Source: Acidobacteriota bacterium (GTDB lineage: Bacteria > Acidobacteriota > Vicinamibacteria > Vicinamibacterales > CAVVIG01). From it: a DNA stretch of 51,425 nt. Shown here piece by piece: positions 1 through 51,425 of the stretch. Every line of letters starts with the position of its first letter. Within the stretch, counting starts at the first letter, position 1. The DNA lies in contig JAGWRA010000148.1 of NCBI GenBank assembly GCA_028876655.1, positions 1 through 51,425 on the forward strand, written 5' to 3'. The translations under genes were made by a program, and so were the position numbers. The notes under the pieces were generated by a model. That model was given only the letters and a program-made list of their open reading frames with translations, was not told the DNA's origin and searched no databases.

Positions 1-302
1 ATGCCGGCGGCATAGCTCATGCGCGCCCACTCCTCGGCGCTGGCGGTATCGCCGGCGTTCAGGCAGATCTCCGCGACGTCGTTGGCCATCTGCGCGGCAT
101 CGCCGAAGTGCGACCCGTCGAGCGCCGCGTTATAGGGCCCCCTGGCGTACTGCATGGCGCCCTTGCAGTCACCGGTGGAGGCGAAGGAGACCAGCTTCGC
201 CTGCCCGGCCTGGGCGGTCGCCGCCGGAGCCTGCGCGAACAGAGAAGGAGACGAGACGAGAATGGTGGCAACAGCGATCTGGAAGAATCGGGTCACAGTC
301 AT
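1..302 (-). CDS. Secreted protein, N-terminal part only (runs off the window)
   Basis: Reading from the ATG at 302 toward base 1 the frame stays open to the window edge, giving about 100 residues. It begins MTVTRFFQIAVATILVSS and continues to FAQAPA, a typical cleavable Sec signal peptide. The mature part contains a lone Cys followed by an alanine-rich helical stretch ending GDTASAEEWARMSYAAGM, which resembles one helix pair of a TPR-like repeat. Function is unknown. The ORF is incomplete, so length and domains cannot be judged. The next gene on the same strand ends at 442 and a hairpin lies between them, so this gene probably has its own promoter. Confidence 0.7.
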   Translation of the reverse strand, partial: MTVTRFFQIAVATILVSSPSLFAQAPAATAQAGQAKLVSFASTGDCKGAMQYARGPYNAALDGSHFGDAAQMANDVAEICLNAGDTASAEEWARMSYAAG

Positions 303-345
303 GCGCCAGATTTTACAGTCACCCGCGGCCGGCGGAAACAGGAAA

Positions 346-366
346 CCGGCGGGCCGAGCCCGCCGG
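346..366 (-). terminator. Rho-independent terminator-like hairpin
   Basis: CCGGCGGGC at 346-354 and GCCCGCCGG at 358-366 form a perfect 9-bp stem with a 3-base loop. Read on the minus strand the stem is followed by TTTCCTGTTT, a T-rich tail. It lies about 75 bases after the stop of the binding-protein gene that ends at 442, so it most likely ends that transcript before the secreted-protein gene starting at 302. Confidence 0.65.
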
Positions 367-441
367 TACAATTGGTGACAAGACGGCCCCGCGCGCAGGG
401 CGACGCCCGGCGGAAACGGCCCTCGCGGCCGGCCCCCTGCC

Positions 442-1332
442 CTATTCGCCCTTGTGAATGAGGGCGGCGAGCCGGGCGATGCTCTCGCCGGAGTCCGGGT
501 TGTAGTACATCAGATCGTGCTCGGTGACCCGGTAGATCCGCCCGGTGCGGGCCGCGTTGGTCTCGGCGACGCCGGGCAGCGTCCTGGCCGCGTCGAGCGA
601 GCCGAGCCGGTCGTAGCCGTAGTCGGTCATCAGGATCACATCGGGGTTGGCCTTCGCGATCGTTTCCGGCGAGGTCATCCGCTCCATGCCGGTCCCCTGA
701 ATCGCCATCACCCCGCCCGCCCACGCCACCATCTGGCCGGCCGCCCCGCCGTCGCCGTTCCCGCCGTTGGCCCGCACGGTCAGATAGACGTTCGACGCCC
801 GTCCGAAATGGATGACGACCACCTTCGGGTGCGTCTGGTAGTGCGCCGCGGTGGCCTTCCCCGTCGCCAGGTCGGCGTCGATCTTCGCGCAGAGCTGTTC
901 GGCGCGGGCCTCCTTGTGGAAGTACGCCCCCATCTCGCGGATCAGCGCCTTCAGGCCGTCGATCGAATCGTCCTTCGCCGAGAAGCTCTTCGTCGGCACG
1001 CGAAGGGCGGCGAGCTGCTGCAGCACGCTCGGCGGGCCGATGTTGCCGTCGTTGATGACGACGGTCGGCCTGAGCGACAGGATCCCTTCGGCGCTGAGCG
1101 CGCGGTGGTAGCCCACCGTCTGCACGTTCCGGATCTCTGGGGGATACGTGCTCGAATAGTCGACGCCGACCAGGTTCTGCTCGGCGCCGAGCGCGTAGAT
1201 GATTTCGTTGTACTGCTGCGAGATGCAGACGATGCGCGGCTGCTCCGACGAGGCCGCAGGCGCGCGGTTCGAGAAGCGGCCGCAGCCGGCCGACAACAGC
1301 AGGATGACGAGCGAAGCCGCAACCTTCTTCAT
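442..1332 (-). CDS. Heme/cobalamin-type ABC transporter substrate-binding lipoprotein (HmuT/BtuF-like)
   Basis: The 296-residue product starts with a lipoprotein signal (MKKVAASLVILLLSAGC, lipobox LSAGC, Cys17), so it should be anchored to a membrane on the periplasmic side. It belongs to the class III substrate-binding proteins (TroA/PeripBP_2 fold). The segment EIIYALGAEQNLVGVDYSST followed by a YPPEIRNVQTVGYHRALS block is characteristic of hemin-binding HmuT. A second lobe, NPDVILMTDYGYDRLG, and a C-terminal stretch ending RLAALIHKGE complete the fold. No permease, ATPase or outer-membrane receptor gene is adjacent, so it is an orphan component here. The ligand (heme, corrinoid or iron chelate) is inferred from family only. 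The ATG at 1332 fits the signal peptide, although no strong ribosome site precedes it. Confidence 0.85.
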   Translation of the reverse strand: MKKVAASLVILLLSAGCGRFSNRAPAASSEQPRIVCISQQYNEIIYALGAEQNLVGVDYSSTYPPEIRNVQTVGYHRALSAEGILSLRPTVVINDGNIGPPSVLQQLAALRVPTKSFSAKDDSIDGLKALIREMGAYFHKEARAEQLCAKIDADLATGKATAAHYQTHPKVVVIHFGRASNVYLTVRANGGNGDGGAAGQMVAWAGGVMAIQGTGMERMTSPETIAKANPDVILMTDYGYDRLGSLDAARTLPGVAETNAARTGRIYRVTEHDLMYYNPDSGESIARLAALIHKGE

Positions 1333-1426
1333 GATGCCGGTATGCTACGTCACGGCTCGCCGCCATCGCAACGCGCGAGGCGGTGCAATCTACTATCGCC
1401 GCTCGTAGACGCCGGAGTGCGGCCGG

Positions 1427-3739
1427 TCAGCGCCCGCGCGCGTCGAGCAGTTCGCGGACCTTGCCCAGCAGCTGTCGCGGCGTGAACGGCTTCTCGAGGA
1501 AGGCCACATCGTCCGGCAGCTGACTGCCGGGCGCGACCGCCCCCGCCGTGTAGCCGGACATGAAGAGGACGGGCGTGCGGGGACAGGTCTCGCGCAGCCG
1601 CTCGGCCACTTCGCGGCCGCCGAGCCCCGGCATGACGACGTCGGTCAGGATGAGATCGGGTGGGGCTGTCAGGCCCGTCGCGAGCGCGACGGCCTCGTCG
1701 CCGCGCGTCGCTTCGATGACCCGGTAGCCGTGGCTCGACAGCGCGGCGCGCGCCAGTTGCCGGACGGCCTCGTGATCCTCGACGAGCAGGATCGTCTCGG
1801 TGCCGTTCAACGTGGCCCGCGTCGCGGAGGTCTCCGCGGCCGCCGCGACGGTTGCCGGGCGGGCGGCCACCGGCAGGTACACCTTGAACGTCGTCCCGCG
1901 GCCCGGCTCGCTGTACACCCAGATCGTGCCGCCACTCTGCGCGACGATGCCGAAGACGGTGGCGAGACCGAGGCCGGTCCCCTTCCCCGTCTCCTTCGTC
2001 GTGAAGAACGGCTCGAACAGATGCGCCTGGACGTCCGGCGTCATGCCGACGCCGGTATCCCTGACCGCCAGCATCACGTGCGGGCCTGGCGTGACCTCCT
2101 CGTGCCGGACCGCATAGGCCGCATCGAGATCGACGTTCCGGGATTCGATCGTCAGCGTGCCTCCCTCGGGCATGGCGTCGCGGGCGTTGACGCACAGGTT
2201 GAGGACGACCTGCTCCATCTGCCCGGGGTCGGCGTGCACCGGGGCCAGCGGGACGTCGAGCGACGTCACCAGTTCGATGTCCTCGCCGAGCAGCCGCTTC
2301 AGCAGGCGCCCGGCCCGGAGGACCACGTCGTTCAGGTCGATGATCTGCGGCCGCAGCAGCTGCTTGCGGCTGAAGGCGAGCAGCTGGCGGGTGAGATCGG
2401 CGGCGCTGCGCGCCGCCTCCGCGATCGCATCCAGCTCCTCGGCGCCGGCCGGCGGCGCGGCCTTCCGCTCCTCCCGCAGGAGCTCCACGTTCCCGGCGAT
2501 GGCGGTCAGCAGGTTGTTGAAATCGTGCGCGATGCCGCCGGCGAGTCGTCCCACGGCCTCCATCTTCCGCGCCTGGGCGAGCTGGTCCTCGAGATGGCGC
2601 CGCTCAGAGACGTCGGTGATCGTCCCTTCGTAGTACAGGAGCACGCCGCCCGGATCGTAGACGGCGCGCGAGCTGACCAGCGTCTCGATGATGCGGCCGT
2701 CCTTCCGCTTCATCCGCAGCTCGAAGTCGCGCAGGCGTCCCTGCGCGTGCAGCCTCCGTCGGTACGCGTCGCGCTGCTCGGCGACCTCGAAGACGTGGGA
2801 GGTGTCGAGCCCCAGCAGCTCCTCGGCCGAGGCGTACCCGAGCATCTCGACCAGCGCCGGGTTCACCATGATGAAGCACCCCTCGGGCGAGCTCTGGAAG
2901 ACGCCCTGCGAGACGTGCTCGAACAGCCCCCGGAACCGGGCTTCCGAGCGCGCGAGCGCGGCCTCGGCTTCCTGGGCCAGGGTGACATCGCGATAGTTGA
3001 TGACGACGGCGCGGACGAGCGGATCCTCGAGCAGGTTGGTGCCGATGCCGTCAATCCACCGCCACGATCCATCCTTGTGCCGGAAGCGGTAGCGCGCGCC
3101 GGCGATCGAGCCCGGCTGCTGGAGCAGCTGCTGGAAGTACGCGCCGCACACCTGCGCATCGTCGGGGTGGAAGTAGTCGAGGCCGACCTGACCGACGAGT
3201 TCGTCGGGCCGGTAGCCGACGATCCGCAGCGTCGATGGGCTCGCGTACTGAATGACGCCGGCCGCGTCGATGAGCGTCACCCCTTCGAGGCTCTGCTCGA
3301 ACAGGGCGCGGAATCGCGCCTCGCTGGCGCGCAGGGCTTCCTCGACCTGCAGCCGATCGCTCAGGTCGCGGGCGATCACCTGCGTCCCCCGCCGGCCGCC
3401 CCAGTTCACTGGCGCGGACCGCACCTCGACGACGGTCTCCGTGCCGTCGATGCGGACGATGCGCTGGCGGGTCGGCGGGTTGACGGTGCCCGTGCGGAGC
3501 CGCCGCCGGCGCGCCTCGGCTTCCTCGCGCGAGCTCTCGTGGACGAACTCGAGGGGATTGTGCCCGAGCACCTGGTCGGGGCTCGTGGCCGCCAGCTGCG
3601 TCAGCAGGGCCGAATTCGCAAAGACAATCCGGTCCTCGACCGTGACGAACATCGCGTCGGGACTGAGCTCGGCGAGCGTCCGGTATCGGTCGTCCTCGGG
3701 GAGCCCCGCGCGGCCCGGATCCTGTGCTTCAGGGGACAC
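1427..3739 (-). CDS. PAS-PAS-PAS hybrid histidine kinase with C-terminal receiver
   Basis: The 770-residue protein has no membrane segments, so it is a likely cytoplasmic sensor kinase. Three PAS domains cover about residues 20-130, 140-255 and 265-380. The phosphoacceptor His405 lies in GGIAHDFNNLLTAI (HisKA). The ATP-binding domain shows the N box (NLCVNARDAMPEGG, about 514-527), G1 (DTGVGM) and G2 (GKGTGLGLATV). A receiver follows at about 650-770 with phosphoacceptor Asp700 (LILTDVVMPG) and a conserved Lys in FLEKPF. The start is GTG at 3739. No partner response regulator is adjacent, so the output is unknown. The domain blocks closely resemble those of the kinase at 27589-30291, which suggests paralogues. 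It lies 83 bases downstream of the TPM-protein gene on the same strand and could be cotranscribed with it. Confidence 0.92.
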   Translation of the reverse strand: MSPEAQDPGRAGLPEDDRYRTLAELSPDAMFVTVEDRIVFANSALLTQLAATSPDQVLGHNPLEFVHESSREEAEARRRRLRTGTVNPPTRQRIVRIDGTETVVEVRSAPVNWGGRRGTQVIARDLSDRLQVEEALRASEARFRALFEQSLEGVTLIDAAGVIQYASPSTLRIVGYRPDELVGQVGLDYFHPDDAQVCGAYFQQLLQQPGSIAGARYRFRHKDGSWRWIDGIGTNLLEDPLVRAVVINYRDVTLAQEAEAALARSEARFRGLFEHVSQGVFQSSPEGCFIMVNPALVEMLGYASAEELLGLDTSHVFEVAEQRDAYRRRLHAQGRLRDFELRMKRKDGRIIETLVSSRAVYDPGGVLLYYEGTITDVSERRHLEDQLAQARKMEAVGRLAGGIAHDFNNLLTAIAGNVELLREERKAAPPAGAEELDAIAEAARSAADLTRQLLAFSRKQLLRPQIIDLNDVVLRAGRLLKRLLGEDIELVTSLDVPLAPVHADPGQMEQVVLNLCVNARDAMPEGGTLTIESRNVDLDAAYAVRHEEVTPGPHVMLAVRDTGVGMTPDVQAHLFEPFFTTKETGKGTGLGLATVFGIVAQSGGTIWVYSEPGRGTTFKVYLPVAARPATVAAAAETSATRATLNGTETILLVEDHEAVRQLARAALSSHGYRVIEATRGDEAVALATGLTAPPDLILTDVVMPGLGGREVAERLRETCPRTPVLFMSGYTAGAVAPGSQLPDDVAFLEKPFTPRQLLGKVRELLDARGR

Positions 3740-3822
3740 CGCGGCATGCTACCACCGAACGGATATGCGACTGCGGATGCGTTTCCCACAACTCACCAGC
3801 GGCCGCTCGCGCCGCCCCCGCC

Positions 3823-4728
3823 CTATCGTCCGCCGCCGAAACCGGACGACCGGCCGGCGCCCCCTCCCGAGGACCGCCCGCCGCCGCCGATCACCCAGCC
3901 CGCGGGCGCGGCCGTCCCCGCGGCGTCGTGCGGGCGCAGGGCCCGGCGCCAGGCGGCCCGGCCGCCCAGCCGATAGCCGGCCCCCAGGGCGATCGCCCCC
4001 AGCGCGACCAGCAGCCCGAGCCAGGTGCGCGAGACGATGACGGCTGCCATCGCCAGCGGAATGCCGCTGAAGATGGCGCCCCAGAGCAACGGGAAGATCG
4101 TCCTCGTCCGCAGGCCAAGGCCGGCGCCGAACGCCCCGGCCGCCAGGAACAGGCCGATGAAGGGAAACAGCCAGAGCGGCGGCGTGCCGGCGCTCTGGGC
4201 CTCGAGGGCGTGCCGCTCGGCCGGCGTGAGGACGTGATGGCGGCGCACGACCTCGACGATGCGCCGCATGCCGGCGAGGAGGCCGTCGCGGTAGTCCCCG
4301 CGCTTGAAGGCGGGCAGGAAGTCGGTCCGGATGATCTCGCCCGCCAGTCCGTCGGGCAGCACCGGCTCGAGGCCGTAGCCCACCTCGATCCGGATGCGGT
4401 GCTCGGCGGGGGCGACGAGCACGAGCACGCCATTGTCCTTCTCGCGCGTGCCGACGCCCCACTGCTGGAAGAGCCGGTTCGCGTAGTCCTCGACCGTCAG
4501 CCCCTGGAGGGAAGAGACGGTGACCAGCGCGATCTGGTCCGACGTGTCGCGCTCGGCCTGCCTGAGCAGCGCATCGAGTTCGGTCTGCGCGCCGCTGTCG
4601 AGCACGCCGGCGAAATCGTTCACGTAGCCGCGCGGCTGCGGCAACACGGGTTGCGGCGCCGCGACGGCCGGCAGGCCCGCGGCCAGCGCGGCCGCGAGCA
4701 CCAGGCCGATCAAGAACGTCCTGCGCAT
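3823..4728 (-). CDS. TPM-domain (YgcG-type) membrane protein
   Basis: The start is placed at the ATG at 4728 (MRRTFLIGL), preceded by AAGGGGA. The frame stays open further upstream but without protein-like sequence. The 301-residue product has a Sec signal peptide. It then has a TPM domain (about residues 30-165) recognised by YVNDFAGVLD, DQIALVTVSSLQGLTVEDYA and the DNGVLVLVAPAEHRIRIEVG block. Three or more hydrophobic segments follow (about 190-275), and the tail is rich in Gly and Ser and ends GGGR. This layout matches the YgcG/PF04536 family, whose TPM domain faces the periplasm. Family members are implicated in membrane or photosystem repair, but no enzymatic role is established for bacterial ones. 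Confidence 0.88.
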   Translation of the reverse strand: MRRTFLIGLVLAAALAAGLPAVAAPQPVLPQPRGYVNDFAGVLDSGAQTELDALLRQAERDTSDQIALVTVSSLQGLTVEDYANRLFQQWGVGTREKDNGVLVLVAPAEHRIRIEVGYGLEPVLPDGLAGEIIRTDFLPAFKRGDYRDGLLAGMRRIVEVVRRHHVLTPAERHALEAQSAGTPPLWLFPFIGLFLAAGAFGAGLGLRTRTIFPLLWGAIFSGIPLAMAAVIVSRTWLGLLVALGAIALGAGYRLGGRAAWRRALRPHDAAGTAAPAGWVIGGGGRSSGGGAGRSSGFGGGR

Positions 4729-5019
4729 GCCGATTATCCCCTTGCCTGCCGCTGCGCCAGGTCCGCGCGACGTGTGCGCATGTGTGCGCTTTGCGCCCCG
4801 GCGTGCGAGGGCGCCCACCGCCTGCCAGCGCAGTGCCACCCGCCTCCGGGCACAGCCGCCGATGTCTCCTCCCGCAATCCTGCTGACAGCATGCACGTTG
4901 CCGTCGCTTTCACCGTGCGCGCCCGGTCAGGCCCGGCGATGGCGCAGGTCGTGCAGCCTCGCAGGACAGGCACCGTGGTGTCTGCCTGCGGCTCACGGAC
5001 GCCCTGCTGGAGAAGGGAC

Positions 5020-5256
5020 ATGCCACGCATCTTCGTCAGGCGCGGATGCGCCGAGACATACGACCGGCTGCGCGAGGTCTTCGCCGAGGAACCCGACGTG
5101 CAGATCCTCTGGGATCGCCGGGCCGACGAGCGACGGCGGACGGCGGGCGCGCCGAGCGTCGATCTTCCGGCCGGGACCCACGAGCGCCGGCAGGTCGAGC
5201 GGCGCAAGCCGCGTCCGCCGACCTGGCTGACCCTCGACTTCGTCGTCGCGGACTGA
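5020..5256 (+). CDS. Small conserved-looking hypothetical protein (78 aa)
   Basis: The ATG at 5020 is preceded closely by AGAAGGGA, a good ribosome-binding site. The product starts MPRIFVRRGCAETYDRLREV and has a block FAEEPDVQILWDRR followed by an arginine-rich stretch and the C-terminal WLTLDFVVAD. The pattern (RIFVRR, then YDRLREVFA, then VxIxWDRR, then an ERR-rich region) is one I associate with unnamed short proteins in related high-GC genomes. This is an impression, not a database match. It is charged, with no signal peptide or membrane segment. It converges with uup, with only 37 bases between the stops. Function is unknown. Confidence 0.65.
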   Translation: MPRIFVRRGCAETYDRLREVFAEEPDVQILWDRRADERRRTAGAPSVDLPAGTHERRQVERRKPRPPTWLTLDFVVAD

Positions 5257-5293
5257 GCGGATCGCGCGCGCGTCGCCTCGCCCGCCGTCACCC

Positions 5294-7231
5294 TCAGGTC
5301 GTGCGCGAGTCGAGGGCGTCCCAGCGCGCGTACGCCTCGACGAGTTCCCGTTCGAGATCCGCGAGGCGCGCCAGCGTGCGGTTGATCGTCTCCGGCGACT
5401 CCCGGTAGAAGCCCTCCCCCGACACCTGCTCGTTCAACTGCTGCTGTTCGGCTTCCAGTGCGTCGATGCGGGCGGGCAGCTGCTCGAGTTCGCGCTTCTC
5501 GTTGTACGAGAGCTTCCGGCGCACGTCCGCCTCGACCGCCGGCGCCACCGCCGTGGCGGTGGTCTCTCCGCCGGCCGCCCCGCCGCGGCCGCGCCGCGCG
5601 TCTGCCGGCTTCTCCTCGATGGCCGCCGCGGCGGACAGGGCCTTCTGGCGCAGCCAGTCGTCGTAGCCGCCGACGTACTCCTCGACCCGCCCCTCGCCTT
5701 CGAAGACCAGCGTGCTGGTGACGACGTGGTCGAGGAAGACGCGATCGTGGCTCACCAGCAGCAGGGTGCCCGGCCACTCGGCGAGCTGCGCCTCGAGCAG
5801 CTCGAGCGTTTCGAGGTCGAGGTCGTTGGTCGGCTCGTCGAGCACCAGGACGTTGGCGGGACGGGTGAACAGCCGGGCGAGCAGCAGGCGGTTCCGCTCG
5901 CCGCCCGACAGCGCCCGGACGGGCGACCGCGACCGCTCGGGCGGGAAGAGGAAGTCGCGCAGGTACCCGATCACGTGCCGGGACTGGCCGTTGACCGTGA
6001 CCGTTTCGCTGCCGTCGGCAATCGTGTCGAAGACGGTCCGCTCCGGGTCGAGCTGCTCGCGCTGCTGGTCGTAGTACGCGACCTGCACGTTGGCGCCGCG
6101 CCGCACGCTCCCCTCGTCGGGCTCGATTTCCCCGAGCAGCAGCCGCAGCAGGGTCGTCTTGCCGGCACCGTTGGGACCGATGAGACCGACGCGATCGCCG
6201 CGCATCACGCGGACGGAGAAGTCGCGGACGACCGGAGCCCCGGCGAACGCCTTGCTCAGGTGTTCGGCCTCGAAGACCATCTGGCCCGCACGCGACGCCT
6301 GCTCGACGTGCAGGCGGACCGTTCCCATCTGCTCGCGCCGGGCGGCCCGCTCGGCGCGCATGGCCAGCAGGGCGCGCACCCGCCCTTCGTTCCGCGTGCG
6401 CCGGGCCTTGATCCCCTGCCGCAGCCAGGCCTCCTCTTCCGCCAGGCGCTTGTCGAACTTGGCCTGCTGCACGGCCTCGTTCGCCAGCCATTCCTCCTTC
6501 TTGCGGACGAACGTCGCGTAGCCGCCGGGCCACGAGGTCAGGTGGCCCCGATCGAGCTCGACGATCCGCGTCGCGAGGCGCTGGAGGAACGCGCGGTCGT
6601 GGGTGACGAAGACGATGGCGCCGGGATAGTCGGCGAGGAACGTCTCGAGCCAGACGATGGCGTCGATGTCGAGGTGATTGGTGGGCTCGTCGAGCAGGAG
6701 CAGGTCGGGCTGAGCCACCAGGGCGCGCGCGAGCAGGACACGGCGGCGCCAGCCGCCCGACAGCGTGTCGACGGTGGCGTCGCCCGGCAACGAGAGGCGC
6801 GCCAGGACGAGTTCGACGCGCTGCTCGAGGCGCCAGCCGTCCTTCTCCTCCAGCTCGTGCTGCAGGCGTCCGAGCTGATCGAGCAGCGCGGGCGTCGAGG
6901 CCGCGGCGAGCGCCGACGCGGTGCGGTGATAGGCGCTGACGAGGGCGCTCAGCTCGCCGAGCCCCTCGGCGACGACGTCGAAGACCGGACGGTCGGCCGA
7001 GAGGGGGACGTCCTGCTCGAGGCGGGCGACGCGCAGGCCGGGCTGGCGCCAGATCGTCCCATCGTCGGGTGGCAGCTCGCCGGCGAGGATGCGAAGGAGC
7101 GTCGACTTGCCGGTACCGTTGCGGCCGAGGATGCAGACCCGCTCGCCGGGTTCGATCTGCAGGCCGACCTCGTCGAGGAGGGGGAGGTGGCCGTAGGCGA
7201 CAGAGACCCGGTCGAGCGCGACGAGCGGCAT
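5294..7231 (-). CDS. uup: ABC-F family ATPase, Uup-like
   Basis: ABC-F proteins have two ATP-binding cassettes and no membrane domain and act at the ribosome; Uup is also linked to branched DNA intermediates. This 645-residue protein shows cassette 1 with Walker A GRNGTGKST, signature LSGGWRRRV and Walker B LLLDEPTNHLD. A charged interdomain linker follows. Cassette 2 has GPNGAGKTT, LSGGERNRL and VLVLDEPTNDLD. After cassette 2 there is a linker rich in Ala and Gly and a C-terminal coiled coil (LSYNEKRELEQLPARIDALE onward), the hallmark of Uup. I start it at the ATG at 7231 (MPLVALDRVSVAYGH). A longer reading from a TTG at 7285 would overlap the divergent gene at 7269 and adds non-conserved residues. 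Confidence 0.93.
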   Translation of the reverse strand: MPLVALDRVSVAYGHLPLLDEVGLQIEPGERVCILGRNGTGKSTLLRILAGELPPDDGTIWRQPGLRVARLEQDVPLSADRPVFDVVAEGLGELSALVSAYHRTASALAAASTPALLDQLGRLQHELEEKDGWRLEQRVELVLARLSLPGDATVDTLSGGWRRRVLLARALVAQPDLLLLDEPTNHLDIDAIVWLETFLADYPGAIVFVTHDRAFLQRLATRIVELDRGHLTSWPGGYATFVRKKEEWLANEAVQQAKFDKRLAEEEAWLRQGIKARRTRNEGRVRALLAMRAERAARREQMGTVRLHVEQASRAGQMVFEAEHLSKAFAGAPVVRDFSVRVMRGDRVGLIGPNGAGKTTLLRLLLGEIEPDEGSVRRGANVQVAYYDQQREQLDPERTVFDTIADGSETVTVNGQSRHVIGYLRDFLFPPERSRSPVRALSGGERNRLLLARLFTRPANVLVLDEPTNDLDLETLELLEAQLAEWPGTLLLVSHDRVFLDHVVTSTLVFEGEGRVEEYVGGYDDWLRQKALSAAAAIEEKPADARRGRGGAAGGETTATAVAPAVEADVRRKLSYNEKRELEQLPARIDALEAEQQQLNEQVSGEGFYRESPETINRTLARLADLERELVEAYARWDALDSRTT

Positions 7232-7268
7232 CTGGACACGGTACTGCGGACGAGGGATGCTGTCCACC

Positions 7269-7745
7269 ATGACCCACGCTGACAAGGACGACCCGCGGCG
7301 GGCGGAGTTGGAGCGACTGTCGACGGATGAAGGGCTCGGCGTGCACTACGATGCACACGGAAACAGCTGGCTCGCCAGTGGCGAATCTGCGCTCAGCTGC
7401 ACGGCGTGCGCGGAGCTCGTCATCGAGCTCAGCGGTGGCAGGGGGTCGATATATGGGTGGGCGGATCGACGGAATCTGACGGCCCGAGTGGCTCTGGGAC
7501 CTGGGCATCCCGCTGGCCACGATTTCGCCGTGATCGATGACCGCTACCTCGTCGACCCCTGGGCGGCGCACGTCGAGATCTCCACGCCATGCGCGGTCTT
7601 CGATCTCGATGACGCCGGGGACCGAGCCGCAGTCCGGCACTTCTTCGGCGATCCGGCAACGTGGACCGTGCGGACCGAGCAAGGCTTCGTGAAGGGAGCG
7701 CCGAGACAGCTGATGCCAAGCGGCGCGACAAACGCCGGCAGCTGA
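7269..7745 (+). CDS. Hypothetical protein with a possible Cys-His-Asp hydrolase-like motif
   Basis: The 158-residue cytoplasmic protein starts at the ATG at 7269 (MTHADKDDPRRAELE), divergent from uup with 37 bases between the starts. I do not recognise a named family with certainty. Two features stand out: a small-residue-flanked Cys pair (ALSCTACAELVIEL, about residues 42-55) and a later GHDFAVIDDRYLVDPW segment. A Cys on a helix followed by His-x-Phe and then Asp-Pro-Trp is the arrangement seen in papain-like and transglutaminase-like hydrolases and effector enzymes. Base composition is slightly less GC-rich than the neighbours, and the next genes are a truncated gene and a toxin-antitoxin pair, so it may be part of an acquired patch. 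Confidence 0.6.
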   Translation: MTHADKDDPRRAELERLSTDEGLGVHYDAHGNSWLASGESALSCTACAELVIELSGGRGSIYGWADRRNLTARVALGPGHPAGHDFAVIDDRYLVDPWAAHVEISTPCAVFDLDDAGDRAAVRHFFGDPATWTVRTEQGFVKGAPRQLMPSGATNAGS

Positions 7746-7873
7746 TCGTCCGGTTATCGGCTCACGAGTCCGGTGCTGATTCGGCGGCTAACGGCCGCAC
7801 CAGGGCACGATACTGTGTTGGGACCAGCGAGCAGTTTCGGTCCAGGGCGCCAGAGAGGACGTAGAGTCGTGTT

Positions 7874-8371
7874 TCACGACCGAAGTCGTACAAGCCGGTT
7901 CTCGGCGTCCAGACGCAGAAAGTCGACCCTCAGCGGCACAGGGCGGCTTGGTGCCCGTGGCGCACGAAGAGGCTCGGGTGGTTCCGTCAGCAGATCGTCA
8001 AAGGACAGAAGCGGTCCAGGTGCGGACGGGTTCAGGATCGGGCTTCGTTCCAGCATCCTGACGACGTCACCATGCACCTCGAGCCATTCCAGGACGGCGC
8101 TCTCAAGAGCCTGCTGGTAATTCTGAGCGGGCAGGTATCCACGGATGTACGCCAGGCCGTGGTTCACCAGGATCGCCGAGATGTTCTGGAGCTTGTACTC
8201 GACGGCGCCGTGCGAACGATCATCGAGCAGCTGGCGCAGAAGCCGGTTGTGTTCCGATTTGTTGTAGGCAACACCGGACAACTCCAACTGGAGCATCCCG
8301 AAGTAGGCTGCCACCGTGGCTTCGTTCTCTTCGGTTGACCAATCGCGTGGCACGGGAGGCCTCTGGCTCAA
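7874..8371 (-). CDS. C-terminally truncated DUF3883-family protein (N-terminal domain only)
   Basis: The 165-residue product carries the N-terminal module found upstream of DUF3883 nuclease-like domains: W-x3-E-x2-A-x2-AYFGMLQLEL, YNKSEHNRLLRQLL, and VEYKLQNISAILVNHGLAYI. The linker VDFLRLDAENR is where full-length relatives, as I recall them, run on into an (L/R)GxAGE-type segment and the catalytic-like domain. Here it changes to LVRLRS and stops at 7874. None of the other minus-strand frames between 7745 and 7880 shows the missing domain, so it looks deleted rather than frameshifted. The remnant may be non-functional. Full-length relatives occur near restriction-like and mobile genes, which fits an accessory patch here. 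Confidence 0.7.
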   Translation of the reverse strand: MSQRPPVPRDWSTEENEATVAAYFGMLQLELSGVAYNKSEHNRLLRQLLDDRSHGAVEYKLQNISAILVNHGLAYIRGYLPAQNYQQALESAVLEWLEVHGDVVRMLERSPILNPSAPGPLLSFDDLLTEPPEPLRAPRAPSRPVPLRVDFLRLDAENRLVRLRS

Positions 8372-8460
8372 AGCGCGTAAACCTTAGAACATCGCATGGC
8401 CGTTGTCGACAGGCGCCAGGCTTCGATTGACATCTGATGCGTGATGCGCGATGCTGGCTC

Positions 8461-8688
8461 ATGCGGACAACGCTCGATATCGACGACGACGTGCTACAGA
8501 CGGCGAAGGAACTGGCCGCCCTGCAGCGCAGTTCGGCCGGCAAGGTGCTGTCAGACTTGGCAAGACAGGCGCTGAGGCCGTCCTCGACGGCCCGGGTCCG
8601 GAACGGGGTGCCGCTGCTGCCACGCCGGCGCGCCGGCGCGGCCCGGCCGACGATGAAGCGGGTCAACGAACTGCGGGACGAGCCGTGA
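8461..8688 (+). CDS. vapB: VapB-type ribbon-helix-helix antitoxin
   Basis: The 75-residue protein starts at the ATG at 8461: MRTTLDIDDDVLQTAKELAA, then SAGKVLSDLARQAL. This is the short beta strand plus two helices of a ribbon-helix-helix DNA-binding domain typical of VapB (DUF2191-like) antitoxins. The basic C-terminal tail should wrap the toxin. Its stop TGA overlaps the GTG start of the toxin by 4 bases, so the two are translationally coupled. Upstream, TTGACA at 8427 and a TGATGCG tandem repeat (8435-8448) may form a promoter-operator bound by the VapBC complex. Confidence 0.85.
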   Translation: MRTTLDIDDDVLQTAKELAALQRSSAGKVLSDLARQALRPSSTARVRNGVPLLPRRRAGAARPTMKRVNELRDEP

Positions 8689-9128
8689 GCGGCGTAGGGC
8701 TGCTCGATGTCAACGTGCTGGTCGCGCTGTTCGATCCCGACCACGTGCACCACGAAGTCGCCCACGACTGGTTCTCTGACAACCGGCCGGCCGGATGGGC
8801 CACCTGCCCCCTCACCGAGAACGGCTTTGTTCGCGTCGTGTCGAATGCGGCGTACGGTAGCCCGGTCGGCGGCCCGGCGGCGGTCATCGAGCTGTTCCGA
8901 AAGTTCTGCGCGAGCAAGGAACATCAGTTCTGGCCCGACTCGGTGTCGCTCAACGACGGCGACCTCTTCAACACGAGTCGGTTCACCAGCCACCGGCATC
9001 TCACCGACATCTATCTGCTCGGGTTGGCGGTCAAACATCGCGGCCGTCTCGTCACGTTCGACCGCACCATTCCCGCCAACGCGGTCAAGGGCGGGACCGA
9101 TGCCCTCCAGGTAGTGGCTCCGGTGTAG
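8685..9128 (+). CDS. vapC: VapC-type PIN-domain toxin ribonuclease
   Basis: The 147-residue protein starts with GTG at 8685 and overlaps vapB by four bases. PIN-domain acidic residues are visible: Asp in LLDVNVLVALF near the N terminus, Glu in CPLTENGFVRV, Asp in HRHLTDIYLLGLAV, and Asp in LVTFDRTIP. These would bind Mg for RNA cleavage. VapC toxins cut tRNA or rRNA and are neutralised by VapB. The length is normal for the family and the ORF is intact, so the toxin is probably functional. The target RNA cannot be read from sequence. Confidence 0.9.
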   Translation: MSGVGLLDVNVLVALFDPDHVHHEVAHDWFSDNRPAGWATCPLTENGFVRVVSNAAYGSPVGGPAAVIELFRKFCASKEHQFWPDSVSLNDGDLFNTSRFTSHRHLTDIYLLGLAVKHRGRLVTFDRTIPANAVKGGTDALQVVAPV

Positions 9129-9186
9129 TCGCCAGGGCGGCACGTCTACAATAGATGTAAGTGCGCCCGAACGGCGTCGCTTGTCC

Positions 9187-9609
9187 ATGTCCGACCTCAC
9201 AGTCCTCTACGACGGCGGCTGCAGCCTGTGCCGCGCGAGCGCGCGGCGGCTGCGGCAGATCGATCGCGGCGGACGGGTCGAGCTGGTCGACCTGCACGAG
9301 CCTGGCGCCACAGCCCGCTTCCCGCAGGTCGATCGCGAGGAAGCGCTCAGGTGGATGCAGGCCGTCGACGCGCAGGGACGCGTCTACTCCGGCGCCGATG
9401 CGTGGGCGCGGATCGGCCTCGCGCTGCCGGGCTGGAAGCTGGTCGCCTGGCTGCTGCTCGTCCCGGGCATCCACGCCGTGGCCCGCGCGGCCTACGCCTG
9501 GGTCGCCCGCAACCGCTACCGCTGGAACCGCGAGATCTGCGCCGACGGCTCGTGCGCCGTCCACCTGGGTCAGCCCTCCACGCCCGGCCGCGAACGCCAT
9601 CGCTCGTAA
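9187..9609 (+). CDS. DCC-family (DUF393) thiol-disulfide oxidoreductase
   Basis: The 140-residue protein starts at the ATG at 9187 (a TTG two codons upstream is less likely). The N terminus has the family signature YDGGCSLCRASARRL, where the CxxC pair sits on the thioredoxin-like helix. The middle EALRWMQAVDAQGRVYSGADA segment is also standard for the family. A hydrophobic stretch follows (about residues 80-105, WLLLVPGIHAVARAAYAWVA). DCC proteins are often encoded beside HTTM or lipase-maturation-factor membrane proteins, and here the next gene is exactly that. Joint work on disulfide formation in secreted proteins is an inference. A -10-like TACAAT lies 34 bases upstream at 9147. Confidence 0.88.
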   Translation: MSDLTVLYDGGCSLCRASARRLRQIDRGGRVELVDLHEPGATARFPQVDREEALRWMQAVDAQGRVYSGADAWARIGLALPGWKLVAWLLLVPGIHAVARAAYAWVARNRYRWNREICADGSCAVHLGQPSTPGRERHRS

Positions 9610-9636
9610 GGGAACGCGCCGGCCGCGGCCCCTCCT

Positions 9637-9642
9637 TATAAT
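9637..9642 (+). promoter_or_regulatory. Candidate -10 element (TATAAT)
   Basis: A perfect TATAAT sits 11 bases before the ATG at 9654, in otherwise extremely GC-rich sequence. No convincing -35 box is present at 16-18 bases spacing. If used, transcription would start at or very near the start codon, giving a leaderless or near-leaderless mRNA for the lipase-maturation-factor gene. Similar TACAAT elements occur at 9147-9152 and 11229-11234. Confidence 0.4.
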
Positions 9643-9653
9643 GACGGGCGTCG

Positions 9654-11210
9654 ATGCGCGTGACGGCCGCCTTCCGCTGGCTGTGCGATCCCGCGTCCGG
9701 CGCTGCCGATCGGCTGGTGCCGCGCTGGCTGTTCCTGCGCGCGCTCGGCCTCATCTATTTCTCCGCGTTCTTCTCGCTCCTCTTCCAGATCCGCGGCCTG
9801 ATCGGTCCCGACGGCCTGCTGCCTGCCGCCACCTACCTGCCGGCCGTCAGCCGCGCTATGGGCGCCGCCCGCGTCTGGTACGCGCCGACGCTGCTCTGGC
9901 TCTCGACGGGCAACGCCGCCCTGATGCTCCTCTGCGGGGCGGGCCTGATCGCCTCGCTGCTGCTCGTCCTGAACATCTGGCCCCGGGGGATGCTGGCGAT
10001 CTGCTTCCTCGCCTTCCTCTCCTTCGTGACGGCCGCGCAGGACTTCTCCAGCTACCAGTCCGACGGCATGCTGCTGGCTGCGGGCCTGCTCGCCCTGCTG
10101 CTCGCGCCGCCCGGCCTGCGGCCCGGATGGGGCGCCGACCGTCCACCGGCGCGCGCGCCGCTCTTCCTGCTGCTCTGGGAATGGTTCCGGATCTACTTCG
10201 AATCGGGGGTGGCGAAGCTGGGAGGCGACCCGGAGTGGCGGCACCTCACGGCGATGGACCATTACTATCAGAACGGTCCGCTGCCGACCTGGATCGGCTG
10301 GTACGTCCAGCAGCTCCCGCACACGTTTCATGCAGCCACGGCGCTCGCCACGCTCGTCCTCGAGCTCGGCCTGGTGTTCCTGCTCTTCCTGCCGCGCCGA
10401 TTCCGGATCGCCGCCTTCTGCATCGCCACGCCGTGGCAGATCGGCGTCATCCTGACCGCCAACTACGCGTTCCTGAACTACCTCGTGCTCGTCCTCGGCG
10501 TCCTGCTGCTCGACGACCGCCTGCTCGCGCGGGTCCTGCCGGCGTCCTGGAGACCAGGGGTGACCGCACCGCCCCCACCCGGTCCACTCTCGCGTGGCGC
10601 GGCCCTGCGGCTCTCGCTGTCGGCAGTCCTGGTCGCCTGGCTGGGTTACGCCACCACCGTCCCTCTGATCTGGATGCTGGGCGCCGACCTCCCGCTGCCC
10701 GCCGCTCCCATCCGCGTGCTGGAGCCGTTCCGCGTCGCGAACTCCTACGGCCTGTTCGGGCGGATGACGCGCGGCCGCTACGAGATCGAGTTCCAGGGAT
10801 CGAACGACGGGATCACGTGGACGGCCTATCCCTTCCGCTTCAAGCCGCAGGCGCTGAACGCGGCGCCGGGCATCTACGCGCCCTATCAGCCACGCTTCGA
10901 CTGGAACCTCTGGTTCGCCTCACTCGGGAACTGGCGGGACTACCCGTTCGTGGTCCGCACCGAGGAACTGCTGCTGCAGAACGACCCGGACGTGCTGGCC
11001 CTGTTCGCCGGCAATCCCTTCCCCGGCGCGCCGCCGCGGGAGGTCCGCGCGGAGCTCTGGCAGTACTGGTTCACCACGCCCGCCGAACGGCGGACGACCG
11101 GCGACTGGTGGCGGCGCACGTTGCTCGGCCTGTACGCCCCCGAGCTGACCCACGACGCCAACGGCCGGATCTCGGTCGTCGCCTGGCCGGCGCTCCCGCC
11201 CCGCGAGTAG
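9654..11210 (+). CDS. Lipase maturation factor family membrane protein
   Basis: The 518-residue protein begins MRVTAAFRWLCDPASGAADR and is strongly hydrophobic, with about 8-10 membrane segments through residue 360. Landmarks of the LMF family (related to HTTM) are RALGLIYFSAFFSLLFQ, IGPDGLLPA, the WEWFRIYFESGVAKLGGDPEW block, and NDGITWTAYPFRFKPQ followed by YAPYQPRFDWNLWFASLG. The last block belongs to the soluble C-terminal domain. In animals LMF1 helps fold lipases in the ER. The bacterial role is unproven and is probably secreted-protein folding in the inner membrane. It follows the DCC thiol oxidoreductase gene by 44 bases, which supports a shared disulfide-related job. Confidence 0.9.
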   Translation: MRVTAAFRWLCDPASGAADRLVPRWLFLRALGLIYFSAFFSLLFQIRGLIGPDGLLPAATYLPAVSRAMGAARVWYAPTLLWLSTGNAALMLLCGAGLIASLLLVLNIWPRGMLAICFLAFLSFVTAAQDFSSYQSDGMLLAAGLLALLLAPPGLRPGWGADRPPARAPLFLLLWEWFRIYFESGVAKLGGDPEWRHLTAMDHYYQNGPLPTWIGWYVQQLPHTFHAATALATLVLELGLVFLLFLPRRFRIAAFCIATPWQIGVILTANYAFLNYLVLVLGVLLLDDRLLARVLPASWRPGVTAPPPPGPLSRGAALRLSLSAVLVAWLGYATTVPLIWMLGADLPLPAAPIRVLEPFRVANSYGLFGRMTRGRYEIEFQGSNDGITWTAYPFRFKPQALNAAPGIYAPYQPRFDWNLWFASLGNWRDYPFVVRTEELLLQNDPDVLALFAGNPFPGAPPREVRAELWQYWFTTPAERRTTGDWWRRTLLGLYAPELTHDANGRISVVAWPALPPRE

Positions 11211-11228
11211 TCGCCGGGCCCGGCATGC

Positions 11229-11234
11229 TACAAT
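11229..11234 (+). promoter_or_regulatory. Candidate -10 element (TACAAT) for the ABC-F gene
   Basis: The sequence GCTACAATAATG follows a GC-rich tract and precedes the start at 11300 by about 65 bases. The leader between them holds alternative short stems, GGCCG/CGGCC (11266-11281) and GGCCC/GGGCC. ABC-F genes sometimes use attenuating leaders, but nothing here proves attenuation. A -35 box is not evident. Confidence 0.35.
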
Positions 11235-11299
11235 AATGAGTTCATCGTCCGGAGTTTCGGCCGGGTGTACGGCCCTGGGCCAGGAGTCAGGTTCCTCAG

Positions 11300-12898
11300 A
11301 TGATCGCAGTCAACAACGTCTCGATGCGCTACGGCTCGAAGGTGCTCTTCGAGGACGTCACGACCACCTTCTTCGCCGGGCGGCGGTACGGCCTCACGGG
11401 GCCGAACGGCGCCGGGAAGTCGACGTTCATGAACCTGCTCACGGGCGAGCTCACGCCGCAGCAAGGCACGGTCACGCGCCCTGCGAAGCTCGGCATCCTG
11501 CGGCAGGACCAGTTCGCCTTCGACCGGTTCCGCGTCATCGACACGGTCATCATGGGGAACGCGCGGCTCTGGGAGGCGCTCGAGGAGCGCGAGCGGCTCT
11601 ACGCGAAGGAGTCGATGACCGAGGCCGACGGCATGCGGCTGGGCGAACTCGAGGGGATCGTCGGCGAAGAGGACGGCTACACCGCCGAGAGCGACGCCGC
11701 GATCCTGCTCCAGGGGCTCGATATCCCCGATGCCCTGCACGAGCGGACGATGTCGGAGCTGCAGGGCGGGCAGAAGGTGCGCGTGCTGCTGGCGCAGGCG
11801 CTGTTCGGGCATCCGCAGGCGCTGCTGCTGGACGAGCCGACGAACCACCTCGACCTCGACTCGATCCACTGGCTGCAGGACTTCCTCGTCCGCTACGACG
11901 GCACGCTCATCGTCATCTCGCACGATCGCCACTTCCTGAACGCGGTCTGCACGCACACGGCGGACATCGACTACGAGACGATCATCACCTACACGGGCGG
12001 CTACGACGACATGGTCCTCGCCAAGACGCAGACGCGCGCCCGCGTCGAGGCGGACAATGCACAGCGCGAGAAGAAGATCGCGCAGCTGAACGATTTCATC
12101 GCGCGGTTCGCGGCCGGCACGCGGGCCAGTCAGGTGACGTCGCGCCGCAAGGAGGTCGAGCGCCTGCAGACGACCGAACTCGCCCGCTCGAACATCCAGC
12201 GGCCGTACATCAAGTTCACGATGAACCGGCCCTCGGGCCGCATGGCGCTCGAGTGCGAAGGGGTGTCGAAGGGCTACGACGGGACGCCGGTCGTCTCGGG
12301 CTTCAGCGCGCTGGTCAACCGGGGCGACAAGATCGTGCTCGTCGGCCGCAACGGCCTCGGCAAGACGACGCTGCTGAAGGCGCTGCTGTCGGACGCCCCG
12401 AACCTGCCGGCCGCGCCCGGGGATCTGGACGCCGGGACCATCCGCTGGGGACACGAGGTCTCGATCGGCTACTTCCCGCAGGATCATACGGGCGCCATCG
12501 AGAAGGGGCTCACCGTCGTCGAGTGGCTGCACCGGTTCGACCCGGAGGCGGCGCGCCAGGACATCCACGGCCTGCTGGGCCAGATGCTGTTCAGCGGCGA
12601 GGATGGCTACAAGCCGACCGACGCGCTGTCGGGCGGCGAGACGGCCCGGCTGCTCTTCTGCCGCATCATGCTGCAGAAGCCGAACGTGCTGGTGCTCGAC
12701 GAGCCGACGAACCACCTCGACCTCGAGTCGATCAACGCGCTGAACGTGGCGCTGCAGAAGTTCGAGGGGACGGTGCTGCTGGTCACCCACGACCAGGACG
12801 TGATGGAAGAGGTCGGCACGCGCGTCTGGCACTTCGACGGCGGCCGCATCCACGACTTCAAGGGAACCTACGAGGAGTTCGCGGCCTCGCTGGTCTAG
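11300..12898 (+). CDS. ABC-F family ATPase, YbiT/EttA-like
   Basis: The 532-residue soluble protein has two ATP-binding cassettes. Cassette 1 shows GPNGAGKST, a degenerate signature (SELQGGQKVRV) and LLLDEPTNHLDLDSI. Cassette 2 shows GRNGLGKTT, LSGGETARLLF and VLVLDEPTNHLDLES. Between them lies the ABC-F linker (ERKI-like stretch around QREKKIAQLNDFIARF, then SRRKEVERLQ) that reaches toward the ribosomal P site. Length and the first-cassette signature favour YbiT over EttA. The likely role is ATP-dependent modulation of stalled or idle ribosomes. It is not an exporter, since no membrane domain is present. It is a second ABC-F in this window, distinct from uup because the C-terminal coiled coil is absent. 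Confidence 0.92.
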   Translation: MIAVNNVSMRYGSKVLFEDVTTTFFAGRRYGLTGPNGAGKSTFMNLLTGELTPQQGTVTRPAKLGILRQDQFAFDRFRVIDTVIMGNARLWEALEERERLYAKESMTEADGMRLGELEGIVGEEDGYTAESDAAILLQGLDIPDALHERTMSELQGGQKVRVLLAQALFGHPQALLLDEPTNHLDLDSIHWLQDFLVRYDGTLIVISHDRHFLNAVCTHTADIDYETIITYTGGYDDMVLAKTQTRARVEADNAQREKKIAQLNDFIARFAAGTRASQVTSRRKEVERLQTTELARSNIQRPYIKFTMNRPSGRMALECEGVSKGYDGTPVVSGFSALVNRGDKIVLVGRNGLGKTTLLKALLSDAPNLPAAPGDLDAGTIRWGHEVSIGYFPQDHTGAIEKGLTVVEWLHRFDPEAARQDIHGLLGQMLFSGEDGYKPTDALSGGETARLLFCRIMLQKPNVLVLDEPTNHLDLESINALNVALQKFEGTVLLVTHDQDVMEEVGTRVWHFDGGRIHDFKGTYEEFAASLV

Positions 12899-12955
12899 CC
12901 GGCCCGCGCCCTCGGCGCCGGCCAGGTCGCGACGGGCGCGGAGGCGACTGACGCC

Positions 12956-14269
12956 GTGACCGGATCCGGGATCGTCGACGTCGCGATCGTGGGGGCGGGC
13001 GCAGCCGGGCTGGCGACGGCCATCTTCACGTGCCGGCTGGATTCCGGCGTGACGGTCGCCCTGCTCGACGGCGCCACGAAGCCCGGCGCCAAGATCCTCG
13101 TCAGCGGCGGCTCGCGCTGCAACGTCACCAACACCACCGTGACGGAGGCCGACTTCCAGGGCGGCCGCCGCGCCATCATCCGCCGCATCCTGCGCGCCTT
13201 CCCGGTCCCCGACACCATCGCCTTCTTCGACGAGATCGGCGTCCCCTTGCACGAGGAGGCCGGCGGCAAGCTGTTCCCCGACAGCCACCGCTCGCGAGAC
13301 GTCCTCGATGCGCTGCTGCGGGAAGCGGCCGCGCGCGGCACACCCGTGCAGACCGGCCACCGGGTCCACGCCATCGAACGGACCGCGGACGGGTTCCGCC
13401 TCACCACCTCGCAGGGCCCGCTCGCGGCCCGCGCTGTGGTGCTGGCGACCGGCGGCCGCTCGCTGCCGAAGAGCGGCAGCGACGGCGCCGGCCTCGACAT
13501 GGCCGGCGCGCTCGGCCACACGATCGTTCCGACCACGCCGGCGCTCGTCCCGATGGTGCTGGCGCCGGGCGCCGAGGCGATTCACGAGCGGTTGAGCGGT
13601 GTCGCCCTGGAGGCGGAACTGACGCTGCGCGTCGGCGGCGCCGTGACGATCCGCCTGCGTGGAGCGCTCCTCTGGACGCATTTCGGGATCAGCGGCCCCG
13701 TCGCGCTGGACATGTCCCGCCACTGGCTGCGCGCCCGGCTCGACGGCCATCCCGCCGCGCTGACCGCGTCGTTCTGCCCGGGCGAGTCCTTCGACGCGCT
13801 CGATGCGCGATGGACGCGGCTGGCGGCGGAACGGCCGAAGGCGTCGCTGCACAACACCCTGGCCGGGTTCCTGCCGGCATCGATGGCGTCGGTACTGCTG
13901 GATCGCCTCGCACTCGCGCCGGACACGCCGCTCGCCCACCTGTCGCGCGACGCGCGGCGCCGCCTGGTCCACGCGCTGGTCGAATGGCCGCTGGAGGTGA
14001 CCGGCACGCGCGGCTACGCCTACGCCGAGGTGACCGCCGGCGGCGTCGCACTCGAAGAGATCAACCCGTCGACCCTGGAGTCCCGGGTCTGCCCCGGGCT
14101 GTTCCTGGTCGGCGAGGTCCTGGACGTCGACGGCCGGATCGGGGGGTTCAACTTCCAGTGGGCCTGGTCGAGCGCGTACGTCGCAGCGCGCGGGTTGGCG
14201 CGGCGCCGGGCCCGTCATATGATCGCCTCCCGGCCCCCGGCCGCCGGTCCTGATGATGCTGTTTCCTGA
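12956..14269 (+). CDS. BaiN/RdsA-type (HI0933 family) FAD-dependent oxidoreductase
   Basis: The 437-residue flavoprotein has a GTG start at 12956. The N-terminal dinucleotide motif is IVGAGAAGLATAIF. The HI0933 family signature PGAKILVSGGSRCNVTNT follows at about residues 42-59. A second FAD motif, LATGGRSLPKSGSDGAG, comes later. The C-terminal block ends VDGRIGGFNFQWAWSSAYVAA, which closes the FAD site. Family members include BaiN, with proposed bile-acid-type reductase activity; most are uncharacterised. The last 17 bases overlap the start of the aldolase gene, so translation is probably coupled. The substrate is not deducible. Confidence 0.9.
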   Translation: MTGSGIVDVAIVGAGAAGLATAIFTCRLDSGVTVALLDGATKPGAKILVSGGSRCNVTNTTVTEADFQGGRRAIIRRILRAFPVPDTIAFFDEIGVPLHEEAGGKLFPDSHRSRDVLDALLREAAARGTPVQTGHRVHAIERTADGFRLTTSQGPLAARAVVLATGGRSLPKSGSDGAGLDMAGALGHTIVPTTPALVPMVLAPGAEAIHERLSGVALEAELTLRVGGAVTIRLRGALLWTHFGISGPVALDMSRHWLRARLDGHPAALTASFCPGESFDALDARWTRLAAERPKASLHNTLAGFLPASMASVLLDRLALAPDTPLAHLSRDARRRLVHALVEWPLEVTGTRGYAYAEVTAGGVALEEINPSTLESRVCPGLFLVGEVLDVDGRIGGFNFQWAWSSAYVAARGLARRRARHMIASRPPAAGPDDAVS

Positions 14270-15002
14270 ACGCCTGCGCTCCGGCGCACGACTCGTCGCC
14301 ACCTTCTCGATGATCGACTCGCCAGCCATCGTCGAGCTGCTGGCGTCGGCCGGCTTCGACGCCGTCGTGCTCGACACCGAGCACGGCCCGATCGGCCCCG
14401 AGACGCTGAACGTGCTGATCCCGGCCGCCCGCGCAGCCGGCATCGCCCCGCTCGTGCGGGTCCGCACGAACGACCCGTCGCTGATCGGCGGCGCGCTCGA
14501 CGTCGGCGCCGCCGCCGTCGTCGTGCCGCAGATCGACTCGGGTGCCGCGGCCGCCGCAGCCGTGGCGGCCGCGCGGTTCGGTCCCGAGGGATCGCGCGGC
14601 GCCAACCCGTACGTGCGTGCGGCCGGCTACCACGGCGACGCCGGCTGGTTCGCCCGCGCGAACCGGGAGATCGCCGTGCTGCTGATGGTGGAAGGCACCG
14701 GCGGGATTGCCGCCCTGCCCGAGATCCTCGCCACGCCGGGCGTCGACGCGATCTTCATCGGCCCGTTCGACCTGTCGCAGGCCATGGGGGTCCCGGGACA
14801 GGTCGAGCACCCCGACGTGCTCGCGCGCATCACCGCCATCGTCGCCGAGGCCGGCGCACGCGGCGTGGCCACGGCCGTCTTCGCGCCGACCCCCGCGCTC
14901 GCGCGGCGGTGGTTCGAACTCGGCGCCCGTCTGGTCGCACTCGGGTTCGACACGGCGCTGGCGCTCGACGGCTTCCGCGCCGCGCGCCAGGGGCTCGACT
15001 GA
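14253..15002 (+). CDS. HpcH/HpaI-family 2-keto-3-deoxy acid aldolase
   Basis: The 249-residue protein has a TIM-barrel fold of the class II HpcH/HpaI aldolases, which cleave 2-keto-3-deoxy sugar acids or 4-hydroxy-2-oxo-heptanedioate to pyruvate (or tartronate semialdehyde) plus an aldehyde. Motifs are VVLDTEHGPIG (catalytic and divalent-metal region), VRVRTNDP, VVVPQIDSG, the metal-ligand Glu in LMVEGTGG, and IFIGPFDLSQAMGVPGQ. Two adjacent ATG codons (14253 and 14256) lie inside the end of the upstream flavoprotein gene. No sugar-acid or aromatic-catabolism genes are nearby, so the substrate is open. Confidence 0.92.
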   Translation: MMLFPERLRSGARLVATFSMIDSPAIVELLASAGFDAVVLDTEHGPIGPETLNVLIPAARAAGIAPLVRVRTNDPSLIGGALDVGAAAVVVPQIDSGAAAAAAVAAARFGPEGSRGANPYVRAAGYHGDAGWFARANREIAVLLMVEGTGGIAALPEILATPGVDAIFIGPFDLSQAMGVPGQVEHPDVLARITAIVAEAGARGVATAVFAPTPALARRWFELGARLVALGFDTALALDGFRAARQGLD

Positions 15003-15260
15003 CCGCGGCCCGATTGCCCTCCACGTCACGCGGCACGATTTCCACGTCGAACTTACACGATTACCCGGTTCCCCACGGGCGCCACGGCCGCAGACATGGC
15101 CGTTCGCGCCGCCGTCGGCCACCGCTCGACGGGCGCGCCGCTGGCATCGCCTTTGCCCTCCCTGCCTGCGACGGCGGCGTTCGTCCTCTGCCCGGCACCC
15201 GGCCGTGACGGAACCGTGCCCTGCCGTGCGGCACGGCACCAGACGATCAGGGAGGCTGCC

Positions 15261-15638
15261 ATGATGACGGTGACGACCGTGTCGAAGGCGCGCGTCGCGG
15301 GCAAGGCGTGTCACGTGATTGGCGCGAGCCTCGCGATCTTCCTCGGCGTCGACGCGATCGGCGCGCTGGACGATCTCCTGTCCCTCGGCGCGGATCGCGC
15401 GGCGCCGGGCCTGACGTTCGTCGCGTACTTCCTGGCCTGCGTCCTCACGCTGGTCGTCGCCCTGGTCGCGCTGCTGCTGCTGACGATGCTGGAAGGCGTG
15501 GCGTTTGCGGCGGTGCGACGGGAACCGCAATCTCCGGAGCAACGGCGCCGCGAGTGGCACCTGGCGCTGCTGTGGGCCGCGGTCCCCGCCTGCGCGTTGC
15601 TGGGCCTGGCGGCGGTGAACGCGTGGTGGGGATGGTAG
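15261..15638 (+). CDS. Small integral membrane protein, unknown
   Basis: The start is set at the ATG at 15261 because GGGAGG precedes it by five bases. The frame extends upstream, but that part reads like non-coding sequence. The 125-residue product MMTVTTVSKARVAGKACHVI has three hydrophobic segments (about residues 15-33, 45-72 and 95-118) with a charged cytoplasmic-looking loop RREPQSPEQRRREW between the last two. I do not recognise the family. It converges with the metallo-beta-lactamase gene and is followed by a strong hairpin at 15654-15681. The preceding 258 bases (15003-15260) show no gene or structure I can support. Confidence 0.65.
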   Translation: MMTVTTVSKARVAGKACHVIGASLAIFLGVDAIGALDDLLSLGADRAAPGLTFVAYFLACVLTLVVALVALLLLTMLEGVAFAAVRREPQSPEQRRREWHLALLWAAVPACALLGLAAVNAWWGW

Positions 15639-15653
15639 GCGGGAAACGACGAA

Positions 15654-15681
15654 GGGCCGGACGGCTGACGCCGCCCGGCCC
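15654..15681. terminator. Bidirectional terminator hairpin between convergent genes
   Basis: GGGCCGG (15654-15660) pairs with CCGGCCC (15675-15681), and inside it CGGC (15662-15665) pairs with GCCG (15670-15673) around the tetraloop TGAC, with a single A/C mismatch between the two stems. It lies between the stop at 15638 and the opposing stop at 15714. There is no U-run on either side, so termination efficiency is uncertain. Confidence 0.6.
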
Positions 15682-15713
15682 CCCTCCTCCTCCGGTGAAC
15701 TCCGCCGGTCAGC

Positions 15714-16658
15714 CTACTTCAACTCGCCGTTCAATTCCATGTAGATGCGACGGACGGCGATCTGGCCCTGCTGTTTCGACATCGGCCACGACTCGTAGGG
15801 CCCCCACTTCACCTGGGCGAGCGCCTGGTCGACCGTCAGCCCCTTCTTGTGGAGGGCGGTGACGTCGGCGATCACGTATGCCATCGCCTTCACGAACTTC
15901 TCGAAGTCGGCACGCGACTGCGGTCCGGCGATGATGCGGCCGTGGGCCGGGACGTAGGTCCGCACGTTCTTCAGCGCGAGCGCCTTCTTCGCCGTGGCCA
16001 GCCACTCGGTCGGGGTCGCCGATCGCATCGCCGGAAAGACGTCGTTGAGGTAGACCTCGCTCATCGCGAGAATCCGTTCCTTCGGGAGGTACACCTCGAG
16101 GTCGCCGCCCGTGTGGCCCGGCCCGAGGAACATCAGTTCCACCTGCTCGCCGCCGAGGTCCAGCGTCTTGCGGTCGGGCACGACCACGGCGTCGGCCGGC
16201 AGCTTCCAGCTCCCGGGCTTGAACCTCGGCGAGGCTTCCTCCTTCTCGAGCGTCGCCTTGGACGTGGGGCTGACGTAGTAGGTGACGCCGGCCGGATAGG
16301 CGTCGTTGCCGCCGGTGTGATCGCCGTGATCCGATCCGATGACCACCCATTTGATGGGCTTCGGGGTGATCTTCGCGATCGCCTCCACGATCTCCTTCGT
16401 CGCCGTCGGGTTCGCCATGCCGTCGGTGACCAGCACGCCGTCCTTCGTCACGACGAACATCACGCCGGTACTGAAGAGCCCGCGGTCGATCGACTGCATC
16501 TCTTCGTACCCGTACACGTTCGGCGCCAGCTTCGTCAGGCGCGGGTAGCCCGGCTTCGGCACCGACACGGCGGCCGGCGCCTGGGCCCGCGCCACGGCGG
16601 GCGCCGTCAGCAGCGCGGCCCCGGCCAGCACCATCCAACCCATCCACAGTCGCTTCAT
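15714..16658 (-). CDS. Secreted metallo-beta-lactamase-fold hydrolase with altered metal motif
   Basis: The 314-residue protein has a Sec signal peptide (cut near AVARAQA) and an MBL fold. The usual HxHxDH metal motif reads SDHGDH (residues 109-114), so the first His is Ser. The second motif is GPGHTGGD (His182) and the third PAHG (His239). The position that is normally the bridging Asp reads MSEVYLND, with Glu201 a possible substitute. Loss of one Zn1 ligand recalls class B2 enzymes, which carry Asn there and work with one zinc. The substrate is unknown; many periplasmic relatives are not beta-lactamases. A near-consensus promoter sits just upstream at 16705-16732. Confidence 0.88.
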   Translation of the reverse strand: MKRLWMGWMVLAGAALLTAPAVARAQAPAAVSVPKPGYPRLTKLAPNVYGYEEMQSIDRGLFSTGVMFVVTKDGVLVTDGMANPTATKEIVEAIAKITPKPIKWVVIGSDHGDHTGGNDAYPAGVTYYVSPTSKATLEKEEASPRFKPGSWKLPADAVVVPDRKTLDLGGEQVELMFLGPGHTGGDLEVYLPKERILAMSEVYLNDVFPAMRSATPTEWLATAKKALALKNVRTYVPAHGRIIAGPQSRADFEKFVKAMAYVIADVTALHKKGLTVDQALAQVKWGPYESWPMSKQQGQIAVRRIYMELNGELK

Positions 16659-16704
16659 CGAGACACTCCCTGAATCGAGGACGGACGATCAGTCCAACCC
16701 GCGG

Positions 16705-16732
16705 ATATTACCGGTCTGGACAGGCGTGTCAA
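16705..16732 (-). promoter_or_regulatory. Near-consensus sigma-70 type promoter
   Basis: On the minus strand TTGACA (16732-16727) is followed after 16 bases by TAATAT (16710-16705). This is a perfect -35 box and a five-of-six -10 box, about 47 bases before the ATG at 16658. It directly abuts the stop of the upstream CapA-like gene (16734), so the MBL-fold gene can be transcribed independently. Confidence 0.65.
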
Positions 16733-16733
16733 G

Positions 16734-18131
16734 TCATCCACCGACCTGCACCTCTCCGACGCCCCCTGCGAAGGTCACGGTCGTGCCGTACGGACGGGAC
16801 AGCGTTCCCACGCGCGCGATGATGGCCTCGGCTTCCGTGCCTTCGGCGAGGCGCGGCGTGCCGCGCTGGTAGCGCGGCTCGTCGACGCCAAGCGTCACGG
16901 GATGCAGCACCATCTTCAACGCGCCCCGCGCACCGTAGGTGATGACCGGCACCACCGTCTGCCAGAGCGCGGGTCCTGGCGGCAGCGCGACCCGATCGCT
17001 GGCCTCGGTCGGATCGGGCGTCTGCGGATCGAGGCCGAACGCCTGGTACACGTCGGACGCGAAGGCGCGGACGGTCTGGTACTGGAAGAAGAGGTCGCCG
17101 AGGCCGTAGCAGATCGGCCGCCCGCGGTAGACCTCGATCCCCCAGAGCACGTGGGCGCCGGCCCCGAAGAAGGCGTCGGCGCCGGCCTCGATGCAGGCGC
17201 GCGCGAACGGCTGCAGGAAGCGGTCGGGCGTCTCGAGCGTCCGGTAGACCTCGTGCGCGTGGATGCTCACGATCACGAGGCGGGCGTTCCGCCGCGCCAC
17301 CTTCACTGCGTCGGTGATGCGCGTGAGGTCCTCGGGCACCACCTCGGCCAGGACGTCGGTGGTCGCGCCGGGTACGAACGTGTTGCCGAACAGGCTCACC
17401 TGGTCGGCCGCCACCTGCGGGTTCGGGCTGAGGCCCGTGATGAACTGGTCCCCGACCGGGCCGAGCGGCTTCAACGCCTGGCCGGCCCGCGCGAGGGCGT
17501 CGAACGCGGTGCGGTCGACCTGATAGCGGTAGCGGACCCGGACCGGATTCAGACCGGGAATCCCCTTGAAGTCGGCGCGCGACAGCGCCGCCACCGCATA
17601 GGGATGGAAGGTCGAGGCGCAGTTGACGAGCGCCACGCGTCCGCCGGGCGTCTCGACGTAGGCCGGGGCCGACGCCTCCTGCAGGCTCAGGCCCGTGCCG
17701 GCGGCGGCGATGCCGGCCTCCGCCAGGCGCGCCCGCGTCGACACGAGGCCGGGCTGGCCGTAGTCGAGGCTGTGATTGTTCGCCGTCCCCATCACGTCGA
17801 AGCCGCACCAGGCGAGTTCGGCGGCCATCTTCGGATCGGAGACGACGCTGAGCGCGGCCCCCTCGGCCATCGGGTAGCCGTCGCGCGGGTCGGCCAGCAC
17901 CATCTCGCAGTTGCCGTAGGCGCAGTCGGCGCCGCGCACGACGTCGACGAGCCGCAGGAAGCGGGCATCCTTCAGCTCCGAGACGCGCCGCGTCAGGATG
18001 CAGTCGCCCGTGGCCGCGAGCGTCATCGTGTCGGGAACGATGGGCGTGGCCGCCCCGGCGGCCAGCGGCCGGCTGACGGCGGCGGCAGCCATTGCGCCAC
18101 CGGTGGCCGCCAGGAACTCGCGTCGATTCAT
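16734..18131 (-). CDS. CapA-family (PGA_cap) metallophosphatase-like protein, Tat-exported
   Basis: The 465-residue protein starts at the ATG at 18131 with a GGGAGGAG ribosome site. It begins MNRREFLAATGGAMAAAAVS, a twin-arginine signal. The PGA_cap domain shows LAATGDCILTRRV, YGNCEMVLADP, MGTANNHSLDYG, VSIHAHEVYRTLE and FFGAGAHVLWGIEVYRGRPI followed by CYGLGDLFFQ. These carry the Asp, Asn and His ligands of the calcineurin-like metal site. CapA/PgsA proteins are linked to poly-gamma-glutamate export or anchoring, but most homologues are uncharacterised and no capB or capC is nearby. The frame runs open into the permease gene upstream, but the signal peptide and ribosome site fix this start. 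It follows the export operon by 80 bases. Confidence 0.88.
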   Translation of the reverse strand: MNRREFLAATGGAMAAAAVSRPLAAGAATPIVPDTMTLAATGDCILTRRVSELKDARFLRLVDVVRGADCAYGNCEMVLADPRDGYPMAEGAALSVVSDPKMAAELAWCGFDVMGTANNHSLDYGQPGLVSTRARLAEAGIAAAGTGLSLQEASAPAYVETPGGRVALVNCASTFHPYAVAALSRADFKGIPGLNPVRVRYRYQVDRTAFDALARAGQALKPLGPVGDQFITGLSPNPQVAADQVSLFGNTFVPGATTDVLAEVVPEDLTRITDAVKVARRNARLVIVSIHAHEVYRTLETPDRFLQPFARACIEAGADAFFGAGAHVLWGIEVYRGRPICYGLGDLFFQYQTVRAFASDVYQAFGLDPQTPDPTEASDRVALPPGPALWQTVVPVITYGARGALKMVLHPVTLGVDEPRYQRGTPRLAEGTEAEAIIARVGTLSRPYGTTVTFAGGVGEVQVGG

Positions 18132-18211
18132 CACTCCTCCCGCACAGCGTCCGCGCGCTCGTGCGACCGAGCTTAGCGGCACGCGGCGATGCGCGCCGAG
18201 TAAAAGATTGT

Positions 18212-19381
18212 CTACAGTTCCCGCAGCGCCACCGACACCGGCCGACGGGCGGCGCGGATGGCGGGCGGCGTGCCGCCGACGAGGCCCATGAAGAGCGCGA
18301 ACAGGAGGCCGCCGGCGAGCAGGCCGGGGGTGACGCGGAAGGCGAAGGCGATGTTGGAGAAGGTCTGGAAGTTCAGCGTGCTGGCCGTGAAGCCGTTCAG
18401 CGGCAGCACCGCGAGCCCGCCGAGGATCCCGCCGATGCCGGCGATGACGATCGCCTCGATCATGAACGACACGACGACGCTCAGCGGTCCGAAGCCGATC
18501 GCCCGCATGGTCGCGACCTCGCGCGCGCGCTCGGCCACCGCCGAGTACATCGTGTTGAGCGCGCCGAACACCGCGCCAATCCCCATGATGGCCCCCACGA
18601 TCGTCCCGAGCACGGTGATGAGCGTCGTCAGCGCCTGCGACTGCTTCCGGTAGTACTCCTGCTCCTGCTGCACGTCGACGTTCAGGCGCGGGTCGGCGAT
18701 GAGGGCGTCCTTGAAAGCCTGGAACGCGGCGGGCGAGGTGAGGTGGATGGTCACCGACTGATAGATGTTCGTCGGCCGGTTGTAGACCTGATCGAGGATC
18801 GTCGCGTCGGCCCAGACCTCGGAGTCGAACGCCGTCCCCCCGGCATCGAAGACGCCGACGATGGTCCACGTCCCGCCGCCGAACGTCACCGTCCGTCCCA
18901 GGCCCAGCCCCTGGTAGGTGTTCACCGCATTGCGGCCGACGACGAGCTCGTTGAGGCCGGCGCGCAGGAAGCGCCCGGCCAGCATGTGGACGGTCGGCCG
19001 GACCTCGAGGGCGCGGGCGGAGACGCCGCGGACCTGGACGTTCGCGTCGGTCCCGGTCGACACCAGCGGGAAGGGAGCCATCACGATGACTTCGGGACTG
19101 ACGATCGGCTGCCCGTCGTGGCGCGCGACGCCCGGGGCGCTCTCGATGATCCGCTCCTGATCGAGGGTGACCGCGCTGACCATCTCGCTGCTGGCGCCGG
19201 CCCGCATGACGAGCGCGTTGCCGGGCGAGCCCGACTGGACGAGCGTCGCCTGGAACCCGCGGGCCATGGCGAGCATGGCGACGAAGACGCCGACGGCGCC
19301 GGCAATCCCGAGCACGGCGACGATGGACGAGGTCCACCGCCGGCGGATACTGCGCACGTTGTAGATGAGCGGGATTGCCAC
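18212..19381 (-). CDS. ABC transporter permease (FtsX/MacB type), second permease
   Basis: The 389-residue protein starts at 19381 (MAIPLIYNVRSIRRRWTSSI). It has one N-terminal membrane helix (about 18-42), a large periplasmic MacB-PCD domain (about 43-260) and three C-terminal helices (about 265-375), typical of type VII (MacB/LolCE) transporters. The FtsX-type coupling segment reads AVAERAREVATMRAIGFGPL. The C terminus ends RRPVSVALREL. It lies 16 bases after the other permease gene, so the two likely form a heterodimer with the ATPase at 20540-21265. Confidence 0.9.
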   Translation of the reverse strand: MAIPLIYNVRSIRRRWTSSIVAVLGIAGAVGVFVAMLAMARGFQATLVQSGSPGNALVMRAGASSEMVSAVTLDQERIIESAPGVARHDGQPIVSPEVIVMAPFPLVSTGTDANVQVRGVSARALEVRPTVHMLAGRFLRAGLNELVVGRNAVNTYQGLGLGRTVTFGGGTWTIVGVFDAGGTAFDSEVWADATILDQVYNRPTNIYQSVTIHLTSPAAFQAFKDALIADPRLNVDVQQEQEYYRKQSQALTTLITVLGTIVGAIMGIGAVFGALNTMYSAVAERAREVATMRAIGFGPLSVVVSFMIEAIVIAGIGGILGGLAVLPLNGFTASTLNFQTFSNIAFAFRVTPGLLAGGLLFALFMGLVGGTPPAIRAARRPVSVALREL

Positions 19382-19397
19382 GTCTCCCCCCGCGCCG

Positions 19398-20543
19398 TCA
19401 GATCCGGCGGAGCGCGTCGACCACCTTCAGCCGGCTGGCGGCCAGCGCCGGCAGTAACCCGGCCAGCACGCCGACGGCGAGCGCCAGGCCGATGCCGAGC
19501 GCCATGTCGGCCGCCGGCAGGTAGAAGAGCGGCAGCAGCCCGTGCGTCGGATCGCCGCCGAGCGTCAGCAGCTTGGCGAGGGCGACGCCCATGAGGCCGC
19601 CGGCCAGCGCGATGACCACCGACTCGGCCATGACGTACAGCAGGACGAACCGTTCGGAGTACCCGATGGCCTTGAGGATGGCCAGTTCCGCCGTCCGCTC
19701 GCGCACGGTAATGGCCATCGTGTTGCCGGTGACCAGCAACAGCGTGAAGAAGACGACGCCGCCGATGCTGAGGATGAGGAACTCGATGTTCCCCATCTGC
19801 TTCGCGAAGCCGGCCGCAAACGCCTTCTCGGTGTCCGTCTTCGTCTCCCAGGGCGAGTTGGCGAACGCCCCGTCGATCTGCTTCGCCATGGTGACGGCCC
19901 GGTCGGGGCTGTCGAGCCGCACGACGTACCACCCCACCATGTTCCGCGCGTAGCGCGTCGTCCGGCTCTCGTTGATGTAGTTGTAGTGGATCCAGAGCTG
20001 CGACGTGTCGTCGGTGTCCTTCGATCCGTCGTAGATGCCGCGGAGGTTGAACTCCCAGCTGCCCGGATAGATCGTGCCGCGGATCGGGATCCGGTCGCCG
20101 ACCGTCCAGCCGAACCGTGCCGCCAGGCCGCGGCCGGCGATCACGCCCTGGCGGTCGCCGAGGAACGCCTTCCACTGATCGGCGGGGATCCGGTACTCGC
20201 CGTACACCTGCCGCCACGTGGACGGGTCGATGACGAACTGCGGGAAGAAGTTCCGCTCGTCCTGGTAGACGCCGCCGAACCAGGAGACGTGCGTGACGTC
20301 CCTGATGCCCGACATCGCCGACAGCCGCTGGTCGTAGGAGAGCGGCAGCGGCTGGATGAGCGACATCCGGTTGGTGACGATGAGCCGGTCGGCGCCGGCG
20401 ACCTCCACCCCCTGGTTGAAGGCCAGCCGGATGATGACCAGCAGACCGAAGAGGAACATCGCGACCGCGAACGATCCGAGGGTGAGCAGCGTCCGGACCT
20501 TCTTGCGGAACAGGTTCACGCGAAGCAGGCGGAGGTACTTCAT
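19398..20543 (-). CDS. ABC transporter permease (FtsX/MacB type), first permease
   Basis: The 381-residue protein starts at the ATG at 20543 ([20 protein letters not shown]), which overlaps the ATPase stop by four bases (ATGA). It has one N-terminal helix, a periplasmic MacB-PCD domain including WFGGVYQDERNFFPQFVIDP, and three C-terminal helices. The coupling segment is VRERTAELAILKAIGYSERF, and the end is LKVVDALRRI. Together with the second permease it would move periplasmic or membrane substrates rather than import solutes. The substrate is not known. Confidence 0.9.
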   Translation of the reverse strand: MKYLRLLRVNLFRKKVRTLLTLGSFAVAMFLFGLLVIIRLAFNQGVEVAGADRLIVTNRMSLIQPLPLSYDQRLSAMSGIRDVTHVSWFGGVYQDERNFFPQFVIDPSTWRQVYGEYRIPADQWKAFLGDRQGVIAGRGLAARFGWTVGDRIPIRGTIYPGSWEFNLRGIYDGSKDTDDTSQLWIHYNYINESRTTRYARNMVGWYVVRLDSPDRAVTMAKQIDGAFANSPWETKTDTEKAFAAGFAKQMGNIEFLILSIGGVVFFTLLLVTGNTMAITVRERTAELAILKAIGYSERFVLLYVMAESVVIALAGGLMGVALAKLLTLGGDPTHGLLPLFYLPAADMALGIGLALAVGVLAGLLPALAASRLKVVDALRRI

Positions 20544-21265
20544 CGGACGAGGTCCGCCCGCTGCGCCTCGACGAGGACGCCCTTGTCGAGGTGCAGCAGC
20601 ACGTGAGCCCGCTCGGCGGCCCGGGGGTCGTGCGTGACCAGCAGCACGGTCTTCCGGTACTCGCTGACCAGCTGCGCGATCATCTCGAGCACCTCGTCCG
20701 CACTCCGGCGATCGAGGTCGCCGGTCGGCTCGTCGCACAGCAGGAACGTCGGGTCGGTGACGACCGCGCGCGCGATGGCCACGCGCTGCTCCTGGCCGCC
20801 CGACAGCTCGCGCGGGTAGTGGTGCATCCGGTCGGCGAGGCCGACCACCGCGAGGGCCGTCTCGACGTGCTCGCGGCGCTCCCGGCGCGACAGCCGCGTG
20901 AGCAGCAGCGGCAACTCGACGTTCTGGTACGCCGTGAGCACCGGCAGCAGGTTGAACATCTGGAAGACGAAGCCGACGTGGCGCGCGCGCCACGCCGTGA
21001 GCTTCCCCGCCGACATGCTGGTGATCTCGTCGCCCGCCACCCGGATGCTCCCCGTCGTCGGCACGTCGAGGCCGCCGAGCAGGTTCAGCAGCGTCGTCTT
21101 CCCCGATCCGCTCGGCCCCATGAAGGCGACGAAATCGCCCGGGTCGACGTCGAGGTTGAGGCCCTGCAGGACGTGGATCTCCTCGCTCCCCCGGCGGTAG
21201 GTCTTGCCGAGGTTGCGGACCGTCACCAGGCTCGTGCCGTCGCCGCCACCGTCCACGCGCACCAT
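20540..21265 (-). CDS. ABC transporter ATPase (MacB/LolD type)
   Basis: The 241-residue ATPase has Walker [12 protein letters not shown], a Q-loop in [11 protein letters not shown], signature [15 protein letters not shown], Walker [13 protein letters not shown] and the switch His in LLVTHDPR. The DEPTGDLD form and the NLLP segment after the Q-loop are typical of the MacB/LolD group. It starts nine bases after the adaptor stop and overlaps the first permease gene, so the complex is made from one transcript. Confidence 0.94.
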
Positions 21266-21274
21266 GTCAGCGCC

Positions 21275-22537
21275 TCACTGTCCGCCGGTCCGCGTCGCCG
21301 ACACCGGCTGGCCGTCGCGCAGCGCGGCCGGTCCGGCCGTCACCACCAGGTCGCCGGGCGCGATGCCGGCGAGGATCTCCACCCGATCGCCCAGCGTCCG
21401 TCCCGGGCGGACGGCCCGGCGCTCCAGGACGCCGTCGCGCACGCGGAAGACCACCGGCGTCCCCCCGACCGTCCGGATCGCGGCCGCCGGGACGAGTGCC
21501 TCGGCCGCCGGCGGGGGCGCGCCGCCCGTCGCCGCCGCGTCGGCGCCGAGGAAGGCGACCTTCACGCCCATGTCGGGCAGGATGCGGGGGTCGAGGTGGT
21601 CGAAGGTGGCGCGGACCTTCACCGTTCCCTTCTCGCGGTCCGCGGTCGGGATGATGGCGCGGACGCGGCCGGGGATCTGCCAGTCGGGATAGGCGTCGAG
21701 CGTCGCGACGACGGGCTGGCCCGGGGTGACGCGCGCGATGTAGTTCTCGTTCACGTCGACCTCGATCTCGAGCGACGTCATGTCGACGATCGTGGCGATG
21801 CCGGTGCGGGTGTAGCCGCCGCCGGCGGAGATCGGGGAGACCATCTCGCCCGGCTGGGCATCCTTCGAGACGACCATGCCGGTGAACGGCGCGACGACGC
21901 GGCAGTTGGCGATGTTCTGCTCGGCGACGGCGATGCGGGCGTCAGCCGCCTTCACCTGTGCCTCGGTCGCGGCGATCTGCGCCTGAAGGCTCTCGGCCGC
22001 GGTCCGTGCCGTGTCGAGCGCCTCTTCGGTCTGGATGCCGGCCTTCACCAGCCCCTCGGTGCGGGCCAGCTCGCGCCGCGCGTTGGCGAGCTCGACGCGC
22101 AGCTGCCCGAGCCCGGCCGCCGTGGCGTTGCGGTCGGCGCGCGCCGTGGCCAGCGCCACCCGGTCGTCGGTGTCGTCGAGCTGCGCCAGCAGCTGCCCCT
22201 GCTGCACGCGCATCCCCTCGTCGATGTACACGCCGGTGACCTTCCCGGTGATCTTCGCGGCGACCGTCGCCCGCCGCCGCGGCGTGACGTAGCCGCTCGC
22301 GTTCAGCAGGGTGACCCGCGCGTCGGCCGTCGGGCCCGGCGCCTGCGCGGCCGCCACGGTGACCGTCACGGTGCGATCGCGCCACAGCGACACCGCACCG
22401 CCCGCCGCCGCGATCACCACCACCGCGCCCGCCAGTCCGAGCAGCCACCGCCCGGCCGGCCGCCGGCCGCGCTGGCGGTCGTCAATCCGCAGCTTCGCCA
22501 GGTCCGGCCGCGGCGTCTCACCCGTTCCATTCGTCAT
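21275..22537 (-). CDS. MacA-like periplasmic adaptor (HlyD/RND membrane fusion family)
   Basis: I start the 420-residue protein at the ATG at 22537 (MTNGTGETPRPDLAKLRID). Upstream in-frame starts at 22582 and 22657 would place the repeat cluster inside the gene. It has one membrane helix (WLLGLAGAVVVIAAAGGAV), the lipoyl half-motifs ATVAAKITGKVTGVYIDEGM and CRVVAPFTGMVVSKDAQPGE, a helical hairpin between them (about residues 125-195), then beta-barrel and membrane-proximal domains. It would link the inner-membrane ABC complex to an outer-membrane channel. No TolC-type gene is present in the window. Confidence 0.9.
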   Translation of the reverse strand: MTNGTGETPRPDLAKLRIDDRQRGRRPAGRWLLGLAGAVVVIAAAGGAVSLWRDRTVTVTVAAAQAPGPTADARVTLLNASGYVTPRRRATVAAKITGKVTGVYIDEGMRVQQGQLLAQLDDTDDRVALATARADRNATAAGLGQLRVELANARRELARTEGLVKAGIQTEEALDTARTAAESLQAQIAATEAQVKAADARIAVAEQNIANCRVVAPFTGMVVSKDAQPGEMVSPISAGGGYTRTGIATIVDMTSLEIEVDVNENYIARVTPGQPVVATLDAYPDWQIPGRVRAIIPTADREKGTVKVRATFDHLDPRILPDMGVKVAFLGADAAATGGAPPPAAEALVPAAAIRTVGGTPVVFRVRDGVLERRAVRPGRTLGDRVEILAGIAPGDLVVTAGPAALRDGQPVSATRTGGQ

Positions 22538-22568
22538 CGCTCGCGAGCCTCGATCGCGCATGCCGTCA

Positions 22569-22615
22569 GGGTTGTCGATCATTTCAACAACCCGTGCGTC
22601 GGGTTGTCCAGACAA
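22569..22615 (-). promoter_or_regulatory. Operator-like cluster of inverted repeats upstream of the export operon
   Basis: Three copies of one heptamer alternate in direction: GGGTTGT at 22569-22575, its complement ACAACCC at 22587-22593, and GGGTTGT at 22601-22607. The last copy runs into a perfect inverted repeat TTGTC-CA-GACAA (22604-22615). The cluster lies 32-78 bases upstream of the adaptor start and 79 or more bases past the ACT-protein stop. Repeated half-sites at similar spacing are typical of binding sites for TetR, GntR or similar repressors, but no such regulator gene is adjacent. Confidence 0.55.
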
Positions 22616-22693
22616 TTCGGCGTGAAGGCCGGGGAGATCGCGCCCCACCGCCCACACCAGACGACCGACGGGCGCCGACGGTTCCGTGAACCG

Positions 22694-23347
22694 TCAATAG
22701 CGGCGCTTCTGCTGGCGGACGATGTCGAACTTCGCGGTGTCGGCAATGGCCATGACGGCCATGACGCCGGCCTGGACCGGATCGGAGACGACGAGATCGG
22801 CGGCATCGGGGACGCTGCCCGCCATGTTCAGCGAGATCACCGGCAGCCCCTTCGCGCGGACCTCGCCGACGGCGCGCGTGATCTCCCCGCCCATCAGCGA
22901 CCCGGCGAGGACCAGGGCGCGGACGCGCGGCAGGCGGACGACGGCGCGAACGGCCGCCGCCAGCTCGTGCTCCCCGACGAGCGGAATGGTGTCGATCGAA
23001 ATCCGCTCGCCACGGATGTTGTGGCGATCGGCTTCGGCAATCGCCCCCATCGCCACCTGGCCGACCTGCGCGCCACCGCCCATCACGATGATCCGCTTGC
23101 CGTAGATGCGGGCGAACGACGGCGTGGCGGCCAGGTCGACGATGCCGGGCGTGCGCCGCAGCTCCTCGTACAGCGCTCCCGGCTCTCCGTCGAGCTGGAA
23201 CTCGAGGTACACCTCGGCGTCGCGATCGGCGTGCCGGATGAGATCGATATAGCTGATGTTGGCCTGGTGATCCGCGAGCGCCTTCGTGATGGCGAAGAGC
23301 ATCCCCGGACGATCCGAGACGGTGAGCAGGACGGCGTGGGTCGGCAT
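22694..23347 (-). CDS. ACT-domain regulator-like protein with DUF5612-type C-terminal domain
   Basis: The 217-residue protein has an N-terminal ACT domain (VLLTVSDRPGMLFAITKALA, then ISYIDLIRHADRDAEVYLEF, about residues 5-75). ACT domains bind amino acids and control metabolic enzymes. The C-terminal half has a Rossmann-like start RIIVMGGGAQVGQVAMGAIA and later RALVLAGSLMGGEITRAVGE and VISLNMAGSVPDAADLVV. This two-part layout resembles archaeal ACT-DUF5612 proteins. No known catalytic residues are evident. It is on the same strand as the export operon but separated by 156 bases that hold the repeat cluster. Confidence 0.75.
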   Translation of the reverse strand: MPTHAVLLTVSDRPGMLFAITKALADHQANISYIDLIRHADRDAEVYLEFQLDGEPGALYEELRRTPGIVDLAATPSFARIYGKRIIVMGGGAQVGQVAMGAIAEADRHNIRGERISIDTIPLVGEHELAAAVRAVVRLPRVRALVLAGSLMGGEITRAVGEVRAKGLPVISLNMAGSVPDAADLVVSDPVQAGVMAVMAIADTAKFDIVRQQKRRY

Positions 23348-23382
23348 CGAGACGGATCCCTAAGGTAACATATCCCCTCTCC

Positions 23383-23949
23383 ATGCCGGTCCCGCGCCCC
23401 CGTCACGTCCCCGTGCTCTTCGCGTCCCACGACGTCCGGACCACCCGCGTCGCCCAGCACGTCGCGGAGATGCTGCGCGACAGCGGCTGCGACAGCCACG
23501 CCGTCGACCTGTCGTCGCGCGAGGGACGGACGCTCGACTGGCAGGCCGTCGATGCCCTGGTGCTCGGCACCGCCCTGCGCGCCGGCCAGCTCGAGGGACA
23601 GGCGTTGCGCTTCGCCCGGCAGCACGTCGATCTGCTGAACAGCTGCCCGTCGGCCTTCTTCGTCGTGAGCCTCGGCCCTCATCCCGCGGATCCGGCCAGC
23701 GCCGAGACGGCCGCCCGGGACGCGCGCGCGTTCGTGGATGCCGTCCGCTGGCATCCATCCCGCCTCGGGTGCTTCACCGGCCACCTGCCGCCGGCCGGAA
23801 CCGGCTGGGTCGGCCGGCTGATCGGGTGGGCCACCGCGCGCCACGACGGCCAGCAGGCCGACGCCGACGGCTTCACCGACTGGGCGGCCGTGAGCCGCTT
23901 CGCGCGCGACTTCGCGGTCGAGCTGCGGACGCGGGCCGCTGGCAGCTAG
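23383..23949 (+). CDS. Flavodoxin-domain protein (HemG-like)
   Basis: The 188-residue protein matches the flavodoxin_5/HemG group: VPVLFASHDVRTTRVAQHVA gives the FMN phosphate loop in a degenerate form, followed by VDALVLGTALRAGQLEGQAL and SCPSAFFVVSLGPHP. The C-terminal part carries RLIGWATARH in a position like the GWATA-type segment of menaquinone-dependent protoporphyrinogen oxidases. The classical TGT-x-T phosphate loop is absent (SHDVRTT), so FMN binding and the heme-pathway role are unproven. It is divergent from the ACT-protein gene with a 35-base gap containing TAACAT, a possible -10. Confidence 0.78.
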   Translation: MPVPRPRHVPVLFASHDVRTTRVAQHVAEMLRDSGCDSHAVDLSSREGRTLDWQAVDALVLGTALRAGQLEGQALRFARQHVDLLNSCPSAFFVVSLGPHPADPASAETAARDARAFVDAVRWHPSRLGCFTGHLPPAGTGWVGRLIGWATARHDGQQADADGFTDWAAVSRFARDFAVELRTRAAGS

Positions 23950-23973
23950 CGGAATCTTCCCCACCGTGCGGGA

Positions 23974-24005
23974 CGGGTTCGCACCCGAGCGGGCCGGCGG
24001 CCCGC
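23974..24005 (+). terminator. Tandem hairpins after the flavodoxin-like gene
   Basis: CGGGT-TCGC-ACCCG (23974-23987) and GCGGGCC-GGC-GGCCCGC (23989-24005) are two adjacent perfect stems, 25 bases past the stop at 23949. No T-run follows. They may stop transcription or protect the 3' end. Confidence 0.45.
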
Positions 24006-24099
24006 CCGCCCGATGACGGCCGGCGGCCGCCGCTCCCGTTTCCGGCCTGTATCACCCCCTCTCCAGGCCCCAAGGTCATCGGTTCCCTTCTGGCACGCC

Positions 24100-24121
24100 G
24101 GATGCTCTCTCGAGAGCATCC
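24100..24121 (+). promoter_or_regulatory. Perfect inverted repeat in the leader of the CBS-protein gene
   Basis: GGATGCTCTC (24100-24109) and GAGAGCATCC (24112-24121) form a perfect 10-bp inverted repeat with a 2-base centre (equivalently a 9-bp stem with a CTCG loop). It ends 21 bases before the ATG at 24143, just ahead of the ribosome site GGGAGGT. It could be an operator or a 5' leader hairpin controlling translation. Confidence 0.5.
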
Positions 24122-24142
24122 TGAGCACGAACGGGAGGTGTC

Positions 24143-24598
24143 ATGAAGGTCCGCGATCTGATGGTTCGCACCGTCGTCAGCTGCACGGCCGACACGACCC
24201 TGGCGCAGGCGGCAGAGCTGATGCACGCACACAACTGCGGCGCCCTTCCCGTGGTCGACGCTGCCGGCCGGGTGTATGGCATGGTGACCGACCGTGACAT
24301 CTGCATGGGCGTGGCGCCGCGTCATCTCCCGCCCGCCCACATCGCCGTCCGGGAGGTCATGGCGCACCGGGTACACGCCTGCGGGCCCGACGACGACGTG
24401 CTGGTCACGCTGGCGACGATGCGGGGCCACGGTGTCCGGCGCCTGCCGGTGATCGACGACAGCGGTCATCTCGAGGGGATCGTCTCGGTGAGCGATGTGA
24501 TCCGGGTCGAGGGCCGCGCCGGCGTACCGGAGCACGAGATCCTCGACACGCTGCGCGAGATCAGCACGAAGGGCCATCAGCCGGTCATCGCCGGGTGA
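24143..24598 (+). CDS. CBS-domain pair protein
   Basis: The 151-residue protein consists of two CBS domains forming one Bateman module. The first reads MKVRDLMVRTVVSCTADTTL with ALPVVDAAGRVYGMVTDRDI. The second reads VREVMAHRVHACGPDDDVLV with RRLPVIDDSGHLEGIVSVSD. Such stand-alone modules usually bind adenine nucleotides and adjust partner proteins. A good ribosome site (GGGAGGTGTC) precedes the ATG. It is followed after 20 bases by the DUF2892 gene, probably in one transcript. Confidence 0.93.
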   Translation: MKVRDLMVRTVVSCTADTTLAQAAELMHAHNCGALPVVDAAGRVYGMVTDRDICMGVAPRHLPPAHIAVREVMAHRVHACGPDDDVLVTLATMRGHGVRRLPVIDDSGHLEGIVSVSDVIRVEGRAGVPEHEILDTLREISTKGHQPVIAG

Positions 24599-24618
24599 GC
24601 GCGTCAAGGAGATCACAC

Positions 24619-24825
24619 ATGGCACTGGTGAACGAGGCGGGATGGGACCGCGTGGTCCGGTTGATCGTCGGGATCGTCGCCCTGGCGCTCTGGTGGACCG
24701 GCACGGCTGCGGGCGCTCTTGGGACGGTCGCGCTCGTCGTCGGGGTTTTGATGGTGCTGACGGGTGCGATCGGGTGGTGCCCGATGTACTCGATCTTCAA
24801 GGCCGGGACGCGGCGGACCACGTAG
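24619..24825 (+). CDS. DUF2892 small inner-membrane protein
   Basis: The 68-residue protein starts at the ATG at 24619 after AAGGAGATCACAC. MALVNEAGWDRVVRLIVGIV opens the family pattern (N-x-D/E-x3-R-x2-R-x3-G), two membrane helices follow, and the conserved C-terminal GWCPMYSIFKAGTR completes it. DUF2892 domains also occur fused to rhodanese (YgaP-like). No sulfurtransferase is adjacent here. Function is unknown. Confidence 0.88.
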   Translation: MALVNEAGWDRVVRLIVGIVALALWWTGTAAGALGTVALVVGVLMVLTGAIGWCPMYSIFKAGTRRTT

Positions 24826-24846
24826 GTCCGCCCGGCCCCGCCGTGC

Positions 24847-25791
24847 TCATGCGCCGTCCGGCGCCCCGCCGCGCTGATAGTCGAAGTATCGCCAGACGAT
24901 GTCGAGATCGAAGGTGCGGAAGAAGAGGCCGAAGAACGCGCGGCCGCGCCCGAGGAACCGGGTCTGCTCGGGCAGCCAGTTGCCGTCGGCGAGCTGCCGC
25001 CGCGTCGCCGTGGCGGTAAACCCCTTGTAGATCTTCACGAATCCCGCCACGAACGACACGTCGTCCATCGCTTCGGCGTGGACGCGCACGACCTGGTGCT
25101 CGGCCTCGAGCACCCAGACCTGCCCCCGGAAGTGCTTCGCGATCCGCCCCTCGCGCGTGTGCGGCTCGACGCCCGGCTTCGGCGCGAAGGTGACGAGGAT
25201 CGCCGGCCGTCCGTCGATCGTGTCGCGCCCCGTCAAGGTGAAGGTGAAGACCGACAGGACATCCTTGATCATGTCCTGCTCGTGGCTCGGCCCCTCGTTC
25301 TCCTCCTGCAGCCGCCGCTCCCGATCTCGCGGGCTCTCCCGCCGGAGCCGCTCCTCGCGCCGCGCCTCTTCCTGCTGCAGCTTCCGATCCTGCTCGCGCA
25401 GATCCTGTGACGTGAGCGGCACGCCGTTCTTCGCAATCAGGCGCCTCCACGGCCGGTTGGTGCCGGGCCGGGGACGCACCTGATAGAGCAGGACGTCCCC
25501 GGTGCCCATCCGCCCGAAGGGATTCATGCGGATGTCGGTGACCTGCTCCTTGTAGGAGTACTCGCGCTGCAGGTAGCCATCACTCGCAAGGTTCTGCCGG
25601 GTCGCCTCGAGGAACGCCTCGGCATCGGGCAACGGTGCAGCTGCCGCCGTCCCGTCGCGGGCCGGCGGCTCGGCTGGCGCCGCCGCGAATCCGACCAGCC
25701 CGGCGCAGGCGACCGAGAGGGCGACGGCCACGACGCGCGCGGCGGCACGGTGCGGTATCCTAAGGTTTTGCGTGCTCCGGAGATCGTCCAT
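24847..25791 (-). CDS. Secreted hypothetical protein, possibly LolA/RseB-like fold
   Basis: The product of about 314 residues has a signal peptide (RVVAVALSVACAGLVGFAAA), so it is periplasmic. The assigned ATG at 25791 overlaps the start of the opposite gene, and a later GTG start is possible. A highly charged helix (about residues 130-160, rich in Glu, Arg and Gln) is followed by beta-rich sequence: VFTFTLTGRDTIDGRPAILV, then RGQVWVLEAEHQVVRVHAEA. This pattern resembles outer-membrane lipoprotein-sorting folds, where a concave sheet binds lipid. I cannot name the family with confidence. It converges with the DUF2892 gene. Confidence 0.7.
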   Translation of the reverse strand: MDDLRSTQNLRIPHRAAARVVAVALSVACAGLVGFAAAPAEPPARDGTAAAAPLPDAEAFLEATRQNLASDGYLQREYSYKEQVTDIRMNPFGRMGTGDVLLYQVRPRPGTNRPWRRLIAKNGVPLTSQDLREQDRKLQQEEARREERLRRESPRDRERRLQEENEGPSHEQDMIKDVLSVFTFTLTGRDTIDGRPAILVTFAPKPGVEPHTREGRIAKHFRGQVWVLEAEHQVVRVHAEAMDDVSFVAGFVKIYKGFTATATRRQLADGNWLPEQTRFLGRGRAFFGLFFRTFDLDIVWRYFDYQRGGAPDGA

Positions 25792-26734
25792 GCGTATTCT
25801 CTTCTGCGGCGACATCTTTCCCGATGCGCCGGATATCCTGCAGGCCAAGCTGCCCCACGACGAGATGATCGTCTGCCCGCGCGCGGCGGTGCGTGAGTCG
25901 CTCGCCGGCGTCGACGTGGTCATTCCGCTGATGACGCCCATCGATGCGGCCATCATGGAAGCCGGCCGCTTCCGCCTGATCCACCAGTTCGGTGTGGGCC
26001 TCGAGGGGGTCGACCTCGCGGCCGCCCGGGCCCGCGGCATCCGCGTGGCCAACGTGCCGTCGGCCGACAGCGGCAACGCCGATTCGGTCGCCGAGCACGC
26101 GCTGATGCTGACGCTGGCGGTGCTGCGGCAGCTGCCGCTCGCCCAGGCCAGCGTCCGCGCCGGCCGGCTGGGGACGCCGCTCGGCCACACGCTGTCGGGC
26201 CGCACGGTCTGCCTGTTCGGGCTCGGTGCGATTGCACGCGCGCTGGCCCGCCGGCTGCAGCCGTTCGACGTCCGGGTGATCGGCATCAGTCGCGAGCCCG
26301 CCGCGGCCCGTTCGGCCGCCCTCGGCCTCGAGGCCTGCTACGGCCTGGCCGATCGGCACGAGGCGCTCGCCCGGACCGACGTGCTCGTCCTCTGCCTGCC
26401 GCTCACCGGCGACACCCGCGCCATCATCGACGCCGAGGCGCTGGCGGCCCTCCCCGCCGGCGCCTGCCTGGTGAACATCGCCCGCGGTCCCCTCGTCGAT
26501 TATGCCGCCTTGCGGGCCGCGCTCGAGCACGGCCACCTGCTCGGCGCCGGCCTCGACGTCTTCTGGCACGAGCCGATCGCGCCCGACGACCCGTTGCTCG
26601 CCCTTCCGAACGTGATCGCCACGCCGCACGTGGCCGGCGTCACCGACCAGTCGTACGACGGCATCGCCCGCACGATTGCCGAGAACGTCGAGCGGCTGCG
26701 CCGCGGCGAGCCGCTGCTCAACTGCGCCGCCTGA
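25790..26734 (+). CDS. D-isomer-specific 2-hydroxyacid dehydrogenase
   Basis: The 314-residue enzyme reduces 2-keto acids to D-2-hydroxyacids with NAD(P)H or runs the reverse. It has the substrate-domain segment HQFGVGLEGVDLAAARARGI, the Rossmann motif CLFGLGAIARALARRL and VLCLPLTGDT. The catalytic set is Arg in LVNIARGPLVD, Glu in LDVFWHEP and His in ATPHVAGVT. The GxGxxA loop (GLGAIA) is typical of the family. The substrate (glycerate, phosphoglycerate, lactate-like) cannot be fixed. The ATG at 25790 follows CCGGAG, and its start codon overlaps the start of the divergent gene. Confidence 0.92.
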   Translation: MRILFCGDIFPDAPDILQAKLPHDEMIVCPRAAVRESLAGVDVVIPLMTPIDAAIMEAGRFRLIHQFGVGLEGVDLAAARARGIRVANVPSADSGNADSVAEHALMLTLAVLRQLPLAQASVRAGRLGTPLGHTLSGRTVCLFGLGAIARALARRLQPFDVRVIGISREPAAARSAALGLEACYGLADRHEALARTDVLVLCLPLTGDTRAIIDAEALAALPAGACLVNIARGPLVDYAALRAALEHGHLLGAGLDVFWHEPIAPDDPLLALPNVIATPHVAGVTDQSYDGIARTIAENVERLRRGEPLLNCAA

Positions 26735-26758
26735 TCGCGGCGGCCGCCGCCGGCCCCG

Positions 26759-27418
26759 TCAACCGGCCTTCCGCGCGGCGGGCGGACGGCCGGCCGCCCG
26801 CTCCCGCAGGATCGCACAGACCTGTTCGTCGCTGACGGCGGAGAAGTCGGCGAAGAACTCGCCGATCGCCATGAACGACTCCGGCGCGTGGAGGCAGACG
26901 ACCTCGTCCGCCTCGGCGCCGAGCCGGCGCACGGTCTCGCGCGAGGCCACCGCGGTCGCCGCCACGAGCTTCGCCGGATGTCGATCGCGCACGGCGCGCA
27001 GCGCCGCGATCATGGTCGCCCCCGTCGCCACCCCATCGTCGAGCACGATCACCGTCCGGCCCGCGGGATCGAGCGGGGGCCGGATCGGCGTGTACATCGC
27101 CCGCCGGCGCCGGATCACCTCGAGCTGCGTCCGCTTCTCCTCTTCGAGGTACGCGTCGCTCACCCCCAGCTCGCGGGCATACCCGACGAACAGCCGGCCC
27201 GACTCGTCCACCGAGCCGACCGCCAGCTCGGGGTTGCCCGGGGCGCCGAGCTTCCGGACCAGGACCACGTCGAGATCGCCCTCGAGCCGGTCGGCGATGA
27301 TGGCCCCCATCGGGACGGCTCCGCGCGGAATCGCCAGCACGAGCGGATGGCGTCCGCGGTAGGGTTGCAGGCGCTCGGCGAGCTGGCGCGCCGCCTCCTG
27401 GCGATTCTGGAAATACAT
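26759..27418 (-). CDS. Phosphoribosyltransferase-family protein
   Basis: The 219-residue protein starts at the ATG at 27418 (MYFQNRQEAARQLAERLQPY), preceded by a GGAGG site. The PRPP loop VIVLDDGVATGATM is intact. The segments LVLAIPRGAVPMGAIIADRL and VLVRKLGAPGNPELAVGSVD are hallmarks of a widespread group of stand-alone type I PRTases of unknown base specificity. It is sometimes fused to hydrolase domains in actinobacteria, but not here. A GC-rich palindrome (26737-26750) lies between it and the converging dehydrogenase gene and may end both transcripts. Confidence 0.9.
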   Translation of the reverse strand: MYFQNRQEAARQLAERLQPYRGRHPLVLAIPRGAVPMGAIIADRLEGDLDVVLVRKLGAPGNPELAVGSVDESGRLFVGYARELGVSDAYLEEEKRTQLEVIRRRRAMYTPIRPPLDPAGRTVIVLDDGVATGATMIAALRAVRDRHPAKLVAATAVASRETVRRLGAEADEVVCLHAPESFMAIGEFFADFSAVSDEQVCAILRERAAGRPPAARKAG

Positions 27419-27588
27419 GTGGCCCTCCACAACTGGAAAATTCCCGCGCAGGCCGGCGAAAAGTTGCGGCACAGGGACCGCGGCCGCTCCGGCAGCCGCA
27501 CGTCTGCGGCGTCCGGCGCGGCCGGCCACCGCTACCGCCCGCTCGTACTGCAATTGTCCTGCTGGAAGGGGCCGCGCGAAACCGGGCC

Positions 27589-30291
27589 TCAGGTGCGACG
27601 GGCCAGCGCCTGCGCGACCGCGTCGATCAGCACTGCGGGCGAGAAGGGCTTGCGGAGCAGCTGGGCGCCGGGCCGCTGGAGGCTTCGCGCGAGGAGATCG
27701 GGCTCGGAGTAGCCCGACATGAACAGGACCTTGAGGCCCGGCCGGCGCTCGGCCATCGCATCGGCGAGCGCCGCCCCGTTCATGCCAGGCATGACGACGT
27801 CGGTCAGCATCAGGTCGATCGTCCGTTCCTGTTCCCCGGCCAGCCGGAGTGCCTCGTCGGGCGTCCGGGCCTCGGTGACCTGGTAGCCCCCGCGTCGCAG
27901 GACGCGCGAGATGAGGACGCGCACGCCGTCCTCGTCCTCGACGACGAGAATGGCTTCCGAGCCGCCCGTGCGCGAGGCCGGCCGCCTGGCCTCGGGTTCT
28001 GGTGCCGCCACGGGCCGCTGCGAGATTGGCAGATAGAGGCGGAACGTCGAGCCCTGCCCGGGCGCGGTCGTCACGGTGATGCCGCCGTCGCTCTGGGTCA
28101 CGATGCCGTAGACCGTGGCCAGGCCGAGACCCGTGCCGAGGTTCCCCTTCGTGGTGAAGAACGGTTCGAACAGGTGCTGGCGGGTGCGGGCATCCATGCC
28201 GATGCCCGTATCCGACACGGCGAGCTCGACGTAGGGTCCGGCAGGGAGCGCCCCGGAGTCCAGGGGCTCGTCCCCCGTCAGCTCGCGGCGCACGGTCGAC
28301 AGGACCAGGCGTCCGCCTTCCGGCATGGCGTCGCGGGCGTTCACCACGAGGTTCATCAGCAGCTGCTCGACCTGGCCGCGGTCGACGTGCACGGCCCCGA
28401 TGTCGGGCCCGAGCCGGGTCTCGAGCGCGATGTCCTCGCCGATGACGCGCGTCAGCATGCCGCGAAGGCTCTCGACGACCTCGTTGAGGTCCAGCGAGAC
28501 CGGCTGCAGGACCTGTCGGCGGCTGAAGGCCAGCAGCTGCCGCGTCAACCGCGCCGCACTCTCGACCGCCCTGATGATCTCGTCGACTCCCTGTGCCTGC
28601 ACGGGATCCATCTTCCCGTCCTCGACGAGCAGCTGGGCCTGCCCGAGGATCGCCGTCAGCAGGTTGTTGAAGTCATGGGCGATGCCGCCGGCCAGCCGGC
28701 CGATCGCTTCCATCTTCTGGGCGTGCCGGAACTGTTCCTCCAGGGCCTTGCGCTCCGAGACGTCGGTCATCATGGCGAGCGCACCGATCATGCGCCCGGC
28801 ATCGTCGAGCACCGGCGTCGCCGCCACCTCGGCCCAGACGGCGTGGCCGTCGCGATGGCGGTAGCAGAACTCCAGCCGCTCGCTCACGCCCTGCCGCCGC
28901 CGCTCGAAGCTCGCCCGCGCCTCGGCCTGGTGCGACGGATCGATGAACTCCAGCACCGAGCGCCCGATCAGCTCGTCCGGTTCGTAGCCGAGGATCTGCG
29001 CCATCTGGCGGTTCACGTACTCGGTCCGATGGTTCATGTCGACCAGCCAGACCCCCTCGTTCGTCGTCTCGACGATCTGGCGGTAGCGCTCCTCGCTGTG
29101 GCGCAGGGCGTCCTGCACGGCGCGCTGCTCGGTGATGTCGGCGACGATGCCGCCCACGTGCCGGTGTCCGTCGGCCGTCTCCAGCGGGAAGAACGATCCC
29201 CGGATCCGGTGGAGGTGCCCCAGATCCTCGCCGGTCCGCTCGTGCCACTCGACGTTCTCCAGCGGACGTCCGGTCTCGAGCACCTGATCGATGACGGGGG
29301 TGATCAGGTGGACGAGGTGCGGCAGGACCTCGTGCACGGTCCGTCCGATGTGCGCCTCGATCGGCAAGGCGTGCATGTCGGCCAGGGGCCGGTTGATCTG
29401 GACGTAACGGTACGCCTCGTCCAGGATGACCAGGCCGACGGGAGCCGAGGAGAAGAAGGCCTCGAGCCGCTGCCGCTGCACGGCCAGCTCGCGCTCGAGG
29501 ATCCGCTCCTGCGTCACGTCGCGGAAGTGGACGACGACGCCCCGGATGGCGGTATCGGCGAGCCGGTTCACCACGACCAGGCTCAGGTCGCGGTAGCTGC
29601 CGTCGCGGTGGAGTGCGCGAACCGAGACGCTGACCGGCTCGCCCGGCATCCCCAGCACGCGCGCGAAGACCTCCTGGGCCAGTGAGAGGTCGCCCGGATG
29701 GATGATGTCGAACGCGCTCCGGCCGCTCAGCTCCTCGGCCGGGTAGCCCATGATGCGTCCCAGCGCATCGCCGTTGAAGACGTTCTGGCCGGAGGCGTCC
29801 ACCACGGCGACACCATCCAGGCTGTGCTCGATGAGACCCCGCAGCCGCCGTTCGCTTTCCTTGACCGCCTCTTCCATCCGCCGGCGATCGGTCACGTCGC
29901 GCGAGTTCAGGACGATGCCCCGCACCGCGGGATCGTACAGGCGGTTGGCCGCGGCACCTTCCATGACGACCCAGTGGCCGTCCTTGTGCCGGGTGCGGTA
30001 CTCGAAGGTCGCCGCGGCATCGGGCACGTCGAGCTGCGGCCCGTACAACATCAGCAACCGGCTGGCGTCGTCGGGATGGACGAGCTGGAACCCGTGGGTG
30101 CCGACCAGCTCGACCGGTTCGTAGCCGAGCACCGCCTTCACCGACGGACTCTCGAACCGGATGATGAGATTGGCGTCGAGCACGGAGACCACGTCGAGCG
30201 TGTGCTCGATCAGGGCGCGGAAGAAGGTCTCGCCGCCGGCGGATGCGGCGCCGCCGTGACCCGGCTCGAGCGGATTCGAACGTTCGGCCAT
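27589..30291 (-). CDS. Hybrid histidine kinase with four PAS domains and a receiver
   Basis: The 900-residue cytoplasmic protein carries PAS domains at about residues 22-137, 145-262, 275-392 and 398-515. The PAS 3 segment AYRYVQINRPLADMHALPIE looks like the ligand-binding type. His540 lies in GGIAHDFNNLLTAI. The ATP domain has NLVVNARDAMPEGG, DTGIGMD and LGTGLGLATV. The receiver (about 780-900) has Asp831 (LMLTDVVMPG) and Lys in LLRKPF. No membrane segment is present. It is an apparent paralogue of the kinase at 1427-3739. No partner regulator is adjacent, so the phosphoryl group may be passed to a distant Hpt protein. Confidence 0.92.
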   Translation of the reverse strand: MAERSNPLEPGHGGAASAGGETFFRALIEHTLDVVSVLDANLIIRFESPSVKAVLGYEPVELVGTHGFQLVHPDDASRLLMLYGPQLDVPDAAATFEYRTRHKDGHWVVMEGAAANRLYDPAVRGIVLNSRDVTDRRRMEEAVKESERRLRGLIEHSLDGVAVVDASGQNVFNGDALGRIMGYPAEELSGRSAFDIIHPGDLSLAQEVFARVLGMPGEPVSVSVRALHRDGSYRDLSLVVVNRLADTAIRGVVVHFRDVTQERILERELAVQRQRLEAFFSSAPVGLVILDEAYRYVQINRPLADMHALPIEAHIGRTVHEVLPHLVHLITPVIDQVLETGRPLENVEWHERTGEDLGHLHRIRGSFFPLETADGHRHVGGIVADITEQRAVQDALRHSEERYRQIVETTNEGVWLVDMNHRTEYVNRQMAQILGYEPDELIGRSVLEFIDPSHQAEARASFERRRQGVSERLEFCYRHRDGHAVWAEVAATPVLDDAGRMIGALAMMTDVSERKALEEQFRHAQKMEAIGRLAGGIAHDFNNLLTAILGQAQLLVEDGKMDPVQAQGVDEIIRAVESAARLTRQLLAFSRRQVLQPVSLDLNEVVESLRGMLTRVIGEDIALETRLGPDIGAVHVDRGQVEQLLMNLVVNARDAMPEGGRLVLSTVRRELTGDEPLDSGALPAGPYVELAVSDTGIGMDARTRQHLFEPFFTTKGNLGTGLGLATVYGIVTQSDGGITVTTAPGQGSTFRLYLPISQRPVAAPEPEARRPASRTGGSEAILVVEDEDGVRVLISRVLRRGGYQVTEARTPDEALRLAGEQERTIDLMLTDVVMPGMNGAALADAMAERRPGLKVLFMSGYSEPDLLARSLQRPGAQLLRKPFSPAVLIDAVAQALARRT

Positions 30292-30303
30292 GCTCTACCC
30301 ATT

Positions 30304-30354
30304 CCCGCGGCCGCCGCGGGCTGACGAGAGACCTGATCTGGGGCATACTATGCC
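30304..30354. promoter_or_regulatory. Two palindromes in the divergent region between kinase and beta-helix genes
   Basis: CCCGCGG-CCG-CCGCGGG (30304-30320) and GGCATA-C-TATGCC (30342-30354) lie in the 159-base gap between the divergent starts at 30291 and 30451. The second is AT-rich for this genome and contains -10-like TACTAT or TAGTAT on either strand. It is a plausible site for promoter and operator, without further proof. Confidence 0.4.
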
Positions 30355-30450
30355 AAATCGTTCGAACCCAGCTCGTCCATTCCAGACGGCCCGCCGTGGC
30401 GCGCCCGCCGGAAGGCGCGTCCCCGGGCCGATCCAACCGTCGAGGACCGC

Positions 30451-31911
30451 ATGACTCCGCACCGCTTCCTGCTGATCACCACCCTGGCGGTCGCCTCCTT
30501 CGCGGCTGCTCCTCCGGCCTTCGCCCACGGCCACGACGGGCCGCCCGCGGCGACCTGCGCCGCCCCGGGCGGGGCGCACGGGTGTTACGCCACGATCCAG
30601 GCGGCCATCGACGCCGCCCAGCCGGGCGACACGGTCGCCGTCTTTCCAGGCCGGTACACCGAGAACCTGACGATCGACAAGCCGCTGACGCTCGCCGGCG
30701 CCGGAGAGAACGCCGTCGTCCTCATCCCCGCCATCTCGAGTCCGAACCCGTGCGAAGGCAGTTCGCTCTGCGGTGGCTCGGCGAGCAGTCTCATCCTGGT
30801 GCGCGCCAGCGACGTCACGGTCCACGATCTGACGCTCGACGGCGACAATCCCGCCCTCACGAGCGGCATCGTCCGTGACGGCGCGGACCTCGACGCCCGC
30901 AACGGGATCATCGAGGACTACTACGCGAACACCCCGTTCCAGCACCTCACGGTCTACCGGGTGACCGTCCGGAACATCTACCTGCGCGGCATCTACGCCT
31001 CGGCCACCGGGGGGACGTTCGACTTCCACGACAACCGGGTCGACAACGTGCAGGGTGACTACTATTCGATCGCGATGTTCGCCTTCGCCGCGTCGGGCGT
31101 CTTCCGCCACAACATCGTGAGTCGCGCCAACGACGCGATCAGCGCGAACTGGTCCGAGGGCATCCAGTTCCTCGACAACGTCATCACGCGCTCGGCCAGC
31201 GGCATCCACACCGACAACGCCGGGGGGCCGGGTGACGTCGTTCGGGGCAACCGGATCGCGCACGGCACGCCCGGCAGTTACGGCATCTTCGTCTTCGTCC
31301 CGTACACCGCCGTCAGCGTCACCCGCAACACCGTGGAGGGCGTCGACGTCGGGCTGTCGGCGTTCGGTCAGGCGGCGCCGGTCTCGACGACCTTCGCCGA
31401 CAACGTCGTGCGAGGCCGCCGGGCGCCGGGCAGCGTCGGCCTGTTCCTGACGACGGACCAGCTCGGGTACGGCAGCGCCAGCGTCTCGGCGACGCTGCAG
31501 CACAACGTGATCAGCCGGTTCGAACGGGGCGTCGTCCTGGAATCGGATCCCGGCAACACGCTCACGCTGGGCGCGACCTGCAACGCCATCGAAGGCAGCA
31601 GCCAGGCGGCGGTGGTGGCAGGCGGGCTGGCTCCCGAGGCGACGATTCCCGGCGACCCGCCGGCCGGCAGCGGGACGCAGGCCGTCACCTTCTCACAGAA
31701 CGATATCCGGGGCGGGGCGGTGGCGGTCGACAACCGCGGCGCCGATCCGGTCTCGGCCGCCAACAACTGGTGGGGATGTCCGGGTGGGCCCGGCGCGCCG
31801 GGCTGCGGCACGCTGGCGGGTGGCGTCGCGTCCACGCCGTGGCTGGCCCAGCCGTCGGCCTGCGTCCCGCCCTCCGGACGGGCCCGCCGAGACGACCACG
31901 ACCGCCACTGA
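30451..31911 (+). CDS. Secreted right-handed parallel beta-helix protein
   Basis: The 486-residue protein has a signal peptide ending AAPPAFAHG. The start of the mature chain, GCYATIQAAIDAAQPGDTVA and VFPGRYTENLTIDKPLTLAG, is the classic opening of pectate-lyase-like beta-helix repeats. Several coils follow with short turns (FHDNRVDNVQGDYYS, FRHNIVSRANDAIS, FLDNVITRSASGIH, VRGNRIAHGTPGSYG). The end has NNWWGCPGG, a recurring closing motif of such proteins. No obvious catalytic Lys/Arg pair of pectate lyase is visible, so the function may be carbohydrate binding or hydrolysis, or surface attachment. A strong hairpin follows at 31918. Confidence 0.85.
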   Translation: MTPHRFLLITTLAVASFAAAPPAFAHGHDGPPAATCAAPGGAHGCYATIQAAIDAAQPGDTVAVFPGRYTENLTIDKPLTLAGAGENAVVLIPAISSPNPCEGSSLCGGSASSLILVRASDVTVHDLTLDGDNPALTSGIVRDGADLDARNGIIEDYYANTPFQHLTVYRVTVRNIYLRGIYASATGGTFDFHDNRVDNVQGDYYSIAMFAFAASGVFRHNIVSRANDAISANWSEGIQFLDNVITRSASGIHTDNAGGPGDVVRGNRIAHGTPGSYGIFVFVPYTAVSVTRNTVEGVDVGLSAFGQAAPVSTTFADNVVRGRRAPGSVGLFLTTDQLGYGSASVSATLQHNVISRFERGVVLESDPGNTLTLGATCNAIEGSSQAAVVAGGLAPEATIPGDPPAGSGTQAVTFSQNDIRGGAVAVDNRGADPVSAANNWWGCPGGPGAPGCGTLAGGVASTPWLAQPSACVPPSGRARRDDHDRH

Positions 31912-31917
31912 CGCGGC

Positions 31918-31951
31918 GACGGACGGCGGCGGTCATCCGCCACCGTCCGTC
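31918..31951. terminator. Bidirectional terminator hairpin
   Basis: GACGGACGG (31918-31926) pairs with CCGTCCGTC (31943-31951). Inside, GGCGG (31928-31932) pairs with CCGCC (31937-31941) around a TCAT loop, with one C/A mismatch between the two stems. It fills the 43-base gap between the converging stops at 31911 and 31955, so it likely ends both transcripts. Confidence 0.7.
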
Positions 31952-31954
31952 GTC

Positions 31955-32242
31955 CTACGCTTCGAAATCCACCGAGACGATGTGGGCGGCCAGCGCCACC
32001 CCTTCCTGCGCCACCGGGACGTGGCGCGGGTCGGTCGCGTACGCCTCGAGCGCCGCGCGATCCCGGAACTTCACGAGCAGGCCCAGATCGTAGGACCGGC
32101 TGAGGTGCATGACGTCGGCGCCGACTTTCAGCTCCAGCACGCCATCGATGACGTCGAGCCCGGCGAGCGCCGCGCGATGCCGGGCCCGCCTGGCCTCGTC
32201 GACCTCAGGCTTGTACTTGAACGCGACCAGGTGCACGAGCAT
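31955..32242 (-). CDS. Dabb-family stress-responsive alpha/beta barrel protein
   Basis: The 95-residue protein starts at the ATG at 32242 after AAGGAGCTGTCAG. MLVHLVAFKYKPEVDEARRA opens with the conserved His of Dabb proteins. LKVGADVMHLSRSYDLGLLV and DPRHVPVAQEGVAL cover the rest of the ferredoxin-like dimer fold. It is full length for the family. Members range from stress-induced proteins to polyketide cyclases (olivetolic acid cyclase), so the reaction is open. It lies 14 bases downstream of the M28 peptidase stop and is probably cotranscribed. Confidence 0.9.
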   Translation of the reverse strand: MLVHLVAFKYKPEVDEARRARHRAALAGLDVIDGVLELKVGADVMHLSRSYDLGLLVKFRDRAALEAYATDPRHVPVAQEGVALAAHIVSVDFEA

Positions 32243-32256
32243 CTGACAGCTCCTTC

Positions 32257-33753
32257 TCAGCGACCGCCGGCGGCCGCCGCGGCGGCCGGCGGCAGCGGGA
32301 TCTTCTGATCGATCATCGCCGCATCGTAGGCGAACGCGGCGAGGACGATGGCGGCCTCCTTGAGGCTGGGCAGGCTCACGCGCTCGTCCATGTCCATGTT
32401 GGTGTGGTGGATCCGCTGATCGTAGTTCCGGTAGTCGCGGATCGCGTTGAACCCCGCCATGCCGTCGTGCAGGAAGCTGAGGTGATCGGTGGCGCCGATC
32501 CCCTGGATGACGTTGCGCCGCGCGCCGAGATCGCGGAACGGCTCCAGCCACTGGTCGAAGAGCGCCTTGGCCTGCGGATCGTTCTCCATGTAGAAGCCCC
32601 AGGCCCAGCCCCGCCCGGCGTCGGTATTGAGGTAGACGTCGAAGTTGTCGCGCGCCGCCTTGTTCGACGGCCCGGCCAGGTGCTGCGCCACGTAGGCCTT
32701 CGATCCCAGCAGCCCCTGCTCTTCCCCGCTCCAGATCCCGACGCGGATCGTCCGGCGCGGCCGCGCCCCAACCGCCTTCAGGATGCGCATCGCTTCCATC
32801 ACCTCGGCGGCCCCGTCGGCGTTGTCGGCCGAACCGGTGGCACTGTGCCACGAGTCGAGGTGGGCGCCGATCATCACCACCTGATCCTTCAGCGCGGGAT
32901 CGGTCCCCGGAATCTCCGCAATGACGTTGTAGGTGTCGGGGTCGTCGTAGTACTGCGCCTGCACGTCCACGTGCAGCTTCACCGGCAGGCCCATCTTCAG
33001 CATGCGCAGGATCAGGTTGTACTGCTCGGCCGCCATCACGATGCTCGGGACGGCGTCGGCCCCCTCGTCACGCCCGAGCACGAAGACCGACCCGTAGTTG
33101 GCCGGGCTCGGCTTGATGACCGCCCCCACACCCGCGTCGTGCAGCGCATGGATGAACGCCTGCCCGGGCTTGCCGACACGCGCCGGATCGTACGGGAAGC
33201 GCGGCGCGGTGCCGGCGGACGGATCCGCGGACACCGTCGGCTGGTAGCGATCTTCCACGACGAAGGTCGTCTGCTCCGGCTGGCTGAGGACGATCGCCCC
33301 CTTGATCTGCGCCGCCATCCCGGGGATGTCGGCCGCCGTCTTGTCGCCCAGGTAGACCGGCGTGCCGGTGATGTCACCCGCCGTCGACGCCGACCACCCC
33401 TCGGCGTAGCCGATGAGCGGCATGTAGCGCGGCGCGACCATCTCCACCGTCAGCTTCTTCAGCTCCCAGCCACGGCCGAAGCGCCAGGGTTCGAGCCGGG
33501 CGTCCGACAACCCGAACTCGCGCAGCTGGTCCCGAGCCCACGTCGAGGCCGCCTTCTGGGCCGGCGATCCGGTGAGCCGCCCGCCGAACCGCGTCGTGAT
33601 CGTGTGGAAGATGCGCGCGACCTGCGAGTGCTCGAGGCCTTCCGTCCGGATCTTGGCGATCATCCCGCCGTCCATCGCCGCCTGCGACCGGACCGTACCG
33701 ACCGCCGCGAGCGTCAGGACCGCCACCGCCGCCAGCCATCGTTGTCCCCTCAC
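32257..33753 (-). CDS. Secreted M28-family zinc aminopeptidase/carboxypeptidase with PA domain
   Basis: The GTG start at 33753 follows AGGAGGAGCG and gives 498 residues with a signal peptide (LAAVAVLTLAAVGTVRSQA). A protease-associated insert spans about residues 130-250. The co-catalytic zinc site of M28 is complete: AHLDSWHSATGSADNADG (His, then bridging Asp), SGEEQGLLGS (catalytic and ligand Glu), LNTDAG (Asp) and RIHHTNMD (His). It should hydrolyse peptides in the periplasm or outside the cell. Precise specificity (amino- or carboxypeptidase, glutamate carboxypeptidase II-like) cannot be judged. A TATCCT -10-like box with upstream TGC is 51 bases before the start. Confidence 0.92.
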   Translation of the reverse strand: MRGQRWLAAVAVLTLAAVGTVRSQAAMDGGMIAKIRTEGLEHSQVARIFHTITTRFGGRLTGSPAQKAASTWARDQLREFGLSDARLEPWRFGRGWELKKLTVEMVAPRYMPLIGYAEGWSASTAGDITGTPVYLGDKTAADIPGMAAQIKGAIVLSQPEQTTFVVEDRYQPTVSADPSAGTAPRFPYDPARVGKPGQAFIHALHDAGVGAVIKPSPANYGSVFVLGRDEGADAVPSIVMAAEQYNLILRMLKMGLPVKLHVDVQAQYYDDPDTYNVIAEIPGTDPALKDQVVMIGAHLDSWHSATGSADNADGAAEVMEAMRILKAVGARPRRTIRVGIWSGEEQGLLGSKAYVAQHLAGPSNKAARDNFDVYLNTDAGRGWAWGFYMENDPQAKALFDQWLEPFRDLGARRNVIQGIGATDHLSFLHDGMAGFNAIRDYRNYDQRIHHTNMDMDERVSLPSLKEAAIVLAAFAYDAAMIDQKIPLPPAAAAAAGGR

Positions 33754-33814
33754 CGCTCCTCCTCCCTGGCCAGGCCTGCCCTGCAGCCAGGCTCGTGCCC
33801 GAGAGGATAGCAGA

Positions 33815-35251
33815 TCAGACGATCGCCGACGCGTCGCCGGCGCGCCGCTCCTGCACGGCGGCAAGGAACATCCCCGCCGCCACGAGCAGGCAGCTCCAGG
33901 CGAACCAGTCGCCGATGCGATCGTAAATCGTGGTGATGTGGCCGGCCTGGACGCCGCCGGCCAGCAGGACCGACGCCGCGGCGGCGCTGCGCCGCTCGGC
34001 CCGCACGCGCCCGTACGGATCGCTGATCGTCAGCCGCCCGTCCTGCGCCGCCCGCACGACGCTGAAACCGGCCTCGACGCCCCGGACCACCGCCATCCGC
34101 GCGTGCAGCCACCCGTCGCGGCCGAAGTCCCAGGCCGGCACCAGCATGAGGCCGGCCCGATGGGCCGCGTACGCCCGGCTGAGCGCCGGGAAATCCATGT
34201 CCGTGCAGATGGCGACGCCGGCCTGCTGCCCCTCGCCGGTCCGCCAGACCGCCACCGAGTGGCCGGGCTGGTAGCCCGACTCGAAGGGCGCCAGCAGGTG
34301 CTGCTTCAGGTACGTGACGGCGAGTTGGCCGTCCGGCGCGAACACCAGCGCCACGTTCCGCTTCGGCGTGATGCCGATCTCGTTCACGCCGGCCACCAGC
34401 CAGACGTGCGCCTGCACCGCGGCCCGGGCGAACACCTGGATCACCGCCGCGCGGTCGTCCGGCGTCACCCCGACCAGCTTCTCCGGGAGCACCACCATGG
34501 CCGCGCCGTCGGTGCCGAGCTGCGCGACGCGCGCCGCCCAGGCGTGCGCCGCCGCCACCGCTTCGTCGGCGCCCGTGGTGTCGGACACCCCCGTGCTCCC
34601 GTCCGCCGCCGCCAGCCCCACGCGGATCCCCGGCCCGTCGGCCGGCGCCGACAGCCGCAGCGTGCCGAACGCGGCGACGACGGCCACGACCGCCGCCGGC
34701 ACCGCCAGCGCCATCGCACATTCGCGCGATTCGCCGCGGCGCAGCCAGGCGGCGGCCATCCCCGATCCGGTCAGCCCGAGCAGGAACGTGACGCCACCGA
34801 GCCCGGTCACCGAGACGAGTTGCACGACGGTGACCAGGTCGGCCTGCGAGTAGGCGATGCTGCCGAACGTGCCGTGCGGCGAGAGCAGCGTGGTGAGGTA
34901 TTCGGCGCCGGTCAGGAGCACCGGAAAGCCAAAGAGGCCGACGAGCAACGGCTGGCGGCGCCAGATGAAGCGGGCGCCCATCACGACGGCGGTGAAGACG
35001 ATCGCCTGCGCGAACACGAAGACGCCGAGCGTCGCGGCCGGCAGCAGGCCGTGGTCGAGCTGCACCCAGGTGAGGCTGCCGAGGATCGCCGTCGCGAAGG
35101 CGGCCGCCGCGGCCTGCCGGGCCCCGGTGTCGTACGCGACCGCGAGGACGGGCGCGTACATGAACCAGGCGAGCAGCCAGTGGTGATGGGCGCCGGTCGA
35201 GAAGAACCAGAGGACGGCTGACGCGACGAGGGCGGCGAGCGCGGAAGGCAT
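33815..35251 (-). CDS. lnt: Apolipoprotein N-acyltransferase-like protein (Lnt)
   Basis: The 478-residue protein has about six N-terminal membrane helices, a periplasmic nitrilase (CN-hydrolase) domain at about 205-440 and a C-terminal helix. The catalytic triad is present: Glu257 (VVLPEKLVG), Lys316 (VTYLKQHLLAPFE) and Cys349 (VAICTDMDFP). The sequence KQHLLAPFESGYQPG corresponds to the Lnt loop. The enzyme transfers an acyl chain to the N-terminal Cys of lipoproteins. It is slightly shorter than Escherichia coli Lnt, and the periplasmic arm (about 225-245) is compact. A paralogue or another acyltransferase of this fold cannot be ruled out. Confidence 0.85.
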   Translation of the reverse strand: MPSALAALVASAVLWFFSTGAHHHWLLAWFMYAPVLAVAYDTGARQAAAAAFATAILGSLTWVQLDHGLLPAATLGVFVFAQAIVFTAVVMGARFIWRRQPLLVGLFGFPVLLTGAEYLTTLLSPHGTFGSIAYSQADLVTVVQLVSVTGLGGVTFLLGLTGSGMAAAWLRRGESRECAMALAVPAAVVAVVAAFGTLRLSAPADGPGIRVGLAAADGSTGVSDTTGADEAVAAAHAWAARVAQLGTDGAAMVVLPEKLVGVTPDDRAAVIQVFARAAVQAHVWLVAGVNEIGITPKRNVALVFAPDGQLAVTYLKQHLLAPFESGYQPGHSVAVWRTGEGQQAGVAICTDMDFPALSRAYAAHRAGLMLVPAWDFGRDGWLHARMAVVRGVEAGFSVVRAAQDGRLTISDPYGRVRAERRSAAAASVLLAGGVQAGHITTIYDRIGDWFAWSCLLVAAGMFLAAVQERRAGDASAIV

Positions 35252-35286
35252 CGCAGCCTTCTAGCCTACACCCTCAGCCGGGCCGC

Positions 35287-37797
35287 TCAGCTCGCCAGCC
35301 GGTCGGCCTGCAGCGTCCGCCCTTCGAGCAGCTCGGCGATCCGCTGGACGCACTGGGTGACGCTCATCGGCTTGGCGAGGAACAGGTCGGCCCCTGCCTG
35401 CCGCGCCGCGGCTTCCGCATAGTGGGGGTCCTGGCCCGACATCGCGATGATCGGCACCCTCTCGCCGGCGCTCATCGCCCGCACGCGCCGGATCAGCTCG
35501 AGCCCGTCCAGGCCCGGCATGCTCAGGTCGGCCAGGATGAGATCGGCCCCCTCCTCCCCGAAGTGCCGGAGGGCCTCGCCTCCGTCCTCCACCGCGGACG
35601 CGTCGAACCCGCGCCGCCGGATCAGCGACACGTACAGCTGCCGGATGGCGGGATCGTCCTCGGCAATCAGCACCTTCGGCTTGCGGCCGCCGCCGATCAC
35701 CTCGGCCACCTGCCGCAGCAGTGCCTCGGCGGTCATCGGCTTCTGCAGCACGACGACGTCCTTCATCGCGTCGCGCAGCTCGTCGGCCACGACCGACAGG
35801 ACGACGATCGGCGTCCCCTCCAGATCCGGGTCCGCCGTAATCTCCCGCACGGCCGCATAGCCGCTCGTGCGGGGCATGATGAGGTCCATGACGACCAGGT
35901 CCGGCCGGTGCTCCCGGGCCTGCGCGGTCCCCTCGGCGCCGTCGTGCGCCTCGATCACCTCGTAGCCGGCCCCCTCCAGCTGCCGGCGCAGCACGAGCCG
36001 CATGTCATCGTCATCGTCGACCACGAGCACGCGCCGGCGCGCGTAGCCCTCGGGCGCCGTCACGGGCGCGGCCGGTGGCGGCGGCGCGGCCGGGACCCCG
36101 TCCATCAGCGGCACGGTCATCGTGAACGTCGTGCCGAAGCCGGGCTCACTCGACGCCTCGACGGTGCCGCCGTGCTGTTCGACGATGGCCTTGGTGATGA
36201 CCAGCCCCAGACCGGTGCCGCCGACCTTCCGCGTGGCCGACCCATCGAGCTGCCGGAATTTCTGGAACAGCCGCGGCAGGTCCTCGGTCGCGATCCCCTT
36301 GCCGCCGTCGTGCACGGCGAAGGCGATCATCCCGCGGACCTTCGACGCCTCGACCGTCACCACCGAGCCGTCCGGCGCGAACTTGACCGCGTTCGACAGC
36401 AGGTTGACCAGCGCCTGGACGATCCGGTCCTCGTCGGCCGCGACGGGCGGCAGTCCGCTGTCGACGTACGGCACGATCCGCACCCGCCGGGTGCGCGCCA
36501 TCCCCTCGACCCCTTCGATGGCGGCGGTGACCAGGACGTGGGGGACGCAGGCGGTGCGCCGCAACTGGAGGCCGCCGGCCTCGATCTTCGAGACGTCGAG
36601 GATGTCGTTGATGATCCGGATCAGCCGCTCGCAGTTGCCCAGGGCGACGTTCAGCAGCTGCCCCTGTTCGGGGTCGAGCTGCCCGAGTGACTCGTCGATC
36701 ACCAGCTGCAGCGAGCCGCGGATGGAGGTGAGCGGCGTCCGCAGCTCGTGGCTGACGATCGAGACGAACTCGTCCTTCATCTGCTCGATGCGCCGCCGCT
36801 CCGAGACATCGGTCATCAGCCCGGCGAACATCCGGCGGCCCCGATCGCGGAACTCGAAGAGCGCGAGCTCCACCGGGAAGATCGTCCCGTCGGCCCGCCG
36901 CCCCGTCCACTCGCTGACCGTCCCCAGCCCCCGGCGCCGCACGCCCTCGAGGAACGCCGCCGCATCGCCGTCGGTGGACGCGTGCAGGTCGGTGACGTGC
37001 TGGCCGACCAGATCCGCGGCCGGGCGCCCGAAGATCCGCTCGGCCGCCGGGTTCACCGACTGGATGACCCCGCGCTCGTCGGTGACCACCAGCCCGGACA
37101 GCATGTGGTCGATCACCAGCCGGAGACGCGCCTCGCTGGTCCGCAGCGCCTCGTCGGCCAGGACGCGCGCCCGCGCCTGGCGGTCGAGGCCCCAGAAGAC
37201 GGCCGCGAGCAGCGCCACCCCGAGGAACACGAGGATGCCGAGCGCCGCCATGACCCGGCCGTTCTGTGCGCGCCAGCCCGCCTCGCGCACGACGAGGTCG
37301 TGGTTCGCCGCCTCCACCATCTCGTCGAGGACCTGTCGCGCCCGCAGGTCCTGCACCCGCCGGGCGCGCGCGCGGAAGCCCGCCGCCGCCCGCTCGAAGC
37401 CGGCGGTGCGGCGCAGCTCGACGAGGCGGTACATGTCGATGCATTCCTGCCGGAGCGCCACGAGGAGCTGCGCGAACCGGGCCCGCTGGGCCGGGTCGCC
37501 GGCGGTCTGCGCCCGCAGCGCGTCCAGCACGTCCCCGAGCCGCGCGAGGTCCGCATCGAAGTAGCCGAGCCGCGTCTCGTCACCCGTCAGCAGGTAGCCC
37601 CGCGACACCGTCTCGATGCTGTCGGTCGCCGCCCGCACGTCGCCCAGCGCCTCGAGGACGTCCTGCGTGTGCACCATCCACTGCGTGGCCTGGTCGTAGC
37701 GCTGCGCCTCGCGCACCGAGACCAGGGCCACCAGCCCCATGAGCGTCAGGCCCACGCAGAACAGCGCAATCCGCTTCCGCGGCCGGGGGGACATCAT
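35287..37797 (-). CDS. Membrane hybrid histidine kinase: CHASE3, PAS, kinase, two receivers
   Basis: The 836-residue protein has membrane helices at about residues 10-28 and 182-203, enclosing a periplasmic four-helix CHASE3 domain with the typical ETVSRGYLLTGDETRL. A PAS domain follows (about 222-332). Then comes HisKA with His350 (FVSIVSHELRTPLTSI), the ATP domain (LVNLLSNAVKFAPDG, HDGGKGI, GGTGLGLVITK), and two receivers with Asp638 (LVVMDLIMP) and Asp757 (LILADLSMP). The start codon overlaps the stop of the single-receiver gene by four bases (ATGA). It is the third gene of the phosphorelay operon. Confidence 0.93.
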   Translation of the reverse strand: MMSPRPRKRIALFCVGLTLMGLVALVSVREAQRYDQATQWMVHTQDVLEALGDVRAATDSIETVSRGYLLTGDETRLGYFDADLARLGDVLDALRAQTAGDPAQRARFAQLLVALRQECIDMYRLVELRRTAGFERAAAGFRARARRVQDLRARQVLDEMVEAANHDLVVREAGWRAQNGRVMAALGILVFLGVALLAAVFWGLDRQARARVLADEALRTSEARLRLVIDHMLSGLVVTDERGVIQSVNPAAERIFGRPAADLVGQHVTDLHASTDGDAAAFLEGVRRRGLGTVSEWTGRRADGTIFPVELALFEFRDRGRRMFAGLMTDVSERRRIEQMKDEFVSIVSHELRTPLTSIRGSLQLVIDESLGQLDPEQGQLLNVALGNCERLIRIINDILDVSKIEAGGLQLRRTACVPHVLVTAAIEGVEGMARTRRVRIVPYVDSGLPPVAADEDRIVQALVNLLSNAVKFAPDGSVVTVEASKVRGMIAFAVHDGGKGIATEDLPRLFQKFRQLDGSATRKVGGTGLGLVITKAIVEQHGGTVEASSEPGFGTTFTMTVPLMDGVPAAPPPPAAPVTAPEGYARRRVLVVDDDDDMRLVLRRQLEGAGYEVIEAHDGAEGTAQAREHRPDLVVMDLIMPRTSGYAAVREITADPDLEGTPIVVLSVVADELRDAMKDVVVLQKPMTAEALLRQVAEVIGGGRKPKVLIAEDDPAIRQLYVSLIRRRGFDASAVEDGGEALRHFGEEGADLILADLSMPGLDGLELIRRVRAMSAGERVPIIAMSGQDPHYAEAAARQAGADLFLAKPMSVTQCVQRIAELLEGRTLQADRLAS

Positions 37798-38192
37798 GCC
37801 TGTGGCGTCCCGTCCGCCGGCGCCGGCGCGTCGAGGATCGCCGACACCCGGGCCCCGAGCAGCAGGGCGTCGAACGGCTTCACGATGTAGCCGGCCGCCC
37901 CCAGCGCCAGCCCCTGCCGCACTTCCGATTCCTGGGACTTGGCCGTGAGGAAGATCACCGGGATGTCACGGGTGGCCGGATCGTCCTTGAGATGGGCACA
38001 GGCCGAGGGGCCGTCGAGCTCGGGCATCATCCAGTCGAGCAGCACCGCATCGGGAGGCTGCACGTGGACGGCCGCGAGCGCCTGGGCCCCGTTCTCGGCC
38101 ACGGCCACCTCGAAGCCCGCCTTCTTCAGGGCGAGGCGGGCGATCAGCCGGATGTCAGGGTCGTCTTCCGCCAGCAGAATCCGTCGGCTCAC
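37794..38192 (-). CDS. Single-domain response regulator (REC)
   Basis: The 132-residue receiver lacks an output domain. It shows the acidic pocket LLAEDDPD, phosphoacceptor Asp in VLLDWMMPELDG (about residue 55), Thr in IFLTAKS and Lys in YIVKPFD. Such CheY-like proteins act by binding a partner or as shuttles between kinases and Hpt proteins. It sits between the scaffold protein and the CHASE3 kinase, with the latter's start overlapping its stop, so a relay role is likely. Confidence 0.93.
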   Translation of the reverse strand: MSRRILLAEDDPDIRLIARLALKKAGFEVAVAENGAQALAAVHVQPPDAVLLDWMMPELDGPSACAHLKDDPATRDIPVIFLTAKSQESEVRQGLALGAAGYIVKPFDALLLGARVSAILDAPAPADGTPQA

Positions 38193-38260
38193 CAGTCGGG
38201 CGCCTCGCTGCCGCCCCGCGGCCCCGCCGGTTCAGGCGGAGCCCCCGGGTCCGGCAGCCG

Positions 38261-39802
38261 CTAGCTCAGCAGGCGCCGGACCCTCACTGCTATCTCAATC
38301 GGCTTGAACGGCTTGATCACGTAATCGTCCGCCCCCAGGGCGACCGCCCGGCGGACATCGTCGGCCCGGCCGCTGGCCGAGAGCACGAGGACGCGGGGCT
38401 TGGCGGCGCCCCGGCGGCGAAGCTCCTCGAGCAGGTCGAAGCCGGTCATCCCGGGCATCATCAGGTCGAGGATGAGGAGGTTCGGACGGCGGGTCAGGAC
38501 GGCGTCGAGCGCGGTCTGGCCGTTGGCGCAGCTGATCGTCTCGTAGCCCGCCGCCCGCAGCTGGGTGTCGAGCACGCGGTTGATGGAGGGCTCGTCCTCG
38601 GCGACGACGATCCGGCCCTGCGAGGCCCCGCCCGGTCCGCCGTCCCGGTCGGCGCGGGTCGCCGCCAGCAGGCCGGCCTGGCGGGCGCGAGCGAGCGCCT
38701 CGTCGGCGTCGGCGAGCAGCGTCTCGAGGTCCAGCTGCCCCGGAGCTCCGGTGCCGGCCACGCCGGCGCAGGCGGCAGTCTCGTCGCGTCCCCGCACGTG
38801 GCGGAGCGCGTCCCGCAGCCAGGAGACGACCTGGCCGGTCGCCCGGCGCGGCAGCAACAGCACGACATAACCCGCCCGATAACGGGCCTTCAAGTCGCGC
38901 GGCCGCAGGCCGTCCAGCACCGGCGTCAGATCGGCCCCCTCGGGGACCCGGATGAGCGCCAGTGACGCGGCCCCCTGCTGCAGGAGATCGCGGGCCGCCG
39001 GGAGGAAGCTGTCGTAGGGGGGCAACGCCGACACGCCCGTACCGGCGGGCGCCGCGACGTCCGGCGCCTGCGCGCGCCCCAGCATGACCCCCAGGCGCAG
39101 GGTGAGCTGCTCGGCGTCGATCGGCTTCTGCAGATAGTCGTCGGCCCCCAGGGCGAGCCCGAACGCGCGATCCTGCTCGTCGGTCCGGGCGGTGACGAAC
39201 ATCACCGGCACGGATGCCAGCGTGCTCGCCTTCAACGCCCGGCAGAAGGCGTAGCCGTCGACGCCCGGCAGGTCCACGTCGAGGATGATGGCGTCGGGCC
39301 GCTCGTCAGTGGCGGCCATCAGACCGTCCTCGGCCGACGCGACGCCCACGGGCAGATAGCCGGCCGCCTTCAGCCAGGTGGCCATCACCGTCCGCTGCGC
39401 GTCGTCGTCCTCGATGACGAGGATCCGGTGCTCGCGCTCGGTCGGGGCGAGCGCCCACGACGGGGGCGGTTCGGCCGCGTCGGACCGGAAGGCGGCCTGC
39501 AGCCGATCGATCGCATCTCGCCACGTGGTCCGTTCGACCTGCATGGGGGCGGTCGTGAGCGCCAGCTGCTCGATTTCCGCGGCGCGTTCGCTGACGGAGG
39601 GAAAACCGATGGTGCCGGCCAGGCCGGCGAGCCGGTGGGCCTGCTTGCGCAGGGTCTCGAGCGGTCCGATGGCGCCGCGCACCACGACCTCGTCGACCAG
39701 GAGGTCGAGGGACCGCAGCCGCTCGTCGAACGACTCCATGAAGCTCGCGCGCAACTGGCGCAGCGCGGCTTCGGGGTCGTCCGTGTCGAAGGGTTCGCTC
39801 AC
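38261..39802 (-). CDS. Hpt-REC-degenerate GGDEF-REC signalling protein
   Basis: The 513-residue protein begins with an Hpt domain (His56 in KQAHRLAGLAGTIGFP). REC1 follows (about 125-240, Asp175 in IILDVDLPG, Lys in YLQKPID). A GGDEF-like domain occupies about 262-380. Its active site reads ARYRAGYVVLLLP, where RAGYV replaces GGDEF, so no diguanylate cyclase activity is expected. The usual C-terminal LLADADEALARARQAG helix of GGDEF domains is kept. REC2 (about 396-513) has Asp446 (LILDLMMPG) and Lys in VIKPFK. It is the first gene of the relay operon and could collect phosphoryl groups from the hybrid kinases. Confidence 0.9.
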   Translation of the reverse strand: MSEPFDTDDPEAALRQLRASFMESFDERLRSLDLLVDEVVVRGAIGPLETLRKQAHRLAGLAGTIGFPSVSERAAEIEQLALTTAPMQVERTTWRDAIDRLQAAFRSDAAEPPPSWALAPTEREHRILVIEDDDAQRTVMATWLKAAGYLPVGVASAEDGLMAATDERPDAIILDVDLPGVDGYAFCRALKASTLASVPVMFVTARTDEQDRAFGLALGADDYLQKPIDAEQLTLRLGVMLGRAQAPDVAAPAGTGVSALPPYDSFLPAARDLLQQGAASLALIRVPEGADLTPVLDGLRPRDLKARYRAGYVVLLLPRRATGQVVSWLRDALRHVRGRDETAACAGVAGTGAPGQLDLETLLADADEALARARQAGLLAATRADRDGGPGGASQGRIVVAEDEPSINRVLDTQLRAAGYETISCANGQTALDAVLTRRPNLLILDLMMPGMTGFDLLEELRRRGAAKPRVLVLSASGRADDVRRAVALGADDYVIKPFKPIEIAVRVRRLLS

Positions 39803-39933
39803 AAGGCACCGGGCGCTTTCGATCCAGCTCCGGCCGGCGCCGTGCGGAACCGTCGTGTCACGCGGGAGTCGACCGAAGCGAGCCTTCAGTTTACGGCGAG
39901 GCCGGCCGCGAACGGAAGACCTCGCGAGCGCCG

Positions 39934-39951
39934 GCGCCCGCGCACGGGCGC
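39934..39951 (-). terminator. Hairpin after the urease operon
   Basis: GCGCCCG (39934-39940) and CGGGCGC (39945-39951) form a perfect 7-bp stem with a CGCA loop, 23 bases past the ureD stop. Flanking CCG and GGC bases can extend it with bulges. No T-run is present. Confidence 0.5.
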
Positions 39952-39973
39952 GGCGGCGCGTCCCGGCGGCCGA

Positions 39974-40831
39974 TCAGGGGCGCAGGGCCGGCACCGGCTG
40001 CTGCAGCAGGATGGCGAAGGCGCCGGCGCGCCAGGCGTGCTGCACCCGGTGGAACGCCGCCCCGTCGGCGGCCAGCACGCGGCCGGCGAGGACACCTGGC
40101 GCCGGCAGGTCGACAGCCCCGCGCACCGCGGCCGCCCCGGGATCGCTGGATGGAGGGAACAGCGCCGCCTGCAGCGTGTCCACGCGGCCCGTATCGATCT
40201 CCGGCGCGCAGGCGAGGAGCGAACCGAGGTAGGTCCCCTCCCCCATCGCCCACGGCGTGTCGGGCGAGGCACCGTTCTCGCCGAGCACGAACCGCTCGAG
40301 GTACACGAGGTCGCCGCTGCAGCGTAGCGCGGTGTCCACGGCGAGGCGGGTGAACTGCCAGCGCTCTCCGCGGGCCACCCGGCCGGCCATCAGCCCCTCG
40401 GCCCAGAACAGCCGGCCGCCGGCCTCGACGTCGAGGGCCGTCCGCTGCGCGAGGCGGGCGCGGGCGAACGGGATGACCGGCTCGAAGCACCCGTGGAACT
40501 CCCCGCCCCGGTCGACGCGCACGCGCACGTCCTGGGTCGCCTCGGCCTCGGGCCGTACCGCCGGGTGCACTTGTTGCGCGGCCTGTGATGTGACGATCGC
40601 ACGGGCGCCCGGCCGCACCCGCACGTCAATCGACAGGGCGTCGCCGCCGAACAGCCCCGCCGTCGTCTGCACGAGGATGAAATGCGCCAGGCCGCCGCCC
40701 AGGTCGAACAGCGGGCGGATGGCAAACGGCGGCTCGGCGTACGCGTGGCGCAGCACGGTGCGCCCCCCGGCCGCCGCGAACTCCAGTTCGATCCGCCGCA
40801 GGCTCCCGGCCGCTCGCGCGGGCGCGCCCAT
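39974..40831 (-). CDS. ureD: Urease accessory protein UreD
   Basis: The 285-residue protein is a scaffold of the UreD-UreF-UreG complex that delivers nickel to apo-urease. Family landmarks are LVQTTAGLFGGDALSIDVRV (from the TxGG-x2-GGD region), VTSQAAQQVHPA and the middle FEPVIPFARARLAQRTALDV block. The ATG at 40831 shares one base with the ureG stop (TGATG), so translation is coupled. A GTG one codon upstream is possible. It is last in the operon, unlike the many clusters where ureD comes first. Confidence 0.94.
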   Translation of the reverse strand: MGAPARAAGSLRRIELEFAAAGGRTVLRHAYAEPPFAIRPLFDLGGGLAHFILVQTTAGLFGGDALSIDVRVRPGARAIVTSQAAQQVHPAVRPEAEATQDVRVRVDRGGEFHGCFEPVIPFARARLAQRTALDVEAGGRLFWAEGLMAGRVARGERWQFTRLAVDTALRCSGDLVYLERFVLGENGASPDTPWAMGEGTYLGSLLACAPEIDTGRVDTLQAALFPPSSDPGAAAVRGAVDLPAPGVLAGRVLAADGAAFHRVQHAWRAGAFAILLQQPVPALRP

Positions 40832-41469
40832 CACCCCCCCACGGCCGGATCGGCCGGGCCGTCCGGCTCGAACAGCAGGTCGCGGCGGATCCAGTCGACG
40901 ATCGCCGGCAGCCCTTCGCCCGACTTCAGGTTGCTGAAGAGGAACGGCCGATCGCCGCGCATCAGCCGGGCATCACGATCCATGACGCCCAGGTCGGCGC
41001 CGACGTGCGGCGCCAGATCGATCTTGTTGATGACGAGCAGGTCCGAGCGGGTGACGCCGGGCCCGCCCTTGCGCGGCACCTTGTCGCCGCCGGCCACGTC
41101 GATGACGTAGATCGACGCGTCGACCAGCTCGGGGCTGAAGCTGGCCGCCAGGTTGTCGCCGCCGCTCTCGAGGAAGATGACCTCGGTCTCGGGAAAGGCC
41201 GTCTTCAGCTGGTCGATCGCGTCGAAGTTCAGCGAGGCGTCCTCGCGGATCGCGGTGTGCGGACAGCCGCCGGTCTGGACGCCGACGATCCGTTCGGCCG
41301 GCAGCGCGCGGCTGCGCACGAGGAACTCCATGTCCTCGCGCGTGAAGATGTCGTTGGTGACCACCGCCAGGCGGTAGCGATCGCGCATGGTCTTGCAGAG
41401 GCAGTCGACGAGCGCGGTCTTCCCCGATCCGACGGGGCCGCCGATGCCGATGATCACGGGCTTCTTCAT
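40831..41469 (-). CDS. ureG: Urease accessory GTPase UreG
   Basis: The 212-residue GTPase couples GTP hydrolysis to nickel insertion. It has P-loop [16 protein letters not shown], the nickel-site Cys-x-His in [14 protein letters not shown], Walker B-like [13 protein letters not shown] and the guanine motif [10 protein letters not shown]. It is full length. It begins eight bases after ureF and ends in a TGATG overlap with ureD. Confidence 0.96.
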
Positions 41470-41477
41470 GGGATTGG

Positions 41478-42167
41478 TCAGGATCGAAATAGCCGGCTGT
41501 AGACGAGCCGGTGCGCCATCTGTTCGACGTCCTGCGCCGGTGCAAAGGCGCGCGGCGGCTGCGGGCCGCGTGCCAGCACGGCCTCCACCACGGGCGGCAG
41601 CCCGGCCAGCCGGCGCGTGAGCACCTGCTGCGCCGCCTGCTGGCCGATCGGCATCAGCCGGAGGGCCGCCGACGCCACGCCGGCGAGCCGGCCGTAGCCG
41701 TACCCGAGCAGCCGCGCCCGCGCGTCCAGTCCGGCGGAGGCCGCCACCGCGCCGTACGCGACCGGCAGGTTCGCCGGCAGCCGGCGCGTGTCGACGGCCG
41801 CGGCGAAGGCCTCGAAGCGGGCCGACGTCTGCAGGCGCCGCCAGGTCGTCACCAGCCGGCGTCCGACCAGGCTGCTGCCGGCCCGCGTCGCCGCCGCCGG
41901 CTTCAGCGCCGTCAGTTCGCGGTCGAGCGCGGCCAGCCCGTCCCAGTCCTCCCGCGCGTAGGCCTCGCCCGCCACGAGCACCGCCGGTCCGTCGCAGCCG
42001 GCCAGCACGACCTCGATCGTGTGGCGCATCCAGAGGTCGAGATCCGCAGCCCCGCGCAGGCGCCCGCCCGCCACCGCCGTTTCGAGGCCGTCGGAGTAGG
42101 CGAACGCGCCGGTCGGGAACAGCGTGTCGTTCAGCTGCAGCGCGCGGAGGAAGGCGAGCGGATCCAC
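41478..42167 (-). CDS. ureF: Urease accessory protein UreF
   Basis: The GTG start at 42167 lies two bases beyond the ureE stop and gives 229 residues. The family motif [13 protein letters not shown] is near the N terminus (SxGxFxxSxGLE in relatives), the helical body follows, and the C-terminal tail ends [11 protein letters not shown], which in UreF contacts UreG and UreD. The long upstream extension of the frame covers ureE in another frame and is not coding. Confidence 0.93.
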
Positions 42168-42169
42168 GG

Positions 42170-42661
42170 TCAGTCGTGGCGGTGCCGGTGGCCGTGCGCG
42201 CGGCCGTGATCGGCCTCGTGCCCCACGCGCGCGATGGCGGGCGTGAAGCGCCGGCGCGCCGCCACGTACGGGATCCGCAACTGCTCGAGCAGCTGCTCGA
42301 CGCCGGGCACGCAGGGACAGATCAGCGCGTCGTCGGCAATCATCAGCGGCTGGTGCCGGTTGCCGATGTGGTACGCCTGCCACGCCCACTCCTGCGGCGT
42401 CTTCGGCGTGATGACGAACACGTCCTCCTCGGCCTCGCGCACCCGGACCACCCGCTGCAGCGGCTCCAGCACGAGGCGGTCACCTTCCTGGAGCGTGACG
42501 CCGGCCGGCAGCGACAGCGCGAACTCGACGCCCTGGTCGGTCCGCCGGCGCGCGTGCCCTTTCTGTCGCTCCTCCCACCCCAGCGTGAGCGTGTCCTCGG
42601 CAGAGGTCCGGGCGGCGCCGGGCGGCTCCTCGTCACGATAGACGCGATCGACGATGACCAT
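42170..42661 (-). CDS. ureE: Urease nickel metallochaperone UreE with His-rich tail
   Basis: The 163-residue nickel chaperone has an N-terminal peptide-binding domain (about 1-75, with [20 protein letters not shown]) and a metal-binding domain (about 76-148) including [12 protein letters not shown] and the conserved His-type nickel site. The C terminus [16 protein letters not shown] has six His residues in 16 and should bind extra nickel, as in Klebsiella UreE. It starts ten bases after ureC. Confidence 0.95.
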
Positions 42662-42671
42662 GGGATGGACG

Positions 42672-44378
42672 TCAGAACAGAAAATACCGCTGCGCCATCG
42701 GCAGCACCGCCGCCGGCTCGCAGGTCAGGTGGACGCCGTCGGCCCGCACCTCGTAGGTTTCCGGGTCGACGTGGATGACCGGCAACGCATCGTTCAGCTT
42801 CAGGTCGGTCTTGCGCAGGGTCCGGCAGCCGCGGACGGCCACGGCTCTGCGATCGAGCCCCGCCAGCGCGCCCCGGTCCAGCCCCGCCTGCGAGACGAAG
42901 TGGACGGCCACCTGGCTGATGGCGCGGCCGCAGGCGCCGAACATCGGCCGGGCGCGCACCGGCTGGGGGGTGGGAATCGAGGCATTGCCGTCACCGGAGA
43001 AGGCGCCGGCGATGAATCCGCCCTTGACGATCACCTCGGGCTTCACGCCGAAGAACGCCGGCTTCCAGAGCACCAGGTCGGCCAGCTTGCCGACCTCCAC
43101 CGATCCGACCGTGCCGGCGATGCCGTGGGCGATGGCGGGGTTGATCGTGTACTTCGCCACGTAGCGCCGCACGCGCAGGTTGTCGTGGCGGTCGGTGTCG
43201 CCGGCCAGCGGCCCGCGCTGGACCTTCATCGTGTGGGCCGTCTGCCAGGTGCGGCAGACGACCTCGCCGATCCGCCCCATCGCCTGCGAGTCCGACGACA
43301 TGATGCTGAAGGCGCCCAGGTCGTGGAGCACGTCCTCGGCCGCGATCGTCTCGGCGCGGATCCGCGAGTCGGCGAACGCGACGTCCTCCGGGATCGATGG
43401 CGACAGGTGGTGGCACACCATCAGCATGTCGAGATGCTCGTCCAGCGTGTTGCGCGTGAACGGCATCGTCGGATTGGTGGACGAGGGGAGCACGTTCGGC
43501 TCGCCGCACAACCGGATGATGTCGGGCGCGTGGCCGCCGCCGGCCCCTTCCGTGTGGTACGTGTGGATCGTCCGTCCGGCAATCGCGGCGATCGTGTCCT
43601 CGACGAAGCCGGTCTCGTTCAGCGTGTCCGTGTGGATCGCCACCTGCACGTCGAACCGGTCGGCGACCTGCAGGCACTGATCGATGGCGGCCGGCGTGGT
43701 GCCCCAGTCCTCGTGCAGCTTGAGGCCGATGGCGCCCGCCTCGATCTGCTCGACGAGCGCCTCCGGCATGGTGCCGTTCCCCTTGCCGAGGAACCCGAAG
43801 TTCAGCGGGAAGGCCTCGGCCGCCTCGTACATCCGCCGGAGGTGCCAGGCGCCGGGCGTGCAGGTCGTCGCCTTGGTGCCGGTGGCCGGCCCGGTGCCAC
43901 CGCCCAGCAGCGTCGTGATGCCCGCGTAGAACGCCTCGGGGATCTGGTTCGGCGCGATGAAGTGGACGTGGGCGTCGATGCCGCCGGCCGTCAGGATGTG
44001 CCCTTCGCCGGCGAGGATCTCGGTCGACGCGCCGATTTCCATCCCCGGCGTGACGCCGTCCATCAGCCACGGATTGCCCGCCTTGCCGATGGCGGCGATC
44101 CGGCCGTCGCGCACGGCGACGTCCGCCTTGTAGATCCCGGTGTAGTCGACGACGACCGCGTTCGTGATGACGAGATCGGGCGCGCCGCCGGCGCGGCTCG
44201 CGCCCGGCATCTGTCCCATCCCGTCGCGGATGACCTTCCCGCCGCCGAACTTCGCCTCGTCGCCGTACGACGTGTGGTCGCGCTCGATCTCGATGAGGAG
44301 GTCCGTGTCGGCGAGGCGGATGCGGTCGCCGGTCGTCGGCCCGTAGTGATCGGCGTACGTGCGGCGGTCAATCTGCAT
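42672..44378 (-). CDS. ureC: Urease alpha subunit UreC
   Basis: The 568-residue catalytic subunit hydrolyses urea to ammonia and carbamate. All key residues are visible with the classical numbering: His137 and His139 (GIDAHVHF), carbamylated Lys220 ([11 protein letters not shown]), His249 ([12 protein letters not shown]), His275 ([14 protein letters not shown]), flap Cys322 and His323 ([11 protein letters not shown]) and Asp363 (SSDSQAMGR). The start is the ATG at 44378 ([20 protein letters not shown]), which overlaps the end of ureB by 11 bases. A fully functional enzyme is expected. The cytoplasmic location follows from the lack of a signal. Confidence 0.98.
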
Positions 44379-44790
44379 GGTGTGACTCGGGGCCCCGGCC
44401 GGCGTCCGGGCGCTCGTCGTCCCCCGGCGTCCGGCCCGCAAAGGTCCGGACGCGCGCGAGCGCGCGCTCGCGGACGGCGGGATCGTCGAGCGGGCCGTCC
44501 ACCAGCCCGTTCAGGCCGTGGACGTGGCGGCGTCCGCCGAGCGCGACGAGCTCGACCTCGCGCGTGTCGCCCGGCTCGAAGCGGACGGCCGTCCCGGCCG
44601 GCACGTTCAGCCGCATGCCGTAGGCGCGCGGCCGGTCGAAGGCCAGCCAGCGGTTGACCTCGAAGAAATGACAGTGCGAGCCGACCTGCACGGGCCGGTC
44701 GCCGCGGTTGGCCACCGTCAGCCGGAGGGTCGGGCGCCCGACGTTGGCCTCGATGGGCTCGCTCGCCAGCAGGTATTCGCCGGGCATCAT
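44368..44790 (-). CDS. ureB: Urease beta subunit UreB with C-terminal extension
   Basis: The product is about 140 residues. The start is placed at the ATG at 44790 ([20 protein letters not shown]); a TTG at 44805 would overlap ureA by eight bases. The core contains [40 protein letters not shown] and [17 protein letters not shown]. After the usual end near residue 105 there is a 35-residue polar tail ([20 protein letters not shown] onward, rich in Arg and Asp), longer than the typical UreB. It could be a remnant or a species-specific extension. Confidence 0.95.
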
Positions 44791-44797
44791 GATCGGC

Positions 44798-45100
44798 TCA
44801 GGCAATCGGATGGTGCACGGTCACGAGCTTCGTGCCGTCCGGGAACGTCCCCTCGACCTGGATCTCGGGGATCAGCTCGGCCACGCCGTCCATGACGTCG
44901 GCGGCCGGCAGGATCTGGCGGCCGAGGCTCATGATCTCGGCGACCGTCCGGCCGTCGCGGATGTACTCGAGCAGTTCGGCCGTGATGAGCGCAACGGCCT
45001 CGGGGTGGTTCAGCTTCAGGCCGCGGGCACGCCGCCGGCGGGCGACCTCGGCGGCCGTGAAGACGAGCAGCTTGTCCTGTTCGCGCGGGGTGAGGTGCAT
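44798..45100 (-). CDS. ureA: Urease gamma subunit UreA
   Basis: The 100-residue structural subunit starts [20 protein letters not shown]. It includes [20 protein letters not shown], the [11 protein letters not shown] block and the end [18 protein letters not shown], matching UreA at its normal length. It is the first gene of the operon and is not fused to UreB. Its promoter must lie in the 62 bases between 45101 and the receptor terminator, or transcription must read through that hairpin. Confidence 0.97.
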
Positions 45101-45162
45101 GGAGGGCCCTGGATGAGGGGCGACGCGGGCCCCGGGCTGACGGGCTTCGGGGCCCCGACGTC

Positions 45163-45200
45163 CGGTTGCGGGCTCCGGCGTGTCCCGGAGCCCGCAACCG
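45163..45200 (-). terminator. Perfect 16-bp terminator hairpin
   Basis: CGGTTGCGGGCTCCGG (45163-45178) and CCGGAGCCCGCAACCG (45185-45200) are exact reverse complements with the 6-base loop CGTGTC. It lies 22 bases after the stop of the TonB-dependent receptor and upstream of ureA on the same strand. It is the strongest hairpin I saw in the window. No T-run follows, but stem length alone suggests termination or mRNA end protection. Confidence 0.75.
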
Positions 45201-45222
45201 TCGCCGGCGAATCAGACGATCG

Positions 45223-48090
45223 TCAGAAGTCGATGCGCAGGCTGATCTCGGCCGTGCGCGGATCGAGTGCGCCGTTCACCTGGTTGAAGAGCGCCCCGTT
45301 CGCCAGGTTGAAGTTGGTGATGGCGTTCGAGTTCAGCAGGTTGAACAGGTCGAAGATCCCGGTGACCTTCACCGTGTGGAACTCCACGGCCTTGTCGACC
45401 CGCAGGCCGAGCAGCGAGACCGTGTCGGAGTAGTTGTTGTTCAGGTTCTCCATGAAGAACTTCTGGGTGCCCGAGTTCGGCAGCTTGACCGTGATCAGCC
45501 GCGCGTAGGCGAAGCCGCTCTGCACCTGCCAGTTGGCCGCCAGCCCGATCTGGTAGGGCAGCTCGTAGCGGCCCGAGAAGTGCAGGTCCCAGGAGTGGGT
45601 CTTCTGGCGGTTCGACACCGACGGGTAGACGTCCTGGTAGAACCCGACCGAAATCGGGTCGGCCGACTGCGGGTTGTTGCTCGACGAATTGGCCCGCAGC
45701 TCGTTGCGCCACGTGTAGTCGAAGCTGCTGTCGAAGAACAGCCCGCGCGCGAACCGCTTGTTGAAGGCGAACTCCAGCGTGTCGTAGTTCTGCGCGCCGT
45801 TGTCGACGCTGGCCGGCATCGTCGCCATCAGGTTGTTGACGACGCCCTTGAGCGACGTCGGGATGTCGTACACCGTGAAGCTCTGCGTCCCCTGGACCAC
45901 GGGCCCGGACGTGCTGTAGTTCTCGATCGTCACCGCCGTCGTCACCGGCACGGTGAACTGCCCCTCCCGCGCCAGGTTGTAGGTCGTGAAGTTGTCGCGC
46001 GTCATCTTCCGGACGTAGGCGACGCGGAACGACGACTCACCCCAGAACTGCCGCTCGTAGGAGGCGTCGATCTCGTCGGTGTACGGCACCTTGATGTTCG
46101 GATCGAACGCCGTGCTGCCCCCGCCCGAGGCGCGCAGCAGCGTCCCCAGGTCCTGCGGACCGTGATAGAGGCCGTCGCCCTCGGTGTTCAGGAAGACGTA
46201 ATCGCGGGTGTTCGTCCCCACCGGGTCGACCCCGGTGAAGGCGTCGGCGTAGTTGAAGTAGAACCGGCCGTAGAAGCCCTTGATGACCGACTTGCCGTCG
46301 CCCGTCGGATCCCAGCTGACGCCGAGGCGCGGCATCACCGAGTTGCGCACGAAGAGCGTCTGCCCCGGCAGGTTGTTCGTCGGGAAGATGCTGCTCAGCA
46401 CGGGGGAAGACTTGCCGGCGTCGTAGTAGAGCCGCTGGCGATCCCAGCGGACGCCCAGCGTGGCCGTCAGCCGGTTGGTCGGGCTCCAGCGATCCTGGAA
46501 GTAGGCCGACACGCGTCGGTCGTGATCGTTCGGCCCGGTCCACGTCTTGCCGAACTGCGCCGGGTCACCGACGTCGGTCAGCCGGATCTCGCTCGGCTTC
46601 CCGTTGGCATCGAGGTAGAGGATCGGGCCCGACGTGCCGCTGCGATCGAACGTCGTGCCGAAGTCCTGCCACTCGAAGCCGGCCTTCAAATCGTGGCTGC
46701 CGACCTTGCTGGGCAGGAAGTAGGTCGCCCGCGCGTAGAACTGCGGCTTGTTGATGCCCGTGTCGAACGGCCCCGCGCCGCTGCCCCAGCCGGCGCCGCT
46801 CGCCAGCCCCGTCACCAGGTCCTGGCGCGGCGGATTGGTCTTGTAGTCCACGTTCGGCTGCTCGGGGAAGTCGAAGGCCGACAGCGCGTAGCTGAGCTCG
46901 GTGAAGAGCCGGTTGGTCCAGACGCGCTGGTACCGGCCGCTGTAGTTCCAGCTCGGGCTGAACTCGGCCAGCGCCGACTCCTTCGGCGTCGTCGCCGACA
47001 GGCCGCGCAGCGGCTCGCCCTTCCAGTTCCACTCGTAGAAGCCCACGAGCGTGTCCCGGCTGGTCGGCTTGTAGGTCTCCTTGTCGGTGAAGGCCTTCAT
47101 GATCGTCAGGTTGGTCGCGATGCTCTGCGGCACCCCCGAGTAGGCCTTGTTGATCCGGAACTGGTTGTACGAGGCGAAGAACCACAGCTTGTCCTTGATG
47201 GCGTAGCCGCCCAGCTCGGCGTGCCCCTCCCAGAACTCGAGGTTCGGCTGCCCCGTGAAGCCGAGTGCGGCCGTCGACGGCGTGATGTTGTTGCCGACGA
47301 AGCTCGACGGCTCGTAGGTGAAGTTCTCGAGCCCGTGGAACGCGTTGCCGCCGCTCTTCACCGTCGAGATGATCGCCGCCCCGGGCGTGTCGATCGTGAC
47401 GTCCCCGCCGGCCGCCGTCACCGACAGCTGGTCCTGCGAGAAGTAGTCCATGTAGTTCATGTCGCCGCTCGAGCCGGACGTCGTGTCGATCCCGTCCATG
47501 TACTCCTGGCTCTGGCCGCGGATGCCGAACGCCTCGTAGCCGGTCTGCTGCATCTTGTGGCTGCCGCCGACGTCGAAGCCCTGCATCCGGACGCCCGGCG
47601 TCTGCGCCAGCGCGCCCCACACGTCGGTCGACGTCGGCACGCCCACGAGCTTCGCCGTGTTCTGCACGTTGCCGAGCTGCGTCGACTGGATGTCGACGAC
47701 CGGCGATTCGGCCGTCACCGTGACGTTCTCCTTGACCGACGCCAGCTGCATCACCATGTCGACCGTCAACGTCTGGTTGACCGCCAGCTGGATGTTGGTC
47801 CGCGTCATCGTGCGGAAGCCGGAGAGGTCGAACTGCAGCGTGTAGGTCCCGGCCGGCAGCGCCGGAATCCGGTAGACGCCGTTCGCCTCGCTGACGGACA
47901 CCTGGGTGCCAATCAGGGCCGGCGACGTCGCCGTCACCGTCACGCCCGGCAGCACGGCCCCCTGCGCGTCCTTCACCGTCCCCGTCAGCACGCCGGCGCC
48001 GGTAATCTGCGCACTCGCCGGCGCCGCCAGCAGCCACACGGCCGCGGCGAGCGCCGCGCCCCATCCCATCCGTCGCATGTGCCCGATCAT
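45223..48090 (-). CDS. TonB-dependent receptor with carboxypeptidase-regulatory-like domain (Oar-like)
   Basis: The product is about 955 residues. The start is taken as the ATG at 48090 because AGGAGG lies six bases before it; ATGs at 48096 and 48105 are alternatives. A signal peptide ends AAPASAQ. The CarboxypepD_reg-like beta-sandwich follows (TGTVKDAQGAVLPGVTVTAT, about 25-105), then a plug domain (about 115-235; QLSVTAAGGDVTIDTPGAAI, STVKSGGNAFHG) and a barrel ending AEISLRIDF. Oar-type receptors are abundant in Acidobacteriota and Myxococcota; the ligand is often unknown. It is not clear whether it brings in a substrate linked to urease. Confidence 0.92.
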   Translation of the reverse strand: MIGHMRRMGWGAALAAAVWLLAAPASAQITGAGVLTGTVKDAQGAVLPGVTVTATSPALIGTQVSVSEANGVYRIPALPAGTYTLQFDLSGFRTMTRTNIQLAVNQTLTVDMVMQLASVKENVTVTAESPVVDIQSTQLGNVQNTAKLVGVPTSTDVWGALAQTPGVRMQGFDVGGSHKMQQTGYEAFGIRGQSQEYMDGIDTTSGSSGDMNYMDYFSQDQLSVTAAGGDVTIDTPGAAIISTVKSGGNAFHGLENFTYEPSSFVGNNITPSTAALGFTGQPNLEFWEGHAELGGYAIKDKLWFFASYNQFRINKAYSGVPQSIATNLTIMKAFTDKETYKPTSRDTLVGFYEWNWKGEPLRGLSATTPKESALAEFSPSWNYSGRYQRVWTNRLFTELSYALSAFDFPEQPNVDYKTNPPRQDLVTGLASGAGWGSGAGPFDTGINKPQFYARATYFLPSKVGSHDLKAGFEWQDFGTTFDRSGTSGPILYLDANGKPSEIRLTDVGDPAQFGKTWTGPNDHDRRVSAYFQDRWSPTNRLTATLGVRWDRQRLYYDAGKSSPVLSSIFPTNNLPGQTLFVRNSVMPRLGVSWDPTGDGKSVIKGFYGRFYFNYADAFTGVDPVGTNTRDYVFLNTEGDGLYHGPQDLGTLLRASGGGSTAFDPNIKVPYTDEIDASYERQFWGESSFRVAYVRKMTRDNFTTYNLAREGQFTVPVTTAVTIENYSTSGPVVQGTQSFTVYDIPTSLKGVVNNLMATMPASVDNGAQNYDTLEFAFNKRFARGLFFDSSFDYTWRNELRANSSSNNPQSADPISVGFYQDVYPSVSNRQKTHSWDLHFSGRYELPYQIGLAANWQVQSGFAYARLITVKLPNSGTQKFFMENLNNNYSDTVSLLGLRVDKAVEFHTVKVTGIFDLFNLLNSNAITNFNLANGALFNQVNGALDPRTAEISLRIDF

Positions 48091-48753
48091 TCCCATCCTC
48101 CTCATGAATCCCTGGACGCGTGTGCCTGAAACACGCCTCCTCACCGACCACCACGTCGAACCGCCGCGCGCCAGCCGGGCTGACGCACGTCGCCACACGA
48201 AACGAGCCACTGGGCGCACACCCGCGGCAGGCCGCGCCGCAGGCGGACAGGGCGGGCACCGGCCCGGTGGCCGGCGCGTGTCGGATGCCCTGGGCCGAGC
48301 AAGCGCCATACCACCACGCGAGCGCCCCCGGTCCCCCCCGATCTGCCCTGCCTGCTATGAATTACTGGAAAAGAGTCATCGTGATGCCGACCGACAATCG
48401 TGTCGAGCTGCCTCGCGTGCGGTGCCGGAAATGTCGGAACGGGACCCGCCCGCCACGCGGCGCTCGCGCCGTCATCCGCCACCGCGGACCGCGCCGATCG
48501 CCCCACCGGACACTTTTGCGGCACGGGCGTCTGCGAGCCGACAACGCTGTCGATCCAGCCGGTGCCTGCCGCCCCTCCCCCGACCAGGCGGCAGATGGTC
48601 GGACACTATAGGGCCGAATCGGTCGCGGGACCGCCAGCTCAGACGTAATTTGTTGGTGACAATTGCAGAACTTCCGTACAACCCGCACACGGTCCATGCT
48701 TTGCCGAGCCGCAGACGTCGTGAACAATGGATGAGCTTCGGTCCGCACGCGCC
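48091..48753. other. Long intergenic region upstream of the TonB-dependent receptor
   Basis: These 663 bases lie between the receptor start and the mscL stop, both on the minus strand. Open frames across it read as arginine- and proline-rich shadows, so I see no gene. Two AT-richer patches stand out, 48355-48385 and 48645-48680, and the second holds the palindromic GACAATTG segment. A minus-strand TATAGT (RC of bases near 48606-48611) could be a -10. The receptor promoter and any regulatory sites should lie here. No clear -35 or small RNA could be identified. Confidence 0.5.
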
Positions 48754-49197
48754 TCACGAGAGCTGCGACGTGCACTGCGGGCACCGGACCGCCTTGATCG
48801 GGATGGTCGTGCAGCAGAACGGACAGTCCCTGGTCGTCGGCGCCGCGGCCACCGCCGGCTCCGGCGCGGGCCCGCGCAGCCGGTTCACCTGGCGGACGAG
48901 CAGGAAGACGCTGAAGGCGACGATCAGGAACTGGATGACGGCGTTGATGAACAACCCGTAGTTCAGCGTCGCCACCCCGGCGGCCTTCGCCGCCGCCAGC
49001 GTGTCGTAGTGCCCGGGTCCCAGCGTGATGAAGCGCTCGCTGAAGTCGACCTTCCCGATGAGCAGACCGAGCGGCGGCATCAGGACGTCGGCCACGAGCG
49101 ACGAGACGATCTTGCCGAACGCCGCGCCGATGACCACGCCCACGGCCAGATCCAGGGCGTTGCCCTTGATCGCGAACTCGCGGAACTCCTTCCACAT
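48754..49197 (-). CDS. mscL: Large-conductance mechanosensitive channel MscL with C-terminal zinc ribbon
   Basis: The 147-residue protein has the MscL core [20 protein letters not shown] (N-terminal helix), [22 protein letters not shown] (TM1), the periplasmic loop and TM2 [20 protein letters not shown]. Instead of the usual charged C-terminal helix bundle, the end reads [20 protein letters not shown], a Cys4 rubredoxin-like zinc ribbon. The channel releases solutes during hypo-osmotic shock. The ribbon may stabilise the pentamer or sense metal or redox state, which is an inference. GGAGG precedes the ATG at 49197, and the upstream gene ends 24 bases before it. Confidence 0.93.
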
Positions 49198-49221
49198 GGG
49201 GCCTCCTGTCCGGCGCTCCGC

Positions 49222-49683
49222 TCACGCGGGGGTGACCGGCTCCAGATCCACGTGCAACCCGCCGCCCAATCGCTGGGAATGTTCCTTGTGGCTCCGCATC
49301 CGCGCGTACGGAATCGCGACGAGCACCGTGGCGTCCGCCTGCGGCGCGTAGAACAGCTGCATCGGGCGCGCCCCGGTCGCCGCCGTCAGGGCCCGCGCAT
49401 CCTCGGGCGTCACGTAGGCCAGCATCAGCGTCGTGCCGTCGGCCCGCTTGTGCGCCTCGTACGACTGGTAGATCGGCCGCGCGTACAGCGGTGCCTGCGG
49501 CACGGCCGGCGCCGACACGAAGCCGTAGACACCGGCCGGCTGCCGATCCAGCCCGAGGCCCTCCTGCGCGGGGGCGATCAGCCGGACCCCGTGCGCGGCC
49601 CGCAGCGCGTCGCGCGCCGCCTCGTCGCCCGCCGCACCCGCCGCCACCCGATCCGGTCTCTCCTGTGCTGCCGTCGCGTTCAT
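49222..49683 (-). CDS. Hypothetical protein upstream of mscL
   Basis: The 153-residue protein starts at the ATG at 49683 (MNATAAQERPDRVAAGAAGD). It is not recognised. It has an Ala-rich N terminus, a central proline- and tyrosine-containing part (APLYARPIYQSYEAHKRADG), and a C-terminal half rich in beta strand (TLMLAYVTPEDARALTAATG, then VLVAIPYARMRSHKEHSQRL). There is no signal peptide or membrane helix. A promoter-like TATAAT at 49760-49765 lies about 77 bases upstream. It is likely cotranscribed with mscL. Confidence 0.6.
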   Translation of the reverse strand: MNATAAQERPDRVAAGAAGDEAARDALRAAHGVRLIAPAQEGLGLDRQPAGVYGFVSAPAVPQAPLYARPIYQSYEAHKRADGTTLMLAYVTPEDARALTAATGARPMQLFYAPQADATVLVAIPYARMRSHKEHSQRLGGGLHVDLEPVTPA

Positions 49684-49759
49684 GATCCCAGTGCACCCTC
49701 CGGCGTGTTCCGCTCGCCGGCCGACGCCAGGCGGCGGGAACACGACGAACAAGCCGGAC

Positions 49760-49765
49760 ATTATA
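49760..49765 (-). promoter_or_regulatory. Candidate -10 element (TATAAT)
   Basis: On the minus strand the sequence reads GTTTGGGTATAATGTCC, with a perfect TATAAT at 49765-49760. A -35 box at 16-18 bases is not recognisable. Transcription from here would give a leader of about 70 bases for the gene starting at 49683 and continue into mscL. Confidence 0.45.
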
Positions 49766-49812
49766 CCCAAACGCGACCCGTCGGGCACGGCCCGCTGGTA
49801 TGCTGGCAGGCC

Positions 49813-51012
49813 GTGGCCTTCGATCGAACCGTCCGGCCGGTTCGCGCACTCACCATCCACGCCGATTACGCCTGCCGCCACAGCGGACACTGCTGCACGG
49901 CCGGATGGGCGATTCCCGTGGAGGCCCCGCTCTTTCGCGGGATCGCAGCCGCGCTCGCCGAACGCCGTCTGGCGGCGCCCGGCGACCTGCCGGTGGCGGC
50001 GCTGTTCGACCGCGAGGCGGCACGCCCACCCGATGCGGCCGCCCTGCTCGGCACCCATCCGTCGGGGGCCTGCGTCTTCTTCGACGGCCCGCCGTCGAAC
50101 CTCTGTGCGCTGCAGCGACACGGCGGACCCGCCTGGCTGCCGTCCGCCTGCCGGCATTTCCCGCGCGTCGCGCTGCTGGATGCCCGCGGCACGTCGATCA
50201 CCCTGTCGCACTACTGCCCCACCGCGGCCCGGCAGCTGTTCCGCACCGAGGTCCCACTGGCCGTCACCACCGCTCCCGCCGCCTTTCCCGCGACCGTCGC
50301 GTACGAGGGCTTCGACGCGCGGAAGACCTGGCCGCCGCTGCTGCGCCCCGGGGTCCTGAGCGATCTCGACAGCTACGATCGGTGGGAAGCCCGGCTCGTC
50401 GAGATCTGCGCCGACCACAGGCGGTCGCCGGAGGCGGCGCTGCTCGAGATGGGGCAAGTCACCGAAGCGATCCGCGCGTGGACGCCCGCGTGCGGGCCGC
50501 TCGTCGAGCACGCGAAGGCCCTGTGCGGGGCGGCCGCGCCACCCGCGCCGGCGGCCGAGGCGGCGGCATTCGCGTCGCTGCACATCGCCGCGTCGCCGGC
50601 CCTTCACCGCCTGGTGTCGGCCAGCGTGCCGCCGGCGCTGGTGGCGGCATCCGCGCCCGGCTGGTCGCCGTCTGTCTGGCGCGAACAGGTCGAACCGGCG
50701 TGGCACGGCCTCGCCGGCCCCATCCGCCGCTATCTCGCCGCGCGCAGCTTCGCCAGCTGGCTCGCCTATCAGGGCGAAGGCCTGCGGACCGTGACGGCCG
50801 GCGTCGCCGCCGCCCTGGGCGTGCTGCGCGTGGAGGCCACGCGGCTCGCCGCCCGCGACGACCGGCTGCTGGACGAGCCGCTGCTGCTCGAGGCGTTCCG
50901 CCAGTCCGATCGTCTCCTCGTGCACCTGGCATCCCCCGAGGCGCTCGCCCGGGCTCTGGCCGCCGCAGAGACCATGTCGCCCGTCGCGTACCTGGAGCAC
51001 CTCGGCCGCTGA
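49813..51012 (+). CDS. YkgJ/FliB-like cysteine-cluster protein
   Basis: The start is taken as GTG at 49813 (VAFDRTVRPVRALTIHADYA), giving 399 residues. The N-terminal half has the cysteine cluster of the YkgJ family: YACRHSGHCCTAGWAIPV, then SNLCALQ, LPSACRHFPRV and LSHYCPTAARQL. The spacing resembles FliB lysine-N-methylases and other Fe-S or zinc YkgJ proteins (C-x6-CC, then C, C, C). The C-terminal half is helical and alanine-rich with no recognised domain. Flagellin genes are absent from the window, so a FliB role is doubtful. Metal binding is likely; the reaction is unknown. Confidence 0.8.
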   Translation: MAFDRTVRPVRALTIHADYACRHSGHCCTAGWAIPVEAPLFRGIAAALAERRLAAPGDLPVAALFDREAARPPDAAALLGTHPSGACVFFDGPPSNLCALQRHGGPAWLPSACRHFPRVALLDARGTSITLSHYCPTAARQLFRTEVPLAVTTAPAAFPATVAYEGFDARKTWPPLLRPGVLSDLDSYDRWEARLVEICADHRRSPEAALLEMGQVTEAIRAWTPACGPLVEHAKALCGAAAPPAPAAEAAAFASLHIAASPALHRLVSASVPPALVAASAPGWSPSVWREQVEPAWHGLAGPIRRYLAARSFASWLAYQGEGLRTVTAGVAAALGVLRVEATRLAARDDRLLDEPLLLEAFRQSDRLLVHLASPEALARALAAAETMSPVAYLEHLGR

Positions 51013-51107
51013 CCGCCGCCCCGGCCCGCGCCTTCCCGCATTCGTGATACAACGACGGGACGCGGGCGCGCACCGGCGCGCGCCGGCACTCAGGGGAGGA
51101 GACGGGC

Positions 51108-51425
51108 ATGGGCGACGAGAAGACCGGCGGGTCCCTCGATCGACGGGCGTTCCTGCGGTACGGCGCCCTCGGCAGCGCGGCGGTGGTGGCGGGATCGTCG
51201 CTGGCCTGCAGCGCGCCGGCGTCGCGCGCCGCGAAGACGGCCGCCGCGGCCGCTCCCGCTGCGGGCACGGCTGCCGATTCGACCTTCGCGCTCGAGGAGA
51301 TCACGATCACCGAGCTGCAGCAGCGCATGCAGTCGGGCCAGGAGACCGCCCGCTCGCTGGCCGAGAAGTACATCGCACGGATCCACGCGATGGATCAGCA
51401 CGGGCCGCTGCCGCTCAGGAGCGTC
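51108..51425 (+). CDS. Amidase-family enzyme, N-terminal part (Tat-exported, runs off the window)
   Basis: The ATG at 51108 follows GGGGAGGAGACGGGC, and 106 codons are open to the window edge. The N terminus SLDRRAFLRYGALGSAAVV is a twin-arginine signal, and SSLAC looks like a lipobox. After an Ala-rich linker the enzyme start TITELQQRMQSGQETARSLA and YIARIHAMDQHGPLPLRSV matches the opening of the GatA-like amidase signature family. The Ser-cisSer-Lys catalytic part lies beyond the window. The substrate is unknown. Confidence 0.82.
   Translation, partial: MGDEKTGGSLDRRAFLRYGALGSAAVVAGSSLACSAPASRAAKTAAAAAPAAGTAADSTFALEEITITELQQRMQSGQETARSLAEKYIARIHAMDQHGPLPLRSV

Follow-up and report, generated by a model that had tools for sequence, protein, structure and literature searches.

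The export operon considered here lies on the minus strand of a 51,425-nucleotide stretch of DNA from an Acidobacteriota bacterium, which we refer to as the window. Its first gene encodes an adaptor of 420 aa (21275-22537) with HlyD_D23 and HlyD_3 Pfam domains, whose start codon is probably right because the orthologues begin at about the same protein position. Domain matches assign the genes that follow to an ABC ATPase of 241 aa (20540-21265), an FtsX/MacB-type permease (permease 1, 19398-20615) and a permease of 389 aa with MacB_PCD and FtsX domains (permease 2, 18212-19381). An HlyD adaptor, an ABC ATPase and MacB_PCD/FtsX permeases, the combination that marks a MacAB-type export operon, were found together in the domain search, bearing out the four-gene MacAB-like operon that an earlier note on this DNA had placed downstream of a cluster of repeats. 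Both the Pfam domains and the order of adaptor, ATPase and permease are like those of MacAB-type ABC exporters, with the difference that here the ATPase and each of the two permeases are encoded by genes of their own; no TolC-type outer-membrane gene was noticed among the genes of the operon. The same gene order is kept in a congener. Beyond the genus, the closest orthologues of the adaptor (L074-L135) belong to Terriglobia and Rokubacteria, at 56-60% identity compared with about 50% within its own family, and this closer relationship suggests that the operon may have been acquired by horizontal transfer.

Upstream of the operon, and also on the minus strand, is a gene for a 217 aa protein with matches to the ACT and DUF5612 domains (22694-23347), separated from the adaptor gene by a spacer of 156 bp (22538-22693, minus strand). 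A perfect stem-loop without a T run spans the ACT stop codon on the same strand (22675-22697) and is a possible end, or terminator, of the ACT transcript; its position at the end of that gene suggests that the export operon has its own promoter. Long near-perfect stem-loops of 15-17 pairs also occur elsewhere in the window, at 20560-20597, 31917-31952 and 45163-45200, the last of which, with 16 pairs on either strand, is a possible terminator.

The spacer contains the repeat cluster, whose plus-strand sequence from 22569 reads GGGTTGTCGATCATTTCAACAACCCGTGCGTCGGGTTGTCCAGACAA in this window. The half-site GGGTTGT occurs twice, within GGGTTGTC at 22569-22576 and again within GGGTTGTC at 22601-22608, and between these lies the inverted copy ACAACCC at 22587-22593, which serves as an arm of both inverted pairs. 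The first pair is GGGTTGT-N11-ACAACCC (22569-22593), which, read as RNA on the minus strand, would fold into a hairpin of 10 pairs, one of them U.G, around a 5-nt loop, and the second, ACAACCCG-N5-CGGGTTGT (22587-22607), has its left arm in common with the first, such that the two hairpins are mutually exclusive. The second GGGTTGT runs into a 12-bp palindrome, TTGTC-CA-GACAA (TTGTCCAGACAA, 22604-22615), and in total three alternating 7-mer copies and this palindrome are packed into 47 bp. All four elements are present at the positions first reported for them, and the reported distance of 32-78 bases to the adaptor start agrees with an ATG at 22537. The half-sites were also said to be regularly spaced, which is not the case, as their starts are 18 and then 14 bases apart. 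Control regions are usually less G+C-rich than their surroundings, and the repeat stretch has a G+C content of 53% vs 67% for the whole spacer.

The most likely single reading of the cluster, to which we would give a probability of about 40%, is that of an operator-type site confined to this lineage and recognised by a repressor whose gene is not linked to the operon. On this reading a dimeric helix-turn-helix repressor would attach to the GGGTTGT/ACAACCC half-sites and prevent transcription of the adaptor, ATPase and permease genes until its ligand is present. Multi-half-site operators of the TetR/GntR type that precede efflux operons likewise place their palindromic half-sites no more than about 80 bases from the first gene, and here too inverted half-sites lie close to where the putative target operon starts, the promoter itself having escaped detection. 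The rarity of such a triple in shuffled spacers, the lower G+C content, the location 32-78 bases before a conserved operon and the stem-loop that closes the ACT gene all argue for this reading. Weighing against it are the lack of conservation of the repeats, their occurrence at a single genomic site, the absence of a sigma-70-like promoter from the spacer and the post hoc manner in which the feature was chosen. Unlike TetR/GntR operators, the cluster has no adjacent regulator gene, no second genomic site and no conservation.

The search for a regulator bears directly upon this. The main proteins predicted in the window include no recognisable helix-turn-helix regulator, of the TetR/GntR families or otherwise, in keeping with the original remark that no TetR or GntR gene is adjacent. 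The genome as a whole has seven TetR and six GntR matches (four of the latter above the family cut-off), and scanning these 7 + 6 loci revealed no convincing similar site, the best matches being scattered and having four mismatches to the longer patterns or two to the short palindrome. A site shared with the regulator's own promoter, as TetR/GntR-type operators have, was accordingly absent across the scanned TetR/GntR loci. The 4.19-Mb genome has a single exact copy of the 25-bp palindrome, and searches for a regulon using the 12-bp palindrome (≤2 mismatches) or the 25-bp repeat (≤3 mismatches) produced no coherent set; in a control with the patterns read backwards, counts for the 12-bp palindrome were similar, and those for the 25-bp repeat, whose relaxed matches were scattered, were 39 against 76. 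A second exact copy of the 12-mer TTGTCTGGACAA is present in a 23S-5S rRNA spacer of the same genome (L054 1135-1146, G000:C22). The ACT-domain protein had been put forward as a possible effector-sensing regulator, a suggestion that finds no support in our data: it has no DNA-binding domain, and in the relatives examined it does not lie beside this adaptor. It occurs in 27 of 60 genomes. A distant adaptor (30% identity) is found near it in one relative (L051).

Almost as likely as an operator is that the cluster arose by coincidence, without selection, in a G+C-rich spacer that changes fast and has many potential stem-loops. We defined a triple as alternating copies of one 7-mer within 50 bases and compared its occurrence with dinucleotide-preserving shuffles. 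A triple appeared in 39 of 20,000 shuffles of the 156-bp spacer (about 0.2%), which speaks against coincidence, but this rarity is merely suggestive because the feature was chosen by eye, in a window that offers many spacers and in which any striking pattern would have been eligible. The whole window contains seven alternating triples, a number attained by 3 of 200 shuffles, which average 1.9; the six remaining triples, G+C-rich ones among them, all fall outside the 156-bp spacer. Hairpins of at least 10 pairs are also common: each strand of the window has dozens of them, and 446 of 5,000 shuffled spacers contain one. For its own spacer the cluster is unusual, yet it is not beyond chance once the post hoc choice is counted.

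Conservation does little to distance the cluster from coincidence. Upstream regions of 29 orthologous operons from relatives were oriented and read, and none contains the cluster; nor is it present ahead of 55 orthologues from GTDB genomes, a set that overlaps the first by a few genomes. Single half-sites turn up twice among these upstream regions. In the sole congener compared, which has a 67% identical adaptor and the same operon, another gene stands upstream and the spacer ahead of the adaptor, in which the repeats are not present, is only a few dozen bases long. Matches to GGGTTGT-N3-20-ACAACCC in relatives fall for the most part within long open frames, with none close to an exporter of this type. 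The earlier note had named a lack of conservation upstream of orthologous operons as grounds for abandoning the idea of an operator region, and it was lacking in every orthologous operon compared, a set with one congener in it. What stands of that idea is the presence of inverted half-sites near the operon start; conservation among orthologues and a matching site at a TetR/GntR locus do not.

We also considered the cluster at the level of RNA, where the adaptor mRNA could carry, in its 5' leader, hairpins that exclude each other and influence how stable the message is or how well it is translated. In the mRNA the stem at 22569-22593 is complete over 10 pairs by virtue of the U.G pair, whose counterpart on the opposite strand is a C.A mismatch, and it competes for its shared arm with the stem at 22587-22607. 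Folding is strong over 31 nt (z -4.8) and over the 66-nt repeat stretch (z -4.0), the latter having been selected after the fact, although the plus strand folds well too (z -3.1) and the whole leader is of ordinary stability, folding no better than shuffles (z -1.18), as would also be expected of a chance arrangement. There is no U run, the start-codon region is not overlapped, an Rfam search gave no match and the searched genomes supplied no homologous leader for covariation. We regard a leader RNA of this sort as less likely than an operator or chance, though a close rival to them, and it is highly improbable that the hairpins sharing the arm at 22587-22593 constitute an undescribed kind of leader RNA switch that controls the exporter in this genus. 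Operator, chance and leader hairpin alike are none of them novel in kind. Where transcription might begin was sought within the 156-bp spacer, in which no sigma-70-like promoter was found; a canonical -10 box is absent because there is not one TA dinucleotide there. An ECF-type candidate, GGAAC-N17-CGTC at 22660-22685, was set aside since this pattern occurs at chance frequency (3 in the window vs 2.8 expected).

A DNA search of 60 genomes with the spacer returned only itself and a 46-bp stretch inside an iscU gene, raising the question of whether the cluster derives from a former iscU gene. On the plus strand, VRVVDHFNNPCVG resembles the IscU start KVVDHFNNPRNVG, the match to the iscU of one relative has 78% identity over 46 bp (E 1e-3), and an IscU of the family type was not found in the host genome or the congener. 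However, relatives in the same family carry KVIDHYENPRNVG, not VVDHFNNP, the match ends after 46 bp with an E-value near chance over 60 genomes, and an iscS query had no match in the window. We rejected this origin as very improbable indeed, the 46-bp match being probably a coincidence. As a separate observation, IscU of the MAYSxKVIDHYENPRNVG type, which most other searched family members have, was not found in the host genome (G000) or the congener (G001), where there was a SufU-like match only; judging from these searches, the genus may have lost an isc-type scaffold.

Returning to the operator reading, a functional cluster would add another local operator, before an exporter with no known substrate, and would in itself carry little weight. 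Of more interest is a LexA-type box, TTTCGCyTTTTnTTYGCAT, that falls between the -35 and -10 elements of what is probably the adaptor promoter in several orthologous operons. It is carried by at least five Acidobacteriota genomes (G040, L005/L144; G050, L027/L151; G045, L018; L118; L133), and in L005, L018 and L027 it stands about 65-46 bases ahead of the adaptor start. The motif was first noticed in the exporter upstream regions and then compared with lexA promoters, using a LexA weight matrix made up solely of lexA promoter sequences, from five Vicinamibacterales genomes, with the exporter sites excluded. The boxes in the exporter promoters score 26.4-28.0 bits, similar to the lexA promoters themselves at 26.0-30.4 bits, and the top score among 4,000 shuffled upstream regions is 19.6 bits. 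Acidobacterium capsulatum is known to have a LexA box (Mazon et al. 2006, as cited in PMC7739468, where it appears beside direct-repeat LexA motifs). Our literature search found no paper connecting this export operon with LexA.

A box similar to this direct-repeat type of the Acidobacteriota is thus found at orthologous operon promoters elsewhere but is missing before the operon studied here: in its genome, lexA has the box, whereas the exporter operon scores 2.0 bits. These sequence comparisons predict SOS control of the exporter in the box-carrying genomes and not in this one, and they suggest that control of a conserved operon may have been rewired between lineages, with a LexA-type box in several and none here. 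LexA-type control, if true, would connect the exporter with DNA damage in the lineages concerned, which gives a lead to the exported substrate.
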